From: Terriglobia bacterium
GTDB taxonomy: Bacteria; Acidobacteriota; Terriglobia; Terriglobales; Acidobacteriaceae
Direction of reading: 5' to 3'
DNA length: 64,000 nucleotides
NCBI GenBank assembly: GCA_021324365.1
Contig: JAJPJE010000081.1
Location: 1-64,000, forward strand
Made by a program: the position numbers and the translations under genes. This document shows, one piece after another, positions 1 through 64,000 of the stretch (its first letter is position 1; each line of letters starts with the position of its first letter). The notes beneath the pieces were generated by a model. That model had not been told where the DNA came from and did not search any database. It worked only from the letters and a program-made list of their open reading frames with translations.

Positions 1-817
1 CCAACTGCCCGGACTGAATCTCGGCAGTAAGGATTTGGTCGTTTGAGGTTACCTGCACTCGTCCGGTCGAGTCCGGCTGCGTTCCCAGCTGATAAGAATG
101 GTCGCCAACCACCAACGAAATGCCGTTTGCCGTGGTCAGGCTGATACTGCTTTCGGTACGAATGGTGGTTACGTCGATGAGTTCCGAGAGCTGTTGAACC
201 AATTGATTGCGTTGATCTACGAAAGTGCCCGCCTCAGACGAACCGGGAAGGACGGATGCAATCCTGCTGTTGAGATCGGCGATCTGCGCTGCCAGCTGAT
301 TTACTTGTGCGACGGATTGTTTGATTTGGGTATCAAGGTCCGACTGCTGCCCTTGCAGCTTGTCCGTTGTAACGCGAAACGCGCTGGCAAGGTTCTGCCC
401 GGCCGTGATCACGCTCTGGCGAAGGGCGAGGTTCGCGGGATCGCCGGACAGGGTGGCCACGCTGTTAAAGAATTTCGATAGCTGCTGATCGAGGCCGGTG
501 CCATCTGCGGGAAACAAAGTTTCGACCTGCTTCATGGCGTCGAGAGTGGCTCCGAGTTGCCCCTGCTGCTGCCGCTCCTCCTGCTGTCTCAGCTCCAGAA
601 TGTCGTCACGGATGCTGCGAAACGCGACCAGTTCGACGCCGGATCCGACACGGACGTTTCCGCTGAAAACCGGATCGCCCTCACGAAAAATCGGCTGCTG
701 TCGCGAGTAGCCGGGCGTATTGATATTGGCGATGTTGTTGCTGGTGCCCGCGATGGCTCCCTGCTGAGCCCGTATGGCACTCAAGGCGATGGAGATTGTT
801 CCGAAGAGGCCGGACAA
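1..817 (-). CDS. flgK: Flagellar hook-filament junction protein FlgK (partial, 3' end outside window)
   Basis: FlgK is the first hook-associated protein and joins hook to filament outside the cell. Read from the minus strand, the N-terminus SGLFGTISIALSAIRAQQ followed by NNIANINTPGYSRQ is the conserved rod/hook/HAP N-terminal helix, and a long Gln-rich coiled-coil follows, as in FlgK. About 272 codons are visible; the C-terminal part lies left of base 1. The start is inferred to be TTG at 817-815, because AGGAGG sits six bases upstream and no ATG fits the family start. It lies four bases after the flgN stop, at the distal end of the flagellar operon, so it is probably read from the sigma28 promoter before flgM. 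Confidence 0.93.
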   Translation of the reverse strand, partial: MSGLFGTISIALSAIRAQQGAIAGTSNNIANINTPGYSRQQPIFREGDPVFSGNVRVGSGVELVAFRSIRDDILELRQQEERQQQGQLGATLDAMKQVETLFPADGTGLDQQLSKFFNSVATLSGDPANLALRQSVITAGQNLASAFRVTTDKLQGQQSDLDTQIKQSVAQVNQLAAQIADLNSRIASVLPGSSEAGTFVDQRNQLVQQLSELIDVTTIRTESSISLTTANGISLVVGDHSYQLGTQPDSTGRVQVTSNDQILTAEIQSGQL

Positions 818-820
818 GAA

Positions 821-1171
821 TCACCTCCTCGCCTGTAGAGCACTTACGGTCCAGCTATTGGGTCCGTAGCTGCATTCGTGAGCACAGAGAGCGAGCACGT
901 TCATCAAGACGTGAATGTAGCGGTTCGAGCGCTGTAAAAGGGATCGATAAACTCGCAGGGCTCGGAGGAGCTCAACGAGATCCTCAGAGCGGCCCAAGGA
1001 AATAGCGGCGCGCAGGTCATCGGGCGTCAATTCAGTCGCGAGTTCCCGTAAGCGATCGGTGTGCTGCTCCAGCTCAGAAGGGCGGGCCCGTAACAGCGCC
1101 GTGTGAGCTACCTGGATCTCCTGCAGTAGCGCAGTGATCAGATGGGACGCGTCTTGTTTCGTTGTCGCCAT
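821..1171 (-). CDS. flgN: FlgN-like flagellar export chaperone
   Basis: A 116-residue, mostly helical, charged protein (MATTKQDASHLITALLQE...) lying between flgM and flgK. FlgN is the cytoplasmic chaperone that keeps FlgK and FlgL unfolded and delivers them to the export gate. The call rests on position, size, helical Leu/Glu/Arg-rich character and partial resemblance, since FlgN proteins diverge strongly in sequence. A TTG at 1186 would add five residues; neither start has a good Shine-Dalgarno. The gene ends four bases before flgK, which implies co-translation with its client. Confidence 0.7.
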   Translation of the reverse strand: MATTKQDASHLITALLQEIQVAHTALLRARPSELEQHTDRLRELATELTPDDLRAAISLGRSEDLVELLRALRVYRSLLQRSNRYIHVLMNVLALCAHECSYGPNSWTVSALQARR

Positions 1172-1192
1172 GAGATGAGGACACAACTGCGG

Positions 1193-1495
1193 CTAGAAGC
1201 GAACGCGTCCGCGCAGGCTGTCAGCCAGCATGGAGTTCGCAATCTGGTCGGCTGAAACGGAATACGAACCGTTACGAATTGCTTGTTGCAGTTCGGCAAC
1301 ACGGTCGGAACGAACCTCAGGCAATTGCGCCAGTTGAGCTTCCAGGGCACTCACGCGCTGAATTTCAGGAGACAGTTGGGTGGCGTCCTGCCGGGCGGCA
1401 ACGCTCGACAGATCAACCGATTTCGAAACATTTGTCTTAGTGGGACGGCTGGAATCAACGGAGTTGGTGTTGGCGAGATTTAGGTCGATTCTCAT
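1193..1495 (-). CDS. flgM: Anti-sigma28 factor FlgM
   Basis: A 100-residue protein beginning MRIDLNLANTN. Its C-terminal half, with VRSDRVAELQQAIRNGSYSV followed by SADQIANSMLADSL, is the classic FlgM sigma28-binding region. FlgM holds FliA inactive until the hook is complete and FlgM is exported. The longer reading frame starts 15 bases upstream; the ATG at 1495 is preferred because the family starts M-x-I and GGTGG lies upstream. It is the first gene after an 85-base spacer carrying a sigma28 promoter, so FliA likely drives its own inhibitor, as in enterics. FliA itself is encoded about 9 kb upstream in the same cluster. Confidence 0.93.
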   Translation of the reverse strand: MRIDLNLANTNSVDSSRPTKTNVSKSVDLSSVAARQDATQLSPEIQRVSALEAQLAQLPEVRSDRVAELQQAIRNGSYSVSADQIANSMLADSLRGRVRF

Positions 1496-1528
1496 ATTCA
1501 GACCACCCAAATGCTGTATGCAATTAGT

Positions 1529-1555
1529 ATGTCGGCAGGGCGTGAGGAAACTTTA
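1529..1555 (-). promoter_or_regulatory. Sigma28 (FliA) promoter for flgM-flgN-flgK
   Basis: On the minus strand the spacer reads TAAAGTTT (1555-1548), an 11-base spacer, then GCCGACAT (1536-1529). The textbook sigma28 consensus is TAAAGTTT-N11-GCCGATAA, so the -35 is perfect, the spacing exact and the -10 matches at six of eight bases. It ends about 34 bases before the flgM start. This is the best sigma28 match noted in the window. Confidence 0.82.
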
Positions 1556-1594
1556 ATCTCCGGTCCTACCCCTCCACGGATGGAAGGTGAAACC

Positions 1595-1879
1595 TTATAT
1601 CTTCTCGCTACCCATCTGATGGATAAGGTACTTAGATAGTCCGATACCACCTGCGTCGGCCATGGCGCCGGCCACCGCCTGAGTGGCCATCACTTCATAT
1701 TGTTCGCTGCCAGCAGACGATCCTGAACCCGGAAGCAGCGACGATTGGGGCTGCATCTGCTGCAGCAGTTCCGCCAAAAGCTGTGCCTCGAAATCGCGTG
1801 CCGCGTTGCGCAGCTTGAGGGACTGCTGTCCATCAGTCGGTTTGGCGGATTCAAGAGCGGGTATCAAGCGAACGGACAT
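1595..1879 (-). CDS. flgJ: FlgJ-type rod-binding protein, rod domain only
   Basis: A 94-residue protein with the pattern LKLRNAARDFEAQLLAELLQ...GIGLSKYLIHQM, matching the N-terminal rod-binding domain of FlgJ. In gamma-proteobacteria FlgJ is about 310 residues because a peptidoglycan hydrolase domain follows. Here only the scaffold domain is present, as in many other phyla, so wall opening during rod growth must be done by another enzyme. It lies three bases after flgI, in the usual flgH-flgI-flgJ order. Confidence 0.88.
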   Translation of the reverse strand: MSVRLIPALESAKPTDGQQSLKLRNAARDFEAQLLAELLQQMQPQSSLLPGSGSSAGSEQYEVMATQAVAGAMADAGGIGLSKYLIHQMGSEKI

Positions 1880-1882
1880 GGT

Positions 1883-2998
1883 TTAAATCACCTCGAGATC
1901 GGCTTCCAAGGCACCAGCGGCCTTAATGGCCTGAAGAATCGCGATCACATCACGAGCCGTCGCTCCAATCGATTGCAGGCTGGAAACCAGTTCATCCACG
2001 CTGGCGCCTTCCTTCAGAGCGACTTTGTTAGTCGCGCTTTCTTCCGCATTGACCGTAGTTTCAGGGGTGGTCACAGTGTATCCCTGAGACATTGGCGCCG
2101 GCTGTGAGGTGTTGTACTGAGTCGTAATCTGGATGGACAGCGTGCCATGAAGGATAGAAACTGCACTCAAGCGAACGTCCTTGCCGAAAACAATCGTTCC
2201 AGTTCGCTCGTTCACAACTACTTTCGCGCGCGACTCGATGGCGATCGGAAGCGCTTCGATTCGCGCCAGCACTGTTGCCGGAGAGGCGCCGTCGAGAATC
2301 CGGGAGTCAAGATCAATGCGGCGGCTATCGACGGCAACGGCTACCGAGCGTTGGAATTCCTTGTTGATCGCGTTTGCGGCGTCACGTGCCGCGGAGAAGT
2401 TTGCCTCGGACAGGAGCATGGAAATACGAGGCAGTTTGCGCAAATCGAGTGTCAGTTCCCTTTCGACAATGCCTCCGTTGGGGACGCGTCCGACGGTGGG
2501 GTGATTGGTGATCTTGGAATTCGCGCCTGACCCCGCAGTGTATCCGCCGAGCGTCAGCGGGCCCTGCGCGCTGGCGTAGGTTTCACCATCCGCTCCTTTC
2601 AGTGAGGTCAGAAGAAGCATGCCGCCTTCGATGCTCTTGGCATCGCCGACCGAGGAGACGGTTACATCGACACGCGTACCGGGCTGAGCAAAGGGCGGCA
2701 GAGACGCTGTTACGAACACGGCGGCAATATTGTTGACGGCGACCTGAGAAACCGGGATCTGCAGCCCCATGCGCTGGAGGATGTTTGCCAGCGTCTGAAC
2801 GGTGAAGAAAGTCTGGCGACGATCGCCAGTTCCCTTCAGACCCACCACCAGTCCATATCCGACAAGCGGATTATCACGTACGCCTTCAATGGAGATGACA
2901 TCACGTAGAAGGACGTGACGCACGCGGTCCTCTGCCCGCAGCGACATAGACAGAAGGATCGCAAGCGCCAGAGTGACAGTAAAAACACGCGGTCTCAT
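1883..2998 (-). CDS. flgI: Flagellar P-ring protein FlgI
   Basis: A 371-residue periplasmic protein forming the bushing of the rod in the peptidoglycan layer. A cleavable signal (MRPRVFTVTLALAILLSMSLRA) precedes the conserved RDVISIEGVRDNPLVGYGLV and VVGLKGTGD segments. The ATG at 2998 is preferred over one 18 bases upstream because it gives a normal signal peptide and overlaps the flgH stop as TGATG, showing translational coupling. FlgA, two genes upstream, is its assembly chaperone. Confidence 0.97.
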   Translation of the reverse strand: MRPRVFTVTLALAILLSMSLRAEDRVRHVLLRDVISIEGVRDNPLVGYGLVVGLKGTGDRRQTFFTVQTLANILQRMGLQIPVSQVAVNNIAAVFVTASLPPFAQPGTRVDVTVSSVGDAKSIEGGMLLLTSLKGADGETYASAQGPLTLGGYTAGSGANSKITNHPTVGRVPNGGIVERELTLDLRKLPRISMLLSEANFSAARDAANAINKEFQRSVAVAVDSRRIDLDSRILDGASPATVLARIEALPIAIESRAKVVVNERTGTIVFGKDVRLSAVSILHGTLSIQITTQYNTSQPAPMSQGYTVTTPETTVNAEESATNKVALKEGASVDELVSSLQSIGATARDVIAILQAIKAAGALEADLEVI

Positions 2999-3693
2999 CA
3001 GAATCCCACCAGCCATAGAATGGCTCGCACCAGCGGATTGGGCGGGCGTGTCGAGTCGCTGATTACGCCCTTGCCCTTCAATTCCAGTTCGAGATTGCTG
3101 ATGGAAGTGGAGGGCACGCTGTTGTCGGGTGCAATGTCTCCGGGGCGCACCATTCCTCGGAGGATGACGGTCTGCTTCTCGTTGTTCATGATGAGTTCGC
3201 GCTCGGCCTCGACCACGAGGTTCCCGTTCGGAAAGACTGCGGCCACGCGGCCACCGATCAGGGAACGCAGGCTGGACTGAGTGGATGCCTGGCCTTTGCC
3301 CTGGAGTGTTGCATTGGAATGAGGAGAGAAAAGCTGTTCAATTCCCTTGGTATTGATCTGTCCGGCCAACGCGCTGATTCCGGAGTCGGCGCTGAACTTT
3401 CGTTGCGTGTTTACGCTGCCGCTGGATTGTGCTTGCGTGTTCTCGAGGATCTGTATCTGGATCAGATCATTGACGTGCCGAGCCTTGTAGTCGGTTGCGA
3501 GGTTGGTAAATGCACCCTCGGTTGTCCAGAGGCTACCCGGGGTGCGCTCACCCGATTGGGCGATGTATCCGTTTCGCTGCAAGTAGTCCGACAGTGCTGA
3601 AATCGAAGCTGCTTTTGATTTGCGTGCGCACGCCGGTTGAGTAATCGATAAGCAACAACCGAGCAGAACGACGGTTGAATGGAAGCGCATCAT
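2998..3693 (-). CDS. flgH: Flagellar L-ring lipoprotein FlgH
   Basis: A 231-residue outer-membrane lipoprotein that forms the L ring. The N-terminus has a short hydrophobic stretch ending in the lipobox-like LLGC at residues 10-13. Downstream lie the FlgH hallmarks: SLWTTEGAFTNLATDYKARH, NDLIQIQILE, and GRVAAVFPNGNLVVEAERE. It overlaps flgA upstream (ATGATG) and flgI downstream (TGATG). Its presence is direct evidence for an outer membrane. Confidence 0.96.
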   Translation of the reverse strand: MMRFHSTVVLLGCCLSITQPACARKSKAASISALSDYLQRNGYIAQSGERTPGSLWTTEGAFTNLATDYKARHVNDLIQIQILENTQAQSSGSVNTQRKFSADSGISALAGQINTKGIEQLFSPHSNATLQGKGQASTQSSLRSLIGGRVAAVFPNGNLVVEAERELIMNNEKQTVILRGMVRPGDIAPDNSVPSTSISNLELELKGKGVISDSTRPPNPLVRAILWLVGF

Positions 3694-4268
3694 TTCCCGT
3701 CCTCTACGCGAACGAGGTCTTCCGCAATCACGCGCGCCGCGTAGATCTTCTGAATGGCATCGGCGGACACGCGCACACGTTCGCCTACCCTGCCAAATTG
3801 CAGCGAGCGCACACGCATGGAGATGTGTATGTCGCCATGATCGAGTAGCAGGGTCGGGTGTGTCCCTGCGGGTACAACGATTGCACCAGGCCTCCGTTTT
3901 TGGCCTTGCTCGACCGCTTGCTGAACGAGAATTCGCTCAGTTTGTGGGAGACGGAGGAGCACCAGGAAAGGTATGCAGTCTGCTGAAGGAACGCAATGCA
4001 TTCTGGCGGCCAACTGATCCGTTCCAGGTCGTTGCAGCAAGGAATCTACCAGTAAACGGGGTTCACGAATCCGGGCGACGACGGCAGTGGGAATTTCCAA
4101 CTCGGCCGGTGTGATGGTTATCGGAATCGAGCCGATGGCGCCGAACTTGGCCTGTAGCGCTTCTGCAATGCGCGCGCGGCTGATGGGAACAAAAGCTGTG
4201 GCGCCGCGCACCGGAAAGGCTGCGCTCAATGTCAGCAATCCAAGGAAGATAGTGATTCGCTGCCACAT
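3690..4268 (-). CDS. flgA: Flagellar P-ring assembly chaperone FlgA
   Basis: A 192-residue secreted protein with a signal peptide ending near AFPVRGA and a C-terminal SAF-like domain (PAGTHPTLLLDHGDIHISMR...GERVRVSA). FlgA is the periplasmic chaperone of FlgI. The AFP-like C-terminal half is recognisable and the N-terminal part is divergent. Its place directly before flgH-flgI supports the call. It starts five bases after flgG. Confidence 0.88.
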   Translation of the reverse strand: MWQRITIFLGLLTLSAAFPVRGATAFVPISRARIAEALQAKFGAIGSIPITITPAELEIPTAVVARIREPRLLVDSLLQRPGTDQLAARMHCVPSADCIPFLVLLRLPQTERILVQQAVEQGQKRRPGAIVVPAGTHPTLLLDHGDIHISMRVRSLQFGRVGERVRVSADAIQKIYAARVIAEDLVRVEDGK

Positions 4269-4273
4269 AGTCG

Positions 4274-5065
4274 CTATCGTCCCACGGTGTTCAACTGTTG
4301 AAGCATTTCGCTGGCTGCACTGACGACACGAGAGTTCGCTTCGTAGGAACGCTGAGCCAAGACCATCTGCACGAACTCCTCGACCACGCTGACGTTCGAC
4401 TGTTCGAGCACGCCTTGCTGAAGCGTTCCCAGGCCATTGCTGTCACCAGGAGTGCCGATCACGGGATCGCCAGACGAAGTTGTTGCGAGAAAAAGATTGG
4501 ATCCAATACTGTTCAGGCCTCCGGGATTCGGAAAGATAGCAAGTTGAATGCTGCCCACCTGTTGCGCCTGCGATTGGCCAGGTTGGGTGACGGTCACCGT
4601 TCCGTCCGCGCCGATGCTGATGGCAGTTGCTCCGGCAGGAATCGTGACGGCAGGCTGGATGGGATTGCCGTCGGCGGTGACGATGTTGCCCTGCGCGTCC
4701 AGATGAAATGCCCCGCTGCGAGTGTAGGCAATCTCTCCGCTCGGGAGGGTAACCTGAAAGAACCCTTGGCCTTGAATGGTGAGATCCAGCGGATTTCCGG
4801 TCTGATTGAAATCGCCCTGGGATTGAATGATTTCGGAAGCAACGGAGCGTGTGCCCAATCCAATCTGCAAGCCTGCAGCAACGTTGGTCTGCTGTGTGGC
4901 AGCCGATCCGGGCATCACCAGGTTTTGATACAGCGTGTCCTGGAATTGAAGACGGCGTCGGCGAAATCCGGTTGTGCCCGAATTCGCGAGATTGTTGGCG
5001 ATGTTGTCGAGATTCAACTGCTGGGCAATCATGCCACTCGCAGCCGTAAACAAAGAACGAAACAT
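4274..5065 (-). CDS. flgG: Flagellar distal rod protein FlgG
   Basis: A 263-residue rod protein starting MFRSLFTAASGMIAQQ with NLDNIANNLANSGTTGFRRR, the canonical FlgG N-terminal motif. The C-terminal helix (LEQSNVSVVEEFVQMVLAQR followed by SYEANSRVVSAASEML) is also typical. It is secreted by the flagellar export apparatus, so no Sec signal is expected. It is six bases downstream of flgF. Confidence 0.97.
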   Translation of the reverse strand: MFRSLFTAASGMIAQQLNLDNIANNLANSGTTGFRRRRLQFQDTLYQNLVMPGSAATQQTNVAAGLQIGLGTRSVASEIIQSQGDFNQTGNPLDLTIQGQGFFQVTLPSGEIAYTRSGAFHLDAQGNIVTADGNPIQPAVTIPAGATAISIGADGTVTVTQPGQSQAQQVGSIQLAIFPNPGGLNSIGSNLFLATTSSGDPVIGTPGDSNGLGTLQQGVLEQSNVSVVEEFVQMVLAQRSYEANSRVVSAASEMLQQLNTVGR

Positions 5066-5071
5066 GAGACC

Positions 5072-5800
5072 TCACAGACGCGGCAGGTCGTTGGCCGCGA
5101 TTCGATTGAACTCGCTATGAAATTCGCTAAGCGCGCGTTGCAACATTTCCGCATGCCGCTGCACGGTGATCAATTGCACCGATGCCTGGACGGCGTTGAT
5201 GTTGGAACCTTCCAGCATCCCTTGTTGCACCTGCGTGCCGGTTGAGGGTTTCGCATTCGCTTTACTGGCGTACACACCGGCATTTTCCTGGACTAAGTCC
5301 TGGGGAGGAATGTCGACAATCCGCAATTTGCCGGACAGTGCGCCGTTAATTGAGACACTTCCGTCGGTGCTGATCGACACTTTCCCCGACGTAATCGGAA
5401 TGGGGCCATTCTGCCCCAATACAATGTCTCCATTGGCGGTTACCAACTGTCCTTTTGCGGAGACTTTGAAATTTCCATTACGGGTGTAGCGAACACCCGA
5501 AGTGGTCTGGATCGCAAACAACCCAGGTCCCTGGAGAGCGACGTCCAGATCGTTTCCGGTGCGCTCGAGATTTCCTTGCAGCCAGCTCTGCGACGTGTTT
5601 CCTAGAATCGAATAGTCATTCACGGCATGGCTCAGAAGCGACGCCGGCTCGATGTTCGCCTGCGCGAGGAACGTATGAAAGCTCGCCTGGCGAGCCTTAT
5701 ACGCGGATGTACTGACGTTTGCCAGATTTTCGGAAACCAGGTCTAATGCCTGCGTCTGAGCTAGCAATCCAGTGCATGCTGCATAGAATCCGCTGTCCAT
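5072..5800 (-). CDS. flgF: Flagellar proximal rod protein FlgF
   Basis: A 242-residue rod protein with N-terminus MDSGFYAACTGLLAQTQALD and the SENLANVSTSAYKA helix, and a C-terminal helix (LEGSNINAVQASVQLI...) shared with FlgG. Being shorter than FlgG and placed before it, it fits FlgF. A longer frame begins at 5842, but the ATG at 5800 gives the family start and has GGAG upstream. A 152-base spacer separates it from cheX, so an internal promoter for the rod/ring genes is possible, though none was recognised. Confidence 0.93.
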   Translation of the reverse strand: MDSGFYAACTGLLAQTQALDLVSENLANVSTSAYKARQASFHTFLAQANIEPASLLSHAVNDYSILGNTSQSWLQGNLERTGNDLDVALQGPGLFAIQTTSGVRYTRNGNFKVSAKGQLVTANGDIVLGQNGPIPITSGKVSISTDGSVSINGALSGKLRIVDIPPQDLVQENAGVYASKANAKPSTGTQVQQGMLEGSNINAVQASVQLITVQRHAEMLQRALSEFHSEFNRIAANDLPRL

Positions 5801-5952
5801 CGGGATGCTCCAGCGATTACGGGAGCACGTGTCGCTCCACACTACGATATCGCTAAGTGGTTGAAATCCGGACAGAGCACGGCCATATCTAAGCAGCGTC
5901 TAATGAGAATGAATGCAATCTTGGCACAACGAGATGGTCACGTTCAGAAAAG

Positions 5953-6420
5953 TTAAGGTTGGATTTGAAAACTGATCGCCAGCGCTCCGCCTTCAAAACG
6001 AGCATACAGCTCGATGGGTAATCCGCTAACCAAGGTGTGCAGCTTGTAGTCGGATCCGGCGACGACGGTCGGAATGGAAATCAAGCACTCGACGCCTTGC
6101 TGTTCGAGCTTATTCTTGAAACCGCCGGCAATCATGTTGCACAGCTCGCCGAGAGCGTCGTTCATCTCGTTTTCAGCGGCGGCTGGCGTCACTCCCAACA
6201 TGTGGGCAGCAATTGCCAGAGCCGATGAGCGGTTGCAGCGAACTGTCAGCAATCCTCGGAGCTGACCCGCAAAGCCGATGACCGCGCTAACGTTTGCTCC
6301 TGTATCGGTGATCTCCGCCTCGGGTTGCAGACCGGATCCTAACATGATCTGAAATACTTCGCGCGCAGCTTCTTCGATAAGAAGTCCCCAGGATGAAGCC
6401 GAGATGACGGTTGCAGTCAT
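5953..6420 (-). CDS. cheX: CheX-family chemotaxis phosphatase
   Basis: A 155-residue protein with the CheC/CheX/FliY-type fold. Helix NEMNDALGELCNMIAGGFKN carries the catalytic Glu/Asn pair (E92 and N95) that CheX uses to hydrolyse CheY phosphate. It sits eight bases after a stand-alone CheY, giving a compact receiver/phosphatase pair inside the flagellar operon. No cheA or cheW is in the window. The ATG at 6420 is chosen over a frame starting at 6510 because the longer start would overlap cheY deeply. Confidence 0.87.
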   Translation of the reverse strand: MTATVISASSWGLLIEEAAREVFQIMLGSGLQPEAEITDTGANVSAVIGFAGQLRGLLTVRCNRSSALAIAAHMLGVTPAAAENEMNDALGELCNMIAGGFKNKLEQQGVECLISIPTVVAGSDYKLHTLVSGLPIELYARFEGGALAISFQIQP

Positions 6421-6428
6421 GCCGATGA

Positions 6429-6809
6429 TTAACCCTTCAGAAGGGGCAGAATGTGATCGCGTACCTCTTCGGGCGTAAATGGCTTTCGAATGTAACCGCG
6501 CGCACCGCACGAGAGCGCCTGCATCACATTTGCCTCGCTGCCTTCCGTAGTGATCATCACGATGGGAACGTTGGTGGCGATCGCCCCTTCTTTCAACTGC
6601 TGGACAAATTCCAGCCCACTCATCACGGGCATGTTGATGTCGCTGAGAATAAGATCCACCTTTTCGCTTTTCAACAGCGCCAGTGCATCAGCGCCGTTGC
6701 CTGCCTCGAATACTTGAGCGAGTTCGATTCCCGCCTGACGTAACGATCGCTCTACGATCTTACGCATAACGGACGAGTCGTCGACGATCAGAGCTTTCAG
6801 TTGGCTCAT
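6429..6809 (-). CDS. cheY: CheY-like single-domain response regulator
   Basis: A 126-residue receiver domain with no output domain. Acidic pocket D10/D11, phosphoacceptor D57 (LILSDINMPVMSG), T87 and K109 (GYIRKPFT) are all in place, so it should be phosphorylatable. AAGGAA lies upstream of the ATG at 6809. Next to cheX and the rotor genes fliM and fliN, it is a plausible motor-binding CheY, but the histidine kinase is not in view and a different partner cannot be excluded. Confidence 0.9.
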   Translation of the reverse strand: MSQLKALIVDDSSVMRKIVERSLRQAGIELAQVFEAGNGADALALLKSEKVDLILSDINMPVMSGLEFVQQLKEGAIATNVPIVMITTEGSEANVMQALSCGARGYIRKPFTPEEVRDHILPLLKG

Positions 6810-6819
6810 GTCAATTCCT

Positions 6820-7692
6820 TCAAGACTTAGGATTCGATGTGCTGCATTCTCCATTTCCGCCAAACAGGTTGCACATTTGCTCGGCAAGCGGCGGCTGGAA
6901 ATTACGAGCGGAAACTAGATTGAGAGCACCAGAGAGGCTGGCGAATGTTGCTTTGCCGGCCGAGAACTCGCAAAAGACATCCGCAGCGTGAACAATCCGC
7001 TCCAATGCGGCTGCCGATAAAGTACGAGGATGGTGATGATGTTCGAGGACTTCGACCAATGAATCGGGAAACGCCCAGGTGACGCCAAGCCATCCGCCGA
7101 CCACTTGATGATTGATGCCGAGGCAAGCATCTTCCGCCTGCGGGGCGGTGTATACGAAGGAAGTGAGGTCGCCGACATCGAGAACGTTATCCCCAACCCA
7201 TGCAAGCAGTGGAATGCGGCCGAGGTCATGCAGCAGGCCCGCGACGTAACACTCTTTGACCGAATGGCAGCCGGTTGCTCGAGCTAACCACTCGCAAAGT
7301 TTTGCGCATTTAGCGCTGTGCTGCCAAAGCTCGTACATGGGATCTCTATTTTCGAGAATTGGGACGGTAAAAAGCAGGGTTCGTAAGGAATCAAGCCCTA
7401 CGTAAACAAGAGCCAGATCGAGATCAGAGGTGGGCTCATTCAGATCCAGATTGGCCAGCTTCAGCACCTGGGCGGCAAGGCCCACATCGTCACGCACTAC
7501 CTCGGACACGGCCGCCAGATCAACTGGAGATGGCATGAGCAGGTTGCTCAGTCGATAGACCGCCGTCGAGTTGGCTGGAAGGGTGCGCAGGCAGGATGCG
7601 AACTTCTGCCACTGACCGGGATTGCGTGACAGAGTGTCTGTCGAATTTACGTCGAACGGGGATGAACAGACAGCACCGGTAGCTTCTCGCAT
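6820..7692 (-). CDS. HDOD-domain signalling protein
   Basis: A 290-residue protein with an HDOD domain: LPANSTAVYRLSNLLMPSPV, then SEVVRDDVGLAAQVLKLAN, GLDSLRTLLF, and the degenerate HD region VAGLLHDLGRIPLLAW with a His-rich EHHHHP. HDOD proteins are HD-GYP-related regulators often linked to flagella and cyclic-di-GMP signalling, usually without catalysis. It is 10 bases upstream of cheY. Another HDOD gene follows motB at the other end of the window, suggesting a general tie between this family and motility here. The exact role is unknown. Confidence 0.85.
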   Translation of the reverse strand: MREATGAVCSSPFDVNSTDTLSRNPGQWQKFASCLRTLPANSTAVYRLSNLLMPSPVDLAAVSEVVRDDVGLAAQVLKLANLDLNEPTSDLDLALVYVGLDSLRTLLFTVPILENRDPMYELWQHSAKCAKLCEWLARATGCHSVKECYVAGLLHDLGRIPLLAWVGDNVLDVGDLTSFVYTAPQAEDACLGINHQVVGGWLGVTWAFPDSLVEVLEHHHHPRTLSAAALERIVHAADVFCEFSAGKATFASLSGALNLVSARNFQPPLAEQMCNLFGGNGECSTSNPKS

Positions 7693-7752
7693 ATCGGACC
7701 CAACGATGCTATCGGCAGCGCAAACGACGTTCTTTACCAGGTTGCGGGAAAA

Positions 7753-8610
7753 TCAGATTACCGGAGTGTGTGTATCAAACTGGCGTTGCGGGAAGCGTAT
7801 AACGATGTCAAAGCCAGTTGGTGTGAGGCGAAGCCAGAGGTATTCACCGCAGGAAGCAACCCGAACACTGGCGGTTTGAAGTTGACGTGCATAATTCAGC
7901 ACCAACCGGACAGCCTCACTGATGGTGATAGCGGTCTCGATGACAATCTGCGCGTTGGAAGAACGATTTCGAGCAATTTCGTACTGCCGCTCGTAGAGGC
8001 TGCTCTCAATAAGGCAAGGCTCCGCGTGGATTCCCAGCATTTGCTCGACGGCGTACAAAAGAGCGTAGCTGACGCGCTCGGTGAACCCGAGAAACAGAGT
8101 GCGAGTTCCCGGCGAAAAGTGCACCGGCAGCATGCGGTAAACTTCGAGAAAGTGCAGAGGCAGGCACTCTCCGCAAGATGAGCTCTCGGACGGTTGCAAT
8201 GTAAATACCGGACAACCGGATCGCTCGGCAAGAGCGCGGGTAATCTGCCGATCGTTTGCGACACCAAGCTCCTTCAATACATCGCCAATACGTTTCGCGG
8301 GCCTGCGGGACTGCTGGTATTGCAGCGCCTGGTTCAATTGCGTATGGGTGAGATAGCCACGGGAAAGCAATACTAACCCCAATGGCATGCCGCGGCTAGA
8401 AACGGGACCGGGCACCGGTTCGGGAATTGTCGAGATTGCGTCTTCCATTACGGATGAAAAGCAATCTTCCGAGCAGAGCCATTGTCCCTGGAACTCAATT
8501 CCACGGTCTGGACGGAGCATCTGAGTCCAGTCGAGTGCATGCTTGCAATGCTGATTACCGCAGCGACGGCCTTTTGAGAGCAGGCGAATTGGAAGCTCGG
8601 ATAAGGTCAT
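7753..8610 (-). CDS. Zinc-ribbon plus MshEN (GspE N-terminal-like) domain protein
   Basis: A 285-residue protein with no transferase or ATPase domain. Residues about 15-55 carry CGNQHC...LCSEDC, a four-Cys treble-clef-like zinc site. Residues about 75-130 carry two copies of the MshEN pattern: PLGLVLLSRGYLTHTQLNQA, then RIGDVLKELGVANDRQITRA. MshEN domains bind cyclic-di-GMP in MshE and related T2SS/T4P ATPases. The C-terminal 120 residues are unassigned. Its ATG overlaps the stop of the FliN/FliY gene (ATGA), so it is co-translated with a rotor component. A role linking cyclic-di-GMP to the motor is inference. Confidence 0.75.
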   Translation of the reverse strand: MTLSELPIRLLSKGRRCGNQHCKHALDWTQMLRPDRGIEFQGQWLCSEDCFSSVMEDAISTIPEPVPGPVSSRGMPLGLVLLSRGYLTHTQLNQALQYQQSRRPAKRIGDVLKELGVANDRQITRALAERSGCPVFTLQPSESSSCGECLPLHFLEVYRMLPVHFSPGTRTLFLGFTERVSYALLYAVEQMLGIHAEPCLIESSLYERQYEIARNRSSNAQIVIETAITISEAVRLVLNYARQLQTASVRVASCGEYLWLRLTPTGFDIVIRFPQRQFDTHTPVI

Positions 8611-9572
8611 TGCGCAAGTAGCCCAACCCGTTCGGCGTGGGCACATATCTCGGCGATGCGGAGGCCATAATTACCGTTTACGACGACCACTTCACCCCGC
8701 GCAATTACCCGATCGTCGACCAGCAGGTCAACTGGCTCGTCGGTCTCGCGATCCAGCTCAATGACAGAGCCGGAACGAAGTTGAAGGATGTCACGAAGAG
8801 TGAGTTGCCGCTCACCAAAACGCAGGGTGACGGCAAGGCTTACATCCAGCAGCAAATCGAGATTGTTGCGCTTTGCGCGCGGTACCGGAGGCCGAGCGAG
8901 ATTGCCATCCACAGGCGGAGGAGCAGGCGCTTGCACCGGTTTCGCCGCAGCTTGAGATTCGGGTATTCCCGACCGCGGCGACATCGGGTCCTCTGGCACT
9001 AGCTCGCCTGAGTCAACCGGAGCTGGCTCGACAGGAGCCGGTTCAACATGCTGCGGTTCCGGTACGGTTTCAGCCGGTTTTGATAGGTAATGTGAAAGCG
9101 ACGCATTCAGAAAGACATCGGCGGTAAACGCCCAATCCGCGGCGGTGAGTCGAAAGATAGCTGAAGCTTCTGGCTTCCACTCCGGTATCGGTTCAGCGAG
9201 ATAAGTGATTTCGCAATCGGGGAACGATTGTTTAAACTCTGTGGCTGCGCGGCCGGCGATCTGGCGAGACGCTTCGGCTACCGCCTCGCGGTAATCCTCA
9301 TTCAGCTTCGCAGACGGAATGATTGCTTCGCCCATGAATACCTGGGCAAGTGTCAGAGCGTCGGCGGAGCGAATATGAAACGCGAGCTCGCTGCTGTTTC
9401 CGAACGATGGGGCGCGAAAACGGACCCACAGATCATCTTCGCCGCGTGCGGGGGTAGCGTCGGCGGCCGCCACCTCCCAGGAGACACTGACCGGCTTGCC
9501 GGCAATCTGCGTCATCACCTGCGCAATCGAGGATTGCCACGTCTCCACAAATTGAACCAGGCGTTCTGACAT
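8607..9572 (-). CDS. fliN: Two-domain flagellar switch protein, FliN C-terminus with CheC/FliY-like N-terminus
   Basis: A 321-residue protein. Residues about 240-315 form a SpoA/FliN domain (LLLDVSLAVTLRFGERQLTL...LVDDRVIARGEVVVVNGNYG) that builds the C-ring bottom. Residues 1-165 resemble a CheC-like domain as in FliY. In its helix AVAEASRQIAGRAA the catalytic Glu-x-x-Asn is Glu-x-x-Arg, so phosphatase activity is doubtful. A Pro/Ala/Val-rich linker (about 170-225) joins them. A second, single-domain FliN is at 16574. It starts two bases after fliM, and its stop overlaps the next gene. Confidence 0.88.
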   Translation of the reverse strand: MSERLVQFVETWQSSIAQVMTQIAGKPVSVSWEVAAADATPARGEDDLWVRFRAPSFGNSSELAFHIRSADALTLAQVFMGEAIIPSAKLNEDYREAVAEASRQIAGRAATEFKQSFPDCEITYLAEPIPEWKPEASAIFRLTAADWAFTADVFLNASLSHYLSKPAETVPEPQHVEPAPVEPAPVDSGELVPEDPMSPRSGIPESQAAAKPVQAPAPPPVDGNLARPPVPRAKRNNLDLLLDVSLAVTLRFGERQLTLRDILQLRSGSVIELDRETDEPVDLLVDDRVIARGEVVVVNGNYGLRIAEICAHAERVGLLAQ

Positions 9573-9574
9573 GG

Positions 9575-10567
9575 TTATCTCCCTACCTCACGAGAAGCAT
9601 CTAGCACGGCATTGGCGTTGAGAATCTGCGCACCACGATTCGTCCCGGCACGAACCGGTCGCGCCTCAAAGTACTTATATTTCGCAACGCGGAGGTCGGC
9701 GGGAGTGGTTGCGGGAAGCGGCAATACCAGAACGTCTCCAGCTTCGAGTTCAAGAAGTCGCCAGAAGGGCACGTCTGAGGAAGGAAGCGCCAGTTCGAGC
9801 GAGAAGTCGCAATTCAGAAGCGCCTCCCGAAGGCGCTGCTCCGATTCGTTGTTTGCCTTCGCGCGGAACTGCGACCAGTCGCGAGCCAGCTTGCGAAGAA
9901 GAACCGTGGATGCCGACGCGGGGAAAACAAAATTCAGCGCACCTCGCGCGTCCGCCATGCGGATTTCAAAGCTAAGTGCCAGGGCTTTATCTGTCGGCGG
10001 CATCAGGTGCTGCACCGCGGTGGCCTGCTGGCGTTCGTCGAACTCCACTGCCACGCCGACCGATTGCCAAGTGGTGTTCAGTTCGCGACACAGCACGCGC
10101 ACAACGTTTTCCAAAATTTGATCTTCAATTTCGGTGAGATCGCGCAGCGCGGTTGGCGCTTGTCCCTGACCGCCAAGTAAAAGATCGATTACGACGAAAG
10201 CCAGCGAAAGGTCCATCTGCAGGAGGGCAAGGCCGCCTTCAGGCGCGAGATTTAAGGAGGCGAGGTACACGAGATCCGGCACGCGCCCCAGGAACTCGCG
10301 GTACAACAACTGTTCTACGGAGACGAGATTGACCTCGAAGAGGACGCGCAGGTACGCGCCGAGCGAATGGGTAACGTTGCGGGCAAAGGTTTCATGCAAC
10401 GCGCTGATGGCGCGAACCTGCTCCTTGCGAAGGGGACTTCCCTGCAAATTGCAGCGGGTAACCGTAAGTTGCGGCTTCGATACAGGGACCGCAGCCGCTC
10501 CGGCTGCGCCACTCCGGGCCGCCCTGAACATCGCATCGATCTCTTCCTGATTGAGAACTTTTTGCAT
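9575..10567 (-). CDS. fliM: Flagellar motor switch protein FliM
   Basis: A 330-residue C-ring protein. The N-terminal LNQEEIDAMF is the CheY-P-binding peptide, the middle CheC-like domain includes HSLGAYLRVLFEVNLVSVEQ and the C-terminus is a SpoA-like domain. With cheY, cheX and FliN/Y close by, all parts of a CheY-responsive switch except the kinase are encoded here. The start is two bases after the fliA stop. Confidence 0.96.
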   Translation of the reverse strand: MQKVLNQEEIDAMFRAARSGAAGAAAVPVSKPQLTVTRCNLQGSPLRKEQVRAISALHETFARNVTHSLGAYLRVLFEVNLVSVEQLLYREFLGRVPDLVYLASLNLAPEGGLALLQMDLSLAFVVIDLLLGGQGQAPTALRDLTEIEDQILENVVRVLCRELNTTWQSVGVAVEFDERQQATAVQHLMPPTDKALALSFEIRMADARGALNFVFPASASTVLLRKLARDWSQFRAKANNESEQRLREALLNCDFSLELALPSSDVPFWRLLELEAGDVLVLPLPATTPADLRVAKYKYFEARPVRAGTNRGAQILNANAVLDASREVGR

Positions 10568-10569
10568 AA

Positions 10570-11358
10570 CTATGCCGTCTGGTATCGCCGCGAATTCCGT
10601 CGGACTTGTTCCGGCGGCTGCTTCTGTTGCATGCGGGCCCGCAATCGCGAAACTGCCATCGTGTGAATTTGCGAGACGCGCGACTCACCGACACCAAGCA
10701 CAGCGCCGACTTCCTTCATCGTGAGCTCTTCGTAGTAGTAGAGCGACAGCACTTGACGCTCTTTCTCTGGAAGCTCACCGATGGCTTGCGCGAGCAGTGT
10801 TTTTAACTCCTCGTCGAGACAGGCTTGAAAGGGATTTTCGTCGGGATTGGCCGGCAGCGACTCGGCGAGATCGGTTTCTTTCCCATCGTCGTAGGAGTTT
10901 TGCTGCAGGCTGCCGATCTCCAGGGAACCCAGTTCATTCAGCAGATGCTGAAGTTCTTTCAAGGAGAGGTGCAGTTCATCGGCGACTTCCTGTTCCGTGG
11001 CGGCTCTGCCTAGCTCCGTGCCAAGTTTCTGATGAACTTGCTCAAGCCGTCGCGCTTTGCGGCGAAGGTCGCGCGGACTCCAATCGAGTTCACGCAGGCT
11101 GTCGAGAATTGCACCCCGAATGCGGTGCTTGGCATAGGACTTAAACTGCACCAGCTTGTTCTGGTCGTACTTCTGCAATGCGTCCATGAGGCCGAGGACG
11201 CCGGCATGTACCAGGTCATCGAATGGAACGTGCTGCGGCAAACGTTCGTGGATACGACGCGCGATGTAGCGCACCTGCGGCAATTGTTCCATGAGGAGCT
11301 GTTCGCGTTGCTCGCTTTCCGAGGTGTTGTCGTACGCGAGATGGGCTTGTTCATTCAT
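10570..11358 (-). CDS. fliA: Flagellar sigma28 factor FliA
   Basis: A 262-residue sigma70-family factor of the FliA/WhiG group. Region 2 reads IARRIHERLPQHVPFDDLVH followed by AGVLGLMDALQKYD and SYAKHRIRGAILDSLRELDW; region 4 has LPEKERQVLSLYYYEELTMK and GVGESRVSQIHTMAVSRLR. FliA reads the late flagellar genes. Three matching promoters are visible in this window, before flgM, fliC and flbD. It lies directly after flhA; flhF and flhG, usual in this interval, are absent. Confidence 0.96.
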   Translation of the reverse strand: MNEQAHLAYDNTSESEQREQLLMEQLPQVRYIARRIHERLPQHVPFDDLVHAGVLGLMDALQKYDQNKLVQFKSYAKHRIRGAILDSLRELDWSPRDLRRKARRLEQVHQKLGTELGRAATEQEVADELHLSLKELQHLLNELGSLEIGSLQQNSYDDGKETDLAESLPANPDENPFQACLDEELKTLLAQAIGELPEKERQVLSLYYYEELTMKEVGAVLGVGESRVSQIHTMAVSRLRARMQQKQPPEQVRRNSRRYQTA

Positions 11359-11370
11359 AGGTGACTCCGG

Positions 11371-13434
11371 CTACTGCACCGTTCCGACGGACTGCACCGG
11401 AACCATGGGAGGAATTTCCCCCGGCGAAAGCACGACCAGTTTGGGCAAGAAAGGTTCTAATAGACGGCGGAGATGAAACCGTGCCGGTGTACTGCACAAC
11501 AGAACAGGTGTCGCGATCGCAACCTGATCGCCGATCAACCTTCGCAGGCTTTCGAGAATCCTGCGCACGTACGACGGTTGCAGTCCGGCAGCGATGGTCA
11601 GTGGGGAGTTGGACCCATAGGCGCGCGCAAGTTCGTCTTCCATTGCAGGATCGAGTGTCAGCACTTTCAGTCCGCCAGTCTCGTCGAGCAGTGGGCGCAC
11701 CAATGCACGTGACAACGCCTGGCGGGCGGTTTCAACTAAAGCGATGGAGCTCTTGTTTATGCCGGCAACATCTACCAGGCTTTCGAGAATGGTTGGTAAA
11801 TCGCGAATCGAGACCTGCTCGCGCAATAACTGCTGCAGGACGCGCTGCACTTCGCCGAGGCTAAGCACCTTGGGAACAAGTTCCTCGACCAGCTTCGGAT
11901 GGCTGTCGCCAAGACGATCCAGAAGTCGCTTGGTTTCCTGCCTGGTCAGCAATTCGTGCGCGTGCTGCTTGATGACCTCGGCCACGTGCGTGGCCATAAT
12001 TGCGGTTTGCTCCACGACCGCGTAACCGGCGGCAAGCGCCTGATCGCGTTGTGCGGGAAGAATCCACAGCGCATTGACACCGAAAGCTGGCTCGCGTGTG
12101 TCGATTCCGGCGATCCGCGGCGAATTGCTTTCCGAACTGATGGCCAGCAGCCGGTCTTCGTAGAGTTCCCAACGGGAGACCTCAACACCGCGCAGTGAAA
12201 TGGTGTACTCACGTGGTTTCAGCTTGAGATTGTCGGTGATGTGAACTGCCGGGATGATGAATCCAAGCTGCAGCGCAAGATGGCTGCGGAGGCTGCGAAC
12301 GCGCTGCAGCAGTTGACCTCCTTGGTTGGAGTCAACGAGAGGAATCAGACCATAGCCAACTTCGAGGCTCAACTCGTCGAGTTTGAGGAGATCTTCGGTA
12401 GCCTCGGCTGCGGGTTTAGGTTTTGCACCTGGTTCTGCTTCTGCAGGCGCTGGCTTGGGCTTTACTGCGCGGCGGGCCAACATCGCGACGATTCCCGACA
12501 AAACAAAGAAGGCTATTTTGGGCATTCCTGGGATGAGCCCGAGAACCGCCAGCGCTCCGGAAGCTATCCAAAGCGGGCGGCTGGCGGAGAACAGCTGCTT
12601 TCCGAGATCTGAGCCGAGTGTACCGTCGGAAGAGGCGCGAGTGAGGACAATGGCACCGGCGATCGAAACCAGGAACGATGGGATCATCGTTACCAGACCA
12701 TCGCCTACGGTGAGAGTGGTGTAGGTGCGCAGCGCGTCACGAAATGGGATGTCGAGTTGAAAAACGCCAATCAGAAAGCCGGCAATGATGTTGATGGCGG
12801 TAATCAGAATCGTGGCGAGCGCGTCGCGTTGATTGAAGCGGGCAGCACCGTCCATGGCTCCATAAAACTCCGCGTCACGAGCGACCTGTTCCCGGCGCTT
12901 GCGGGCTTGTGCTTCGTCAATGAGACCGGCGTTCAGGTCAGCGTCGATGGCCATCTGCTTGCCGGGCATGGCGTCTAAAGTGAACCGGGCGGTGACTTCC
13001 GCCGTACGCACTGCGCCGTGGCTAACGACGATGTACTGGATGGCGATCAACGCGAGAAACAGGACAAACCCGACCACGTAATTTCCGCCTACCACGAACT
13101 GGCCAAAGGCTTCAATTACCTGCCCGGCAGCACTGGCGCCTTCATTTCCGTGAAGAAGGATTCGACGGCTGCTCGCGAGGTTCAGCGCCAGACGGAAGAG
13201 CGTTAACAGCAAAAGTAACGAAGGAAAGACCGAAAACTGCGTGGGTTTCAGAATCTGAATCGCTGACAGCAATACAAGAACAGACGCCGTGATGCTGGCG
13301 GCCAGAAGCAGATCGAGGAGCAGCGACGGCATGGGCACCAGCATCACAAAAACCAGGCTGATAGCTGCGATGGGCACCGACCACTCGCCAACCGCACCGA
13401 TTTTGCTTCTGACGACTGCTGCCTGTGCTTCCAT
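11371..13434 (-). CDS. flhA: Flagellar export gate protein FlhA
   Basis: A 687-residue integral membrane protein of the type III export gate. The N-terminal half has eight membrane spans with the signature LFRLALNLASSRRILLHG and the cytoplasmic FHIPEP-region segment DAMPGKQMAIDADLNAGLID. The C-terminal cytoplasmic domain binds chaperone-substrate complexes. It sits between flhB (six bases) and fliA. Confidence 0.97.
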   Translation of the reverse strand: MEAQAAVVRSKIGAVGEWSVPIAAISLVFVMLVPMPSLLLDLLLAASITASVLVLLSAIQILKPTQFSVFPSLLLLLTLFRLALNLASSRRILLHGNEGASAAGQVIEAFGQFVVGGNYVVGFVLFLALIAIQYIVVSHGAVRTAEVTARFTLDAMPGKQMAIDADLNAGLIDEAQARKRREQVARDAEFYGAMDGAARFNQRDALATILITAINIIAGFLIGVFQLDIPFRDALRTYTTLTVGDGLVTMIPSFLVSIAGAIVLTRASSDGTLGSDLGKQLFSASRPLWIASGALAVLGLIPGMPKIAFFVLSGIVAMLARRAVKPKPAPAEAEPGAKPKPAAEATEDLLKLDELSLEVGYGLIPLVDSNQGGQLLQRVRSLRSHLALQLGFIIPAVHITDNLKLKPREYTISLRGVEVSRWELYEDRLLAISSESNSPRIAGIDTREPAFGVNALWILPAQRDQALAAGYAVVEQTAIMATHVAEVIKQHAHELLTRQETKRLLDRLGDSHPKLVEELVPKVLSLGEVQRVLQQLLREQVSIRDLPTILESLVDVAGINKSSIALVETARQALSRALVRPLLDETGGLKVLTLDPAMEDELARAYGSNSPLTIAAGLQPSYVRRILESLRRLIGDQVAIATPVLLCSTPARFHLRRLLEPFLPKLVVLSPGEIPPMVPVQSVGTVQ

Positions 13435-13440
13435 TCTCGA

Positions 13441-14496
13441 CTAGTTCCCTGCTGCCCGAGCCTGTGCCCGGTAAATGAACGCAAGAACTTCTGCCACAGC
13501 GGTATAGAGCTTGGGCGGTATCATCTGTCCGACTTCCACCGCACGATAGAGCGCGTGTGCAAGCGGCCGATTTTCCACCAGCGGCACCTCGTGCCAGAGC
13601 GCCGTCTGGCGAATCTGCTGCGCCAGCAAAGACCTTCCCTTGGCCACCACGACGGGAGCCGCGTACTCACTGTCGTAAGCCAGCGCGACTGCAAATTCCG
13701 TTGGATTGGTAATGACCACGCTGGCTTTGGCAACATCCTGCAGCATGCGGCGACGACGCAATTGCCGCTGCAAACGACGAAGACGCACTTTGATCGCCGG
13801 ATTTCCTTCGGTTTCTTTAATCTCTTCACGAATATCCTGGTGGCTCATTCGTAGATCGCGGTCCAGCTTGCGGCGTTCCATGAAGTAGTCGAAGCAAGCC
13901 CAGATGGTGAGAGCCAGTCCACATTTCCAGGAAAGCTCAAAAAGGCGGGAGAACAGGAGGGCCGTAAACGATCCGAAAGCCGCATTTCCGGAATGACCAA
14001 ACAGCTGCCAGTCGCGCGCGAGGATGGCTGCGAGGAAATAGGCAATGCAGGAAACCGGAACAAGCGACTTCAACATTGCGAACGCGCTTTGTACCGAGAA
14101 AAGTTGCCGCAGCTTATTCGCGGGACTCAGACGGGAAACATTAGGGGCAAGCGCGTTGGGGGCGATCACCAGTCCGCCCTGGGCAAGACTCGCACCCAGA
14201 CAGATCACCCAGCAGAGAACCATCAACGGAACGGCAGCGAGTAAGGCCGCAATGCCGGTGATCTTCAGGGCTATCACACCAAAACCAGCACCCGCTGTGA
14301 CGCCTCGGTCGAGGGAAATGCGAAGCAGCGAGTGCCAGAACTCGGGCACCAGCTGTGCCTGCCAGGCCAATACGATCAGTAGTAGCGTCGCGCCGATCAC
14401 GGAACCCAACTCGCGGCTGCGCGCTACCTGCCCCTGCTCCCGCGCCTTCTGCTGTCGCCGCGGTGTTGCTTTTTCGGTCTTGTTGTCGGATGCCAT
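13441..14496 (-). CDS. flhB: Flagellar export switch protein FlhB
   Basis: A 351-residue membrane protein that sets export specificity. N-terminus DNKTEKATPRRQQKAREQGQ is classic, four membrane helices follow, and the C-terminal cytoplasmic domain includes the autocleavage site. That site reads NPTE (codons about 13707-13696) instead of the near-universal NPTH, within VVITNPTEFAVALAYDS; the Asn-Pro that is actually cut is kept. The ATG at 14496 is preferred over a TTG six bases upstream. Confidence 0.95.
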   Translation of the reverse strand: MASDNKTEKATPRRQQKAREQGQVARSRELGSVIGATLLLIVLAWQAQLVPEFWHSLLRISLDRGVTAGAGFGVIALKITGIAALLAAVPLMVLCWVICLGASLAQGGLVIAPNALAPNVSRLSPANKLRQLFSVQSAFAMLKSLVPVSCIAYFLAAILARDWQLFGHSGNAAFGSFTALLFSRLFELSWKCGLALTIWACFDYFMERRKLDRDLRMSHQDIREEIKETEGNPAIKVRLRRLQRQLRRRRMLQDVAKASVVITNPTEFAVALAYDSEYAAPVVVAKGRSLLAQQIRQTALWHEVPLVENRPLAHALYRAVEVGQMIPPKLYTAVAEVLAFIYRAQARAAGN

Positions 14497-14505
14497 GCTC
14501 AAGGC

Positions 14506-15270
14506 CTATCGCGGCAAATGGAGAAGGTGTTCTGCCGTCGAAATCGATTGAGCGAAGTAACGCTCAAATCGCCCGGGCCATAAGGAAAGGGTCGCAATCA
14601 TGATCGCAAATCCAAGAAGTGTTTTGACAGACAGCCCCATGAATAAGACCGGCAGTTGGGGAGAAGCTTTGCCGATGAACCCGAGAGCTACATCAATCAC
14701 CAGGCTTACGAACAAAACTGGTGCAGCAATCTGCACGGCAGAAACAAAGATGGCACCGGCGGCGTTCATCAACGCCTGCGTAAGTGGGCCAGTCGGGAGG
14801 ATTTGCCCAGTGGGCAGGTAAGAGAAACTGTTAATGACTCCGCGAAGAAGCCAGTGGTGTACGTTGAGTTGGAGGAAGATAAGGATCACTAGTAGCTGAA
14901 AGAAGGTGGACACAACCGGCGTATCGACCTGGGTTTGCGGGTCCATGACGTTGACCAGTGAAAATCCCACCTGAATGCCGACGATCTGTCCCGCCAGTTG
15001 TGCAGCTTCGAAGACAAAGCTGACAACCAGCCCAATTAAAAGCCCTGTGAATAACTCCGTAACGGCTATTTGCAGCCAGTTGGAGGCCGTCCACTCTGGG
15101 ACGTGAGGCGCGCACAGGGGATAGATCAAATATGTCACCAGGACGACAAGTCCGGCCTTCACCCGCATAGGAATCACGACGCTGCCAAGAAAGGGCGCAA
15201 AGGTCAGCAAACCGGCAACGCGGGCACCGGTAAAAACCGCAGCCGTGACGATCTTTTCCAAGTCGAGCAT
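14506..15270 (-). CDS. fliR: Flagellar export gate protein FliR
   Basis: A 254-residue polytopic membrane protein of the FliP-FliQ-FliR export core. Segments VAGLLTFAPFLGSVVIPMRV, GQIVGIQVGFSLVNVMDPQT and the C-terminal IGKASPQLPVLFMGLSVKTL are typical. It follows fliQ by six bases and precedes flhB. Confidence 0.96.
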   Translation of the reverse strand: MLDLEKIVTAAVFTGARVAGLLTFAPFLGSVVIPMRVKAGLVVLVTYLIYPLCAPHVPEWTASNWLQIAVTELFTGLLIGLVVSFVFEAAQLAGQIVGIQVGFSLVNVMDPQTQVDTPVVSTFFQLLVILIFLQLNVHHWLLRGVINSFSYLPTGQILPTGPLTQALMNAAGAIFVSAVQIAAPVLFVSLVIDVALGFIGKASPQLPVLFMGLSVKTLLGFAIMIATLSLWPGRFERYFAQSISTAEHLLHLPR

Positions 15271-15276
15271 GACTTC

Positions 15277-15549
15277 CTAGTGCAGCAGCGGACGAAAGTC
15301 TGAAAACAGTTGCAAAGTGAAGACCGCCAGCCGACGCAGCATCCATGGCATTAAAAGAAGACTGGCGATTCCCACGACGGCCAGACGCGGCACGGTGGAG
15401 AGCGTGATGTCCTGCAGTGAAGTAAGCACCTGGACGATGTTGATCAGCAGACTTAGCAGCATCACGAGGATGAGCAGTGGGGCTCCTACTATCAGCGCCG
15501 TTTCCAGAGTCGTCCGGCCGAGATCGACTATCAGTTGCATGGACATCAT
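15277..15549 (-). CDS. fliQ: Flagellar export gate protein FliQ
   Basis: A 90-residue protein with two membrane helices: TALIVGAPLLILVMLLSLLI, then VPRLAVVGIASLLLMPWM, separated by the conserved QVLTSLQDITLS loop. It is normal in length for FliQ and in the canonical fliP-fliQ-fliR order. Three in-frame ATGs lie at the start; the first is used here. Confidence 0.95.
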   Translation of the reverse strand: MMSMQLIVDLGRTTLETALIVGAPLLILVMLLSLLINIVQVLTSLQDITLSTVPRLAVVGIASLLLMPWMLRRLAVFTLQLFSDFRPLLH

Positions 15550-15555
15550 TTACTC

Positions 15556-16302
15556 TCAGTAGAAGCTCTTGACGATGGCACTCACCAGCAGGTGCCAGCC
15601 ATCGACCATCACGAACAAAAGAATCTTCAACGGCGTCGAAATGACAACCGGGGGCAACTGCAGCATGCCAACGGAAGTGGTGATCGCCGCTACGACCATA
15701 TCGATCACCAGAAAAGGGAGAAACAAGGCAGCACCGATCTGAAATCCAGCCTTGAGTTCGGAGATGATGTAGGCCGGTGCGACGATACGGATCGGCAGAT
15801 CGTCGGAGTTTGCGGGTGGAGGCTGATGGGACATTTCGACGAACAGGGCGAGGTCCTTTTCGCGCGCATAGCGCAACATGAACCTACGAACTGGCTGGGA
15901 ACCTCGATCCAGGGCATCGAATGCGCTGATCTTGCCTTCCTGATAGGGCATGATTGCCTGCTGGTGAATGGCTATCCCAACCGGCTGCATTAAAAACCAA
16001 GTCAGGACGAGCGCCAGGCCGATCAATGTCTGATTGGTTGGCGTGGTTTGCGTCCCCAGAGCCTGACGGAGGAAATGGAAGATGACCAAGAGGCGAACGA
16101 ATGGCGTCATGCATAGGAGCAGGGCTGGCAGCAATGTGAGGACTGTCAGCAGGACAACAATTCCCCATGGCATCGACCCCTTCGCCCCCATGCCGGACCA
16201 GGCCAAGGCATCTTCGTGGCGCGCACACCAAGCGGGCGTAGAAAAGAGAATGACGGCCAGAGGGCAGACTATCCTTCGCGCGACTTTGGCGACAACTTTC
16301 AT
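15556..16302 (-). CDS. fliP: Flagellar export gate protein FliP
   Basis: A 248-residue membrane protein with a cleavable signal peptide, as FliP usually has, and the family segments TPFVRLLVIFHFLRQALGTQ, TPTNQTLIGLALVLTWFLM, APAYIISELKAGFQIGAALF and LPFLVIDMVVAAITTSVGM. Its ATG overlaps the fliO stop (ATGA), consistent with FliO acting as the FliP assembly factor. Confidence 0.97.
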   Translation of the reverse strand: MKVVAKVARRIVCPLAVILFSTPAWCARHEDALAWSGMGAKGSMPWGIVVLLTVLTLLPALLLCMTPFVRLLVIFHFLRQALGTQTTPTNQTLIGLALVLTWFLMQPVGIAIHQQAIMPYQEGKISAFDALDRGSQPVRRFMLRYAREKDLALFVEMSHQPPPANSDDLPIRIVAPAYIISELKAGFQIGAALFLPFLVIDMVVAAITTSVGMLQLPPVVISTPLKILLFVMVDGWHLLVSAIVKSFY

Positions 16303-16577
16303 TGCATGCGCTCATGTTGCCGGATAGGGCGGACGAATAGATGACTGGCACGATTCGGGCCTCGAATTTCGGTGAGAAGCCGAATGGATTGCGAAGTGCC
16401 GCCAATGAGAAAGCGCCTGTCGCTGCACTCAAGCAGAGCCACAAAGCGTTTGTCGCCAAGCGAGAGAGTTTCGGCCAACCGCAATTGACGATTCCGCGAG
16501 CGTGCCCGAAACAGCGCGGTCAGAATCTGGCGCACCCAAGCGCTGGAAAGCGAAGATCGTAATTGGCTCCACGTCAT
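16299..16577 (-). CDS. fliO: FliO-like protein lacking a membrane segment
   Basis: A 92-residue protein between fliN and fliP. The core LRLAETLSLGDKRFVALLEC, then SDRRFLIGGTSQSIRLLTEI, is the cytoplasmic domain of FliO. The usual N-terminal transmembrane helix is missing: the first 25 residues (MTWSQLRSSLSSAWVRQIL...) are at most amphipathic. It overlaps both neighbours by ATGA junctions, so the boundaries are firm. FliO helps build the FliP ring from the membrane, so a soluble or peripheral form is unusual. Confidence 0.78.
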   Translation of the reverse strand: MTWSQLRSSLSSAWVRQILTALFRARSRNRQLRLAETLSLGDKRFVALLECSDRRFLIGGTSQSIRLLTEIRGPNRASHLFVRPIRQHERMQ

Positions 16578-16870
16578 GGTTGCTCCCCTCCGGCCAATTC
16601 GGTAATGCGAACGGCCAGGCGATTGCCGACGACTTCGAACTCCGCCCAGCCGATGAATGTGCCATTCACGCGTACGGGGACATCGCGGCTTTGTAGCCAT
16701 TTGGTATCGAGTATCGAGTCGACATCGAGTTCGATCAGCTCGCGAACACGAATGTCCGGCACCGGAAGATCGAGCGACAGGGTGCAGGGGAGGTGAACCA
16801 GTTCTCCCCATTCATCCTCCTGCGGAGGCGAATTGATTGCCTGCAGCCGAGTTGGTTCTGCTAATGCCAT
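16574..16870 (-). CDS. fliN: Short single-domain FliN (SpoA domain) paralogue
   Basis: A 98-residue SpoA-domain protein: LPCTLSLDLPVPDIRVRELI...VNGTFIGWAEFEVVGNRLAV. It matches FliN in size and pattern and lies between fliL and fliO, the place of fliN in many operons. Together with the FliN/FliY at 8607 and FliM, the window encodes three C-ring SpoA proteins, so the ring probably contains a FliN heterodimer or the two are used under different conditions (inference). Confidence 0.85.
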   Translation of the reverse strand: MALAEPTRLQAINSPPQEDEWGELVHLPCTLSLDLPVPDIRVRELIELDVDSILDTKWLQSRDVPVRVNGTFIGWAEFEVVGNRLAVRITELAGGEQP

Positions 16871-16872
16871 AG

Positions 16873-17301
16873 TTACTGTTGCAACAAGAACTCAGTGAAG
16901 TAAATTTCCCGAATGCCGGCATCGGGCATGCGATTTTCGAGTGCCTTCAAGAGGTCGGCTTTAAGCTTCACTTTGCCTTCGGGGAGAAGTAACTCGTCGG
17001 CCTTCGCCGAGCCCAGCACGCCAATAATGACGTCGCGAGCTACGGGAATCAGCATTGCTGAGCCGGCACTGTCGTCGCCTTCTTTCTTTTTCTTTTCCTT
17101 TGTGAGGCCGAGATCAATGCCGATTCGCAGATATGCACGCCCATCCGGTTCGCCGACATTCATGACAAACGTTTCCAGATGCACGACCGTGTTGACGGTG
17201 CGGGCCTCGGGCATTTCCTTTGTGGAACGCCTGCAACCCGCCGACGCCACAAGGGGGGCACAAAAGACTAATGCCAAGAACAACCGTCTGCTGAAAGCCA
17301 C
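16873..17301 (-). CDS. fliL: Flagellar basal-body protein FliL, possible lipoprotein
   Basis: A 142-residue FliL-domain protein, first gene of the operon. The domain starts at TVVHLETFVMNVGEPDGRAY followed by LRIGIDLGL, and ends with MPDAGIREIYFTEFLLQ. FliL sits around the stator and raises torque. The N-terminus (FSRRLFLALVFCAPLVASAG followed by Cys) reads like a signal peptide ending in SAGC rather than a plain anchor. GTG at 17301 is chosen because AAGGAG lies upstream; a GTG at 17325 is the alternative. Confidence 0.85.
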   Translation of the reverse strand: MAFSRRLFLALVFCAPLVASAGCRRSTKEMPEARTVNTVVHLETFVMNVGEPDGRAYLRIGIDLGLTKEKKKKEGDDSAGSAMLIPVARDVIIGVLGSAKADELLLPEGKVKLKADLLKALENRMPDAGIREIYFTEFLLQQ

Positions 17302-17342
17302 TTTGCGAACTGCTCCTTGATGCACGAGTGCACCGAATAAAA

Positions 17343-17358
17343 AGCAATCATGCTGCCG
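17343..17358 (-). promoter_or_regulatory. Sigma54-like -24/-12 site upstream of fliL
   Basis: On the minus strand the site reads CGGCAGCATGATTGCT. GG and GC are exactly 10 bases apart and the -12 half TTGCT is perfect; the -24 half matches GGCA but not the following C. Transcription would begin near 17332, about 30 bases before the preferred fliL GTG, leaving room for its AAGGAG. This supports a sigma54 class for the early operon but is a pattern match only. Confidence 0.5.
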
Positions 17359-17540
17359 AAGATGCTTGCGGCGGCTGAGGTCTGAGGTTGTCTAAGTACT
17401 TCAGAAGAATGGATGAGCGATAAGGAGTGGTTCCGCCTCTGGCATGAGATCCAGAGGGATTAGAAGAAGTTCATTATGAAAGCCTAACGATTGAGGAGAC
17501 GAGCCTCGACGCGCCATAGCATTTATAATCGAGTATTCCG

Positions 17541-19346
17541 ATGAGCTACCAGGTCCTTGCCAGGAAATACCGTCCACAAAAGTTCTCCGATGTGATTGGG
17601 CAGGACCATGTCACCCGGACCCTGAAGAACGCCATTGAGCAACGGCGAATAGCGCACGGGTACATCTTCAGCGGGCACCGCGGGATTGGTAAAACGACCA
17701 TTGCGCGCATTCTGGCCATGGCGCTGAACTGCCGATCGAAGGATCATCCGGTACCGGAGCCATGTGGCGTCTGCGAATCGTGCACAGAGATCCGCGCAGG
17801 GAACTCGGTGGACGTAATCGAGATCGACGCAGCAACGAATCGAGGTATCGACGAAATTCGCGAGTTGCGCGATGCGGCGAGGTATCGTCCGGCGCGCGAT
17901 CGGTACAAGATCTGGATACTGGACGAGGCTCACCAGATCACGGATGCGGCGTTCAATGCTCTACTGAAGACGCTCGAAGAACCGCCCGGGCATGTCATCT
18001 TCATGATGGCGACCACTCAGCCCGAAGACATTCCGCAGACAATTCGTTCCAGGTGCCAGCACTTCAGCTTTCATGCGGTCAGGTTCGACGAAATCGTCAG
18101 CCAGTTGGAATTGATTGCCAAGGCTGAAGGAATCGATGCGGAACGCAATGCTTTGGCGCTTTTGGCCGAAGCCGGCGATGGCTCCATGCGCGATGCGCTT
18201 TCCATCATGGACCAGGCGATCGCGTGCTGTGGAACCAAGCTGACGGCGGAGACAGTCCGGCAACTGATCGGGTCGGTGTCGTCAGAAGTATTGGAAGAGC
18301 TGATGAGGGCAGTTGAGCAGAATTCGAGCCAGGATGTTTTGAAGCTAGTGGACCGGCTCATGGTCGAGGGCCAGAATCCAGCGTACTTCGCGAAACAACT
18401 GGTGGGATTCTTGCGAAATGCGGTGGTGGCCAAAGTGGCCGGAGCAGATTCTACGCTGCTGCAGATTTCGCACGATGAAGCCGAGCGAGCGGGCCGCGTG
18501 GCGGCGAAATTCACCGAAGAAGACCTGACCCGGTTCCTGCAGATCATGCTGCGCACACATGGCGAACTTGGATACAAGCAGGAGCAGCGTTTTCATCTTG
18601 AACTTGGACTGTTGAAGATGGTGCATGCGCAGCGACTGCTGCCATTAGAACAGCTTTTGAGCGACGCTCCCGGCGTGAAAGTTCCAGTGCCAGCCAGTGC
18701 GCCGGCGATATCTGGACAACAACGTGGTTCCCTTTCAAGCTCGAGCTATCCGCAACGATCCGAAGCCACGGCGAACCGTATAGCACGTCCTTCCCCGTTT
18801 GAGGCAGATCTTTCGCGCAAGCGCAACGAACCGAGCGGATCGATTGCGACTGAGGCGGTCTCCGGAACTTCGGCATTGGCCGTCAGCACAGCGATCGCAA
18901 CATCCCCTGCCGATACTGCGGAAGTCAGTTCTCAGTCAGAGTTGTCGGTTGCCAAGTTGCAGGCCGCAATACTGACAGCTTTGGAAGAATCCAGTCATCG
19001 CACGCCCGCCGAGCGCCTGGAAGAAAGCGAATGGGCACTACAAGGCACGGAGCTGGTAATTGCGGTGCCGATCGGCGAAAAGCTTCTGGGTATGGTTTTC
19101 AGTCCCGAAGTGCGGAAAGTCATCAATTCGGCGGCGACAAAATGCGCGGCAGCGCCGCTGAAAGTAACGTTACAAGGCAACGGCAACGGGAATGGAAATG
19201 GTGCGGTGGTGAAGGCGCCCATCGTGCGTGCGGGGAATGGACTGGGTGCGCGCGCACGTGCGTCAGAAGATCCGATCGTAAAGCGCATGCAGGAAAAGTT
19301 CGGCGCAGAGATACGTACTGTTATCGACTATCGCGACAAGAAATAG
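17541..19346 (+). CDS. dnaX: DNA polymerase III subunit tau/gamma
   Basis: A 601-residue clamp-loader ATPase. It opens with SYQVLARKYRPQKFSDVIGQ, has Walker A GHRGIGKTT at 45-53, zinc cysteines C64, C75, C78 and C81, Walker B with DEAH at 128-131 and sensor I MMATTQPEDIPQTIRSRCQ. The C-terminal third, after about residue 380, is Ser/Ala-rich and divergent as in most tau subunits. No frameshift site was identified, so whether a gamma form exists is open. It is followed by ybaB and recR in the conserved trio. Confidence 0.96.
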   Translation: MSYQVLARKYRPQKFSDVIGQDHVTRTLKNAIEQRRIAHGYIFSGHRGIGKTTIARILAMALNCRSKDHPVPEPCGVCESCTEIRAGNSVDVIEIDAATNRGIDEIRELRDAARYRPARDRYKIWILDEAHQITDAAFNALLKTLEEPPGHVIFMMATTQPEDIPQTIRSRCQHFSFHAVRFDEIVSQLELIAKAEGIDAERNALALLAEAGDGSMRDALSIMDQAIACCGTKLTAETVRQLIGSVSSEVLEELMRAVEQNSSQDVLKLVDRLMVEGQNPAYFAKQLVGFLRNAVVAKVAGADSTLLQISHDEAERAGRVAAKFTEEDLTRFLQIMLRTHGELGYKQEQRFHLELGLLKMVHAQRLLPLEQLLSDAPGVKVPVPASAPAISGQQRGSLSSSSYPQRSEATANRIARPSPFEADLSRKRNEPSGSIATEAVSGTSALAVSTAIATSPADTAEVSSQSELSVAKLQAAILTALEESSHRTPAERLEESEWALQGTELVIAVPIGEKLLGMVFSPEVRKVINSAATKCAAAPLKVTLQGNGNGNGNGAVVKAPIVRAGNGLGARARASEDPIVKRMQEKFGAEIRTVIDYRDKK

Positions 19347-19367
19347 TTTCTGGTGTGGGGGATCAAT

Positions 19368-19688
19368 ATGGGTGGATTTAATCCGAAACAGCTTCAGGAA
19401 TTGGTGTCGCAGGCGCGTCAGAAGTACGACGAGATGCAGCGGAAGATGGAATCCACCGTGGTGGAAGGATCGGCGGGGGGCGGCGGCGTCACCGTGCGCA
19501 TGAACGGTACCAAGCATCTGCTGTCGACCACCATCGATCCGGAGGTTGCGAAATCGGGCGATCTGGAGATGCTGCAGGACCTGGTTACGGCAGCAGTGAA
19601 TGCCGCCAGCCAGAAAGTGGATGATGAATTGAAATCCACGATGGGCGGCATGCTTGGCGGATTTCAAATTCCGGGGATGGGCTTCTAA
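19368..19688 (+). CDS. ybaB: YbaB/EbfC nucleoid-associated protein
   Basis: A 106-residue YbaB/EbfC protein, a small DNA-binding dimer. Evident are the N-terminal coiled helix [20 protein letters not shown], the beta core [20 protein letters not shown] and the C-terminal [15 protein letters not shown] typical of the family. The ATG at 19368 is used because GGGG lies upstream, rather than a GTG 15 bases earlier. Its stop overlaps the recR start (TAATG). Confidence 0.95.
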
Positions 19689-20287
19689 TGAGCCGATTTG
19701 CCGAGCCGATGGCCCGACTCATTGAGGAGTTCAAAAAGCTTCCGGGAATCGGAAGCAAGAGCGCGCAGCGCCTTGCTTTTCACGTCTTGCGCGCTAGCGA
19801 CGAGGACGCCGAGGAACTGGCGGCGGCCATTCGCGACGTGAAAGCCAATCTCCATCTGTGCTCAATCTGCAACAACATCACGGATGTTGATCCGTGCGTT
19901 TATTGCACTAATCCCACGCGCAACCAACGGGTGGTATGTGTAGTGGAAGAGCCAACGAATATTGGTGCGATCGAGAAGTCGAAGAACTTTGGCGGCGTTT
20001 ACCACGTGCTACATGGCTCCATCTCACCGCTGCACGGGGTCGGCCCTGAACAATTGCGCACATCGAATTTGCTGAAGAGGCTTGATGCAGGGGAAGTGGA
20101 TGAAGTGATCCTTGCAACGAATCCGACGGTTGAAGGTGAAGCGACTGCCGTTTATCTGTTCGGAATGATCAAGCGGCCGGGCGTGCGCATCACGCGCATC
20201 GCAACGGGGATACCGGCTGGCAGCGATATCGAATATGCGGACGAAGTCACCATACTTAAAGCAATGGAAGGGCGACGGGAACTCTAA
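19688..20287 (+). CDS. recR: Recombination mediator RecR
   Basis: A 199-residue RecFOR-pathway protein that helps load RecA at gaps. In order: helix-hairpin-helix [20 protein letters not shown], the four-Cys zinc finger [16 protein letters not shown], and a Toprim domain ([20 protein letters not shown]...[17 protein letters not shown]). Length and domain order are standard. Confidence 0.97.
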
Positions 20288-20504
20288 TGCTTTCGGGACG
20301 AGGGCGCTCGCTCCACGGCCGCTGGCGGTTTCAAATCGGATTCTGAAACCAATTTCAGCTATGGTTTATTCGGTCCCAGGATTGCTTTCATTCCCAAAGT
20401 GAACTCGTAGAAACTTGCCACATCGGTGCTGCTGCACTGACAGCCCTGCTCCCTGGAAAAGATACTGATCTGCACCCACTTACCGCAGTTCCCAGGGACT
20501 AGGA
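20288..20504. other. Spacer between recR and the giant secreted protein
   Basis: No convincing gene. A 7-base inverted repeat GGTTTCA/TGAAACC (20327-20333 and 20344-20350) with a short loop could be a weak recR terminator, but no T-run follows. A minus-strand frame crossing the region has no family resemblance and is not called. Confidence 0.4.
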
Positions 20505-23500
20505 ATGAGTTTGCCTTTGCGCGTTCTTCGCGGTGCAATCTGCGCCGTCGCTTTGTTATTCCCCTTTTCGTTGCTCCACGGTCAGAATTCCAGCTCAGCA
20601 TCGCCGGCTGTTAAGGCACGCCAGCTACGTCAGCGTCAGGACGCGTGGTTCGCAGCCGGGCGGGTTACGGCAAGAGCCAGGCCCAATAAACGGACCAGCA
20701 GCATTCAAAGAAAAGCTACCGTAGGTCTTCAGGCTACGGATAGCAGTCTCGGCACGGCCGCCACGGCGGGCCAGTCTTACATCGGCACCCAGTGGACGTC
20801 TCTGGGCCCGATGCCAATGGGGCCGAGCGTTTCCGGCGTCGATCAGGATTATGGGTTTCTGGCTGGCCGAGCGACCGCAGTGGTAGTCGATCAGGGAGAT
20901 TTGGGTGGAAACACAGTGTATCTAGGGGCTGCCACGGGGGGTTTATGGAAATCGACAAATGCAGCAGCGAACGACCCAACTCGCGTAACCTGGCTGCCAC
21001 TGATTGATGACCAGCCAACCCTCGCTGTTGGATCGATTGCGATTCAGCCGGGAAACCGTAGCTTGATTCTGGTCGGCACAGGAGAACCAAATAGCTCACT
21101 GGATTCCTACTATGGATTGGGAATTCTGCGAACGATGGATGGCGGAAATCACTGGAGGCTGATCAACGCCGGTGACAGCGGCGCTTCTCTCTTTCAGGGC
21201 TTGGCATTCTCTAAAATCACCTTCAGCACCGACTCGCCCAGCCTGGTCGTCGCAGCCGCGGCGTCAGCCAGCGAAGGACTAGCTGTCGGGGCCGGCACTG
21301 CCAGCGGTTCGGCAAATCGCGGCCTCTACTATTCCTCTGACACCGGACTGAATTGGCATCTGGCGTCAGTAATAGACCCGGGCGGAGCGGCAGTTGCGGG
21401 CGCCTCGGCGGTGTCAGTTATCTACCATACGGTCAGACATATGTTCTATGCCGCAGTGCGCTTTCACGGCTTTTACAGTTCCAGCGACGGGATCAACTGG
21501 ACCCGCTTAGCAAATCAGCCGCCAGCGGTTACAAGTAGTCTCGCGATGGCAAATTGTCCTACGCAGCCGAGTTCCCTGCCAAACACCTGTCCTCTGTACC
21601 GCGCCGAAATCGCGCAAGTTCCTGGTCGCGACGAGATGTACGTCTGGTACGTCGACGGCCAAGATAGCCCCACGAATGAAGGCATACATCTGACGCGCGA
21701 TGGCGGAAGCACTTGGGTGACGCTCAATACCGCGGGCATCTCGAACTGCGGAGACGCGGCGGGTTGCGGAACGGAAGATGGTACGTATGCGCTCGCCTTG
21801 AGCGCAGTGCCTAATGGCAGCGTTGAGACCGACATCTACGCGGGATCGACGAACATATACAAATGCCGTCTCGATCCGGTGAGCAATCCAACCTGTTCCG
21901 CGAATGGCGGATTCGTCAATCTGACGCACGCGTATGGATGCAGCCCAGCGGGATCCTATTCCCAGGTGCATCCGTTGCAACACGCAATCGACTTTTCGCT
22001 GGCGAATCCGGCCGTAATCTACTTCGCAAACGACGGCGGACTGTATCGAACGACGAATGGGTTCGCGCCAGGAATTAGCGGACAGTGTGGAACGACGTCA
22101 TTTCCCTTCGACAACCTCAATGCGAACCTGGGTTCGCTGGCGCAGATGGTCTCGCTGGCGCAAGACTCCAATGATCCCGGCACTCTCCTGGGGGCAGCTA
22201 CGCAAGTCGGCGCAGTAGCGGTCGCGTCTGCAACGTCCGGGACAAACGGCACCACCTGGCAAATCGTAGATAGCGCCGCCACCGGATTCACGGCCATCGA
22301 TTCGTCACAATGGTACCTAGGGCATGCACTCGGGTTTGGCATCCAGCGCTGTACGAAACGGACAGGTTGTACGTCCACGGATTGGAGCTATGGAGTATCT
22401 CCCGCGGATGTCCAGGGCGATGAAGCCGGTTTTGATTTTCCGTTTCTGCTCGATCCTCAGAATGGTTCGCAGATTCTTGCGGGCACATGTCGCGTCTGGC
22501 GTGGGCCGACCGGTGGTGGATGGGCGAGTACCCACGCACTCAGCGGAAAGTTTGATGGAACCAGCAATGGCTCAGCATGCGCGGCCGATTCCGCCAGTTT
22601 CGTGCGGAGCCTTGCCGCAGGTGGCCCTTCCACGAGTGCCGGATCGGAGGTTATCTACGCCGGAACCGCAGATGGAAGGGTATGGGTTACGACGTCCGCA
22701 AATTCCGGCGTTGGATCGTGGAACGACGTATCTCCGATGGCTGGAGGATTTCAGGACCCAGCATGTGCATACGGTAGCCGGTGCCCATATGCTGTTTCGT
22801 CAATTGCGATAGACCCGCGGGACGCCACGGGACAGACGGCCTACGCTACCGTATTGGGATTCGGCATCGGCCATGTGTGGCAAACGACTTCAGCGGGCGC
22901 CAACTGGACGGATGTCACGGGGAATCTGCCCGACGCTCCCGTCGCTTCCGTAGCGGTTGATCCAGCCAGCGGACTGGTGTACATCGGGAGCGATATAGGA
23001 GTTTTTGCGGCATGGCCAAGCGGTGCAAGCACGTCGTGGAGCGAAGTGGGGCCAGAGAGCGGGGCGGGCGCACTACCCACGGTTCCTGTCACACAAATTT
23101 CGATCTTCGCGCCGGGCAATGAACCTCCGAGACTGCGTGCCGCAACGTATGGCCGCGGTGTCTGGGAGATGCCGCTACCGGATAACTTGTTTCCTGACTT
23201 TACGCTCGCTGTTTCGACCCCGAGCCTAACGATCTATCCAGGTAGCGAGGCAACATTTCAAGGCTCGTTGACCGCGGTGAACGGCTACTCAAAACCGGTA
23301 TCACTTAGCTGCTATGCGGGAGGTGATCCGTTGCCGCAGGTTTGTGGCACGCCAGGAACGGTTATCCCCAGCTCCGCAGGAACGAGTTTCTCCTTGCAGG
23401 CGAGCAATGGAAGCGCGGCGGACTTCGATTTCCGCGTTCGCGCACAAGATACATCTGGAGTTATTCGCGATCAACCCGTGAAGTTGCGAGTCATCGATTT

Positions 23501-24959
23501 CTCTCTCGGATTGCCTTCTCCTGCATCCTTAACCATTGCGCCCGGTCAACGCGGAGAAGTGGGTGTACTGGTGACATCTTTGGGATCGTTCGACGAAAGC
23601 GTGACGATCTCCTGCCCGGATGCCATTGCGGGGGTTTCATGCTCGGGAACGAGTACGGCGATGTCTGCAGGATCAGCGCAGAGCGTGCCTGTGGTAATCA
23701 CAACATCATCTGCCGTCGCCCTTGGTAGCTATACGGTCGTTCTTCAGGCGCGATCCGCGGATCATCTGTGTTCCAAGTCAGTCAGCATTTCTCTGCAGGT
23801 GCAGTCGGGGGGACCTGATTTCTCGCTTTCGCTGCCGAGCCAGACATTGCCGGCCGTAAAGCCGGGCCAGAAAGCCAGCACGACGATTACGGTTACTTCT
23901 GTAAACGGGTTTAATGGACCGGTGAGCCTTTCCTGCGCGAAGGGTTGTACAGTAACGCCCTCGACACTCAACGTGTTTCCGGGACAGGCGAGGATTGAAA
24001 TCGATACCACCGGTGCGGCGGCAAGTAATCTGGCATTCTCGATTACGGCATCGACAACCGGTGGGCCTTCACATTCGGCTAGCTTCACGGTACCAGTCGT
24101 TGCATTTGGAATTGGTGCGGTAACGGCACCCCAGCCAGTCCCGCCCGGAGGCACAGCGACCTTCAGCGTCGAACTGCTGTCACAAAACGGGTATAGCGGG
24201 AGTGTTCAGCTTGCCTGTGACGCAACGTCGATTGTGCAGGATCAGTCGTGCAAGCTCACGCCGAGCAACGCGACACTAACTGCGAATGGAACAAGCGTTG
24301 TGCAGGGAAGCATGGCGATTCCCCAGGCACAAGCGCCGGGCGACTACACGCTGAAATTCACCGCCACCGACGCTGCCTATGGCGCGCTGAGATTTGAAAG
24401 ATCCATCCCAGTCCATGTGTTGGGAACACCCGATTTTCAAATCTCAGTCTCGCCAGTAACTACTGCTATTACAGCGGGGCAGGTGGCATCGGGGTTGACC
24501 ATTACGGTCGCGCCCGAATGGGGATTCGCGGGGGATGTGGCATTAAGTTGTGCGTCTCTCCCGGCAGTCTCGAGCTGCAGCTTCACGCCGGCAGTCGTGA
24601 CTGTCAACGGAGCATCACAGCAATCCATTTTGCAGATTTCAACTACGGCAGTGAGTATTGCTGGAATTCGCAAGCAGCATACGTCGAGGTATTTAGGAAT
24701 AATTTTGCTACTGCCCTTAGGACTGCTTCAAATCGGTACTCCGGGTAGAAAGCGTCGAGGCAAAGGGATCGTCCGGTGCTTATTTGTGGCAGTGATTCTC
24801 GCCTGTGTTGCATCGTGCGGCGGCAGCGGTGGATCTTCGGTGAGCGCTCCGCCAGCCCAGCCCAAACCGGGTACGCCTGCAGGGACCTTTAATGTGGTGG
24901 TCTTGGCTAGCTCGGGAAACGTGGTTCGAACGGCGAATCTTACGCTGACAGTGAATTGA
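20505..24959 (+). CDS. Giant secreted BNR-repeat/Ig-like protein with late membrane anchor
   Basis: A 1484-residue exported protein with signal peptide (LRGAICAVALLFPFSLLHGQ). Residues about 100-890 are sialidase/VPS10-like BNR propeller sequence with repeated GLWKST, HWRLIN and WYVDG-type Asp/Gly/Trp turns. From about 897 to 1390 five Ig-like repeats of roughly 100 residues recur, each opening like PDFSLSLPS and carrying VSLSC. Then come two hydrophobic stretches (LGIILLLPLGLLQIG, about 1395; CLFVAVILACVASCGG, about 1424) split by a basic patch, and a final beta-strand segment AGTFNVVVLASSG. Function is unknown; a surface adhesin or carbohydrate-binding role is a guess. It stands alone on the plus strand. 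Confidence 0.85.
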   Translation: MSLPLRVLRGAICAVALLFPFSLLHGQNSSSASPAVKARQLRQRQDAWFAAGRVTARARPNKRTSSIQRKATVGLQATDSSLGTAATAGQSYIGTQWTSLGPMPMGPSVSGVDQDYGFLAGRATAVVVDQGDLGGNTVYLGAATGGLWKSTNAAANDPTRVTWLPLIDDQPTLAVGSIAIQPGNRSLILVGTGEPNSSLDSYYGLGILRTMDGGNHWRLINAGDSGASLFQGLAFSKITFSTDSPSLVVAAAASASEGLAVGAGTASGSANRGLYYSSDTGLNWHLASVIDPGGAAVAGASAVSVIYHTVRHMFYAAVRFHGFYSSSDGINWTRLANQPPAVTSSLAMANCPTQPSSLPNTCPLYRAEIAQVPGRDEMYVWYVDGQDSPTNEGIHLTRDGGSTWVTLNTAGISNCGDAAGCGTEDGTYALALSAVPNGSVETDIYAGSTNIYKCRLDPVSNPTCSANGGFVNLTHAYGCSPAGSYSQVHPLQHAIDFSLANPAVIYFANDGGLYRTTNGFAPGISGQCGTTSFPFDNLNANLGSLAQMVSLAQDSNDPGTLLGAATQVGAVAVASATSGTNGTTWQIVDSAATGFTAIDSSQWYLGHALGFGIQRCTKRTGCTSTDWSYGVSPADVQGDEAGFDFPFLLDPQNGSQILAGTCRVWRGPTGGGWASTHALSGKFDGTSNGSACAADSASFVRSLAAGGPSTSAGSEVIYAGTADGRVWVTTSANSGVGSWNDVSPMAGGFQDPACAYGSRCPYAVSSIAIDPRDATGQTAYATVLGFGIGHVWQTTSAGANWTDVTGNLPDAPVASVAVDPASGLVYIGSDIGVFAAWPSGASTSWSEVGPESGAGALPTVPVTQISIFAPGNEPPRLRAATYGRGVWEMPLPDNLFPDFTLAVSTPSLTIYPGSEATFQGSLTAVNGYSKPVSLSCYAGGDPLPQVCGTPGTVIPSSAGTSFSLQASNGSAADFDFRVRAQDTSGVIRDQPVKLRVIDFSLGLPSPASLTIAPGQRGEVGVLVTSLGSFDESVTISCPDAIAGVSCSGTSTAMSAGSAQSVPVVITTSSAVALGSYTVVLQARSADHLCSKSVSISLQVQSGGPDFSLSLPSQTLPAVKPGQKASTTITVTSVNGFNGPVSLSCAKGCTVTPSTLNVFPGQARIEIDTTGAAASNLAFSITASTTGGPSHSASFTVPVVAFGIGAVTAPQPVPPGGTATFSVELLSQNGYSGSVQLACDATSIVQDQSCKLTPSNATLTANGTSVVQGSMAIPQAQAPGDYTLKFTATDAAYGALRFERSIPVHVLGTPDFQISVSPVTTAITAGQVASGLTITVAPEWGFAGDVALSCASLPAVSSCSFTPAVVTVNGASQQSILQISTTAVSIAGIRKQHTSRYLGIILLLPLGLLQIGTPGRKRRGKGIVRCLFVAVILACVASCGGSGGSSVSAPPAQPKPGTPAGTFNVVVLASSGNVVRTANLTLTVN

Positions 24960-25009
24960 TGAGGATTGGCTGCGGGTGCTGCGCTTCAGATAGGCCGATG
25001 TGGTGCGGC

Positions 25010-26212
25010 TTAGTCGTCTGAAAATGCGACTCCGGCTCTTTGGCTATCGTGGCGACCGACCAAGACTTCGTCTAATTCCTGGATGTCGATGCGTGCAGCA
25101 TTCTTTCGCGAAGCGCGGTGCGGAGACGCGTTTACCGGCTGTTGACGCTGAGGCTCAGCAGGTTTGTTGATTTGCTGCAGTTCCGGTATGTGCTTGTAAT
25201 AACCAAATCCCACGAAGCATCCAGCAACACATCCCAATGGCAGTGTTGAGAGTAGGACGTAGTGAGTTGGTACTGAGACCAGCAACACACTGATGACGCC
25301 AAAAAATGCGCTGATCGCATACAAAGCGAGGGCTGAACTCGGAGCTGACAAACCTCGTGCAACGAGTTTGTGGTGCATATGCTCGCAGTCGGGCATATAA
25401 ATCGGCTGCTTCTTCAGGATTCTTCGTACGATCGCCAGGGCAGTATCCAGCACCGGGAGTCCGAACGCCAGCATTGGAATGATGATGCCCGCGGGCGATG
25501 TGGTGCCTCTTATCAGTAGCAGCCCCAGAGTGCTCATGACGAATCCGATAAAAAGGCTGCCGCAATCTCCGAGAAATATTACTGCCGGGCTGAAATTGAA
25601 TTTCAAGAATCCCAGCAGCGCGCCTGCCAATATTGAACTAACCAGTGCAAGTTCGGTGTGGCCTGAAATCGTGAACAGCAGCGTGAGAGTGGCCGACGAA
25701 ATCAGTGCAGAGCCAGCTGCTAATCCATCCAAGCCGTCGATCAGGTTGAAAGCGTTTGTTATTCCCAACACCCAGATGACAGTTAACAGCAATGAAACCG
25801 GACCGGGAAGAGGCCCATTGAATAAGGGAGGCAGTGCATCGAGTCGAATATTTCCCAGATAGAGAATTACGCCTGCCAGCGCCTCCAGCGACGCTTTTAG
25901 CAAAGGAGGTATGGGGCTGAAATCGTCCCACAAACCAACGCCGAACACAATCGTTCCCGCGAAAAACACAGAAAAAATCTGCCATGCGTATGGGAGCCAG
26001 CCTCTATAAACAAGCATCGACGCCAAAACTAGAATTAAGACGGTAACAAAAATAGAAATGCCACCAAGCCTTGGTACTGGACCGTCGTGGAAATGGTGTG
26101 GCATTGCCTGGCCAACCCAATTCCTACGTAGTGCGATTCGCTTTACAAGTACAGTGAGCGCGCTTGCTAACGCCAAACCGACTATTAGGGCGCACGCAGA
26201 CCAAGTATTCAT
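25010..26212 (-). CDS. MraY/WecA-family polyprenyl-phosphate sugar-1-phosphate transferase
   Basis: A 400-residue polytopic membrane enzyme with about ten helices. Signatures: PRLGGISIF, GLWDDF, the catalytic NAFNLIDGLDGLAAG, FLGDCGSLFIGF and HMHHKL. These fit WecA/TagO/WbpL rather than MraY, so the likely reaction is transfer of a HexNAc-1-phosphate to undecaprenyl phosphate, starting a surface polysaccharide. A 60-residue charged cytoplasmic tail is unusual. ATG 26212 is preferred over 26233. Next to the Wza-like exporter, a capsule or exopolysaccharide role is inferred. Confidence 0.9.
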   Translation of the reverse strand: MNTWSACALIVGLALASALTVLVKRIALRRNWVGQAMPHHFHDGPVPRLGGISIFVTVLILVLASMLVYRGWLPYAWQIFSVFFAGTIVFGVGLWDDFSPIPPLLKASLEALAGVILYLGNIRLDALPPLFNGPLPGPVSLLLTVIWVLGITNAFNLIDGLDGLAAGSALISSATLTLLFTISGHTELALVSSILAGALLGFLKFNFSPAVIFLGDCGSLFIGFVMSTLGLLLIRGTTSPAGIIIPMLAFGLPVLDTALAIVRRILKKQPIYMPDCEHMHHKLVARGLSAPSSALALYAISAFFGVISVLLVSVPTHYVLLSTLPLGCVAGCFVGFGYYKHIPELQQINKPAEPQRQQPVNASPHRASRKNAARIDIQELDEVLVGRHDSQRAGVAFSDD

Positions 26213-26685
26213 CCCTGGTTTACTCCTCACCAAACAATCTGAAATGCGGCTGAGTCACACTAGGAATGTTTAGAGATGCATGTGCTATTTTCGTTTGCAT
26301 ACGAAAAGCAAAAATGTGCAGCACTTCTTTACTTAATCATTACTTAATCTTGAAGCAGTGTTTGACGCAGCCTATCCTTAGTTCACGAAAATTCGACCAT
26401 ATCACAAAAGGGCCACTCTGGAATCATCGTTCTTTGTTTTGTTCCAATTACGAAAACAGAACTTGTAATCCAAGCCCAAAATGGTAGGTCGCCAGCCTCA
26501 TAATGTAACTGGAAAAACCCGTTATTGTACTGATTTCTGCCGAAATCATCTGTGGATATCGGGCAGTCTCTTAAACAAAAACGTGAAAGTATGCGTCCAA
26601 AGCATGCAGAACGCAACTGGATGTTTGAAAACACCGTTTGCTCAACAGTGTTTTCAACAATCAGTCAAAAATTGTTACGTTTAAA
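26213..26685. other. AT-rich spacer between two polysaccharide genes, with repeat and hairpin
   Basis: About 470 bases with clearly lower GC than the surroundings and no gene. It holds an 11-base tandem TTACTTAATCA (about 26330-26350) and a 10-base perfect inverted repeat TTGAAAACAC/GTGTTTTCAA (26625-26634 and 26648-26657) just downstream of the exporter gene, a possible terminator without a T-run. The promoter of the transferase gene must lie here. Confidence 0.55.
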
Positions 26686-29334
26686 TTACAGGCCCGATAA
26701 CACAGCAATGGATGCCGCGCCAAAAGCCAGCTGAGAGAAGATTTGGGTCCAATCTCTGAAGTTTCGCACAAAGGCACCTTTCGCCAAATTTTGAGGAACA
26801 ACTAGAGCGTCACCAGGTTCCATGCGGTAGTTTTCAACCCCACCGCCCCAGAACCCGCTGGTCGATGTGGTACCCACAACTGCGCCATCAGCCCGAAGTA
26901 CAAAGATATGCTTTTTGTCCGCATTCCGGTTCGGTCCTCCAGCATCGCGAAGATAGTCCCCCGCTCGCTTTCCGGTTCTCCAAATGAACGCGTTAGCGTT
27001 GTATACGGAACCGAGAACTTCCACCGAAGCAGGTTTTGAAGGCACGACAAATCGGTCGCCGTCTTCGAGCTGGATCTCGGGCAGGTTTTGAATCGTCGCT
27101 CTGGGGCCCGGCAACCCTAAAACGATCCTCCCATTCGGACGCAGCTGTCGCAGTTTCTCCACGACCTGACGTTGTCCTTGAACTGAGGAACTCAATAGGG
27201 CTGCGTCTTCCGGAGTAACCGCGGCCGCGGCTTGCGTGCTCGCGTTTTGCTCGACCTGTACTTGCAAGTCTCCGATGATACGGTTCAGTTCCTGCTCCTG
27301 TCGTTCTCTTGTGGACTCGCGAGTAAATTCCGATCCAAACAAATATGCATTGGGAGTCAAGCCGCCGACGCGCTCCACCAGGTGCCGCAAGGTTTCTCCC
27401 GGTTCGACGCGATACACGCCAGAGGCCACGAACTCGCCTTCCAGTCGTACGAATTTGACCTGGCGCTCGATCGGCACCTTGATGTCTTGCTGCGAAAAGA
27501 TCGTGACAACATCACCAGGCTCGAGGAGCAAATTTTGCGATTCATCGTTGTCGAGAATGGCCTTTCCGAGATTGAAAGGAATTAACGTAGTGGAAAGATC
27601 GGTCCGGTTGATTCTCTGAATGACAGCGTAGTCCCAATTGATCTCGGGCGCTGTGGCTTTGATCTCGTTCCGCAGTCGCGTTTCGCCAAGGCTAACCGTC
27701 GAAGCTGCATATGTCGCCTGCTGCGGCGGATGGGCAGCAGGCGTTGTAGTGGCAGTATTGCCCGTAGCAGCAGCGCCTTCGGCGGCACGAGCCTGGTTTT
27801 GCGGCGTGAGTTCGCCCGTCGGTTCAATGCTAGACTGCTCCTCGCTTCCCCAAGAGCCCTGCGGGCCAGCCGGCTGCTGTCCTGCTTGTGTCGGCGATTC
27901 TGGTCGCGGCTGGTAACCGGCATTTGGGGACAGCCGCACTTCTCCAGAAGCAGAATAAACAGGGTTCTGCTGACGCCAGAAGTCTCGCGTAAGCAATGCT
28001 TCTTTGCTGGGGATCAGGTCGCGTATCCGCATACCTTCATGCCATGGGTACCGCCCCGGCCAGGCGACATTTCCTCGCAGCGTCACTGTATTCTCAAAGC
28101 GCGGAAGCATTGGAGCGATACGCACGATATCGCCATTTTTCAATTCAGCGTTGAGGCCTGTTTCGTTGAGCGGAAAATCCTCAACCTTCCGGAAAGTATG
28201 CTGATCGCCTTGAACAACTCTTTCGACCGTCGCCTTGTTGTCGTCGGTTAGCGCAGTAAATCCACCCGCAAGCTTTACTGCTTGAGCCAGCGTGGTCTTG
28301 TCTTTCAACTCATAAATAGCGGGTGAATTGACGCTTCCTACAATTGCGACCTGAGGTCCAACCGGGGGAATGAAAATAACGTCTCCGGGCAAGAGAGTCG
28401 CGTCCTTGGATTTATCGCCATTCAGCAGCAGATCATAGAGGTCAAATTCAACAACGACTTTGTCGTTGCGACGCAATTGAATGTGTCGCATCGAACCAGT
28501 ATTGAGAGGACCTCCAGAGTAAAACAGAGCGTTGACCAGAGTGCTTAGAGAACTGACTGTATAGCTTCCTGGGCGACGGGCTTGTCCAACAATCAAAACT
28601 TGTATGGATCGCAAACGTCCCATCGAGACATTCAAGTCGAAGTTTCTAAAGTTGCGACTGATCACACCCTTCAGATAAGGTGTGAGTTCGCTGTATTTAA
28701 TGCCGGTTACGGTAACCTCCCCTACTTTCGGTATATAAATGCTGCCGTTGCGATCAACTGTAGTACGTACGTTGATGTCAACTTGCCCCCAGCCGCGAAT
28801 CTGTAATTGATCGCCGGGACCGACTACGTAATCGGCTGGCACGGGCGCGCGGTCCAGTGGAGCGAATGTGCTCGAAGCGCTCATAAACAAATTTGATCCG
28901 AAAATGGGCAGCCTTTGACCAACCGATGCAAACACGAGTTTCTGAAAGTCAGTTGGAGGCTGCGGAGGAAGACGATATGACTTGGGATAATTGAATGCTG
29001 AGGAATACCGCCCCAAGTATGTTGCTTCGTCGTCACTATAGATCTGCGGCACTCCACTACTACTTCCACCGAAACTGGGCATCCCGGAACTAGCTCCGGT
29101 TCCTAGCGCCGCACACTCCGGACCCGGATTTGGCCCGCTGCAGCGCGCGCGCATCGCATCGAATCCTGCACCCTGCTGATACGAATCGGATGGACCCGAT
29201 TGTGAGCCATAGGGATTGGCGCTCGAATCCGGCGAATACTCTTGGCCGAGAATAAACGCAGCTGCGAACAACTGAAGGAGTGTCAAAAGAAGGACGACAA
29301 TCCAATGCTTAGAAAGCGATATTAAATTCAACAT
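26686..29334 (-). CDS. Wza-like polysaccharide export protein with multiple SLBB domains
   Basis: An 882-residue exported protein. A signal segment (WIVVLLLTLLQLFAAAFILG) is followed by a Gly/Ser-rich linker. The polysaccharide-export domain begins near residue 165 (DYVVGPGDQLQIRGWGQVDI), then come several SLBB repeats (QVLIVGQARRPGSYTVSSLS, QVAIVGSVNSPAIYELKDKT, TVTLRGNVAWPGRYPWHEGM, FVRLEGEFVASGVYRVEPGE, VEVLGSVYNANAFIWRTG). It is more than twice the length of Wza. A role as outer-membrane channel or periplasmic part of a capsule/EPS exporter is expected. No Wzc kinase or Wzx/Wzy is in the window. Confidence 0.92.
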   Translation of the reverse strand: MLNLISLSKHWIVVLLLTLLQLFAAAFILGQEYSPDSSANPYGSQSGPSDSYQQGAGFDAMRARCSGPNPGPECAALGTGASSGMPSFGGSSSGVPQIYSDDEATYLGRYSSAFNYPKSYRLPPQPPTDFQKLVFASVGQRLPIFGSNLFMSASSTFAPLDRAPVPADYVVGPGDQLQIRGWGQVDINVRTTVDRNGSIYIPKVGEVTVTGIKYSELTPYLKGVISRNFRNFDLNVSMGRLRSIQVLIVGQARRPGSYTVSSLSTLVNALFYSGGPLNTGSMRHIQLRRNDKVVVEFDLYDLLLNGDKSKDATLLPGDVIFIPPVGPQVAIVGSVNSPAIYELKDKTTLAQAVKLAGGFTALTDDNKATVERVVQGDQHTFRKVEDFPLNETGLNAELKNGDIVRIAPMLPRFENTVTLRGNVAWPGRYPWHEGMRIRDLIPSKEALLTRDFWRQQNPVYSASGEVRLSPNAGYQPRPESPTQAGQQPAGPQGSWGSEEQSSIEPTGELTPQNQARAAEGAAATGNTATTTPAAHPPQQATYAASTVSLGETRLRNEIKATAPEINWDYAVIQRINRTDLSTTLIPFNLGKAILDNDESQNLLLEPGDVVTIFSQQDIKVPIERQVKFVRLEGEFVASGVYRVEPGETLRHLVERVGGLTPNAYLFGSEFTRESTRERQEQELNRIIGDLQVQVEQNASTQAAAAVTPEDAALLSSSVQGQRQVVEKLRQLRPNGRIVLGLPGPRATIQNLPEIQLEDGDRFVVPSKPASVEVLGSVYNANAFIWRTGKRAGDYLRDAGGPNRNADKKHIFVLRADGAVVGTTSTSGFWGGGVENYRMEPGDALVVPQNLAKGAFVRNFRDWTQIFSQLAFGAASIAVLSGL

Positions 29335-29411
29335 GGTTTGTGACTACAGCATTGTACGACGAGTAACCACTTACCGATAACTCCCTGGGACAAGGCATAT
29401 GTTCGACAAAA

Positions 29412-30108
29412 TCAGTGCTTCACAGTATGCAGCAACTTCGTAGCCGTCATGCCTCCGGGTGGAAGAAACGACAGCTGGATGGAAACTGCTACGTTTGTTT
29501 GAGTAGTCGCAGCCAACAATGGGAAGTTCCAGCGCTCGTATTGCAGAAAGCCGGACAGCTCCAAGCTTGGGCTAAGCATGTGGGTGGCCCCGGCTCGACC
29601 ATCGTAGAGTGTTCCCCCTCCAAGCAGTGCGGGATTAGCCGCTTGCTTTCTAAAAGTGAGGTCGATTTCGTTTCGAGCTGAAAGCCAATATGTCGCTGTC
29701 CCTTGGATCCCGCGCCCCTGCCGGCCAACCCAGCTACCAATGATCTGACCGAAATTTGTATACCCGCTATTGTAATGTTGGTTCGAGTAGTAGTACCCAC
29801 AACAGTCAAATCCCGGCAGATCGGTGTATCCGCCTTCGGCTCGAAATTGCAGCTTGTTAAGTCTCGGTATTTTGGGCATGAAAAATCCCATCCACCATGC
29901 TGACCTTCTCGGATAGGCAATCGGTGAAAATTCATCCTCAGAAAAGGAATCGACATAGAAGGTGAGCCAGTTCCGGAGGCCGGGTATGCGGTAATTGAAA
30001 TCGAAGGCAGAACGGCGATCTCCGGGATCATTTGGCGCTCCCGGAGCCGTGTTGCTCAGACCATAGCTGCGGAGGAATGTCTTGGCGTTAAACGCATAAC
30101 CAGGCCAC
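29412..30108 (-). pseudogene. C-terminal part of a capsule-assembly Wzi-type protein, out of frame with its upstream half
   Basis: On the minus strand this frame reads WPGYAFNAKTFLRSYGLSNT and continues through RNWLTFYVDSFSEDEFSP and RAEGGYTDLPGFDCCGYYYS to a stop at 29412. It is outer-membrane beta-barrel sequence that directly continues the upstream ORF ending at 30056, but one base out of register. The crossover is at 30103-30110, where GGTGGCC-TGGTTAT would be in frame with one more C (GGTGGCCCTGG). It has no start of its own that makes sense. It is either a real frameshift mutation or a one-base C-run error in the assembly. Confidence 0.8.
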
Positions 30109-31864
30109 CAAAGACGGTCGTCTCCGAAAAGCCGAATTCAAAATTAGTAGTGGGTTTAAAAGTGAATTTTTCACCGTGAATCCAAACATGGGGTCGAATC
30201 GGAGGGCCTATCGCCACGGGCGTACCATTCTTGAGAATGGTGACGTACTGATATCCTCCAAGCTGCCCGAGAAATGCCTGTATATCCAGCGGCCCCAGGA
30301 TTCTGGATACGAGCGGGATCTTAAGGGGAATGTTGCGGCTCGCTCTGAACATTGGAATCGGTTGGGCGTTGGTGCTGAATAGAGCCGGCCCACCCTGACT
30401 CGGTCCCCACCAGAGCGACTGCTTGCCAAACGTTAGCAGGTTGTTTCCGATATTCAGGCTCAGATAAGCATCAAGCACGCTGAAACGATCGATTGTCGTG
30501 GCGGGCGGAACCATCCATGGTGAACCAGGCGCGAGTTGCACGCCGGCTTGTTGATTCGTAACGTTCGTAGTCAGGATTGCTTGCTGCACGGCCGGAGTTA
30601 AGCTTATGGGTGCCGAACCATGCTCATATTCACCGCGGATGTATGCACCGAAAGACCCGGCAACGAAACGCGTTGACACGCCTGTGACATTATTTAACCC
30701 TTCACCGTAGGGACGTCCAAAATCGTTGATTATTGTTTGTCCGAAATTGAAACCGTCCGTGAGCGGGGTGCCCCCTATTCCGAGCACACGTGTGTAAGCT
30801 GACTCGAGCCGCGAATCGAAATCCGTATTGATTTCGTCATGCAACTCGGGGGCGAATTCTACTGAAAGCTGATGGTACGCATCGTACGCGGAGCTTTTCG
30901 TATCAGCCAAATCTTCGATTGATACTGCCGCTTCTTTGACTAATCTTGCGCATTCTTGCCGAGTCCAAGGCCGTTGGTCTTCGAAGGCACTATCAATAAA
31001 TCCCATTGCGGCAAGCCTGTCGAAGAGTGGATACACCCAACTATCCATGGGCACAAACGTAGTTCCCGTCACGGTAGGGCTCCGCTCCTCGGGAAGAGCC
31101 TTCACGAATGTTCCATAGGAAGCGCCGCCGAGGGCAGGATCATGCCGCGTGCGATAGACTTCACGACCGACAAAGTATCCTAGAGTACTTCCAATGAATA
31201 CATCTGACGGGAAGTGATTCAGACTCGTAATGCGCGAAATGGAGATGGCGGAGGCCGCACCATAGGACAGAAACTTCACAATCGGAGTCGGATACTCGTT
31301 AGCAAACACCGTGGCAAGAGACCACGCAGCAGCGGAATGCTGCGAGGGAAAGGATGCGCCTCCTGACCAAAACTTCCCTTTTCCATTGCCTTCATTTGGC
31401 CGTTGGCGCTGCGTAAGAAGCTTGACGACCTCCGCGACGGCAACACTGTCGATCGCAGCTTCTGAAGCAAGTACACCGGTCTCGCGGCTATGTTCATCTC
31501 CGCCAAGTCGCCCGTATAAATACATTCCACCGCCGCCCGCGACCATCGCAGCAACTCCAAAGTTCGCCAGATTGTTGCTCGTGTTGATGCGGGAAGGAGT
31601 ACGGTTCAGCTGTTTGGAGAAATCAGCATCCGAAGCAAATAGCCCAGCGCTGATTGCTGCAATAGGCAGAATTGTCTTAACTTGATCACGCTTTACGTGA
31701 GCCGGAAATGTCCATATAGAACGCTGGTCTTCCGCCAAGTGTTTCAGATAGTTAATGCCGAGCGAATTGGCCGCAGAAGACTGAGTTTGCGGCGGAGTCT
31801 CCGCAGTTTGGTTCTGTTGCCCCCCACTCGCTTGAGCAAGAAGCAGCGAAGAGACAGACAGCAC
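30056..31864 (-). CDS. PAP2 phosphatase fused to Wzi-type barrel (5' part of a frameshifted gene)
   Basis: The 602-codon first part of a two-domain gene. Residues about 60-235 form a PAP2 lipid-phosphatase domain with all three motifs: KLLTQRQRP (148-156), PSQHS (173-177, PSGH variant) and SR-x5-H-x3-D (210-221). From about 290 onward it is a Wzi/capsule-assembly outer-membrane barrel, which runs out of frame at 30056 and continues in the next feature. The GTG start leaves a truncated signal. Upstream, ATGAAAACTG (31931) would give MKLRIYRG plus a full signal peptide if one A were missing, so a second frameshift is suspected. It may recycle undecaprenyl pyrophosphate and bind capsule at the surface (inference). 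Confidence 0.75.
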   Translation of the reverse strand: MLSVSSLLLAQASGGQQNQTAETPPQTQSSAANSLGINYLKHLAEDQRSIWTFPAHVKRDQVKTILPIAAISAGLFASDADFSKQLNRTPSRINTSNNLANFGVAAMVAGGGGMYLYGRLGGDEHSRETGVLASEAAIDSVAVAEVVKLLTQRQRPNEGNGKGKFWSGGASFPSQHSAAAWSLATVFANEYPTPIVKFLSYGAASAISISRITSLNHFPSDVFIGSTLGYFVGREVYRTRHDPALGGASYGTFVKALPEERSPTVTGTTFVPMDSWVYPLFDRLAAMGFIDSAFEDQRPWTRQECARLVKEAAVSIEDLADTKSSAYDAYHQLSVEFAPELHDEINTDFDSRLESAYTRVLGIGGTPLTDGFNFGQTIINDFGRPYGEGLNNVTGVSTRFVAGSFGAYIRGEYEHGSAPISLTPAVQQAILTTNVTNQQAGVQLAPGSPWMVPPATTIDRFSVLDAYLSLNIGNNLLTFGKQSLWWGPSQGGPALFSTNAQPIPMFRASRNIPLKIPLVSRILGPLDIQAFLGQLGGYQYVTILKNGTPVAIGPPIRPHVWIHGEKFTFKPTTNFEFGFSETTVFGGLVMRLTPRHSSAAMV

Positions 31865-31988
31865 GAACAGGGTAAGCAGCAGGACGAAGTAAGTACCCTG
31901 CGTGGTACCTCTATAGATCCTCAGTTTTCATTCTCCGAATCCGAATTATTTCGATCAAAGAATACCTTGTGCGCAGAATAAAAACAAA

Positions 31989-32017
31989 GAAAGCGAGATT
32001 TGCGTTTTCTCGCTTTC
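31989..32017. terminator. Strong hairpin between the PAP2/Wzi gene and the IS remnant
   Basis: GAAAGCGAGA (31989-31998) and TCTCGCTTTC (32008-32017) form a perfect 10-base stem around a 9-base loop. No gene clearly ends here. It may be a leftover terminator of a gene lost in the rearranged 32-33 kb region. There is only a weak T-tract on either strand. Confidence 0.45.
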
Positions 32018-32085
32018 CTTGCTTGCCGGAGGATTGTGCGATTTGAGATCCGATTGCTTTACGCGAATCATGTCAACATGGGAAC

Positions 32086-32325
32086 GTGGTTGATGCCGAC
32101 GGCAGACAGCGGGTCATTGCAGCGCTACAGCGCGGCGACGCAACCATTGCCGTACAAACAAAGCTTGCAGATGGCACCGTGCAAACCCTGCATGTATCAC
32201 CCGCGGCGAAGAAAATCGGGGTTACGCCGGAATCGCTCGCCGCAACTGATCAACAGCAGTCGGCATTAAAGTGCAAAACGGGAAACGCTAATTTGGCTTG
32301 GAATTGCGGAGGTCTAGCTCGATGA
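32086..32325 (+). pseudogene. Unrecognised gene fragment cut by the IS3 remnant
   Basis: A plausible coding stretch (VVDADGRQRVIAALQRGDAT, then TKLADGTVQTLHVSPAAKK) with coding-like composition but no clear start. It stops exactly where the IS3-type terminal sequence begins (TGAAGTGCCCCC at 32322). I do not recognise the family. It could be a fragment of a gene disrupted by the insertion, or a chance frame. Confidence 0.3.
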
Positions 32326-32990
32326 AGTGCCCCCGTCCGTAGTGCCAGTCGCGGTGAGAGTTCTCGGTTGATTTTCTGCTTCAGCGGGGATGAGGTCTGG
32401 AGCAGGGGACGGCGTTTGAGTCCCTTGCTCCAGCATCCCTGTAGAAGCCTTCTTCACGCGTGCATCTCCCGTCGTGTCTGCGCGAATTCTGCCGGCGCCA
32501 GATAGTTCAACGAACTGTGCGGACGTTGTTCGTTGTAATCACGTCGCCAGCTCTCGATCTTTTGCCGCGCGTCCCTCAAACTTAGAAACCAGTTGGCATT
32601 CAGGCATTCATCGCGCAATCGTCCATTGAAGCTCTCTACATAAGCGTTCTGCACCGGTTTGCCTGGTTGAATGAACTCCAGCCGTACTCCTCGTTCTTCA
32701 CTCCAGGCCGTCAATGCTCGGCTTCTGAACTCAGGCCCGTTGTCCAACACGATCGCCTCCGGCAAACCGCGCTCGTGGCTGATTCGCTCTAGCACTCGAC
32801 AAACTCGTAAACCACCCAGGGAAGTATCGACTTCAATCGCTGGGCACTCCCGCGTGTAATCATCCACCACCGTCAACAGCCGGATCACCTGCCCCGTACT
32901 TACGCAATCACTGACGAAATCGATCGACCACCTTTCATTCGGTCGGCTCGCCGCCGGGTTTACCGCGGCTCCACTCCAGCGAATCCGCGT
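32322..32990 (-). mobile_element. IS3-family insertion sequence remnant
   Basis: The segment begins at 32322 with TGAAGTGCCCCCGTCCGTAG, the look of an IS3-group terminal repeat (TG then a C-rich run). It contains the 3' part of an OrfB transposase on the minus strand. OrfA, the 5' half of OrfB and the other terminal repeat are missing, so it cannot move by itself. The right edge is where OrfB reading stops at 32990. It separates broken ORFs on both sides. Confidence 0.7.
32454..32990 (-). pseudogene. IS3 OrfB transposase fragment (integrase core)
   Basis: The minus-strand frame is open from 32990 to 32454. It carries the rve core: RPNERWSIDFVSD (first Asp), LPEAIVLDNGPEFRS (second Asp), and NAYVESFNGRLRDECLN (Glu), then YNEQRPHSSLNYLAPAEFAQ. 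All three DDE residues are present. A TGA closes the frame upstream at 32991-32993 and the N-terminal HTH portion is absent, so the gene is 5'-truncated. Confidence 0.85.
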
Positions 32991-33361
32991 TCACAGTCAG
33001 GTTTCGTGTCTCGTATGCAATATCGAAGAGACGACTCCCGCCGCCTTTGCTTGACCAAGCACTCGTAGTCACAGAAAGTCCGAGCGCTAGAGCAAGCAAC
33101 GCAGATATCCATATAACAGTTCGGAAAGTTGTGTGGGACTCAGAACAGCAGGTTGCGGCAATTCTGGCGAAAACCGCGCAAGTCGCAAAGAACGGGCAAT
33201 TCGAGTTGTATAAGACATCGCACACCTTCGACGGCACCTACCACAACCCGCAATGGCCGGGCTGAGACGAACAAGTCGTTGATGTCCAGTAGCTTACGTA
33301 GAGTTCCCTGCATCATGCAGCGGCCGTTCAGTGCCCCTGGCGATGTTTACACATCACATGA
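32935..33361. other. Rearranged region with uninterpreted ORFs right of the IS3 remnant
   Basis: A minus-strand frame (33237-32935) includes a signal-peptide-like stretch (IWISALLALALGLSVTTSAW) but lacks a credible start and runs into IS DNA. An overlapping plus-strand frame (33047-33265, ending KTSHTFDGTYHNPQWPG) is equally unplaced. At most one is real. They may be flanks of a gene destroyed by the insertion. No family recognised. Confidence 0.25.
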
Positions 33362-33418
33362 TTGGGTGACGAATCAACATTGCTGAATCGTGCGGAAGAG
33401 TTACAATCTCAAATGGAA

Positions 33419-33435
33419 TTGAAAATGATTTTCAA
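33419..33435. promoter_or_regulatory. Fur-box-like palindrome before feoA
   Basis: TTGAAAATGATTTTCAA is a 17-base palindrome around one central base. Its inner 15 bases, TGAAAATGATTTTCA, match the 7-1-7 Fur box TGATAATNATTATCA at all but two specified positions. It sits 16 bases before the preferred feoA ATG, where Fur-Fe2+ would block ferrous-iron uptake genes under iron sufficiency. Confidence 0.65.
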
Positions 33436-33451
33436 CTTCGAAAATACCGGG

Positions 33452-33694
33452 ATGGCAGCTCTGGCCGACCTGAGGGAAGGACAGCGCGGAATTCTGGAGG
33501 AGCTTGACTTGGCTCCCCGAGTTGCCGAACACCTGATGAACCTCGGGTTTATTCCTGGCGTGGAAGTTGTTGCCGCCCGCAGCGGCCCTGGCGGCGATCC
33601 CCGTGTGTACCGTGTCGACGGCATAGAAGTTGCGTTGCGCCGTGACGTTTCCAGCCGAATCGTGGTTCGCGCTCTTACTCGATCGGTGCAATAA
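33452..33694 (+). CDS. feoA: Ferrous iron transport protein FeoA
   Basis: An 80-residue SH3-like FeoA: MAALADLREGQRGILEELDL, then LMNLGFIPGVEVVAARSG and VDGIEVALRRDVSSRIVV. FeoA is a small cytoplasmic partner of FeoB. The frame is open upstream to 33362 with in-frame starts at 33413 and 33425, but those would place the Fur-like palindrome inside the gene and give an over-long protein. The ATG at 33452 gives the normal size, though its Shine-Dalgarno is weak. feoB starts two bases after its stop. Confidence 0.9.
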   Translation: MAALADLREGQRGILEELDLAPRVAEHLMNLGFIPGVEVVAARSGPGGDPRVYRVDGIEVALRRDVSSRIVVRALTRSVQ

Positions 33695-33696
33695 CA

Positions 33697-35583
33697 ATGC
33701 CCCTCTCCACGATAGCCCCGGCTCCGCCGATCTCAGAAAATCAGCCGCCTAAAAAAGGATTTCAGACGATTGCGGTGGTAGGGCCACCGAATTCCGGCAA
33801 GACCACCTTGTTCAACCGTTTAACCGGGCTGCGCCAGAAGGTCGCGAACTTCCCTGGCGTTACTGTCGAGCACCATTTGGGATTTATTCGCGACACCGCC
33901 GGCCGCGAAATCGAACTCATCGATCTTCCAGGGATTTACAGTCTGTCCCCTCGATCCGAAGATGAAGTCGTCGCGCTAAATGTGTTGAACGGCCAAATGC
34001 CCGGGCTTTCGAAGCCGGACGGCGTATTACTGATCCTGGACTCCACCCATCTCGAACGCCACCTGATGCTGGCGGCTCGCGTCATTGGTCTTGGCATTCC
34101 GACGCTCGTGCTTCTCAACATGGCTGACGAGTTGAAGAAGCAGAACGGTCACATCGACGTGCTTGCGCTGGCCAAGCAACTCGGCACTCCGGTTGCCCTG
34201 GTGAGTGCAACTACTGGCGAAGGTATTGAGGCTATCTCTGCCTTCGTTTCGTCGCATACGGAAGCTCCCAGTCCGCTTGCGCTACCCGTTCTGCAAGATG
34301 CCAAGAAGTGCCGCGAATGGGCTTACCAGGTGGGCCACGCTGCTTCGTATCGGAAACCCGTTTCGCCGGTATGGACACAACGGCTCGACGGACTGTTTCT
34401 GAACCGTCTTTGGGGACCGATCATTTTCGCCGTTGTGGTCATGGGCGTTTTCCAGACCATCTTCTCTCTCGGGCAGCCGCTGTCAAATGCCCTTCAAGCG
34501 CTCCTCGACGTCACCGGAAAGCAGGTAGGCGGACTGCTGCCCGCCGGTCTGCTGCGCTCGTTGATCATTGACGGAATCTGGAAGGGCACCGGATCCGTGT
34601 TGGTTTTCTTGCCCCAAATTCTTTTGCTGTTCCTCGTCATCGGAGTGCTGGAAGACTCAGGTTACCTGGCGCGAGCAGCGGTGATTGCCGACAAGACCAT
34701 GTCGCGGGTGGGACTGAACGGCAAAGCATTCATTCCATTGCTATCGGCGTATGCCTGCGCAGTTCCGGCGATCATGGCGACGCGGACCATCGAAAACAAG
34801 CGTGATCGCATTGCCACTATTCTGATAGCTCCGTTCATGACGTGCTCGGCGCGATTGCCGGTGTACACCATGATCATCGCAGCGTTCCTGCCAAATCGTC
34901 CGCTGCTCGGAGCATTCTTCGGCACACGCGCGCTGGCCATGCTGGGGCTCTATGTGCTCGGTTTCCTGATGGCTGTATTCACGGCGCGCATTCTGAAATC
35001 GTCGGTTCTAAAGAGCAAGGATTCGCCCTTCATCATGGAAATGCCGCCCTACCGCTGGCCGACGTTGCGGTCACTAGGGCTGCGTCTGCTGGATCGCAGC
35101 AAAGCCTTTCTCTATCGCGCCGGAACGGTAATTCTGGGCGTAACGATTCTGCTGTGGTTGCTGACCACCTTCCCCATGCACAATGGCCAGCCACCGGCAA
35201 TCCAGGATAGTGCAGTTGCAACCATGGGCCACGCCATTGAACCGGTCATTCGGCCGCTGGGATTCGACTGGAAGGTCGGAGTCGGACTGCTGACCTCCTT
35301 TGCGGCGCGCGAGGTCATCATCGCGACTATGGGAACACTATACGGAGTCGATCCTGAATCGCATGCCCTCGATCTGCAAGCCGCGTTGCGACATGAACTC
35401 ACACCAGCAGCGGCCGTTGCACTGCTCGTGTTCTTCGCCTTTGCGATGCAGTGTATGTCGACGTTGGCCGTGGTCCGTCGCGAAACCTATGGCTGGAAAT
35501 GGCCCGCAGTTCAGTTCGCCTACATGACAGTGGTGGCGTATGTGTCAGCGTTCGCCGCATATCACATCGCAGCGTTGCTGTGA
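33697..35583 (+). CDS. feoB: Ferrous iron transporter FeoB
   Basis: A 628-residue Fe2+ transporter. The N-terminal G domain has G1 GPPNSGKT (29-36), a GVTVE switch, G3 DLPG (76-79) and G4 NMAD. A helical GDI-like spacer precedes the membrane part with two Gate motifs (PLLSAYACAVPAIMATRTIE; TSFAAREVIIATMGTLYGVD). It is shorter than the roughly 770-residue E. coli protein and lacks a FeoC gene downstream. It forms an operon with feoA. Confidence 0.96.
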   Translation: MPLSTIAPAPPISENQPPKKGFQTIAVVGPPNSGKTTLFNRLTGLRQKVANFPGVTVEHHLGFIRDTAGREIELIDLPGIYSLSPRSEDEVVALNVLNGQMPGLSKPDGVLLILDSTHLERHLMLAARVIGLGIPTLVLLNMADELKKQNGHIDVLALAKQLGTPVALVSATTGEGIEAISAFVSSHTEAPSPLALPVLQDAKKCREWAYQVGHAASYRKPVSPVWTQRLDGLFLNRLWGPIIFAVVVMGVFQTIFSLGQPLSNALQALLDVTGKQVGGLLPAGLLRSLIIDGIWKGTGSVLVFLPQILLLFLVIGVLEDSGYLARAAVIADKTMSRVGLNGKAFIPLLSAYACAVPAIMATRTIENKRDRIATILIAPFMTCSARLPVYTMIIAAFLPNRPLLGAFFGTRALAMLGLYVLGFLMAVFTARILKSSVLKSKDSPFIMEMPPYRWPTLRSLGLRLLDRSKAFLYRAGTVILGVTILLWLLTTFPMHNGQPPAIQDSAVATMGHAIEPVIRPLGFDWKVGVGLLTSFAAREVIIATMGTLYGVDPESHALDLQAALRHELTPAAAVALLVFFAFAMQCMSTLAVVRRETYGWKWPAVQFAYMTVVAYVSAFAAYHIAALL

Positions 35584-35670
35584 ACTTTCGGTGTATTTCA
35601 TTCGAACGCGATGCAAACCGTCGAATGCAGCGAGTAAACCGCTCAATCTAGAAGATGGAAAACACCCGGT

Positions 35671-36074
35671 TTACAGCCGCTCTCTTAGAGACTGCACTTC
35701 CCTGCTCAGAATCTTCAGCACCTCGAAGCACAGATCCGAGTCCATACTGAGGCACTGCAGAATTGTTTGCCGGTCGACAAATACGAATCCAATCTCTTCT
35801 TCAACCAACGCAGTCAGGCTGTACGGTCTGCCGGACATGGTGCCGGGAAGGCCGAGTATTGACCCCGGGCCTGCAGTTCTCTCGAATGGCGGATGGCGAT
35901 CTGGAATTGAGAGATTTGCACGTCCGCTTTTAATCACGATATACCGAGCGCCTTCTCACCACGATGGAACAAGAAAGTACCCGCAGCAGCGATCTTCTCC
36001 TGTCCGCAGGCTTCGAGCACCTGGCAGAGATGAGGTGACGCGGCGAAAGGAACTTCGAGCTGACCCAAGGCCAT
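35671..36074 (-). pseudogene. Crp/Fnr-type cyclic-nucleotide-binding domain protein, frameshifted
   Basis: From ATG 36074 the minus strand reads MALGQLEVPFAASPHLCQVL...GTFLFHRGEKA in one frame, then RYIVIKSGRANLSIPDR to FVFVDRQTILQCLSMDSD in another. Joined, they form a single cNMP-binding domain of about 130 residues without a helix-turn-helix. The shift is near 35945-35950 (GGCGCTCGG, in frame if read GGCGCCTCGG with one more C). Convergent with feoB. Either a true pseudogene or a one-base assembly error; if intact it would be a stand-alone sensor domain. Confidence 0.7.
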
Positions 36075-36404
36075 GGTCAGCAGAGTATCGGCGAGTCATA
36101 ACGCAACCTGGTGTGATTCGAGTCACATATCGTTGTGACTGCATTACGAGGGCTGCTCTCCGGCCGCAACTCGCGACGAGACCACTCACCGAAACGATGT
36201 GTCTTCTCTGCGGCAACTCACGCTAGCAAAGATGGTTGCACGTCACAGACACCTGGGTCTTTCGGCTCCTATCTTGAGTTCAGGTTGCGATCGCTGCGCC
36301 CGCACAAATGGCGCGTCATCGCGCCAATGCGGAGGGGTTTTCCCGGCACGTAAACTTCAGCATTCACAAAAAATCTATAGCAGTTTGACGGACGAAATGG
36401 ATTC
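36075..36404. other. Divergent promoter region between the cNMP-domain gene and the PFOR gene
   Basis: About 330 bases with no convincing gene on either strand. It must hold the promoters of both divergent units. No operator or conserved promoter could be assigned with confidence. A minus-strand frame (36216-35956) is the antisense/out-of-frame reading of the damaged neighbour and was not called. Confidence 0.4.
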
Positions 36405-39400
36405 ATGATGAAACGGTCAAAAGTAACGATTGATGGAAACGAAGCCGCTGCTTATGTCGCACACAAGATCAACGAAGTCATTGCAATCTATCCCATAACG
36501 CCGTCCTCGCCGATGGGCGAGTGGTCCGACCAGTGGTCTTCGGAAAACAAACCGAATATCTGGGGCACAATTCCACTGGTTGTCGAAATGCAAAGTGAGG
36601 GAGGCGCTTCCGGAGCGCTGCATGGCGCCGTGCAGTCTGGTGCGCTCGCAACAACATTCACCTCAGCACAAGGCCTGCTGCTGATGATTCCCAACATGTA
36701 CAAAATCGCCGGCGAACTCACGCCGACCGTGATGCATGTTGCGGCACGCTCTCTTGCAGCGCAGGCGCTCTCGATCTTTGGCGATCACCAGGACGTCATG
36801 GCTGTGCGCCAGACCGGTTGGGCGATGCTTGCCTCGAACTCCGTGCAGGAAGTCATGGATACAGCGCTCATCGCGCAGGCGGCTTCTCTCGAATCGCGCA
36901 TTCCGTTCGTGCACTTCTTCGATGGATTCCGGACCTCACATGAAGTCGCCAAAGTGGAACAACTCGCGGTGGAAGATCTGAAAGCGCTGATCTCCGATGA
37001 GCTGGTGCAGAAGCATCGTGCGCGTTCGCTGTCGCCGGATCGTCCCGTACTTCGCGGAACTGCGCAGAATCCCGATGTGTACTTCCAGGCACGCGAAACA
37101 GTGAATCCGTTTTACCTGGCCGTGCCGACGATCGTGCAGAATACGATGGACAAGTTCGCCAAGGTAGTCGGACGCCAGTACCGGTTGTTTGATTACGTGG
37201 GCGCAGCAGATGCAGAGCGTGTCATCATCCTAATGGGATCGGGCGCAGAGGTCGCGCAAGAAGCGGTTGAGTATCTCGTCGAAAAGGGCGAAAAGGTCGG
37301 ACTGTTGAAAGTCCGCCTGTACCGGCCCTTCTCGGTCGAACATTTCATCCAAGCACTCCCAACTACCACAAAAGCAATCGCCGTTCTGGATCGCACCAAG
37401 GAGCCTGGGTCAACAGGCGAGCCACTTTACATGGACGTGGTGACTGCCTTAAGCGAAGCCAGCGCGAACGGCAGCTTGCCGCTGAAGGCTTTCCCCAAGG
37501 TAATTGGTGGCCGCTATGGCCTGTCATCAAAAGAATTCACGCCGGCGATGGTCAAAGGCGTGTTCGACGAACTCGCCAAGAGTCGCAGCAAGAACCACTT
37601 CACCGTTGGCATCGTCGATGACGTCACTCTCACCAGCATCGATTACGATCCGAATTTCTCGACCGAAGATGCGAAAACAGTTCGCGCGCTGTTTTACGGC
37701 CTGGGCGCGGATGGAACTGTCGGCGCGAACAAGAACTCGATCAAGATCATCGGCGAAGATACAGACAACTATGCCCAGGGATACTTCGTTTACGATTCAA
37801 AGAAATCAGGGTCTCTAACGACGTCGCACCTGCGCTTCGGTCCGAAGCCGATCCGCTCCAGCTACCTGATCAGCCGGGCCAGCTTCGTGGCGTGCCACCA
37901 GTTCACGTTCCTGGAGCGCATCGATGTGCTCAAGAACGCGAAGCCTGGTGCCACGTTCCTGCTGAACTCTCCCTTCGGACCGGCCGAGGTCTGGGATCAT
38001 CTCCCGCGTGCCGTGCAAAAAGAAATCATCGAGAAGAAACTCAAGTTCTACGTGATCGATGGCTACGAGGTCGCCAAAAAAACGGGAATGGGTGCTCGTA
38101 TCAACACAATTATGCAGACATGCTTCTTCGCCATTAGCGGCGTGTTGCCAAGAGAAGAAGCCATCGACGCAATCAAGAAGGCGATCAAGAAAACCTATGG
38201 CCGGCGTGGCGAAGCTGTGGTGCTGAAGAACTTCGCTGCAGTGGACAGCACCCTCGAGAATCTATTCGAGGTGAAAGTTCCGGCTGCGGTCTCGAGTAGC
38301 TTCGACGTGCGCCCGCCAGTACCCAGCCAGGCGCCGCCGTTCGTACAGAACGTGCTCGCGCCCATCATTCAGGGCGATGGCGATCTGCTTCCCGTCAGCA
38401 AGCTGCCGATTGATGGCACGTTCCCAACGGGCACCGCCCAGTGGGAGAAACGCAACATCGCACTCGAAATCCCCGAGTGGGACGAGCAGCTGTGCATACA
38501 GTGCGGCAAATGCGTGCTGGTATGTCCCCATGCAGTGATCCGAGCCAAGATTTACGAATCCGACAAGCTGAAGAATGCGCCGGAATCGTTCAAGTCCTCA
38601 CCTGCCAGGTGGGTGAACTTCAAGAACCAGAAGTACTCGCTGCAGGTTGCGCCGGAAGATTGCACCGGATGCGCGCTCTGCATCGAGGCCTGTCCTGCAA
38701 AGAGCAAGACTGAACCAAAACATAAGGCGATCAACATGGTGCCGCAGTTGCCGATTCGCGAGCGCGAAGCGCGCAATTGGGATTTCTTCCTCGAACTGCC
38801 TGAAACGGATCGCACCGCCTTGAACATGGGCCAGATAAAGGATGTGCAGATTCTGCAGCCGCTGTTCGAATTCAGCGGAGCCTGCTCGGGTTGCGGCGAG
38901 ACGCCCTACATCAAGCTGATGTCTCAGCTCTTCGGGGATCGCACGGTAGTAGCGAACGCGACCGGTTGCTCTTCTATTTATGGCGGCAACCTGCCCACCA
39001 CCCCCTACACGTTCAACAAGGATGGACGCGGCATTGCGTGGTCGAACTCACTCTTCGAAGACAACGCGGAGTTTGGACTCGGTCTACGGCTGGCCATCGA
39101 CAAACAAACCGAATACGCTCGCGAACTGGTACAACGCCTCGCCGGTCAAATCGGCGATGAGCTTGCAACGCCGATTCTGAATGCCAATCAATCGACCGAA
39201 ACTGGAATCCAGGAGCAACGGAAGCGCGTAGCCGCGCTCAAGGAGAAACTGGCGGGCGCAAAGACACCCGAGGCCAAAGACCTGCTTAGCCTGGCCGACA
39301 CTCTGGTCAAGAAGTCAGTCTGGATTCTGGGCGGCGACGGATGGGCCTATGACATCGGGTACGGTGGACTCGATCACGTGCTGGCTTCTGGCCGCAACGT

Positions 39401-40031
39401 CAACATCCTCGTCCTAGACACCGAGGTTTACTCTAATACCGGCGGCCAGATGTCGAAGTCGACACCTCGTGGCGCAGTCGCGAAATTTGCGGCGGGCGGC
39501 AAGCCGCGCCCGAAGAAGGATCTCGCGCTCATGGCGGTGAACTACGGCAATGTTTATGTCGCCAGGGTGGCGATGGGTTCGAGCGATATGCAGACGCTCA
39601 AGGCATTCACGGAAGCCGAAGCCTATGACGGACCTTCGCTCATCATCGCCTACAGCCACTGCATCGCACACGGATACGACCTGGTCCACGGACTCGATCA
39701 GCAGAAGCTGGCGGTTCAGTCTGGACACTGGCCGCTCTTCCGTTACAACCCGAATCTCGCTGAACAGGGAAAGAATCCTTTCGTGCTGGATTCGAAAGCT
39801 CCGACCATTCCGCTGGAGCAATACGTCTACAACGAAACGCGCTACACGATGTTGAAGCACAGCAATCCTGAGGTCGCGAAGGAACTGCTGAAGGAAGCTC
39901 AGCACGACGTGGAGGAGCGCTGGAAAATCTACGAGAACATGGCGAGCATGTTTGCCAACGGTAATGGTGCGAAAGCAGCCCTCACCAAGGCTGAACCGGA
40001 ATTGGCAGCTACGAAAGGAGCCGGAAACTAA
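36405..40031 (+). CDS. nifJ: Pyruvate:ferredoxin (flavodoxin) oxidoreductase
   Basis: A 1208-residue single-chain PFOR converting pyruvate and CoA to acetyl-CoA, CO2 and reduced ferredoxin. It opens with TIDGNEAAAYVAHKINEVIA and YPITPSSPMGEW (TPP pyrimidine domain). Two 4Fe-4S motifs follow near residues 695 (CIQCGKCVLVCP) and 752 (CTGCALCIEACP), then the third-cluster cysteines (CSGCGETPY, about 827) and the TPP-binding GDGWAYDIGYGGLDHVLASG. Full length. Its stop overlaps the next gene (TAATG). Two adjacent ATGs (36405, 36408) are possible starts. Confidence 0.97.
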   Translation: MMKRSKVTIDGNEAAAYVAHKINEVIAIYPITPSSPMGEWSDQWSSENKPNIWGTIPLVVEMQSEGGASGALHGAVQSGALATTFTSAQGLLLMIPNMYKIAGELTPTVMHVAARSLAAQALSIFGDHQDVMAVRQTGWAMLASNSVQEVMDTALIAQAASLESRIPFVHFFDGFRTSHEVAKVEQLAVEDLKALISDELVQKHRARSLSPDRPVLRGTAQNPDVYFQARETVNPFYLAVPTIVQNTMDKFAKVVGRQYRLFDYVGAADAERVIILMGSGAEVAQEAVEYLVEKGEKVGLLKVRLYRPFSVEHFIQALPTTTKAIAVLDRTKEPGSTGEPLYMDVVTALSEASANGSLPLKAFPKVIGGRYGLSSKEFTPAMVKGVFDELAKSRSKNHFTVGIVDDVTLTSIDYDPNFSTEDAKTVRALFYGLGADGTVGANKNSIKIIGEDTDNYAQGYFVYDSKKSGSLTTSHLRFGPKPIRSSYLISRASFVACHQFTFLERIDVLKNAKPGATFLLNSPFGPAEVWDHLPRAVQKEIIEKKLKFYVIDGYEVAKKTGMGARINTIMQTCFFAISGVLPREEAIDAIKKAIKKTYGRRGEAVVLKNFAAVDSTLENLFEVKVPAAVSSSFDVRPPVPSQAPPFVQNVLAPIIQGDGDLLPVSKLPIDGTFPTGTAQWEKRNIALEIPEWDEQLCIQCGKCVLVCPHAVIRAKIYESDKLKNAPESFKSSPARWVNFKNQKYSLQVAPEDCTGCALCIEACPAKSKTEPKHKAINMVPQLPIREREARNWDFFLELPETDRTALNMGQIKDVQILQPLFEFSGACSGCGETPYIKLMSQLFGDRTVVANATGCSSIYGGNLPTTPYTFNKDGRGIAWSNSLFEDNAEFGLGLRLAIDKQTEYARELVQRLAGQIGDELATPILNANQSTETGIQEQRKRVAALKEKLAGAKTPEAKDLLSLADTLVKKSVWILGGDGWAYDIGYGGLDHVLASGRNVNILVLDTEVYSNTGGQMSKSTPRGAVAKFAAGGKPRPKKDLALMAVNYGNVYVARVAMGSSDMQTLKAFTEAEAYDGPSLIIAYSHCIAHGYDLVHGLDQQKLAVQSGHWPLFRYNPNLAEQGKNPFVLDSKAPTIPLEQYVYNETRYTMLKHSNPEVAKELLKEAQHDVEERWKIYENMASMFANGNGAKAALTKAEPELAATKGAGN

Positions 40032-41053
40032 TGGATCTCACAACCAGATATCTTGGACTGAAACTGAAAACTCCTCTCGTGGCGTCGTCCTCGCCGCTGT
40101 GCAAGGAGATCTCCTCGATTCGCGAACTGGAAGATGGTGGCGCGTCGGCCATCGTTCTCCATTCGCTGTTTGAGGAGCAGATCAACCTCGAAAGCAATGA
40201 GCTCGACTATTTCCTATCCGTCGGGTCGGACGTTTCCGCCGAAGCTCTGGAAATGTTCCCCGACATGACGGGCTACAACGTCGGGCCGGACGATTATCTC
40301 GAGCACATCCGGAAGGCGAAGGCCGCGACGAAGGTGCCGATCATCGCCAGCCTCAATGGCATTTCCAGTGGCGGCTGGATTCGCTTTGCGAAAGAAATTC
40401 AGCAGGCCGGCGCGGATGCCCTGGAACTGAACATCTATTACCTGCCGACTGACAAGGACCTCACCAGTGCAACTGTCGAGAAAGCGCATCGTGAACTGGT
40501 GCTGGCAATCAAGGACAGTGTTCGTATTCCGATCGCGGTAAAACTTGCACCGTACTTCAGCTCCATCCCGAATATGGCGAAGCAACTCGACGAAGTGGGA
40601 GCCGATGCACTGGTTCTGTTCAACCGCTTCTATCAGCCGGATTTCGATCTGGAACGACTGGAAGTGGTTCCCTCGCTTGTGCTCAGCCGGTCAAATGAAG
40701 TCAAATTACGCCTGCACTGGACGTCCATTTTGTACGACCAGATTAAGGCGGACCTGGCGATCACCGGGGGAGTCCACACCGCAGAAGACGTAGTGAAGTG
40801 CATGATGGCAGGCGCCAAGGTCGCAATGATGACATCTGCAATCCTGGAGTATGGACCACACTACTTCAATGTGGTCCGGAAGAACCTTGAGTTGTGGATG
40901 GAGGAGCACGAATACGAATCGGTAAAGCAGATGCAGGGGAGCATGAGCATGCAGAAAGTCAGCAATCCTTCGGCATTCCAGCGCGCCAACTACATGAAGG
41001 TGCTCAGCTCTTACACACTGGCACCTGGACCGACGCTAACTCGAACTCGTTAA
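40031..41053 (+). CDS. Dihydroorotate-dehydrogenase-like protein coupled to PFOR
   Basis: A 340-residue TIM-barrel flavoprotein of the DHOD family: LGLKLKTPLVASSSPLC, KVPIIASLNGISSGGW, GADALELNIYYLP, IPIAVKLAPYFSSIPNMAKQ, GADALVLFNRFYQPDFDLE and the FMN-phosphate site ITGGVHTAEDV. It differs from PyrD: the active-site loop is not the typical Cys/Ser one and it lacks ferredoxin clusters. The one-base overlap with nifJ implies a linked redox role. The actual substrate is unknown; biosynthetic DHOD activity should not be assumed. A terminator follows. Confidence 0.88.
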   Translation: MDLTTRYLGLKLKTPLVASSSPLCKEISSIRELEDGGASAIVLHSLFEEQINLESNELDYFLSVGSDVSAEALEMFPDMTGYNVGPDDYLEHIRKAKAATKVPIIASLNGISSGGWIRFAKEIQQAGADALELNIYYLPTDKDLTSATVEKAHRELVLAIKDSVRIPIAVKLAPYFSSIPNMAKQLDEVGADALVLFNRFYQPDFDLERLEVVPSLVLSRSNEVKLRLHWTSILYDQIKADLAITGGVHTAEDVVKCMMAGAKVAMMTSAILEYGPHYFNVVRKNLELWMEEHEYESVKQMQGSMSMQKVSNPSAFQRANYMKVLSSYTLAPGPTLTRTR

Positions 41054-41075
41054 TTTTATTGCCGTACCCTCCCGT

Positions 41076-41108
41076 GCCGGGGCCTAGTGCCCCGGCTTTT
41101 TGTTTTTT
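41076..41108 (+). terminator. Intrinsic terminator of the PFOR operon
   Basis: GCCGGGG (41076-41082) and CCCCGGC (41090-41096) pair perfectly around a 7-base loop, followed at once by TTTTTGTTTTTT. It lies 23 bases after the DHOD-like stop. The clearest Rho-independent terminator in the window. Confidence 0.93.
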
Positions 41109-41191
41109 GATCTGAAAACGATTTGCAATTCATGCTTCGCGTTTCGTTCTAAGATGACGAAGCAAAATCAAGCGGACGAAAGGTGTCATCC

Positions 41192-41902
41192 ATGATGAAG
41201 TGCATGGCTGTCGGCGTTTTATTGCTGGCGCTAGGTGTTGCCGTATTCGGGCAGCAGGCTCCCGTGCTGAACAGCGTCACCGCCGGCGCTGACGGCAAAT
41301 ATGAGGCTGCACCAGATACGGCCTTGCTGCAGTTCAACATTGCGGCGCAGGAAACGACCTCCCAGGCCGCGTACGAGCGCGCGTCGCGCGCGGCGGAGCA
41401 GATCCGTGAATTGATGCGCAAAAATTCAATTGATCCTGCATCGGCGCAGATCGGACGTTACTCGATTTCCCCGGTGTTCGATTACAAGTCCCCCAAGCGC
41501 AAGCTGATCGGATATGCCGTGAATACAGGTGTCACCCTCAAGCTGAAGGATTTCAGCAAGATTGCTGCAATTGAACAGCAACTAACCGATCTCGATATCA
41601 CCGCCAACCAGTCAATCGGCTACACACTCGACAACATGGAAGCCGCAAAGGCAAAGGCGGTCGAAGACGCATATCGCAAAGCTCGCGCTACGGCGCAAGT
41701 GGTCGCATCGGCTTCAGGACGGAGTCTGGGCGAACTGATACACGCGTCGGTAGACAGCTTCGAACCCGGGATACGGCCGCTAACGATGCAGGCACGCGCA
41801 TATTCCGCAGCAGCGGAAAACGTGGTTCCTCCGACTGAGCAATTCACTCCGCAAACTGTCACGGTTACGGCGCACGTCAATGCCATTTTTGCGTTGAAGT
41901 AG
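41192..41902 (+). CDS. SIMPL (DUF541) domain periplasmic protein
   Basis: A 236-residue exported protein. A signal peptide (CMAVGVLLLALGVAVFGQ) precedes the SIMPL domain: VTAGADGKYEAAPDTALLQF, ARATAQVVASASGRSLGELI and a C-terminal QTVTVTAHVNAIFAL beta strand. Family members (BP26/YggE-like) are periplasmic or outer-membrane proteins tied to envelope stress; biochemical function is poorly known. The ATG at 41192 is chosen, with AAAGGTG upstream. Confidence 0.88.
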   Translation: MMKCMAVGVLLLALGVAVFGQQAPVLNSVTAGADGKYEAAPDTALLQFNIAAQETTSQAAYERASRAAEQIRELMRKNSIDPASAQIGRYSISPVFDYKSPKRKLIGYAVNTGVTLKLKDFSKIAAIEQQLTDLDITANQSIGYTLDNMEAAKAKAVEDAYRKARATAQVVASASGRSLGELIHASVDSFEPGIRPLTMQARAYSAAAENVVPPTEQFTPQTVTVTAHVNAIFALK

Positions 41903-42098
41903 ATGAAGCGTCGGGCGAGGGGAGCAGCGCACTCAAATCGCTAACCACAAGATGCGCGCGGCTCTAATTCACGAGTACGCCTTGATTGCAATTCAGCCTA
42001 AAACAGCCGGCGCACATCAAATCCAATGACGGTGGCTCACTTTAGCGTAGCGAGAAAACGGCATTTCAGGATATTCTTCTTTCACTTAATTCACTGCG

Positions 42099-42452
42099 AT
42101 GAGCGCCGGTCAGAAACGGGTTATTTGCATTTCTTGGGATCGCTTCCTGTCCGAGAGCCGGGAGCTCCTACTTAAGCATGCGGGCTATGAGGTTCTTTCG
42201 GCAGCTTACGAAAATGGAGCGCGGAGAGCGTGCAAACAGGACGCTGACCTGTTGATCCTAGGGCATTCCGTTCCGCAAGAAGAGAAGCGTTGGATTATCG
42301 AGTGCTTTCGGCAACACAGCAATGCTCCGGTACTGTCGCTGTTGGCGCCATGGCAACAGAAGCTGCCTGAGGCCACTTACGGCGTACACAGCAACCCGGA
42401 AGACTTTCTTCGTACCGTCAACCAAGTTCTTCGTGGAGAACTTCGAAATTAG
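42099..42452 (+). CDS. Degenerate receiver-like protein
   Basis: A 117-residue protein with receiver-domain architecture: VICISWDRFLSESRELLLKH, GYEVLSAAYENGARRA, and ADLLILGHSVPQEEKRWIIE. The phosphoacceptor Asp expected at the end of strand 3 is Gly (LILGHS), and the first-strand acidic pair is also lost. It is therefore probably a pseudo-receiver not controlled by phosphorylation, perhaps a protein-interaction module. It stands alone. Confidence 0.7.
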   Translation: MSAGQKRVICISWDRFLSESRELLLKHAGYEVLSAAYENGARRACKQDADLLILGHSVPQEEKRWIIECFRQHSNAPVLSLLAPWQQKLPEATYGVHSNPEDFLRTVNQVLRGELRN

Positions 42453-42682
42453 GAACAGGCTGGATCCTCGCAGGTGATGTTGGGCATCCCAGCTCGCGGC
42501 CCTTGCCTTCGCTTCCCCCATGGGGGTACCCCTCTAAGAAAACACAGGACTTAGTCAAGGGATCAGATGCTCCGTCATTGAAAACAAAGGCAAAGTCCCG
42601 TGCGTCCCGCAAAACAAAGGACTTAATAATCGGCAGCGAACGAAGGTTTTGGGGCTTGACAAATAATTTGCCCAGAATCGCC
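42453..42682. repeat. Non-coding stretch with repeated AAAACAAAGGACTTA phrases
   Basis: After a GGGGGTACCCC palindrome (about 42523-42533), three related phrases recur within 100 bases: AAAACACAGGACTTA (about 42540), AAAACAAAGGCAAAG (about 42581) and AAAACAAAGGACTTA (about 42610). This looks like a degenerate intergenic repeat, not a gene; frames across it have no family match. Origin unknown. Confidence 0.5.
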
Positions 42683-43063
42683 TTACGCAGCTTCGTCGAT
42701 GATCGCTTTGATTTCGCGCTCGACTTCCCCGGCAATACCTTCTACACCACTAATCCCGGTCGCACTCATCAGGTCGGTCGGATTCACTGTCGCGATCCGG
42801 CAGCCGTGCCCTTCCGAGAACACGGAAATGCGGCAGGGGAGGACGCTTGAGATCGCCATTTGATTCTGCAGAGCCGAGCTTGCGGCCTGCGGATTACACA
42901 CGTCGTAAACGCGACATTCTTTGCCCAAAGTGATTCCCTTTCCTGCCAGCGTTTGCGCCAGATCGTGCATATGCAGCACGCCGAACTTATGCCGCGCCGC
43001 CGCTTCCCGTAAACGCGTATCCACTTCCTGCAACGAGCGTTCCGAACCTTTGCTGTAAATCAT
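42683..43063 (-). CDS. DUF302-domain protein
   Basis: A 126-residue cytosolic protein of the DUF302 family. Seen are FGVLHMHDLAQTLAGKGITL (start of the domain), KECRVYDVCNPQAASSALQN and ISSVLPCRISVFSEGHGCRI, matching the domain's C-x-V-Y-x-x-C-N-P pattern. Three conserved-looking Cys could bind a metal or act in redox chemistry (inference). Function is unknown. Confidence 0.85.
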   Translation of the reverse strand: MIYSKGSERSLQEVDTRLREAAARHKFGVLHMHDLAQTLAGKGITLGKECRVYDVCNPQAASSALQNQMAISSVLPCRISVFSEGHGCRIATVNPTDLMSATGISGVEGIAGEVEREIKAIIDEAA

Positions 43064-43409
43064 TGGTCAAGCCTCATCTGCAAAGTATATGAGATGAAAT
43101 GCGATCGGTTTCTGCATCATTACAGGATCAGGTGCAACTGGTTTCATAAACGAACTGCACGGAAGAAGGAGCGAGCCTCAGGGGGCTAAAGCCCCACGAT
43201 AAGCCTCGTTACGGTGCGGCTGAAGCCGCGCCCCTACAAAACAAGTGCGTAAAAGCCGACGGGACGCCGGCGCTACATCGCGGAAATGTCATGCGCCGCG
43301 GCACTCCCGTTGTAACGATTTTGATGGCTGCGCATCTCTTCTTAGTGCGACAGGCTCGACGCCCCGGTTAGAATTCGCTCCGGCGCTGTTCACGATCAGG
43401 AGTTTTGAT
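43064..43409. other. Gene-poor spacer with one palindromic repeat copy
   Basis: About 345 bases without a recognised gene other than the repeat at 43176-43236 and the Shine-Dalgarno of the following micro-gene. A longer plus-strand frame starting at 43245 runs into that micro-gene but its first 55 codons show no protein-like features. Confidence 0.45.
43176..43236. repeat. Palindromic intergenic repeat, copy 1
   Basis: CCTCAGGGGGCTAAAGCCCC followed about 20 bases later by TGCGGCTGAAGCCGCGCCCC. It has two adjacent hairpins, GGGGCTAAAGCCCC and GCGGCTGAAGCCGC, each a perfect short palindrome. The same order and spacing recur at 46361-46424. Resembles REP/BIME-type dispersed repeats. Confidence 0.8.
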
Positions 43410-43499
43410 TTGCGAGAGTTCTTGCTGCTGTTATTGTTCGTGGTCGTATGGGTGGTTCTTACCCGCTGGGTTCTGCCCAAGATGGGTGTACCCACCTGA
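43410..43499 (+). CDS. 29-residue membrane micro-protein (TTG start)
   Basis: A TTG at 43410 begins LREFLLLLLFVVVWVVLTRW followed by VLPKMGVPT, a single hydrophobic helix with a charged end and a Pro/Gly-rich tail. AGGAG (43398-43402) is seven bases upstream, an ideal Shine-Dalgarno. The start codon is therefore well supported despite being TTG. Similar tiny single-helix proteins ending VLPKxGVPT-like are, from memory, seen in Acidobacteriota; function unknown. Confidence 0.6.
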   Translation: MREFLLLLLFVVVWVVLTRWVLPKMGVPT

Positions 43500-43636
43500 C
43501 AGAGTGTCCTCAACAGCCGCGGGCCGGCCGATCAGAACCAGAATTGCTCATTGAAGAAGTAAGCCTATTAAGACTGTCTGTCGCTGCCGACGACCTGTGC
43601 TCTTGGTGCGCTTTCAGATTTACTCAATCGCTCGAT

Positions 43637-43667
43637 AAAAACGGCCCAGGATCGTCATCCCGGGCCA
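43637..43667 (-). terminator. Intrinsic terminator of the TM-protein gene
   Basis: On the minus strand GGCCCGGGAT and ATCCTGGGCC pair (43666-43643) around a 4-base loop and are followed by CG then TTTTT. It sits about 22 bases downstream of the stop of the minus-strand gene at 43689. Confidence 0.85.
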
Positions 43668-43688
43668 AAGGCAACAATCGCTTCGCAA

Positions 43689-44267
43689 CTACTCGGAACT
43701 TCGCTTCCAGGGGATGCGGCACACCAGCAGAATCGCGCCAATCACAATCAGGATGACCGGCCAGAAGCGGTCGAAATCGGGCTGCCAAACGGAAAGTGTG
43801 CGCAGAAGGAAGAGACCTCCAACCGCAATCAGTATGACGGCGCCTGCGGGGAATGTCCGTTTGGGATCGGCGACAACCATTCCGGCGCGAACATGCGTTT
43901 CACCGAATAAACTTGCCAGTCCGAACGGGTCAGGTACGGGCAGACCGTACTGGCGTGCCTCGGCGGTCTTGTAAGCGTCCGCGACCATGTAGAGGACTGA
44001 GAAGGCAATCAGCAGTCCGCCGAATAGCCCGTAGCCTGAGGCTGCCATCCAAATGAAGCTGGCGAACGCCAGCAGGTGAATCAGCGCCTTTGTGAATTGG
44101 GCGTTGTAAAGCGCTCCTGCACCAGGAATGAAGCCCAATAACGCCGCAACCGTGGGGCTTGGCATTCGTGGCGGATACATCGGCATCAATTGCGGAGCCG
44201 CAGGCGGGTTCGCCTGAGGAACTTGAGGATAGGAACCGTACTGTCCGTTATGGAGTTCGCCTGTCAT
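43689..44267 (-). CDS. Multi-pass membrane protein with TM2/LiaF-like segments
   Basis: A 192-residue protein. The N-terminal 45 residues are Pro/Gln/Tyr-rich (ANPPAAPQLMPMYPPRMP). Then come four likely membrane helices: VAALLGFIPGAGALYN, LLAFASFIWMAASGYGLFGG, AGAVILIAVGGLFLLRTL and FWPVILIVIGAILLVCR. The first pair with the GAGALYN turn resembles TM2-type proteins and the last pair the LiaF/DUF5668 module. Function unknown. ATG 44267 is chosen over an earlier frame because the extension is not protein-like. Confidence 0.8.
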   Translation of the reverse strand: MTGELHNGQYGSYPQVPQANPPAAPQLMPMYPPRMPSPTVAALLGFIPGAGALYNAQFTKALIHLLAFASFIWMAASGYGLFGGLLIAFSVLYMVADAYKTAEARQYGLPVPDPFGLASLFGETHVRAGMVVADPKRTFPAGAVILIAVGGLFLLRTLSVWQPDFDRFWPVILIVIGAILLVCRIPWKRSSE

Positions 44268-44354
44268 TGTCGTCCACCTGCTGATACATACGAACGATAG
44301 GCCGAAGCGGTTCCCTTCACGACGGGGTCTAGTTGGGGTCAAATCGGGAAAGTC

Positions 44355-44711
44355 TTAGGATTCAGCGCTTGGGGCCGGTATGCCCGGCATGGGACGGATC
44401 TCCACCGTAACCGGGTTCGAGCATGCTTGAGGAATCCTGGCCGCCCAATCGAGGGCGTCGTCCAGGTTCTTGCAGTCGAAAATATAGTATCCGGCAAGCT
44501 GTTCCTTCGATTCGATGAACGGGCCGTCGGAAATGAGCGTCTTGCCATTCTCGACGCGCAAGGTCGTGCTGCATGATGGAGGCGACAGTGGTTCGGCGGC
44601 CACGAAGACGCCTTCTCGGGTAGCTTCTTCGATCAGCGCACGGTGCGGTTGAAAATTGCGCTTGGAAGTGTCCGGCTGCCTTTCGGCATAAATCAGCATT
44701 AGATAGCGCAT
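44355..44711 (-). CDS. YCII-related (DGPF-type) domain protein
   Basis: A 118-residue protein with the YCII/DGPF pattern: MRYLMLIYAE at the start, LRVENGKTLISDGPFIESKE in the middle, then GYYIFDCKNLDDALDWAARI. These are ferredoxin-like dimers of uncertain chemistry, often encoded near sigma factors. Full length, no sigma gene nearby here. A small spacer separates it from DinB. Confidence 0.9.
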   Translation of the reverse strand: MRYLMLIYAERQPDTSKRNFQPHRALIEEATREGVFVAAEPLSPPSCSTTLRVENGKTLISDGPFIESKEQLAGYYIFDCKNLDDALDWAARIPQACSNPVTVEIRPMPGIPAPSAES

Positions 44712-44806
44712 GCGGTTCCTTTGAATGATGCCATGAAACTTGCATCGACAGTGATCCCACCCTTGAGAGGCACATCGGCCCTAAGGGTGGGGTCATCGCG
44801 CCCGAA

Positions 44807-45373
44807 TCACGCGGGGTATTTGGGATCTGCTTTCACTTCTTCGATCTGGCGCACGTGGCGCTCATCGTGGCCGGCTAGAGTAAGCGCCCACTGGTAGCCA
44901 TCTGACAGCGTATGTTCTCCGTTGGTGACGACTCGAAGCGGAGGGGACTCGAGCACATGATCTCGGAGATCGGGGGTCGATTCGAGGTAATCGCTCAGCC
45001 GTTCATAGCTATGGAAAATGCGTTCGAGGGACTCGGACGGGCTGAGCACGCCTGTCGGTGCGATGAAGTCGGGAGCCTTGGCAGTGATGGAACGATCGGG
45101 AATTTTCTGCATGACCACGGCGTCGACCTGCTGGCTGTTGAAGGCATCTGGTCGAGTACGGCCATTGGGAAGCTCTTGCCGGATGCGAGCGAAGACCCGT
45201 TCGTGAACGATCGCCAGATGCTCCAGAATCTCCTGGATCGACCAGCGATCCGGGGCAGGTTTGAAGCGCCATTGAGCCTCGCTGAGGCCGGTTGTCGCGT
45301 CGACGAGGCGGCCGCGAGTGAACGCAAAGTATTGATGGGCTTGGGCGAGTTCGGTCGATTCGAGGGTGATCAT
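44807..45373 (-). CDS. DinB-family (DUF664-like) protein
   Basis: A 188-residue four-helix-bundle protein. Metal-site histidines are in the right places: EILEHLAIVHERVF and AGHDERHVRQIEE, with WSIQEILEHL being the family signature. DinB/YfiT proteins include thiol-dependent transferases, but many are uncharacterised. The ATG at 45373 has GGAGAG upstream and is preferred over a frame starting 81 bases earlier. Divergent from the zinc-ribbon gene. Confidence 0.9.
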   Translation of the reverse strand: MITLESTELAQAHQYFAFTRGRLVDATTGLSEAQWRFKPAPDRWSIQEILEHLAIVHERVFARIRQELPNGRTRPDAFNSQQVDAVVMQKIPDRSITAKAPDFIAPTGVLSPSESLERIFHSYERLSDYLESTPDLRDHVLESPPLRVVTNGEHTLSDGYQWALTLAGHDERHVRQIEEVKADPKYPA

Positions 45374-45508
45374 GTTTCTCTCCTTCGCGACAACGACGCA
45401 CGACCGGGCTGAAATCGACATTCGCCGGACGAGATTTTGCTTATCCCAAGTCACTGGTACTGAAGTACCGATGTGGTTAGGGGCTCCACCGGGTTATCCT
45501 TTCGGGTG

Positions 45509-46282
45509 ATGGCATTCTGTTCCAAATGCGGCAAACCTCTGGAAGCCGGGTCTGCTTGCGCCGACTGCGGTCATCCTTCTACCACCAGCGAAATTGAGCT
45601 GATGACGGCCGAGTTGCGCCGACAGCGCAAAGAAGTGCGCTACGTGTTCGTGGGATTCGGTGCAATCTGCGTGCTTGCCGTTTGTTTTGTGGCTGTCATC
45701 GTAGTGCGGTGGCAACGAGCACCCAGGCTTGCCAGTCCAGCTACAGTGGCACAGCAGCCGTCACCGCAGATAAAGTCAGCTCCGACGCCTACAGTGCCGG
45801 TTGCTGCACAGGCTCCAGACACTCAGACCGCGGTTGGGCCGAACCCTGGAGCACCGCAGGTTGCGCCCAGGCGGCAGGAAGGTAGCGCCTCAGCCGATCA
45901 GTCCGCCGGAAACAAGATCGACGCGCAGGAAGTCCAAAACGCGTTAAACAGTCTGGCACAGGGCGGCGGGCAGCGCACCGTCTCGCCATCCGCCCCAGCG
46001 GCGCCGTCGGCCTCGGACAGGTATCCAGGATCTGAGCCAGTGGACGTGAAAGATGCCGCCTTGCCGGATATTGGCATACCTGTTGCCAGCCAGGTGTACG
46101 CAACTTCCGATTCGGTTTCGACCGTGGTGGATTATTACAAACAACTCTACCCGGATGCCCAGGTTATGGAGATGAGCGGACAGAACATCATTGCGGTGGA
46201 TCGTCCGGGTGCAACGAAGGTGATTGCAATTGGAAAATCGGAGACAGGAACCACGATTGCGATCGTACAGCCGGGAAATTGA
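45509..46282 (+). CDS. Zinc-ribbon single-pass membrane protein
   Basis: A 257-residue protein. A cytoplasmic zinc ribbon (FCSKCGKPLEAGSACADCG) is followed by one membrane helix (VGFGAICVLAVCFVAVIVV), a Pro/Ala/Gln-rich linker and a 90-residue C-terminal domain (GIPVASQVYATSDSVSTVVD, then QNIIAVDRPGATKVIAIGK) that would be extracytoplasmic. I do not recognise the C-terminal domain; it resembles hypothetical proteins of unknown role. ATG 45509 is chosen because it begins the zinc ribbon. Confidence 0.75.
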   Translation: MAFCSKCGKPLEAGSACADCGHPSTTSEIELMTAELRRQRKEVRYVFVGFGAICVLAVCFVAVIVVRWQRAPRLASPATVAQQPSPQIKSAPTPTVPVAAQAPDTQTAVGPNPGAPQVAPRRQEGSASADQSAGNKIDAQEVQNALNSLAQGGGQRTVSPSAPAAPSASDRYPGSEPVDVKDAALPDIGIPVASQVYATSDSVSTVVDYYKQLYPDAQVMEMSGQNIIAVDRPGATKVIAIGKSETGTTIAIVQPGN

Positions 46283-46360
46283 GAGTCAGTGATTAGTGGT
46301 TAGAACGACTTCTAATCATAGGAACGGTGTCGCAAATGAATTGCAGTAAGGGCGCCAGAA

Positions 46361-46424
46361 CCTCAGGGGCTAAAGCCCCTCGGGTTTGTGACTCAGAACA
46401 GCGCGGCTGAAGCCGCGCCCCTTC
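46361..46424. repeat. Palindromic intergenic repeat, copy 2
   Basis: CCTCAGGGGCTAAAGCCCCT, then about 20 unrelated bases, then GCGCGGCTGAAGCCGCGCCC. The second arm extends to a longer palindrome (GGCGCGGCTTCAGCCGCGC on the other strand). Same order as the copy at 43176-43236. Confidence 0.8.
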
Positions 46425-46458
46425 AAATCACATTTATGAAACCAGTTCCAACCACTGC

Positions 46459-46959
46459 TTAAATAAACATCTCTTCGTTCTGAGTGCCGTTGCCGTGTGC
46501 GTGAGAGCGGCGAAAGAAAACACCTAATCCGGTACCGACTGCCGAGACAATACCGGCAATCGAGCGCACCGGAGAGATTACGGTGTGCGTAACCACTTCG
46601 GTTGTGTTCTCGACGCGATCGAGGGTGCGGCTGACGAGCTCGTCAGCCCGGATCGCCTGAACCCTGGCACGGTCGACAATGTCGCTGACGGTGCTATCGA
46701 GTTTTTGCACCTGCTCGCGGATGCCGGCGGAAGCCTGAGTGAGGTTTTCAACAGCAGTCTCGACGCGAGGACGAGTAAACTCCATCAGCTTTTGAACATT
46801 GTCGAGAGTTGGGAGAGCGCGCTTTTGAATCTCCTCGGCAGCAGCCGTCATTTTGGCGGTGCTCTTCCGCACGGCAAGCATGATGCCGATCAATGCGCCA
46901 ACCTGAATGGCCAGCGCGATTCCGATTTCAATCAACAAAATGGTAAAGCGGGTTTCCAT
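46459..46959 (-). CDS. DUF948-like membrane-anchored coiled-coil protein
   Basis: A 166-residue protein with an N-terminal membrane helix (FTILLIEIGIALAIQVGALI) and a long helical region (ALPTLDNVQKLMEFTRPRVE) ending in a short hydrophobic stretch and polar tail. Such proteins often accompany YtxH-type stress proteins, as here (next gene upstream). Function unknown. Confidence 0.7.
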   Translation of the reverse strand: METRFTILLIEIGIALAIQVGALIGIMLAVRKSTAKMTAAAEEIQKRALPTLDNVQKLMEFTRPRVETAVENLTQASAGIREQVQKLDSTVSDIVDRARVQAIRADELVSRTLDRVENTTEVVTHTVISPVRSIAGIVSAVGTGLGVFFRRSHAHGNGTQNEEMFI

Positions 46960-47004
46960 GGTTTCCTGAACGCCGGGCAAGTCACCCTTACCCGGCGAAA
47001 ATCC

Positions 47005-47313
47005 TTATAGATTCGTGCCTTCGGCTGAAGGCGATGTCGTTTCCTTGTACGCCTGGCGGCCTGCTTCGTACGCAGACCGGAACTGCTCTTTCTGCTGCTG
47101 CACGAAGTCTTTGCCGCGATCGACCCATTGCGTCGCTTGTTCGCGTGCTTCTCTTGCCTGCGTGCGGAGGCGTTCACGGCCCTCTTCGGCACCCTTGCGG
47201 ATCGCCTCACGAGTTTCGGCGCCGGACTGCGGTGCGTACAGCAGACCAATGGCTGCGCCTATTCCCAAGCCAGCCAGGAACCAACCGAAACCACTGCCAT
47301 CGGAATGGGACAT
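47005..47313 (-). CDS. YtxH-family stress-related protein
   Basis: A 102-residue protein with the family N-terminus FGWFLAGLGIGAAIGLLYAP, followed by QSGAETREAIRKG and an amphipathic charged helix. YtxH-like proteins are small membrane-associated general-stress proteins. Its 45-base spacing to the following DUF948-like gene suggests an operon. Confidence 0.88.
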   Translation of the reverse strand: MSHSDGSGFGWFLAGLGIGAAIGLLYAPQSGAETREAIRKGAEEGRERLRTQAREAREQATQWVDRGKDFVQQQKEQFRSAYEAGRQAYKETTSPSAEGTNL

Positions 47314-47378
47314 AGAAAACCTCCTGGGTTATTAAGTGGGCCGATGTTAGCACCCACACCGCATAAATTCAAACGTAC

Positions 47379-47432
47379 AAAGGGCCGAGGGATGGCTCAA
47401 ACGCTCGCGGGAACAGCGTTCAAAGGCCCTTT
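47379..47432. repeat. Nested inverted repeats upstream of ytxH
   Basis: Outer arms AAAGGGCC (47379-47386) and GGCCCTTT (47425-47432) enclose inner arms AACGCT (47400-47405) and AGCGTT (47415-47420). The two nested stems could fold into one RNA structure. No T-run follows and no gene ends here, so a terminator is unlikely. Confidence 0.5.
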
Positions 47433-47548
47433 ATGCCGTTACTTAGTCGCGCTGTTTCAATTCGGGTAATTCGCACTCAAAGTGAAACGTGAAGGAACTT
47501 CGATGAGGTGTTGGGGATCAGAACGGGTAATTACGTGAGCGACCCGAT

Positions 47549-47992
47549 ACATAGGTAACAGAACGTACCGGACACATAGGTTACACTTTCCCCCTTTTTT
47601 TGGGGGGAAGCGATGCCTTGGAAGGAGTGTTCGGTGATGGATGAAAGACTTCAGTTTGTGCCATGCGCTGCCCCGCCGAAATCTATCAACCCTCGCCGCC
47701 TCGCCGCGCCCCTATCGCGGCTTGCCCGACTTCGACTATCCCTTCCACGATAAGATCGTCGCCGTTACCAACTGCGGACGCATCTGCCTCGGCCGCAAGA
47801 AGATGAACTTCAGCACTGTCTTCGCCGGCCACACCGTCGGCCTCAAAGAGGTCCACGATGACATCTGGGTGGTTAGTTTTATGGATATGGTCTGGAATAC
47901 TTCGATCTGGAAACGCGCGTTCTCGAACCGCTCGAGAACCCGTTCGGCCCTAAACTATTACCCATGTGATCGCTACACTTTGTTACCTATGT
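47549..47992 (+). mobile_element. Internally deleted IS481-family element with 12-base inverted ends
   Basis: Perfect 12-base inverted repeats ACATAGGTAACA (47549-47560) and TGTTACCTATGT (47981-47992) bound 444 bases. Inside are only the first about 16 codons and the last about 90 codons of an IS481-type transposase. The catalytic core is deleted, so any movement would need a transposase in trans. A C5-T7-G6 palindrome lies just inside the left end. Confidence 0.8.
47613..47970 (+). pseudogene. IS481 transposase remnant (N-terminal tip plus C-terminal domain)
   Basis: ATG 47613 reads MPWKECSVMDERLQFV, the usual start of this group, then jumps at about 47661 to the C-terminal domain. The tail reads RCPAEIYQPSP, then after a frame change PYRGLPDFDYPFHDK, VTNCGRICLGRKKMNFSTVF and DDIWVVSFMD; a second frame change gives YGLEYFDLETRVLEPLENPF and a TGA at 47970. 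At least two frameshifts plus the internal deletion make it inactive. Confidence 0.8.
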
Positions 47993-48017
47993 CTCCGGGT
48001 TGGAACCCACGCAGACA

Positions 48018-48093
48018 TGGTGAGCCAGGAAGGACTCGAACCTTCGACCCACGCCTTAAAAGGGCGTTGCTCTACCACCTGAGCTACTGGCCC
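48018..48093 (-). tRNA. tRNA-Lys (anticodon UUU)
   Basis: A 76-base cloverleaf on the minus strand starting GGGCCAGTAGCTCAGGTGG. The anticodon loop CTTTTAA on a 5-base stem ACGCC/GGCGT gives anticodon TTT (Lys). The T arm GGTTCGAGTCC-type segment is intact, the acceptor pairs with one G-T wobble and CCA is encoded. A truncated second copy lies 544 bases upstream (on its own strand), and a broken integrase begins 13 bases from its 5' end. Confidence 0.95.
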
Positions 48094-48105
48094 ATGCCTT
48101 GCAAA

Positions 48106-48357
48106 CTACTGATAAGAATGACGCTTTGAACTTTTGGCTTTCTTGCTAGCAGCGGTTTTTAGGCCATGCATGTTCAATGTATGCTCATTCTTACGATGGA
48201 GTTCCTTTTCGCGCTCTTCCATCTTTACCACGGCTGCATCCAGATCAGCTTTAGAAACGATAGCATACCGGTCGAACATACTGCGGGTGTTTCCATCCAC
48301 CTATCTGCATTGCTACCACCTCTGGAAATTTTACTGGCCCCGCTCTTCTTACTCGGT
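48106..48357 (-). pseudogene. Decayed tyrosine-recombinase (phage-type integrase) C-terminus
   Basis: Minus-strand pieces spell an integrase tail across frames: NRVRRAG, PEVVAMQIGGWK, then (one base off) TRSMFDRYAIVSKADLDAAV. The pattern RAG-VPE-VAM-GH/WKTRSMFDRY is the box II/catalytic-Tyr region of site-specific recombinases; the Tyr is the Y of FDRY. An extra C in GGAAACACCCGC explains the main shift. A basic tail follows to the stop at 48106. Only about 80 codons remain. Its place next to the tRNA is the normal place for an island integrase. Confidence 0.72.
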
Positions 48358-48584
48358 TTTCACCTTGAGGTACACGTCATATATCTGCCGCGTGTCGGTT
48401 GAGGATTTCTGATGCAGCAGACAGCACCTTATGTGCGTGTTGCCATGGCCGGTGTCTGGTGTGGTTTCGGCGTCCGGGTCGGATCGCTGAATGAAAAGCC
48501 GTTCCCGGTGGTATCGATGATGAGTGGTGAGCAAGGGCCGTTACACCCAGTCGAACCTAGATTCGAAGAACAAGTCGCTGAGTT

Positions 48585-48642
48585 CCTTCGACCAACGCCT
48601 TAAAAGAGCGTTGCTCTACCACCTGAGCTACTGGCCCATGCC
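48585..48642 (-). repeat. Truncated tRNA-Lys copy / attachment-site repeat
   Basis: 58 bases identical at 56 positions to 48041-48098 of the intact tRNA-Lys region. It carries the acceptor 5' strand, D arm, anticodon arm (still TTT, with one stem pair now U-G) and variable loop, then breaks off inside the T arm. It cannot form a functional tRNA. Together with the intact copy it brackets the integrase remnant, so it is best read as the other attachment end of a lost element. Confidence 0.8.
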
Positions 48643-48764
48643 ACTCTTAATTTAGCGTACGGCCGCGTCGGAATTCGCTTTGGAGCGATTCGCGAAAGGC
48701 CATCAACTTAGTATCATCATTGTTGAAGTTTCGCGCGTTCATCGAAAGTTTCTGAGGATCACAG

Positions 48765-50429
48765 ATGGTTCAGCAGATCGCTCCCCAGGTGCACCTCTCT
48801 CCGATGGCAGGTAAACCGGCAACGAAAGACATGCTGGTGGATGTCCCCCGGCTCGAGCGCGAATACTACGAGCGCAAACCGGATGTGAGTGATCCCAACC
48901 AGATGGTCAGCTTCGGCACGAGCGGTCATCGCGGCACGCCTCTGAAAGGAACGTTCACCGAGTCGCATATTCTTGCGATTACTCAAGCCATTTGTGATTA
49001 CCGCCGCGAGCAAGGCGTCGACGGGCCGCTTTACATGGGAAAGGACACACACGCGATTTCCGGTCCGGCACAACGCACGGCACTGGAAGTGCTCGCAGCG
49101 AACGGCGTTGAAACGTTTATTCAGCGCGAGGATGGCTTCACGCCCACGCCTGTGATCTCGCACGCGATCCTGATCTACAACTGCGGGCGCCGAGAACATC
49201 TTGCGGATGGAATCGTTGTCACTCCTTCGCACAATCCCCCGCAGGATGGTGGCTTCAAGTACAACCCGACCAATGGCGGTCCGGCCGACACCGACGTTAC
49301 GAAGTGGATGCAAGAGCGCGCGAATCAATATCTGCGCGATAACAACAAGAACGTAAAGCGCGTCTCCTACGACAAGGCATTGAAAGCCAGCACGACGCAC
49401 GCGCACGATTATGTCAATCCGTACGTGAAGGATCTCGGCAATGTCATCGATATGGAGGCAATCCGCACAGCGGGACTGAAACTCGGAGTCGATCCGCTGG
49501 GCGGTGCGGCGCGCCCTTACTGGGAGCCGATCAACACAGCGTACGGGCTGTCAATTGAAGTTGTGAATCCGAAGATAGATCCGCAGTTCGGGTTCATGAC
49601 CGTCGATCACGATGGCCAGATTCGCATGGATTGCTCAAGCCCGTATGCAATGGCCAGCCTCGTCAAACTCAAGGATCGATTCCAGGTCGCATTCGCGAAT
49701 GATCCGGATTCTGATCGCCACGGCATCGTTACTCCTTCGGTTGGGCTGATGAACCCGAACCACTATCTTGCGGTTGCGATTCAGTATCTGCTCACCCATC
49801 GTCCGCAGTGGCCGTCGAGTTCTCTGGTGGGCAAGACTCTCGTGAGCAGTAGCATGATCGATCGCGTCGTAGCGAAGGTAGGACGTAAGCTTTCAGAAAC
49901 TCCGGTGGGTTTCAAGTGGTTCGCGCCCGGCCTTTACGATGGATCGTTCTGTTTTGGAGGAGAAGAGAGCGCCGGCGCCAGTTTCCTGCGCCGCAATGGC
50001 ACGGTGTGGACCACCGATAAAGATGGCATCATCCTTGCTCTGCTCGCGGCAGAGATTACTGCGGTCACCGGAAAAGATCCGGGAGAGCATTACCAGGCGC
50101 TTGCCGCCGAATTTGGTTCGCCGTATTACACGCGCATCGACGCTCCAGCCTCGCCGGAGCAGAAAGCCAAGCTGCAAAAACTCTCTCCCGATAACGTGAA
50201 GGAATCCAGGCTCGCAGGCGAAACCATCGTCGCCAAACTGACGCGCGCTCCGGGAAACAACGCACCGATCGGCGGCCTGAAAGTCGTAGCACGCAATGGC
50301 TGGTTCGCCGCGCGTCCATCCGGCACTGAAAACATCTACAAGATCTATGCTGAGAGTTTCAAAGGCCAGTCACATCTGGATGGGATTGTGAGTGAAGCGC
50401 AGACAATTGTCGCAAATGCCCTCTCTTAA
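48765..50429 (+). CDS. pgm: Alpha-D-phosphoglucomutase
   Basis: A 554-residue phosphohexomutase interconverting glucose-1-P and glucose-6-P. Motifs: [20 protein letters not shown], active-site serine loop [16 protein letters not shown], metal site [10 protein letters not shown], sugar site [10 protein letters not shown], phosphate site [16 protein letters not shown]. The length and the SGHRG form fit the Pgm (EC 5.4.2.2) subgroup rather than ManB/GlmM. Likely supplies glucose-1-P for glycogen or surface sugars. Confidence 0.96.
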
Positions 50430-50554
50430 TCGTGTCTCGTTCCTAAATTAGTGCTCTACGCGAGACCGCGTTTCGACGATATGCCTTCGCTTGCGTTTCG
50501 CGCTGATCCCACCTACCTTGTTATGTCCTAATTTCATATTGCAGGAGCGCCCTC

Positions 50555-52003
50555 ATGGCCTCAGTAGTGGCAGAACTGGACCCGAAAGAATTATGGAAAC
50601 ACTTCGACGCGCTAACACGAATCCCGCGTCCCTCGACCAAGGAAGCTGCGGCCCGGGAATACGTGTTGGGTATCGCGAAGCGGCACGGACTTGAGATCAC
50701 GGGCGACAAAGTGGGGAACGTTGTGATTCGCAAACCTGCACATGCGGGCCGCGAACGTGCAATCCCGGCGCTACTGCAGGGCCATCTGGATATGGTGTGC
50801 GAAAAGAATGAAGGCGTGGCGCACAACTTCGATACCGATCCAATCCAGGTGCTGCGCGATGGAGACTGGCTGAAAGCAAAAGACACAACGCTCGGAGCGG
50901 ACAACGGGGTGGGAGTAGCCGCTTCATTGGCAGTCATGGAAAGTGACAACGTCAAGCATGGTCCGCTTGAGTTTGTGTTTACGATCGACGAAGAAACAGG
51001 ACTGACGGGCGCCGCGGAGTTCCCGGGAGGGCTACTGCAGTCAAAGTATTTCCTGAACCTCGACAATGAAGAGAAAGGCACCATCTGCATTGGCTGCTCG
51101 GGCGGGCTAAATACGATGGCACGCCGTAAGGTGAAGATGAAGCCGGCGACACAAAATGCAGGCTGGCGCCTCAAAGTCTCCGGATTAAAAGGCGGACACT
51201 CCGGCGTGGATATTCACCAGGGGCGCGGCAATGCCCTGCGCATCCTTGGCCGCTTTCTGCAGAGCGCGATGGAGAAGCTTCCGGTGGAAGTCGCAGACAT
51301 CACGGGGGGAAGCGCGCGTAACGCAATTCCTCGTGAGGCGTTCGCAGTTGTCGCTCTAGACAAGCCAAAAGAAAAAGACTTCAGAGCCATGGCAGAAGCG
51401 GCGCAGTCCGAATGGAAATCCGATCTCGGCGGGTTCGATCCCGGCGTGCAGATTACAGTGGAAAAGGCTGAAAAGCCTTCTCAGGTTCTCGATCACGAGG
51501 ATGCGAAGAAGACTGCCGAGCTGCTGGCGAGCATGCCGCATGGAGTACTGGCGATGAGTCCGGATATCGCAGGCTTGGTGCAGACTTCCACGAACTTAGC
51601 GACAATAGCCAGAAAAGATGGCTACATCGAGATCGGCACCAGCCAGCGTAGCGCGATTGAATCGAGCAAGCTGGCCGCTGCGCGAATGGTAAAGACCGTG
51701 TGTGAATTGGCCGGTTTTGAGGTCGCGTCTAGTGGCGGATATCCAGGCTGGAAGCCGGAGCCGCAGAGCGAAATCATTCAGAAGTTGCAAAAAGTTCACG
51801 AGCAGGTATTCGGAGCACCCGCCAAGCTGATCGCCATGCACGCTGGCCTTGAATGCGGGGTCATAGGCGAGAAATATCCTGGCATGCAGATGGCCTCGTT
51901 CGGCCCAACCATCGTTGATCCACACAGCCCGCACGAGCGTGTGGAAATTTCCTCTGTGCAGGGATTCTGGAGGTATCTGGTCGCGGTGCTGGAAGCAATC
52001 TGA
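50555..52003 (+). CDS. pepD: Cytosolic aminoacyl-histidine dipeptidase PepD
   Basis: A 482-residue M20-family zinc peptidase. Visible are PKELWKHFDALTRIPRPSTK, LLQGHLDMVCEKN (zinc His/Asp), TLGADNGVGVA (bridging Asp), DEETGLTGA (catalytic Glu) and HAGLECGVIGEKYPGMQMAS. Full length and continuous. No operon partner; a short tandem repeat follows. Confidence 0.95.
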   Translation: MASVVAELDPKELWKHFDALTRIPRPSTKEAAAREYVLGIAKRHGLEITGDKVGNVVIRKPAHAGRERAIPALLQGHLDMVCEKNEGVAHNFDTDPIQVLRDGDWLKAKDTTLGADNGVGVAASLAVMESDNVKHGPLEFVFTIDEETGLTGAAEFPGGLLQSKYFLNLDNEEKGTICIGCSGGLNTMARRKVKMKPATQNAGWRLKVSGLKGGHSGVDIHQGRGNALRILGRFLQSAMEKLPVEVADITGGSARNAIPREAFAVVALDKPKEKDFRAMAEAAQSEWKSDLGGFDPGVQITVEKAEKPSQVLDHEDAKKTAELLASMPHGVLAMSPDIAGLVQTSTNLATIARKDGYIEIGTSQRSAIESSKLAAARMVKTVCELAGFEVASSGGYPGWKPEPQSEIIQKLQKVHEQVFGAPAKLIAMHAGLECGVIGEKYPGMQMASFGPTIVDPHSPHERVEISSVQGFWRYLVAVLEAI

Positions 52004-52049
52004 GCAAGTAAGGAGCAGGAAGTAAGAACAAAAGCACGATCAAGTTGCG

Positions 52050-52091
52050 CTTCGTACTTCTAACTTCGTACTTTTGACTTTGTACTTATGG
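52050..52091. repeat. Three tandem 14-base units overlapping a stop codon
   Basis: CTTCGTACTTCTAA, CTTCGTACTTTTGA and CTTTGTACTTATGG are consecutive 14-base units with a few substitutions. The array lies between pepD and the convergent phosphoesterase gene, and its last unit contains that gene's stop codon (52088-52086). Confidence 0.75.
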
Positions 52092-53150
52092 AATGAATTC
52101 GCTCATATCCGGAGCGGTCGCACCCGCGCCCGGGATCGTGGTTACTCCTAGAACCTGCATCGTCAGATGCTCGAGGCTTTCGTGCTGATACAGGGTCGTC
52201 GACTGATATGCCTGCTTCAATTGCGGGCTGATAAGCACCGCGGCGACCTGCCCACCACCATGCGTGACGTCGCTTGTCTGGGCTTCATCGAAGACAATCG
52301 CCAGTAATCCACTCTTCTGGAAATCAGCATTGGCGATCAGCGGAGCGATATTCGTCTGAAGCCAACTGTCGGCGGCTTTCAATTTGTCGCTCAGTTGGCA
52401 GGTGCTCATGTTCGCAGGACAGTCGTGTGCATCGTCGTGCGCATTCGGGACGACGAAAGAATAGTTCGGCAAATTTCCAGCAGCGAGATCGATGGCAAAC
52501 TGCGTAAATGGGACGAGGTTAGCCTGCTGGTTGGGATCGTTGACCACATCGGTGTAGTAGCTCAACGGATTGTGTCGATGGAGGTAGGGGTAACTATCTC
52601 CGGCAATGTATCCGACACTGGGTAAAGATTCCGCGTAGGATTTCCACGTCTTCCCTGCTGCATTCAGTTCGCGGACGACATTATCCACCGAGACTGGCCC
52701 ATTGAACGTGTCATCATTCGTGTAAATCTGGCCGGCGGTGAGCATGAAGTAGTTGCCGATCGACGGATGCGTGTCTGCATAATAGCTTTTTGCCAGATCA
52801 TATTGCTGCGCCAGGCTGCTCAGGTAAGGCATGTTCCCGGAGCCAATCACATCGGCGTAGCCGGCATTTTCCAGTACCACGATGATTACATTGCTGAACG
52901 ACGGCGTCGGAGCAGGAGAAGGCGAAGGACTCGGTGACGGGCTAGGGGATGGCGAAGGACTTGGCGACGGCGAAGGACTTGGCGATGGCGAAGGAGACGG
53001 GGTTGGGCTCGGATCGCTGGGCGAACTTGAAGGACTGGAGGAAGTGGCGGCAGAGCCGCCGCAAGCGACCAGACCTGCCAGCAGAAACACGAACAACCAA
53101 CGCGTAAAGTTTCTGGCACAGAAAGGAGCGACTTCTCGCAAAACCAGCAT
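52086..53150 (-). CDS. Phosphoesterase-family lipoprotein with (Ser-Pro)n linker
   Basis: A 354-residue exported lipoprotein. Lipobox LVAC ends a hydrophobic signal (LFVFLLAGLVAC). A low-complexity linker of about 20 Ser-Pro repeats follows, then a phosphoesterase (PF04185-like) domain: NVIIVVLENAGYADV, MPYLSSLAQQYDLAKSYYAD, THPSIGNYFMLTAGQ and a C-terminal LLAIVFDEAQTSDVTHGGGQ. Likely an acid phosphatase or phospholipase C-like enzyme at the cell surface; substrate unknown. Start at 53150 chosen for the signal peptide; 53201 is possible. Confidence 0.88.
   Translation of the reverse strand: MLVLREVAPFCARNFTRWLFVFLLAGLVACGGSAATSSSPSSSPSDPSPTPSPSPSPSPSPSPSPSPSPSPSPSPSPSPAPTPSFSNVIIVVLENAGYADVIGSGNMPYLSSLAQQYDLAKSYYADTHPSIGNYFMLTAGQIYTNDDTFNGPVSVDNVVRELNAAGKTWKSYAESLPSVGYIAGDSYPYLHRHNPLSYYTDVVNDPNQQANLVPFTQFAIDLAAGNLPNYSFVVPNAHDDAHDCPANMSTCQLSDKLKAADSWLQTNIAPLIANADFQKSGLLAIVFDEAQTSDVTHGGGQVAAVLISPQLKQAYQSTTLYQHESLEHLTMQVLGVTTIPGAGATAPDMSEFIP
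52911..53012. repeat. GGCGAAGGACTT-type minisatellite inside the phosphoesterase linker
   Basis: An imperfect 18-base unit like GGCGATGGCGAAGGACTT is repeated across about 100 bases. On the minus strand it encodes the Ser-Pro linker. Unit number is likely to vary by slippage. All changes seen keep the frame. Confidence 0.85.
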
Positions 53151-53193
53151 CTCTGGGAATGAGATGCCGGAGCGGAAGAAAACGTGATCTGCG

Positions 53194-54303
53194 TTAAGCA
53201 ATCCACCCGCCGCCTACGACCGTGTCCCCATCGTAGAAAACAGCGGCCTGGCCTGGTGTTATGGCGCGTTGGGGGTGATCGAAAATGATCAAAACTTCAT
53301 TTTCCCCATCTGCTTGAAGGGTTCCCGTAGCAGGTTCGTGGCGGTGCCGAATCTTCGTTGCTACCCGCATCGGAGAAGAAAGCTGATTGATGGAAATCCA
53401 GTTCAGCCGGTGAACACGCATGGTGCGGGAATACAAGTCTTCGCCCCCGCCGACCACTACCTGGTTGCGATCGCCGCGAATCTGCAAAACGTAAAGAGGA
53501 GATCCGGTAGCTACACCCAGGCCCTTGCGCTGGCCGACAGTAAAATTATGAATGCCGGTATGGGTACCAATTACTTCGCCCGTAGTGGTGACTAACTCGC
53601 CGGCGGTGTCAGGCATAGCTTCATTCTGCTCTGCGAGATATGCATCGATGAACTTCTTGTAATCCCCGCCGGGAACGAAACATATCTCCTGAGAATCGGG
53701 CTTCTCGGCTAATGCCAATTCATGCTGCCGGGCCAAGGCGCGTACTTCCGGCTTTCGCATGCCGCCGAGCGGAAAGAGCGTGCGGCTCAATTGCTCCTGC
53801 GTGAGTCCAAATAGAAAATAGGTCTGATCCTTGGCAAGATCGACTGGGCGCTTCAGCAACCATCGTCCACTAGCAGTATCGTGTTCGACACGCGCATAGT
53901 GTCCGGTGGCGAGCATCTCAGCACCAATCTGTCGTGCGGTGATTAGCAACTGATCGAACTTGAGATGATTGTTGCAAAGGCTGCAAGGAATCGGCGTGCG
54001 TCCGGAGAGATAGTCCTGCACAAAGGGACGCACAACGTCGTTCTCAAAGCGTTGCTCCTGATTGACGACGTAGTAGGGAATGGCGAGCTTCTCGGCAACA
54101 CGGCGTGCATCATAGACATCGTCAAGCGAGCAGCAACGTCCCTGCACCGCTTCCGGCATACCCTCAGTTCCGGCAAGGCGGCGCTGGTTCCACAACTGCA
54201 TCGTGAGTCCTACGACGTTGTGCCCTTCGGCGCGCAGCATGGCCGCAACGGTAGAGGAGTCCACACCGCCCGACATTGCTACCGCGATAGTCTTCTCGCT
54301 CAC
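53194..54303 (-). CDS. mnmA: tRNA-specific 2-thiouridylase MnmA
   Basis: A 369-residue tRNA thiolase for U34 of Lys, Glu and Gln tRNAs. The PP-loop [20 protein letters not shown] is at the N-terminus; catalytic cysteines lie in [12 protein letters not shown] and [16 protein letters not shown], with [20 protein letters not shown] after. Directly follows iscS with a 4-base gap, which supplies its sulfur: a coherent pair. Its substrate tRNA-Lys (UUU) is also in this window. Confidence 0.97.
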
Positions 54304-54307
54304 AACT

Positions 54308-55477
54308 TCACCCGACCTTCACTGCTTCGCGCTTGTACACGGGACTGATTTCACGCAGTCGTGCCACTGTTGCGGGGACGGTGTTCAAAAGCAGATCGAC
54401 GTCCTCATTGGTATTCTGCTTGCCGAGGCTGAATCGCATGCTGGCGCGCGCCCGTTCGCCGCTTAGACCCATAGCAACCAGCACGTGTGACGGCTCAATC
54501 GTGCCGGAAGAACAGGCGGCTCCAGTAGAGACCGCAATTCCCTTCAGGTCGAGGGCGATGACCAACGCCTCGCCTTCAATGCAGTCAAAATAGATATTAG
54601 TTGTATTCGGAGTGCGTGCGGCTAAACGGCCATTCACCCCGGCCTGATCGATCTGCTGCAGGACCGTGCGCTCAATTCGATCACGCATCTCACCAATACG
54701 GACAACACTGCCATCTTCAAATCCCAACTTCGCCATTTCTGCGGCTTTGCCTAAAGCCACGATGCCGGGAACATTCTCTGTTCCCGCGCGGCGCATACGC
54801 TCATGGCGTCCACCATAGAGCATCGGCTGCAGCAAAGTCCCCTTGCGGACGTAGAGCGCACCTACGCCTTGCGGAGCATGAATCTTGTGTCCGGAAATAC
54901 TCAGCAGATCGCATCCGGCTTCGTGTACGTCGATGCGAACCTTGCCAGCGGCCTGAATTGCGTCAGTGTGAAAATAGACGTCGGCTTCTGCGGCAATCCT
55001 CCCGATCTCTGACACGGGCTGAAGGACTCCCGTTTCATTGTTCGCCCACATGATGCTGATGAGCTTGGTATTGGATCGAATTGCGCGCCGCAGTTCGTCC
55101 AAATCGATCAGGCCTTCGCAATCGACCGGGAGATAGGTAACTTCGCAGCCCTGAGTTTCGAGATGCCTGCACGTGTTCAAAACCGCGGAATGCTCGATTG
55201 TCGAGGTAATTACGTGATCCCCGGGTTTTACTAACCCGAAGATCGCCAGATTGTCAGCCTCCGTGCCGCCGCTGGTAAACACGATCTCAGAGGCGCGGGC
55301 GCCCAGCAGATCCGCAACCGATTCGCGCGCCTTCTCTACGGCAGCCCGGGTCTGCTGTCCATGATGATGAATAGACGAGGCATTGCCAAACTGATCGAGG
55401 AAATACGGATGCATGGCTTCCAGAACATCAGGAAGCAACGGCGTGGTCGCGTTGTTATCGAAATAGGCCCTTTGCAT
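54308..55477 (-). CDS. iscS: Cysteine desulfurase (IscS/NifS family)
   Basis: A 389-residue PLP enzyme: [35 protein letters not shown], the PLP lysine in [18 protein letters not shown] and the persulfide Cys in [20 protein letters not shown] 55477 starts the family N-terminus with GGGGA upstream; the longer frame to 55675 overlaps the divergent pagL-like gene. Delivers sulfur to MnmA downstream; no iscU or iscA is adjacent. Confidence 0.96.
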
Positions 55478-55590
55478 GTGCTGAATCCCCTGCTGTGGTA
55501 CTTCTATTGTAACTGCTGGCAATGCGCATTCACTTGCGGCTCGCGCAAGCCCCCCTGTAGATTGGATAACTTCACAGTTCAGGAGACGCT

Positions 55591-56250
55591 TTGTTACGCC
55601 TGTTGGCCATGCTTTTTGGTTGCGTCGCACTAATTTGCCCAGCACAAGCCCAGACAAGCTCCTCATCCACTCCACCGGATTCGCATGCTCCGGCCGCCAA
55701 TCTCACGACGGGCACCAATGAATTCGGCTTCTGGGGTGGCTATTCTCCGAACTCGCCGCATGGGATCGGCATTACTTCCGATCGCAAGCTGTTCCTGCTG
55801 AACGGCTCTTACGCGCGAGTGATCGGCAATACAGATAGTGTCGCGATCAAGTACACCATTGATATTGTGCCGGTCGCATTGATCACACAACCGGCTGAGA
55901 CGTTCGTCACCAACAGCGGTGCGCTCATTTCGCACAATGCGGAAACCGTGTATGGCGGCGGTCTGGATCCGATCGGCTTTCAATTCAACTTCCGGCGCGG
56001 TCATAAGTGGCAACCATTTGCGAACACGCATGGTGGGTTTTTATATTTCGCCCAGCAGGTCCCCGTCATCGATTCGTCGCAATACAACTTCACATTCAGC
56101 TTTGGTGGTGGTGTACAGGTTTTCACGTCAGAGCGAAGCTCGTTCTCGATTGGATACAAGTATTACCATCTTTCGAACGCCAACTCGGGCAACCGCAACC
56201 CTGGCGTCGACGCAAACCTCTTCTACGCCGGGTTCAGCTTTTTCAAATAG
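55591..56250 (+). CDS. PagL-type lipid A 3-O-deacylase (acyloxyacyl hydrolase)
   Basis: A 219-residue outer-membrane barrel protein with signal peptide (LLAMLFGCVALICPAQAQ). The C-terminal GYKYYHLSNANSGNRNPGVD followed by ANLFYAGFSF is the PagL catalytic His-Ser pattern (HLSN...NPG). Such enzymes remove the 3-acyl chain of lipid A. The start is TTG at 55591 with AGGAG five bases upstream. Divergent from iscS. Confidence 0.85.
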   Translation: MLRLLAMLFGCVALICPAQAQTSSSSTPPDSHAPAANLTTGTNEFGFWGGYSPNSPHGIGITSDRKLFLLNGSYARVIGNTDSVAIKYTIDIVPVALITQPAETFVTNSGALISHNAETVYGGGLDPIGFQFNFRRGHKWQPFANTHGGFLYFAQQVPVIDSSQYNFTFSFGGGVQVFTSERSSFSIGYKYYHLSNANSGNRNPGVDANLFYAGFSFFK

Positions 56251-56253
56251 AAA

Positions 56254-56273
56254 AGCCCGGATCGCTCCGGGCT
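56254..56273 (-). terminator. Hairpin between pagL-like gene and citrate synthase gene (convergent)
   Basis: AGCCCGGA (56254-56261) and TCCGGGCT (56266-56273) pair perfectly around TCGC. On the minus strand it is followed by TTTT, so it would terminate the citrate synthase gene ending at 56298; on the plus strand no T-run follows. Confidence 0.75.
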
Positions 56274-56297
56274 CCCTATATCTGAATTCTGAGCTCC

Positions 56298-57437
56298 CTA
56301 CTGCCGTTCGCCAATCGGAATGTACTTCTGCGGATATTCCAATCCGATGTATTCGGCGCGAGGGCGGATAAGGCGGTTGTCGTCCAATTGCTCGATGACA
56401 TGCGCCGTCCAGCCGGAAACGCGGGACACAGCGAAGATCGGCGTGAAAAGGTCCAGGTCGATGCCTAGCGTGTGATAGGTCGACGCGGAGTAGAAATCAA
56501 CGTTCGCATTGAGTTTCTTATCTTCGTTAATGAACTGCTCGATCCTGCGAGAAATCTGGAACCACTTGGGCTCACCGCTAGACTCACCCAGTTCCTTCGA
56601 CATTTTGCGAAGATGGGTGGCGCGGGGATCCTCAGTGTGATACACGCGATGACCGAATCCTGGAACCTTCTTCTTCTGCGCCAGCATGCCGCGAACGTAA
56701 TCGACCGGATCGGCTCCGGAACGATCGATGGCTTCCAGAATGCGGAAAACCGCCTCGTTTGCTCCGCCGTGCAACGGTCCTTTCAGGGTTCCGATTGCAG
56801 AAGTTATTGCAGAGTGCATGTCCGACAACGTCGCTGCAGTAACGCGGGCAGCGAATGTCGAGGCGTTCAATTCGTGGTCGGCATGCAGGATCAGCGCGAC
56901 ATCAAACGCGTGTGAGGCCGTGGCCGATGGCCGCTCCCCGGTAAGCATGTACAGGAAATTGGCTGCGTGATTCAGGAAACGATCCGGTTCGACCAGCGGC
57001 AATCCTTTGCGGATGCGATCATAATACGCAACGATCATCGAAATCTGCGCGGTCAGACGTATCGCCTTACGAATATTTGCCTCGTGATCGTTACTCTTTT
57101 CCTCGGGATCGAAAAAGGCCAGCGCCGAAACGACTGTTCTCAATACGTCCATGGGCAGCGCATGACCTGGCGCCTGCCGCAACAGGCTGATGATGCCCGC
57201 ATCTACCTTGCTCTCACGCCATAAAGAAATTTGGAGTTCCTGCAGCTCCTTCTGATTGGGCATTCGGCCGAACCACAACAGGTAGCACACTTCTTCAAAG
57301 GTAGAATGATCCGCCAGATCGTGAATATCGTATCCGCGATAGGAAAGCACGCCGCGCTCGCCATCGATGAAGCAAATCCCAGAATTTGCGGCGACAATTC
57401 CTTCCAAACCCTTCGGCGCCGAGACCATCGTCGACAT
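56298..57437 (-). CDS. gltA: Citrate synthase
   Basis: A 379-residue type-I-like bacterial citrate synthase joining oxaloacetate and acetyl-CoA. Seen: KGLEGIVAANSGICFIDGER, YRGYDIHDLADHSTFEEVCY, HADHELNASTFAAR, GPLHGGANEAVFRILEAI, VPGFGHRVYHTEDPRATHLR and SGWTAHVIEQLDDNRLIRPR. The longer frame to 57650 is not used: ATG 57437 has GAGAGGAACT upstream and fits the family N-terminus. The length (about 380) fits the Gram-positive/archaeal-like short form rather than the 430-residue E. coli form. Confidence 0.96.
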   Translation of the reverse strand: MSTMVSAPKGLEGIVAANSGICFIDGERGVLSYRGYDIHDLADHSTFEEVCYLLWFGRMPNQKELQELQISLWRESKVDAGIISLLRQAPGHALPMDVLRTVVSALAFFDPEEKSNDHEANIRKAIRLTAQISMIVAYYDRIRKGLPLVEPDRFLNHAANFLYMLTGERPSATASHAFDVALILHADHELNASTFAARVTAATLSDMHSAITSAIGTLKGPLHGGANEAVFRILEAIDRSGADPVDYVRGMLAQKKKVPGFGHRVYHTEDPRATHLRKMSKELGESSGEPKWFQISRRIEQFINEDKKLNANVDFYSASTYHTLGIDLDLFTPIFAVSRVSGWTAHVIEQLDDNRLIRPRAEYIGLEYPQKYIPIGERQ

Positions 57438-57780
57438 AGTTCCTCTCAAGAAAACGGAATTATTACCTAAAACAACAGATGCTATGAACCCACTGTGAGT
57501 ATCCCCAGTTGCGGTCAGCGATCCAACGGTTTCCCCTGGAAAAGTGAAAACAACCTTTATATCGGAAAAAATCGCTGTTTTCCAATGGCCCGGCCCGGGC
57601 TTGCGGCAGTTACGGACCACCCAGCCGACAAAAAGCGTTGATTCCGGCACTCACTACCGGGCCAAGGTATCTCACTACATGTTGCGGACAAAGAGGTGTG
57701 ATTTGAGTCACTCTTTTCGGTGAGCCTGAAACCAGGCTGCCCGTCAGCGTGTGCCCGGGCGTGCGCAAGCCCAGGCAAAG
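57438..57780. other. Spacer upstream of citrate synthase
   Basis: About 340 bases with no convincing gene. It should hold the gltA promoter. A small inverted repeat AGCCTG/CAGGCT (57724-57739) lies downstream of the RsbW-like gene on its strand and may be a weak terminator. Confidence 0.4.
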
Positions 57781-58218
57781 CTACTTCTTGCGCATGTAGA
57801 TCTCGGTTCCGCCATTGCGTACCTGTACTTCGTCCATCAGTTCGTTAATCAGGTAAATTCCGCGGCCGTGGTTCGAATACAGGTTTTCCCCACAGGTCGG
57901 ATTGGCGAGGGCCATGGGGTCGTAGCCATTGCCGGGGTCCCGCACCACGATGAGGATACCGTGTTGCTCATCGCAGCCCACGCAGCATTCGATGGTCTTT
58001 TCCGGGTTGCACTGGCAGCCATGGGTAATTGCATTCGCCAAAGCCTCACGCAAGGCAGTCTCGATTTCGAGTTCTTTGCCTTCGGCGCACTTCATCTCGG
58101 TGGCAAGCGCCAGCACGCTTTGTACAACTGCGCTGATTCTGTTGATGTCGGCTTTTAGACTAATGTCGATTCGAACCGATAACTTATCCCTGTCGAATTC
58201 GACCTTCTCCGTTGGCAT
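57781..58218 (-). CDS. RsbW-like anti-sigma factor / GHKL serine kinase
   Basis: A 145-residue stand-alone HATPase_c protein. N-box EALANAITHGCQCNP, G1 RDPGNGYDPMA, and G2 NHGRGIYLINELMDEVQ are clear. Such proteins bind a sigma factor or phosphorylate an STAS antagonist. No STAS or sigma partner is adjacent; it lies between gltA and fliS, so a target in motility or stress is open. Confidence 0.88.
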   Translation of the reverse strand: MPTEKVEFDRDKLSVRIDISLKADINRISAVVQSVLALATEMKCAEGKELEIETALREALANAITHGCQCNPEKTIECCVGCDEQHGILIVVRDPGNGYDPMALANPTCGENLYSNHGRGIYLINELMDEVQVRNGGTEIYMRKK

Positions 58219-58348
58219 CCGTAAGGCCGCCTCTCAGCCCTATTTGACAAGATTGTAGCTGGGTTAGGAATCCCGGAACAGAGGTTACACGCTCCTGCCG
58301 AAAAACCAAAGTTTCGGGAAGCGATTTACAGGCACAAATGGGTGATTT

Positions 58349-58771
58349 TCAGGCTGTCCAGCTGATTCCTTCGGAATTCCCAGCAACAGGAGATTCTTGC
58401 TGCCGAAGAGTTTCGTCGATGTGTCGCCATGCATCGCACACTTCGGTAACACTCGCGATGACTGCATTGAGAATGGCAGGGGAGGCCTGGACCTGTCCTT
58501 CCATGATTTGGGCTCGCGTGACGCAATAAAACCGATTCAGGCCTCTGGCCACTTCGCCTCCGCGGTCAAAGTCCAGCGTTCCCTGAAGGTAACCCAAGAT
58601 TGTCAGCGCGTGTTGCAATTCCGCCGATCGTTTCGCAAGATTGCCCTTCTCAGTGGCAGCAACTGCCCTGGCGAGATCGGCGATCAAACCTTCGTACAGC
58701 GAAACGACAAGACCGACGCGCGAGGCGCCATTTGCCTGCGATTTACGATAGGTTGCGGTCAGATCGATCAT
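58349..58771 (-). CDS. fliS: Flagellin chaperone FliS
   Basis: A 140-residue FliS: ATYRKSQANGASRVGLVVSL, then YEGLIADLARAVAATEKGN and LTILGYLQGTLDFDRGGEVA. It binds the FliC C-terminus and stops early polymerisation. Its start overlaps the fliD stop (ATGA). Slightly longer than typical with a polar C-terminal tail. Confidence 0.93.
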   Translation of the reverse strand: MIDLTATYRKSQANGASRVGLVVSLYEGLIADLARAVAATEKGNLAKRSAELQHALTILGYLQGTLDFDRGGEVARGLNRFYCVTRAQIMEGQVQASPAILNAVIASVTEVCDAWRHIDETLRQQESPVAGNSEGISWTA

Positions 58772-60120
58772 TTGGAGTTCGCTTTACTAGCCGACGGCAG
58801 TGCCGCCAAGATCGCATCGATTTGATTCATGGTGGTGGGAAAGGATCGGAGCAGCGCGTCGACCTGTTCGAACTGGGTCAGCAGCCCTTGTTCTTCCGTA
58901 TTCAGCCGGTCGTTCATGTCATCGATTTGGTGCTGTAATGCTGTGCCTGTGTCGGCAATTCCCTTCAAATCGACGGTTATCGCTCCGCTAGTCGCGTTCA
59001 AGATAGAAGTTAAGGTTTTGTTCAGCGCGGAGGCGAATCCAGTGGGGCTGGTGGACTGAAAGAAATTCTGTAGAGCGTCTGAGTTCTCGGCCAGTGCAGA
59101 AGCCAGAGTCTGAGTGTCCGTCAGCAACGTGCCATCATCTTGTACCCTGATACCCAAGTCATACAGCGTAGATACCCGGATGTTGCCTTCCAGCTCAAAA
59201 CTCACGGCCTGCTCGACCGTCTGTTGAATCGCACGCAACGTGGAATCACCAGCCAATGGACCCGAAGTCTTGCTCATCTGATCGTAGTGGAACTGCGCAC
59301 CGATGGCCTGGATCGCTGAGTTATACGCATCGACGAACGTCGTGATCGCCTGTTCTGCCTGGGAGGTGTCTCGCTGCACACTTAAAATCGCGGTACCCTG
59401 AGTCGCGCTATTCAGTGTAAGTGTGACGCCCGCAATCACCGTAGTCATCACGTTACTGGCGCTATCAATGGGAACCCCATCAACCGTCAGTGAAGCATCT
59501 TTTGCGCTGGCGGATTCCTGGAACTCGAAGCCAATCGTGTCTCCTGAAATCGTGATCTCATTTGCCAGGCCCGTATTGTTGCTGAGTACAGTCAGCCGCG
59601 AACCAGTGGCATCGGTGATCACATTCGCAGTCACGCCTGCGTTCTGGCTATTGATGGTCGTAGCAATCGTCTGCAGTGTGTCGCCCTGGTTCACGTTAAT
59701 GCTCAGCGGAGCACTCGAACCCAACTGGAGTTGAAAGTCTCCCGCCGAAAATGTCTGCTTTGACTGGAACGGCTTCGAGTACCACGAAGATCCGCTTGCG
59801 ATGTGATCAATGGAAATCTGGTGCTGGGAAATCGCGGCTGCCGAAGTTGCCATGGCGCTGATTGCGGCCGGCTGTGACGACGTTACAGCACGCGCGGCCA
59901 GGCTTCCTACAAAGTTGCCCAGTTCCTGGACGGCTGACTGCAAGCTCTCCAGTTTGGTTTGAATGTTTGTCAAGGCGGAGGCCTGCGACTGCAGCGCAGC
60001 CTGTTGCCGCTGCATCTGTGTTAAGGGCGCCCTCTGCAATGACATTAACTGGTCGACAGTACCTTGGACATCAATTCCAGAACCCGAGGTCAGACTTCCG
60101 ACATTCAATTGAAGTGCCAT
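58768..60120 (-). CDS. fliD: Flagellar filament cap protein FliD
   Basis: A 450-residue HAP2: N-terminal SGIDVQGTVDQLMSLQRAPL, central FliD_C-type DASLTVDGVPIDSASNVMTT, YNSAIQAIGAQFHYDQMSKT and GPLAGDSTLRAIQQTVEQAV, ending in a long coiled coil (MNDRLNTEEQGLLTQFEQVD). It caps the filament and folds incoming flagellin. It lies seven bases after flaG. Confidence 0.95.
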   Translation of the reverse strand: MALQLNVGSLTSGSGIDVQGTVDQLMSLQRAPLTQMQRQQAALQSQASALTNIQTKLESLQSAVQELGNFVGSLAARAVTSSQPAAISAMATSAAAISQHQISIDHIASGSSWYSKPFQSKQTFSAGDFQLQLGSSAPLSINVNQGDTLQTIATTINSQNAGVTANVITDATGSRLTVLSNNTGLANEITISGDTIGFEFQESASAKDASLTVDGVPIDSASNVMTTVIAGVTLTLNSATQGTAILSVQRDTSQAEQAITTFVDAYNSAIQAIGAQFHYDQMSKTSGPLAGDSTLRAIQQTVEQAVSFELEGNIRVSTLYDLGIRVQDDGTLLTDTQTLASALAENSDALQNFFQSTSPTGFASALNKTLTSILNATSGAITVDLKGIADTGTALQHQIDDMNDRLNTEEQGLLTQFEQVDALLRSFPTTMNQIDAILAALPSASKANSK

Positions 60121-60127
60121 AGTCGCC

Positions 60128-60421
60128 TTACGATTTCACGTCGAGGTTTGGTTTCTGCATCTCCTGCTGGATCTGTTGCTCGATACTGTCGGCAACGTTG
60201 AGCACCTGCTGTGACGGGACCTGACTGATGATCTGGCCCGTTTCAGCCTCCACCAGGCGATACACCGTATTCTTTTCATCGTCAGTCTCGCGCTCGAGCT
60301 TCAGTGTGCCCGGTGAGTTCTCCGGGACCGAAATATCCGGGGACCCGGTACGCACCGCAGCACCTGGACGTTGATCATACCGGTCGACTACTGCGGGAAT
60401 TGTGACTGGCTGGACCTGCAT
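60128..60421 (-). CDS. flaG: FlaG-family protein
   Basis: A 97-residue protein with the FlaG core LKLERETDDEKNTVYRLVEA, then ETGQIISQVPSQQVLNVADS. FlaG affects filament length in several species but its mechanism is unsettled. It lies between fliC and fliD, the usual place. A strong hairpin is found upstream, just after fliC. Confidence 0.85.
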   Translation of the reverse strand: MQVQPVTIPAVVDRYDQRPGAAVRTGSPDISVPENSPGTLKLERETDDEKNTVYRLVEAETGQIISQVPSQQVLNVADSIEQQIQQEMQKPNLDVKS

Positions 60422-60457
60422 ATTTGCCTCCCACTATCGCAGGACCCGGAAGCAGGT

Positions 60458-60489
60458 CCCCACACCTGCCAGATCCGACAGGTGTGGGG
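60458..60489 (-). terminator. Strong hairpin downstream of fliC
   Basis: CCCCACACCTG (60458-60468) and CAGGTGTGGGG (60479-60489) form a perfect 11-base stem with a 10-base loop, 10 bases after the fliC stop. No T-run follows on the minus strand. It may stabilise the flagellin mRNA 3' end or attenuate read-through into flaG-fliD-fliS. Confidence 0.7.
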
Positions 60490-60499
60490 TCTCTGCAAA

Positions 60500-61357
60500 T
60501 TACTTCAGCAGCGAAAGCACAGATTGCTGCATCTGGTTGGCCTGCGCCAGGGCCGAAATGCCGGTCTGGCTCAGGATGTTGTACTTGGTGAGGTTCGCGA
60601 CTTCCGCGGGAATATCGGCAGCGCGGATACCATCTTCCGCGGCTGACAGGTTCTGGACTTGGTTGTTCATCACGTTAGTGGCTGCCTGCAACTGGTTAAC
60701 GTAGGCGCCGATTTGACCGCGGAGGCCCGCGACACCGGCGATTGCAGTATTGATGCTCCCAAGCTCAGTTTGTGCGGTAGCTGCATCAGTGAAACCGGCA
60801 GCTGTGAGTGCCGCCGTTGCGGAGTTGACAGTTCCGAGATGGGTGGCATCCACCTGGCCGAGGGCTGTGCCGACTGTCAGCGAAGTATCGCCACTGCTGC
60901 TGCCGTCACTCATGAAAATTTTCAGTGTCGCATTGGCTGCGGCAAAAACAACCTGTCCGTTGTACGTGGTATTGGTGCCGATCTTGCCGATTTCGTCCTG
61001 AATCTGCAGGTATTCCTGATTTAAGGCGGTAATCTGATCGGCTGAAACCGTTCCGTTCGCCGCTTCCGTCGCCAGCGTCACAGCGCGGTTCAACAGCGAC
61101 GTGATCTGCCCTAGAGCTCCATCGGCGACTTGCAGCATGCCCACGCCGTCGGTTGCGTTGCGCGCCGATTGCGTCAAAGCCGTAACGTTAGCGTGCAAGC
61201 CGTCGGCGATCGCCAAACCGGCCGCATCGTCGGCTCCTGTGTTAATTCTCGACCCGGAGGACAGGCGGAAAAGAGTTTTTTGCAAGTTTGAATTGGTAAC
61301 CGACAGCTGATTCTGTGCGGCTAAGGACGGGATGTTAGTCAGAATGCTGAGTGCCAT
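60500..61357 (-). CDS. fliC: Flagellin FliC
   Basis: A 285-residue flagellin with the conserved D0/D1 ends: ALSILTNIPSLAAQNQLSVT, LFRLSSGSRINTGADDAAGL, and C-terminal TKYNILSQTGISALAQANQM, QQSVLSLLK. The variable middle is short, so the filament surface is minimal. The ATG at 61357 has AAGGGAG upstream. It heads the fliC-flaG-fliD-fliS unit. Confidence 0.97.
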   Translation of the reverse strand: MALSILTNIPSLAAQNQLSVTNSNLQKTLFRLSSGSRINTGADDAAGLAIADGLHANVTALTQSARNATDGVGMLQVADGALGQITSLLNRAVTLATEAANGTVSADQITALNQEYLQIQDEIGKIGTNTTYNGQVVFAAANATLKIFMSDGSSSGDTSLTVGTALGQVDATHLGTVNSATAALTAAGFTDAATAQTELGSINTAIAGVAGLRGQIGAYVNQLQAATNVMNNQVQNLSAAEDGIRAADIPAEVANLTKYNILSQTGISALAQANQMQQSVLSLLK

Positions 61358-61506
61358 ACAGGCTCCCTTCAAGGCCCAAATTGGGCGGGATTTTCGCATT
61401 CGGTTCCGTCCTGCTCACACGTTAATCGATTCCAAGACGTGCGGGCGAGCGGTTCGTCGGCCGCCCGTTGCCGGCTGACGGAACCTGAACTTGCGTTCGT
61501 GAGGAG

Positions 61507-61534
61507 CTATCGGCACTGGTCTGGAAAATCATTA
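61507..61534 (-). promoter_or_regulatory. Candidate sigma28 promoter for fliC
   Basis: On the minus strand TAAT (61534-61531), 16 bases, then GCCGATAG (61514-61507). The -10 matches seven of eight; the -35 is partial and the spacing is one base longer than usual. It would give a 5' leader of about 140 bases. Confidence 0.5.
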
Positions 61535-61623
61535 GCGGCAGTTAACCGAACCGGCAAACAGCATGCAACGCACCCCTCACCCACGTCCGGTTACCTTCGT
61601 TTCTCTTTTGGCTTCTCCTCCGT

Positions 61624-61650
61624 TTTAGCTCTGCTCATATGTGCCGATAG
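61624..61650 (+). promoter_or_regulatory. Candidate sigma28 promoter for flbD-motA-motB
   Basis: TTTA (61624-61627), 15 bases, then GCCGATAG (61643-61650) on the plus strand, about 70 bases before flbD. The spacing is exact, the -10 matches seven of eight and the -35 is partial. Confidence 0.58.
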
Positions 61651-61719
61651 GACGTTTGAATATGTCCAGGCGGGGAGTTCAGGGTGATCCGCGCCCGGGT
61701 TGAAACGAGGTGAGCCGCG

Positions 61720-61965
61720 ATGATTCAACTCACACGGCTAAACGGCCATACGATGGCCGTGAACTCCGATCTGATCAAGTTCATCGAACAGGCGCCTGAT
61801 ACGGTCATTACCCTGATCACGGGAGAAAAGGTAGTGGTGAAGGAACATGCAGCAGAGGTCATCAGCCGCATCCTGGAATTTCGTCGCGCCGTAATGACCG
61901 CGGCTGTTACCGGTCCAACCGGCACTTCGCCGGACAGCAACAAGGAACTGGAATCCATGAAGTAG
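61720..61965 (+). CDS. flbD: FlbD-family flagellar protein
   Basis: An 81-residue protein with IQLTRLNGHTMAVNSDLIKF, IEQAPDTVITLITGEKVVV, the short FlbD/SwrD domain, followed by a helical polar tail. In Bacillus SwrD raises motor torque. It lies 18 bases before motA, as in many genomes. GAGGTG precedes the ATG. Confidence 0.93.
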   Translation: MIQLTRLNGHTMAVNSDLIKFIEQAPDTVITLITGEKVVVKEHAAEVISRILEFRRAVMTAAVTGPTGTSPDSNKELESMK

Positions 61966-61983
61966 CAGACCACGGGGGAGGAA

Positions 61984-62811
61984 GTGGATAAAGCTACCAT
62001 CGGCGGCCTCGTGGTCGCTGTCGGCGGAATTACAGCAGGACTACTGATCGAGGGCGGCAATCTTGGACAGATTCTCCAACCTACCGCCGCTATGATCGTC
62101 TTCGGCGGAACGATCGGCGCCGTACTCATCCAATTCCCTCTGCCTATCTTTCTCAGCGCCGCCAAAAGCCTGGGACAGGTCCTGATGGACAAAGAGCACA
62201 ATCCGGAAACGCTCATCACCGAGATGGTGGTTTACGCCAACAAGGCTAGACGGGACGGAATCGTTTCCCTCGACTCCGATCTTCCCAAAATCAAGGAACC
62301 TTTTCTGAAGAAATCGCTGATGCTGGCCGTGGACGGTACCGAACCCCAGGAACTTCGAAAAATGATGGACCTGGAAACCGAAAACCAGGCAGAACGCGAA
62401 GAAAATATTCCAAAGGTGTTCGAGTCCGCGGGCGGTTTTTCTCCGACGATCGGCATCATTGGCGCAGTACTCGGGCTGATTCAGGTAATGCAGCATCTCG
62501 ACAAGATCGACGAAGTAGGACGAGGTATTGCGGTGGCCTTCGTCGCAACGATCTACGGAGTGGGTGCAGCGAACATTATCTTTCTTCCGGCTGCGGGAAA
62601 GCTGAAGATCCGTATCCGCCAGCAGCAGATTGTGCGTGAAATGATGCTGGAAGGTGTGGTCTCTATTCTTGAGGGAATGAACCCACGGATGCTCGAAACC
62701 AAGCTTCGCGGATACTTTGAACAAGCGCCCAACCAGGATGGTGCGAAGGAGAATGCTGTGTCCGGCAACCCGCTTGTGGAAAGCACGATGGAAGAGAACA
62801 GCACGCAATAA
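61984..62811 (+). CDS. motA: Flagellar stator protein MotA
   Basis: A 275-residue stator subunit with four membrane helices. TIGGLVVAVGGITAGLLIEG, AAMIVFGGTIGAVLIQFP, SAGGFSPTIGIIGAVLGLIQ and GRGIAVAFVATIYGVGAANI are typical. Starts with GTG (GGGGGAGGAA just upstream). Its stop overlaps motB (TAATG). Confidence 0.96.
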   Translation: MDKATIGGLVVAVGGITAGLLIEGGNLGQILQPTAAMIVFGGTIGAVLIQFPLPIFLSAAKSLGQVLMDKEHNPETLITEMVVYANKARRDGIVSLDSDLPKIKEPFLKKSLMLAVDGTEPQELRKMMDLETENQAEREENIPKVFESAGGFSPTIGIIGAVLGLIQVMQHLDKIDEVGRGIAVAFVATIYGVGAANIIFLPAAGKLKIRIRQQQIVREMMLEGVVSILEGMNPRMLETKLRGYFEQAPNQDGAKENAVSGNPLVESTMEENSTQ

Positions 62812-63686
62812 TGGCGCGCAAGAAACATGCCGAGCATGCCAATCACGAGCGCTGGTTGGTCTCGTACGCAGATTTTATTACGTTGCTGTTTGCATTTTTC
62901 GTTGTGCTTTACTCGACTGCGCAAGGCGATCAGAAGAAAGCCCAGCAGCTTGCCGCCGCCATTCAAATGGCGTTTGAGCAATTGGGAGTTTTTCCAAACT
63001 CCAGCAGCAACGCACCGCTCACGACCGGGCAGTCTCTGGCGCCGACTCCCGAACAGATAGTCACGAAAACGCAATCAGATCAGCTAATGAAAACAGTGCT
63101 GCCACACGACCAGGGGAAAAGTGACGATCCCGTACTGGAGATCGAGGATCTCCGGCGCGATCTGGAGAAGCAGTTGGCGAACGAGATCGCAGACAAGAAG
63201 ATCTCGCTCCGCATGGAACCGGACGGCCTCGTCATTAGTTTGCGCGAAGTTGGTTTTTTCGATAGCGGCTCGCCGTATTTGAAACAGAAGTCCCTCGATT
63301 CCTTTGCCAAGGTGGCAGAGGTACTTGCCGTCCGCAAGAACATGATCCGCATTGAAGGCCACACTGACGACGTCCCGATTCACACCGCACAGTTCGCGTC
63401 GAATTGGGAATTATCAACGGCGCGAGCCACTGAAGTGATCCGATTGCTACTTGTCGGCTACAAATTTCCGCCGCAGCGGTTGTCGGCCGCTGGATATGCC
63501 GAATATCACCCGGTTGCCAATAACAAGACCGAAGCAGGAAGGCAAGTGAATCGGCGCGTGGACATCGTGGTGCTCTATTTGAAACCTCCGGTTGAGAGCG
63601 CCGTGACGACTGCGGGGCCGCAGGTCAAAACCTCTGCTTACGTAGATCTCCATCGGGCCGAAGGCCGGTCTGGCGGTCAGAAATGA
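62811..63686 (+). CDS. motB: Flagellar stator protein MotB
   Basis: A 291-residue stator subunit. ERWLVSYADFITLLFAFFVV holds the proton-binding Asp (D21) in the single membrane helix. The C-terminal OmpA-like peptidoglycan domain has IRIEGHTDDVPIHTAQFASN, WELSTARATEVIRLLL and NRRVDIVVLY. The Asp in the YADF setting fits an H+-driven MotB, but cation choice cannot be settled by sequence alone. Confidence 0.95.
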   Translation: MARKKHAEHANHERWLVSYADFITLLFAFFVVLYSTAQGDQKKAQQLAAAIQMAFEQLGVFPNSSSNAPLTTGQSLAPTPEQIVTKTQSDQLMKTVLPHDQGKSDDPVLEIEDLRRDLEKQLANEIADKKISLRMEPDGLVISLREVGFFDSGSPYLKQKSLDSFAKVAEVLAVRKNMIRIEGHTDDVPIHTAQFASNWELSTARATEVIRLLLVGYKFPPQRLSAAGYAEYHPVANNKTEAGRQVNRRVDIVVLYLKPPVESAVTTAGPQVKTSAYVDLHRAEGRSGGQK

Positions 63687-63732
63687 AGATGTGGCTGAAG
63701 ATGCCGATCAAATAACTGCGACGTGAGATGCC

Positions 63733-64000
63733 ATGTCTATTCCGCTGCAGCAAGTCGCTAAAGAAATCCAGCAGATCGAATCGATGCCGAGCGTCTCGGC
63801 GATCTTGCAGCCTCTCATAGGTCATCTTCAGCAGCCGCTGGAAAGGGTCGACACGCAGAGGGTCGTGGATCTGATCGCCAGCGACAATTCACTCGCGGCT
63901 CAATGTCTGCATATGGCGAACTCGCCGCTATTCGGCCGGTGGCAGGCGATTACCACCGTTCGCGGGGCAGTGATTGCACTCGGAATGCAACGTATGCGCG
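63733..64000 (+). CDS. HDOD-domain protein (partial, runs off the right edge)
   Basis: ATG 63733 begins SIPLQQVAKEIQQIESMPSV, SAILQPLIGHLQQPLE, IASDNSLAAQCLHMANSPLF and TVRGAVIALGMQRMR, the N-terminal half of an HDOD domain. About 89 codons are visible. It follows motB by about 46 bases and is probably in the motA-motB operon, paralleling the HDOD gene beside cheY at 6820. Confidence 0.85.
   Translation, partial: MSIPLQQVAKEIQQIESMPSVSAILQPLIGHLQQPLERVDTQRVVDLIASDNSLAAQCLHMANSPLFGRWQAITTVRGAVIALGMQRMR

Follow-up and report, generated by a model that had tools for sequence, protein, structure and literature searches.

Among the proteins through which cyclic-di-GMP (c-di-GMP) acts on the flagellar motor, those of the PilZ type have been studied best. 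One of them, YcgR, is the established motor effector (PMC13001257). In pilus and type II secretion (T2SS) settings, the ligand is instead bound by two-motif domains, namely MshEN in MshE of V. cholerae, whose contact residues have been defined (PMC5013675), and GSPII-B in PilF of T. thermophilus. GSPII-B, which has Lys and Leu at the two Arg positions, binds c-di-GMP at 6 nM, and its Q218E variant binds at 460 nM, such that binding is weaker but not abolished (PMC11731258). XpsE carries a degenerate MshEN domain in which the contacts are lost (PMC5013675).

We analyzed a 64,000-nucleotide stretch of DNA (hereafter the window; positions 1 to 64,000 of contig JAJPJE010000081.1) from a Terriglobia bacterium of the Acidobacteriaceae. 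An original prediction had singled out a gene in this window as encoding a zinc-ribbon/MshEN protein translationally coupled to a flagellar rotor gene. The open reading frame (ORF) exists exactly as predicted, on the minus strand from 8610 to 7753, and encodes a 285-aa product that we refer to as P1. The ATGA overlap with the stop of the FliN/FliY gene is also present, at 8610-8607, and HDOD, cheY and cheX genes follow P1 on the same strand, each supported by a profile. The features of the locus are as follows:

7753-8610, minus strand: P1 gene, encoding a zinc finger, an MshEN domain and a half N2-like end, with no ATPase (ORF, profile, fold)
8607-8610, minus strand: ATGA, the P1 start overlapping the fliN/fliY stop (sequence)
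8461-8562, minus strand: putative Cys4 zinc-finger pattern, C17, C22, C46 and C50 (alignment, model)
8221-8385, minus strand: MshEN_N two-motif region, predicted to bind c-di-GMP, residues 76-130 (profile, fold, alignment)
7963-8193, minus strand: MshEN_C alpha/beta subdomain, residues about 140-216 (model, fold comparison)
7774-7953, minus strand: C-terminal beta-alpha-beta-beta-beta unit, residues 220-279 (model, profile comparison)
8607-9572, minus strand: FliN/FliY-type switch protein, with a weak CheX-like match and FliMN_C (profile)
9575-10567, minus strand: FliM (profile)
10570-11358, minus strand: FliA sigma-28 (profile)
6820-7692, minus strand: HDOD protein (profile)
6429-6887, minus strand: CheY-type response regulator (profile)
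5953-6510, minus strand: CheX phosphatase (profile)

On the same strand as P1, fliM, fliA, flhA and flhB lie upstream and the HDOD gene, cheY, cheX, flgF and flgG downstream, the flh and flg genes having been named from sequence and operon comparison. A longer form of P1 starting at 8646 is also open; relative to the form starting at 8610, the aligned Met of most homologues falls near residue 3. The FliN-type protein looks like FliY because of its length (321 aa) and a weak CheX-like match at its residues 62-116. As listed, the cheY and HDOD ORFs overlap; the true cheY start is probably later, at MSQLKALIVDD.

Both the MshEN domain and the lack of an ATPase were borne out. NCBIfam model NF053729, a 53-residue MshE-related c-di-GMP motif, matches P1 residues 76-129 with a score of 41.8 bits (cut-off 38), and is matched by all 32 members of our P1 family alignment (E 0.01 or better), most of which also match PilB. 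Pfam model PF05157 fell below threshold for the window P1 and matched 10 of the 32 members; in PilB, this model begins some 54 codons past the motif, so that it mainly tests the C-terminal subdomain. By Pfam alone, the MshEN domain of the window P1 would be overlooked. A profile search of the PDB with the P1 family matched PilF, PilB and MshE (best E 1.7e-41). The AlphaFold model of P1 (mean pLDDT 84.6, pTM 0.80) consists over this region of a four-helix MshEN_N followed by an alpha/beta MshEN_C, and its residues 74-216 can be overlaid on c-di-GMP-bound MshE (5htl; Z 11.9, 2.8 Å over 135 residues) and also on PilF GSPII-B with c-di-GMP, to which the homologue from Terracidiphilus gabretensis compares with Z 12.2. 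The top matches of the P1 fold comparison were all MshEN-type domains, well above unrelated ones. The spacer between the two motifs is 7 residues in the window P1, not 5. No ATPase profile matched P1, which ends after the putative half of N2 without a RecA-type domain or Walker A, and Pfam searches up to E 1 produced no PilZ match.

Flanking this core are a zinc-finger-like N-terminus and a short C-terminal unit. The four-Cys site noted originally is kept, with all of C17, C22, C46 and C50 present in 74 of 78 homologues in the form CxxxxC...WxCSxxC. In the model, a beta-hairpin runs into a helix where the second Cys pair lies, in keeping with a treble-clef-like finger that would bind metal; Pfam zinc families did not match P1. 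At the other end, what had been described as an unassigned 120-residue domain in fact comprises MshEN_C (about 140-216) and a 60-residue unit (220-279) modeled as beta-alpha-beta-beta-beta. In a profile-profile comparison (hhalign) against 19 acidobacterial PilB sequences, P1 73-265 aligned with PilB 1-232 (E 7e-27), reaching the start of the N2 domain. The C-terminal profile alone aligned in register with the N2 start (score 20.8, E 0.012); neither the 13 other operon families compared nor any of 100 column shuffles scored as high. The fold comparison listed no N2 match for this unit. Its weak fold matches were to beta-alpha-beta-beta-beta folds, mostly of glyoxalase type (Z about 4), and we did not accept glyoxalase-type homology. 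The unit likely, though not firmly, corresponds to the opening half of N2 in PilB/GspE.

Among 200 genomes of the window's family, full-length P1 was found in 94, FliM in 95 and both in 90 (Fisher P 8e-45), and among 297 phylum genomes full-length P1 was found in 38, every one of which has FliM (Fisher P 1e-28; hits above 100 bits counted by hand, G428 set aside), both P values being overstated as the genomes are related and not independent. P1 is not a universal motor part, since 33 of 71 FliM-bearing phylum genomes are without it. Of the 100 P1 genes in the 200 family genomes, 86 share the strand of fliM and follow it at a distance of 683-2397 nt. Immediately upstream of P1 is fliN in 58 of 60 loci that had been selected for carrying P1, and in nearly all readable loci among the searched genome contigs; at several loci (including L088, L090, L092 and L093) P1 directly follows fliN though fliM is elsewhere. 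The order flhB-flhA-fliA-fliM-fliN-P1-(cheY/cheX)-flgF-flgG recurs among named Acidobacteriaceae loci. Named species with a P1 relative include Terracidiphilus gabretensis, Acidipila rosea and Paracidobacterium acidisoli. In other Acidobacteriota families P1 is present between fliN and flgF in most loci examined. Two fliM loci, with one P1 at each, occur in the Acidobacteriaceae genomes G028, G045, G140, G151 and G190, which probably have two flagellar systems each. The P1 copies of second systems mostly cluster with one another in the tree, and P1 tree distances correlate with those of FliM, FlgG and FliA (Pearson 0.77-0.89). That P1 co-occurs with fliM, adjoins fliN throughout the phylum and is present once at each duplicated flagellar locus supports its being a dedicated flagellar gene.

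These surveys centered on Acidobacteriota. P1 loci in genome contigs were recovered with the family alignment as query, another alignment being too diverse for patterns; with a single query sequence, viral contigs yielded no P1 relatives and genome contigs no confirmed relative. One locus, L131 (4249-5070, minus strand), encodes a zinc-finger and MshEN protein with the same layout as P1. Its neighbors are secDF, yajC and tgt, and the genome carries fliM on a different contig; the L131 protein is possibly a non-flagellar member of the P1 family.

The same surveys bear on two other readings of P1. Its homology to PilB and the odd substitutions in the window copy (see below) could mean that it is a decaying or chance pilB remnant with no flagellar role. 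We consider this extremely improbable, as it is already disfavored by conservation across the phylum: full-length ORFs are intact in many genera, the four Cys, W259/R261 and the operon are conserved, and no P1 was counted in those of the 297 phylum genomes that lack FliM. A second possibility is that P1 acts not at the rotor but in chemotaxis signaling or flagellar gene control, through HDOD, CheY, CheX or FliA, whose genes are its operon neighbors; MshEN associated with CheA and CheX has been reported (PMC5013675). This we judge unlikely, because cheY, cheX and the HDOD gene are variable or missing at many loci while fliN persists, and the HDOD gene is found on either side of P1 depending on the locus. 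The linkage of P1 with fliM/fliN is conserved. Its place in the operon does not by itself distinguish a role in motor control from one in assembly or chemotaxis.

We examined the residues that contact the ligand in MshE (PMC5013675). R9, L10, G11, L25, L29 and Q32 of MshE correspond to P76, L77, G78, L92, L96 and Q99 of P1; R38, L39, G40, L54, L58 and Q61 correspond to R107, I108, G109, I123, L127 and R130. The window P1 thus has two altered contacts, Arg9 to Pro76 and Gln61 to Arg130, and keeps the rest. Across the family, the contact positions vary less than the other motif positions (entropy 0.86 vs 2.17 bits, P 3e-5), some of them being fold-core positions as well, and the equivalents of G11, G40, Q32 and Q61 are among the most conserved motif positions. 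Just 58 of 77 members retain the full set of scored contacts. At the Arg9 position, 57 of 61 P1 proteins of the window's family have Pro, and 13 of the 16 belonging to other families have Arg or Lys. Gln61 is present in 76 of 78 homologues; the window copy is one of the two that lack it. Neither substitution proves that binding is lost, as PilF GSPII-B lacks both Args and its Q218E variant still binds. The family-wide conservation supports c-di-GMP sensing by P1, and in the window P1 binding may be weakened or lost altogether. The ligand is likely made in this host, given about 13 distinct GGDEF loci in its genome (16 matches, some split).

The altered ligand residues of the window copy and of some relatives are also compatible with P1 being a structural or assembly partner of FliN/FliY, either a chaperone or an extra C-ring subunit, in which the MshEN fold would serve without being regulated by ligand, as with the degenerate domain of XpsE. 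The overlap or adjacency of its gene with fliN, in several genomes even where fliM is elsewhere, and the one P1 per fliM locus would fit such a partner. We regard this explanation as rather unlikely, though the most serious of the alternatives: the equivalents of G11, G40, Q32 and Q61 are highly conserved family-wide, unlike in XpsE, where the contacts are lost (PMC5013675).

The original prediction had also set P1 apart from YcgR/PilZ brakes. This was upheld in the window's family, where neither model of the YcgR N-domain, PF12945 or PF07317, had a match in the FliM-bearing genomes sampled, a divergent YcgR being possible, but not everywhere outside it, as PF12945 is present in some P1-bearing genomes of family f28. 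A phylum-wide rule that P1 replaces YcgR consequently fails. The 4.4 Mb host genome has about 30 PilZ-domain matches, none of those listed lying on the window's contig.

Taken together, the best overall explanation, which sequence and model evidence leaves about evenly balanced, is that P1 is a dedicated flagellar-operon protein resembling the front half of PilB/GspE, with a zinc finger, a full MshEN domain and probably the first half of N2 but no RecA motor. Encoded together with FliN/FliY, P1 would sense c-di-GMP, dock on FliN/FliY and so affect the flagellar motor. Judged from sequence, its most likely role is that of a c-di-GMP effector at the switch, with a ligand-independent C-ring partner as the main rival. 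More specifically, and tentatively, we propose that P1 could be a c-di-GMP-responsive C-ring accessory, a pilus motor minus its ATPase plus a zinc finger, that lets c-di-GMP act directly on FliN/FliY in flagellated Acidobacteria without YcgR; we hold this to be possible, at somewhat less than an even chance. The c-di-GMP input to the motor that was first predicted is supported in part, by the MshEN identity, the missing ATPase, the dedicated flagellar gene and the contacts retained family-wide; the window copy itself has lost Gln61. Literature searches combining MshEN with Acidobacteria or flagellar terms, and with zinc ribbon, found no description of P1 in a set that covered few subscription papers. 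That most of the sampled flagellated Acidobacteriaceae encode P1 immediately beside their flagellar switch genes suggests a c-di-GMP route to the motor that has yet to be described. If real, such a motor-linked MshEN protein would amount to a second c-di-GMP solution, unrelated to PilZ/YcgR, and would represent the reuse of a pilus-motor module in the flagellum.

Relative to the PilB/GspE ATPases, P1 is collinear over residues 73-265 with PilB 1-232, including the N2 start, but has neither the RecA-type ATPase domain nor the second half of N2. With MshE and PilF GSPII-B it shares the fold over residues 74-216, the two-motif layout and, across the family, most of the ligand-contact residues; it differs in having no ATPase, in its N-terminal Cys4 finger, in its flagellar rather than pilus/T2SS operon, and, relative to MshE, in the Pro that replaces Arg9 in Acidobacteriaceae P1, where most P1 of other families have Arg or Lys. 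XpsE has the same fold, and the window P1 is likewise altered at the Gln61 position, but it keeps both Gly, the Leu/Ile contacts and Gln32, and the P1 family overall keeps its contacts. Like the YcgR/PilZ brakes, P1 would be a c-di-GMP effector at the flagellar motor, but one with no PilZ domain, an unrelated fold and a gene beside fliN.
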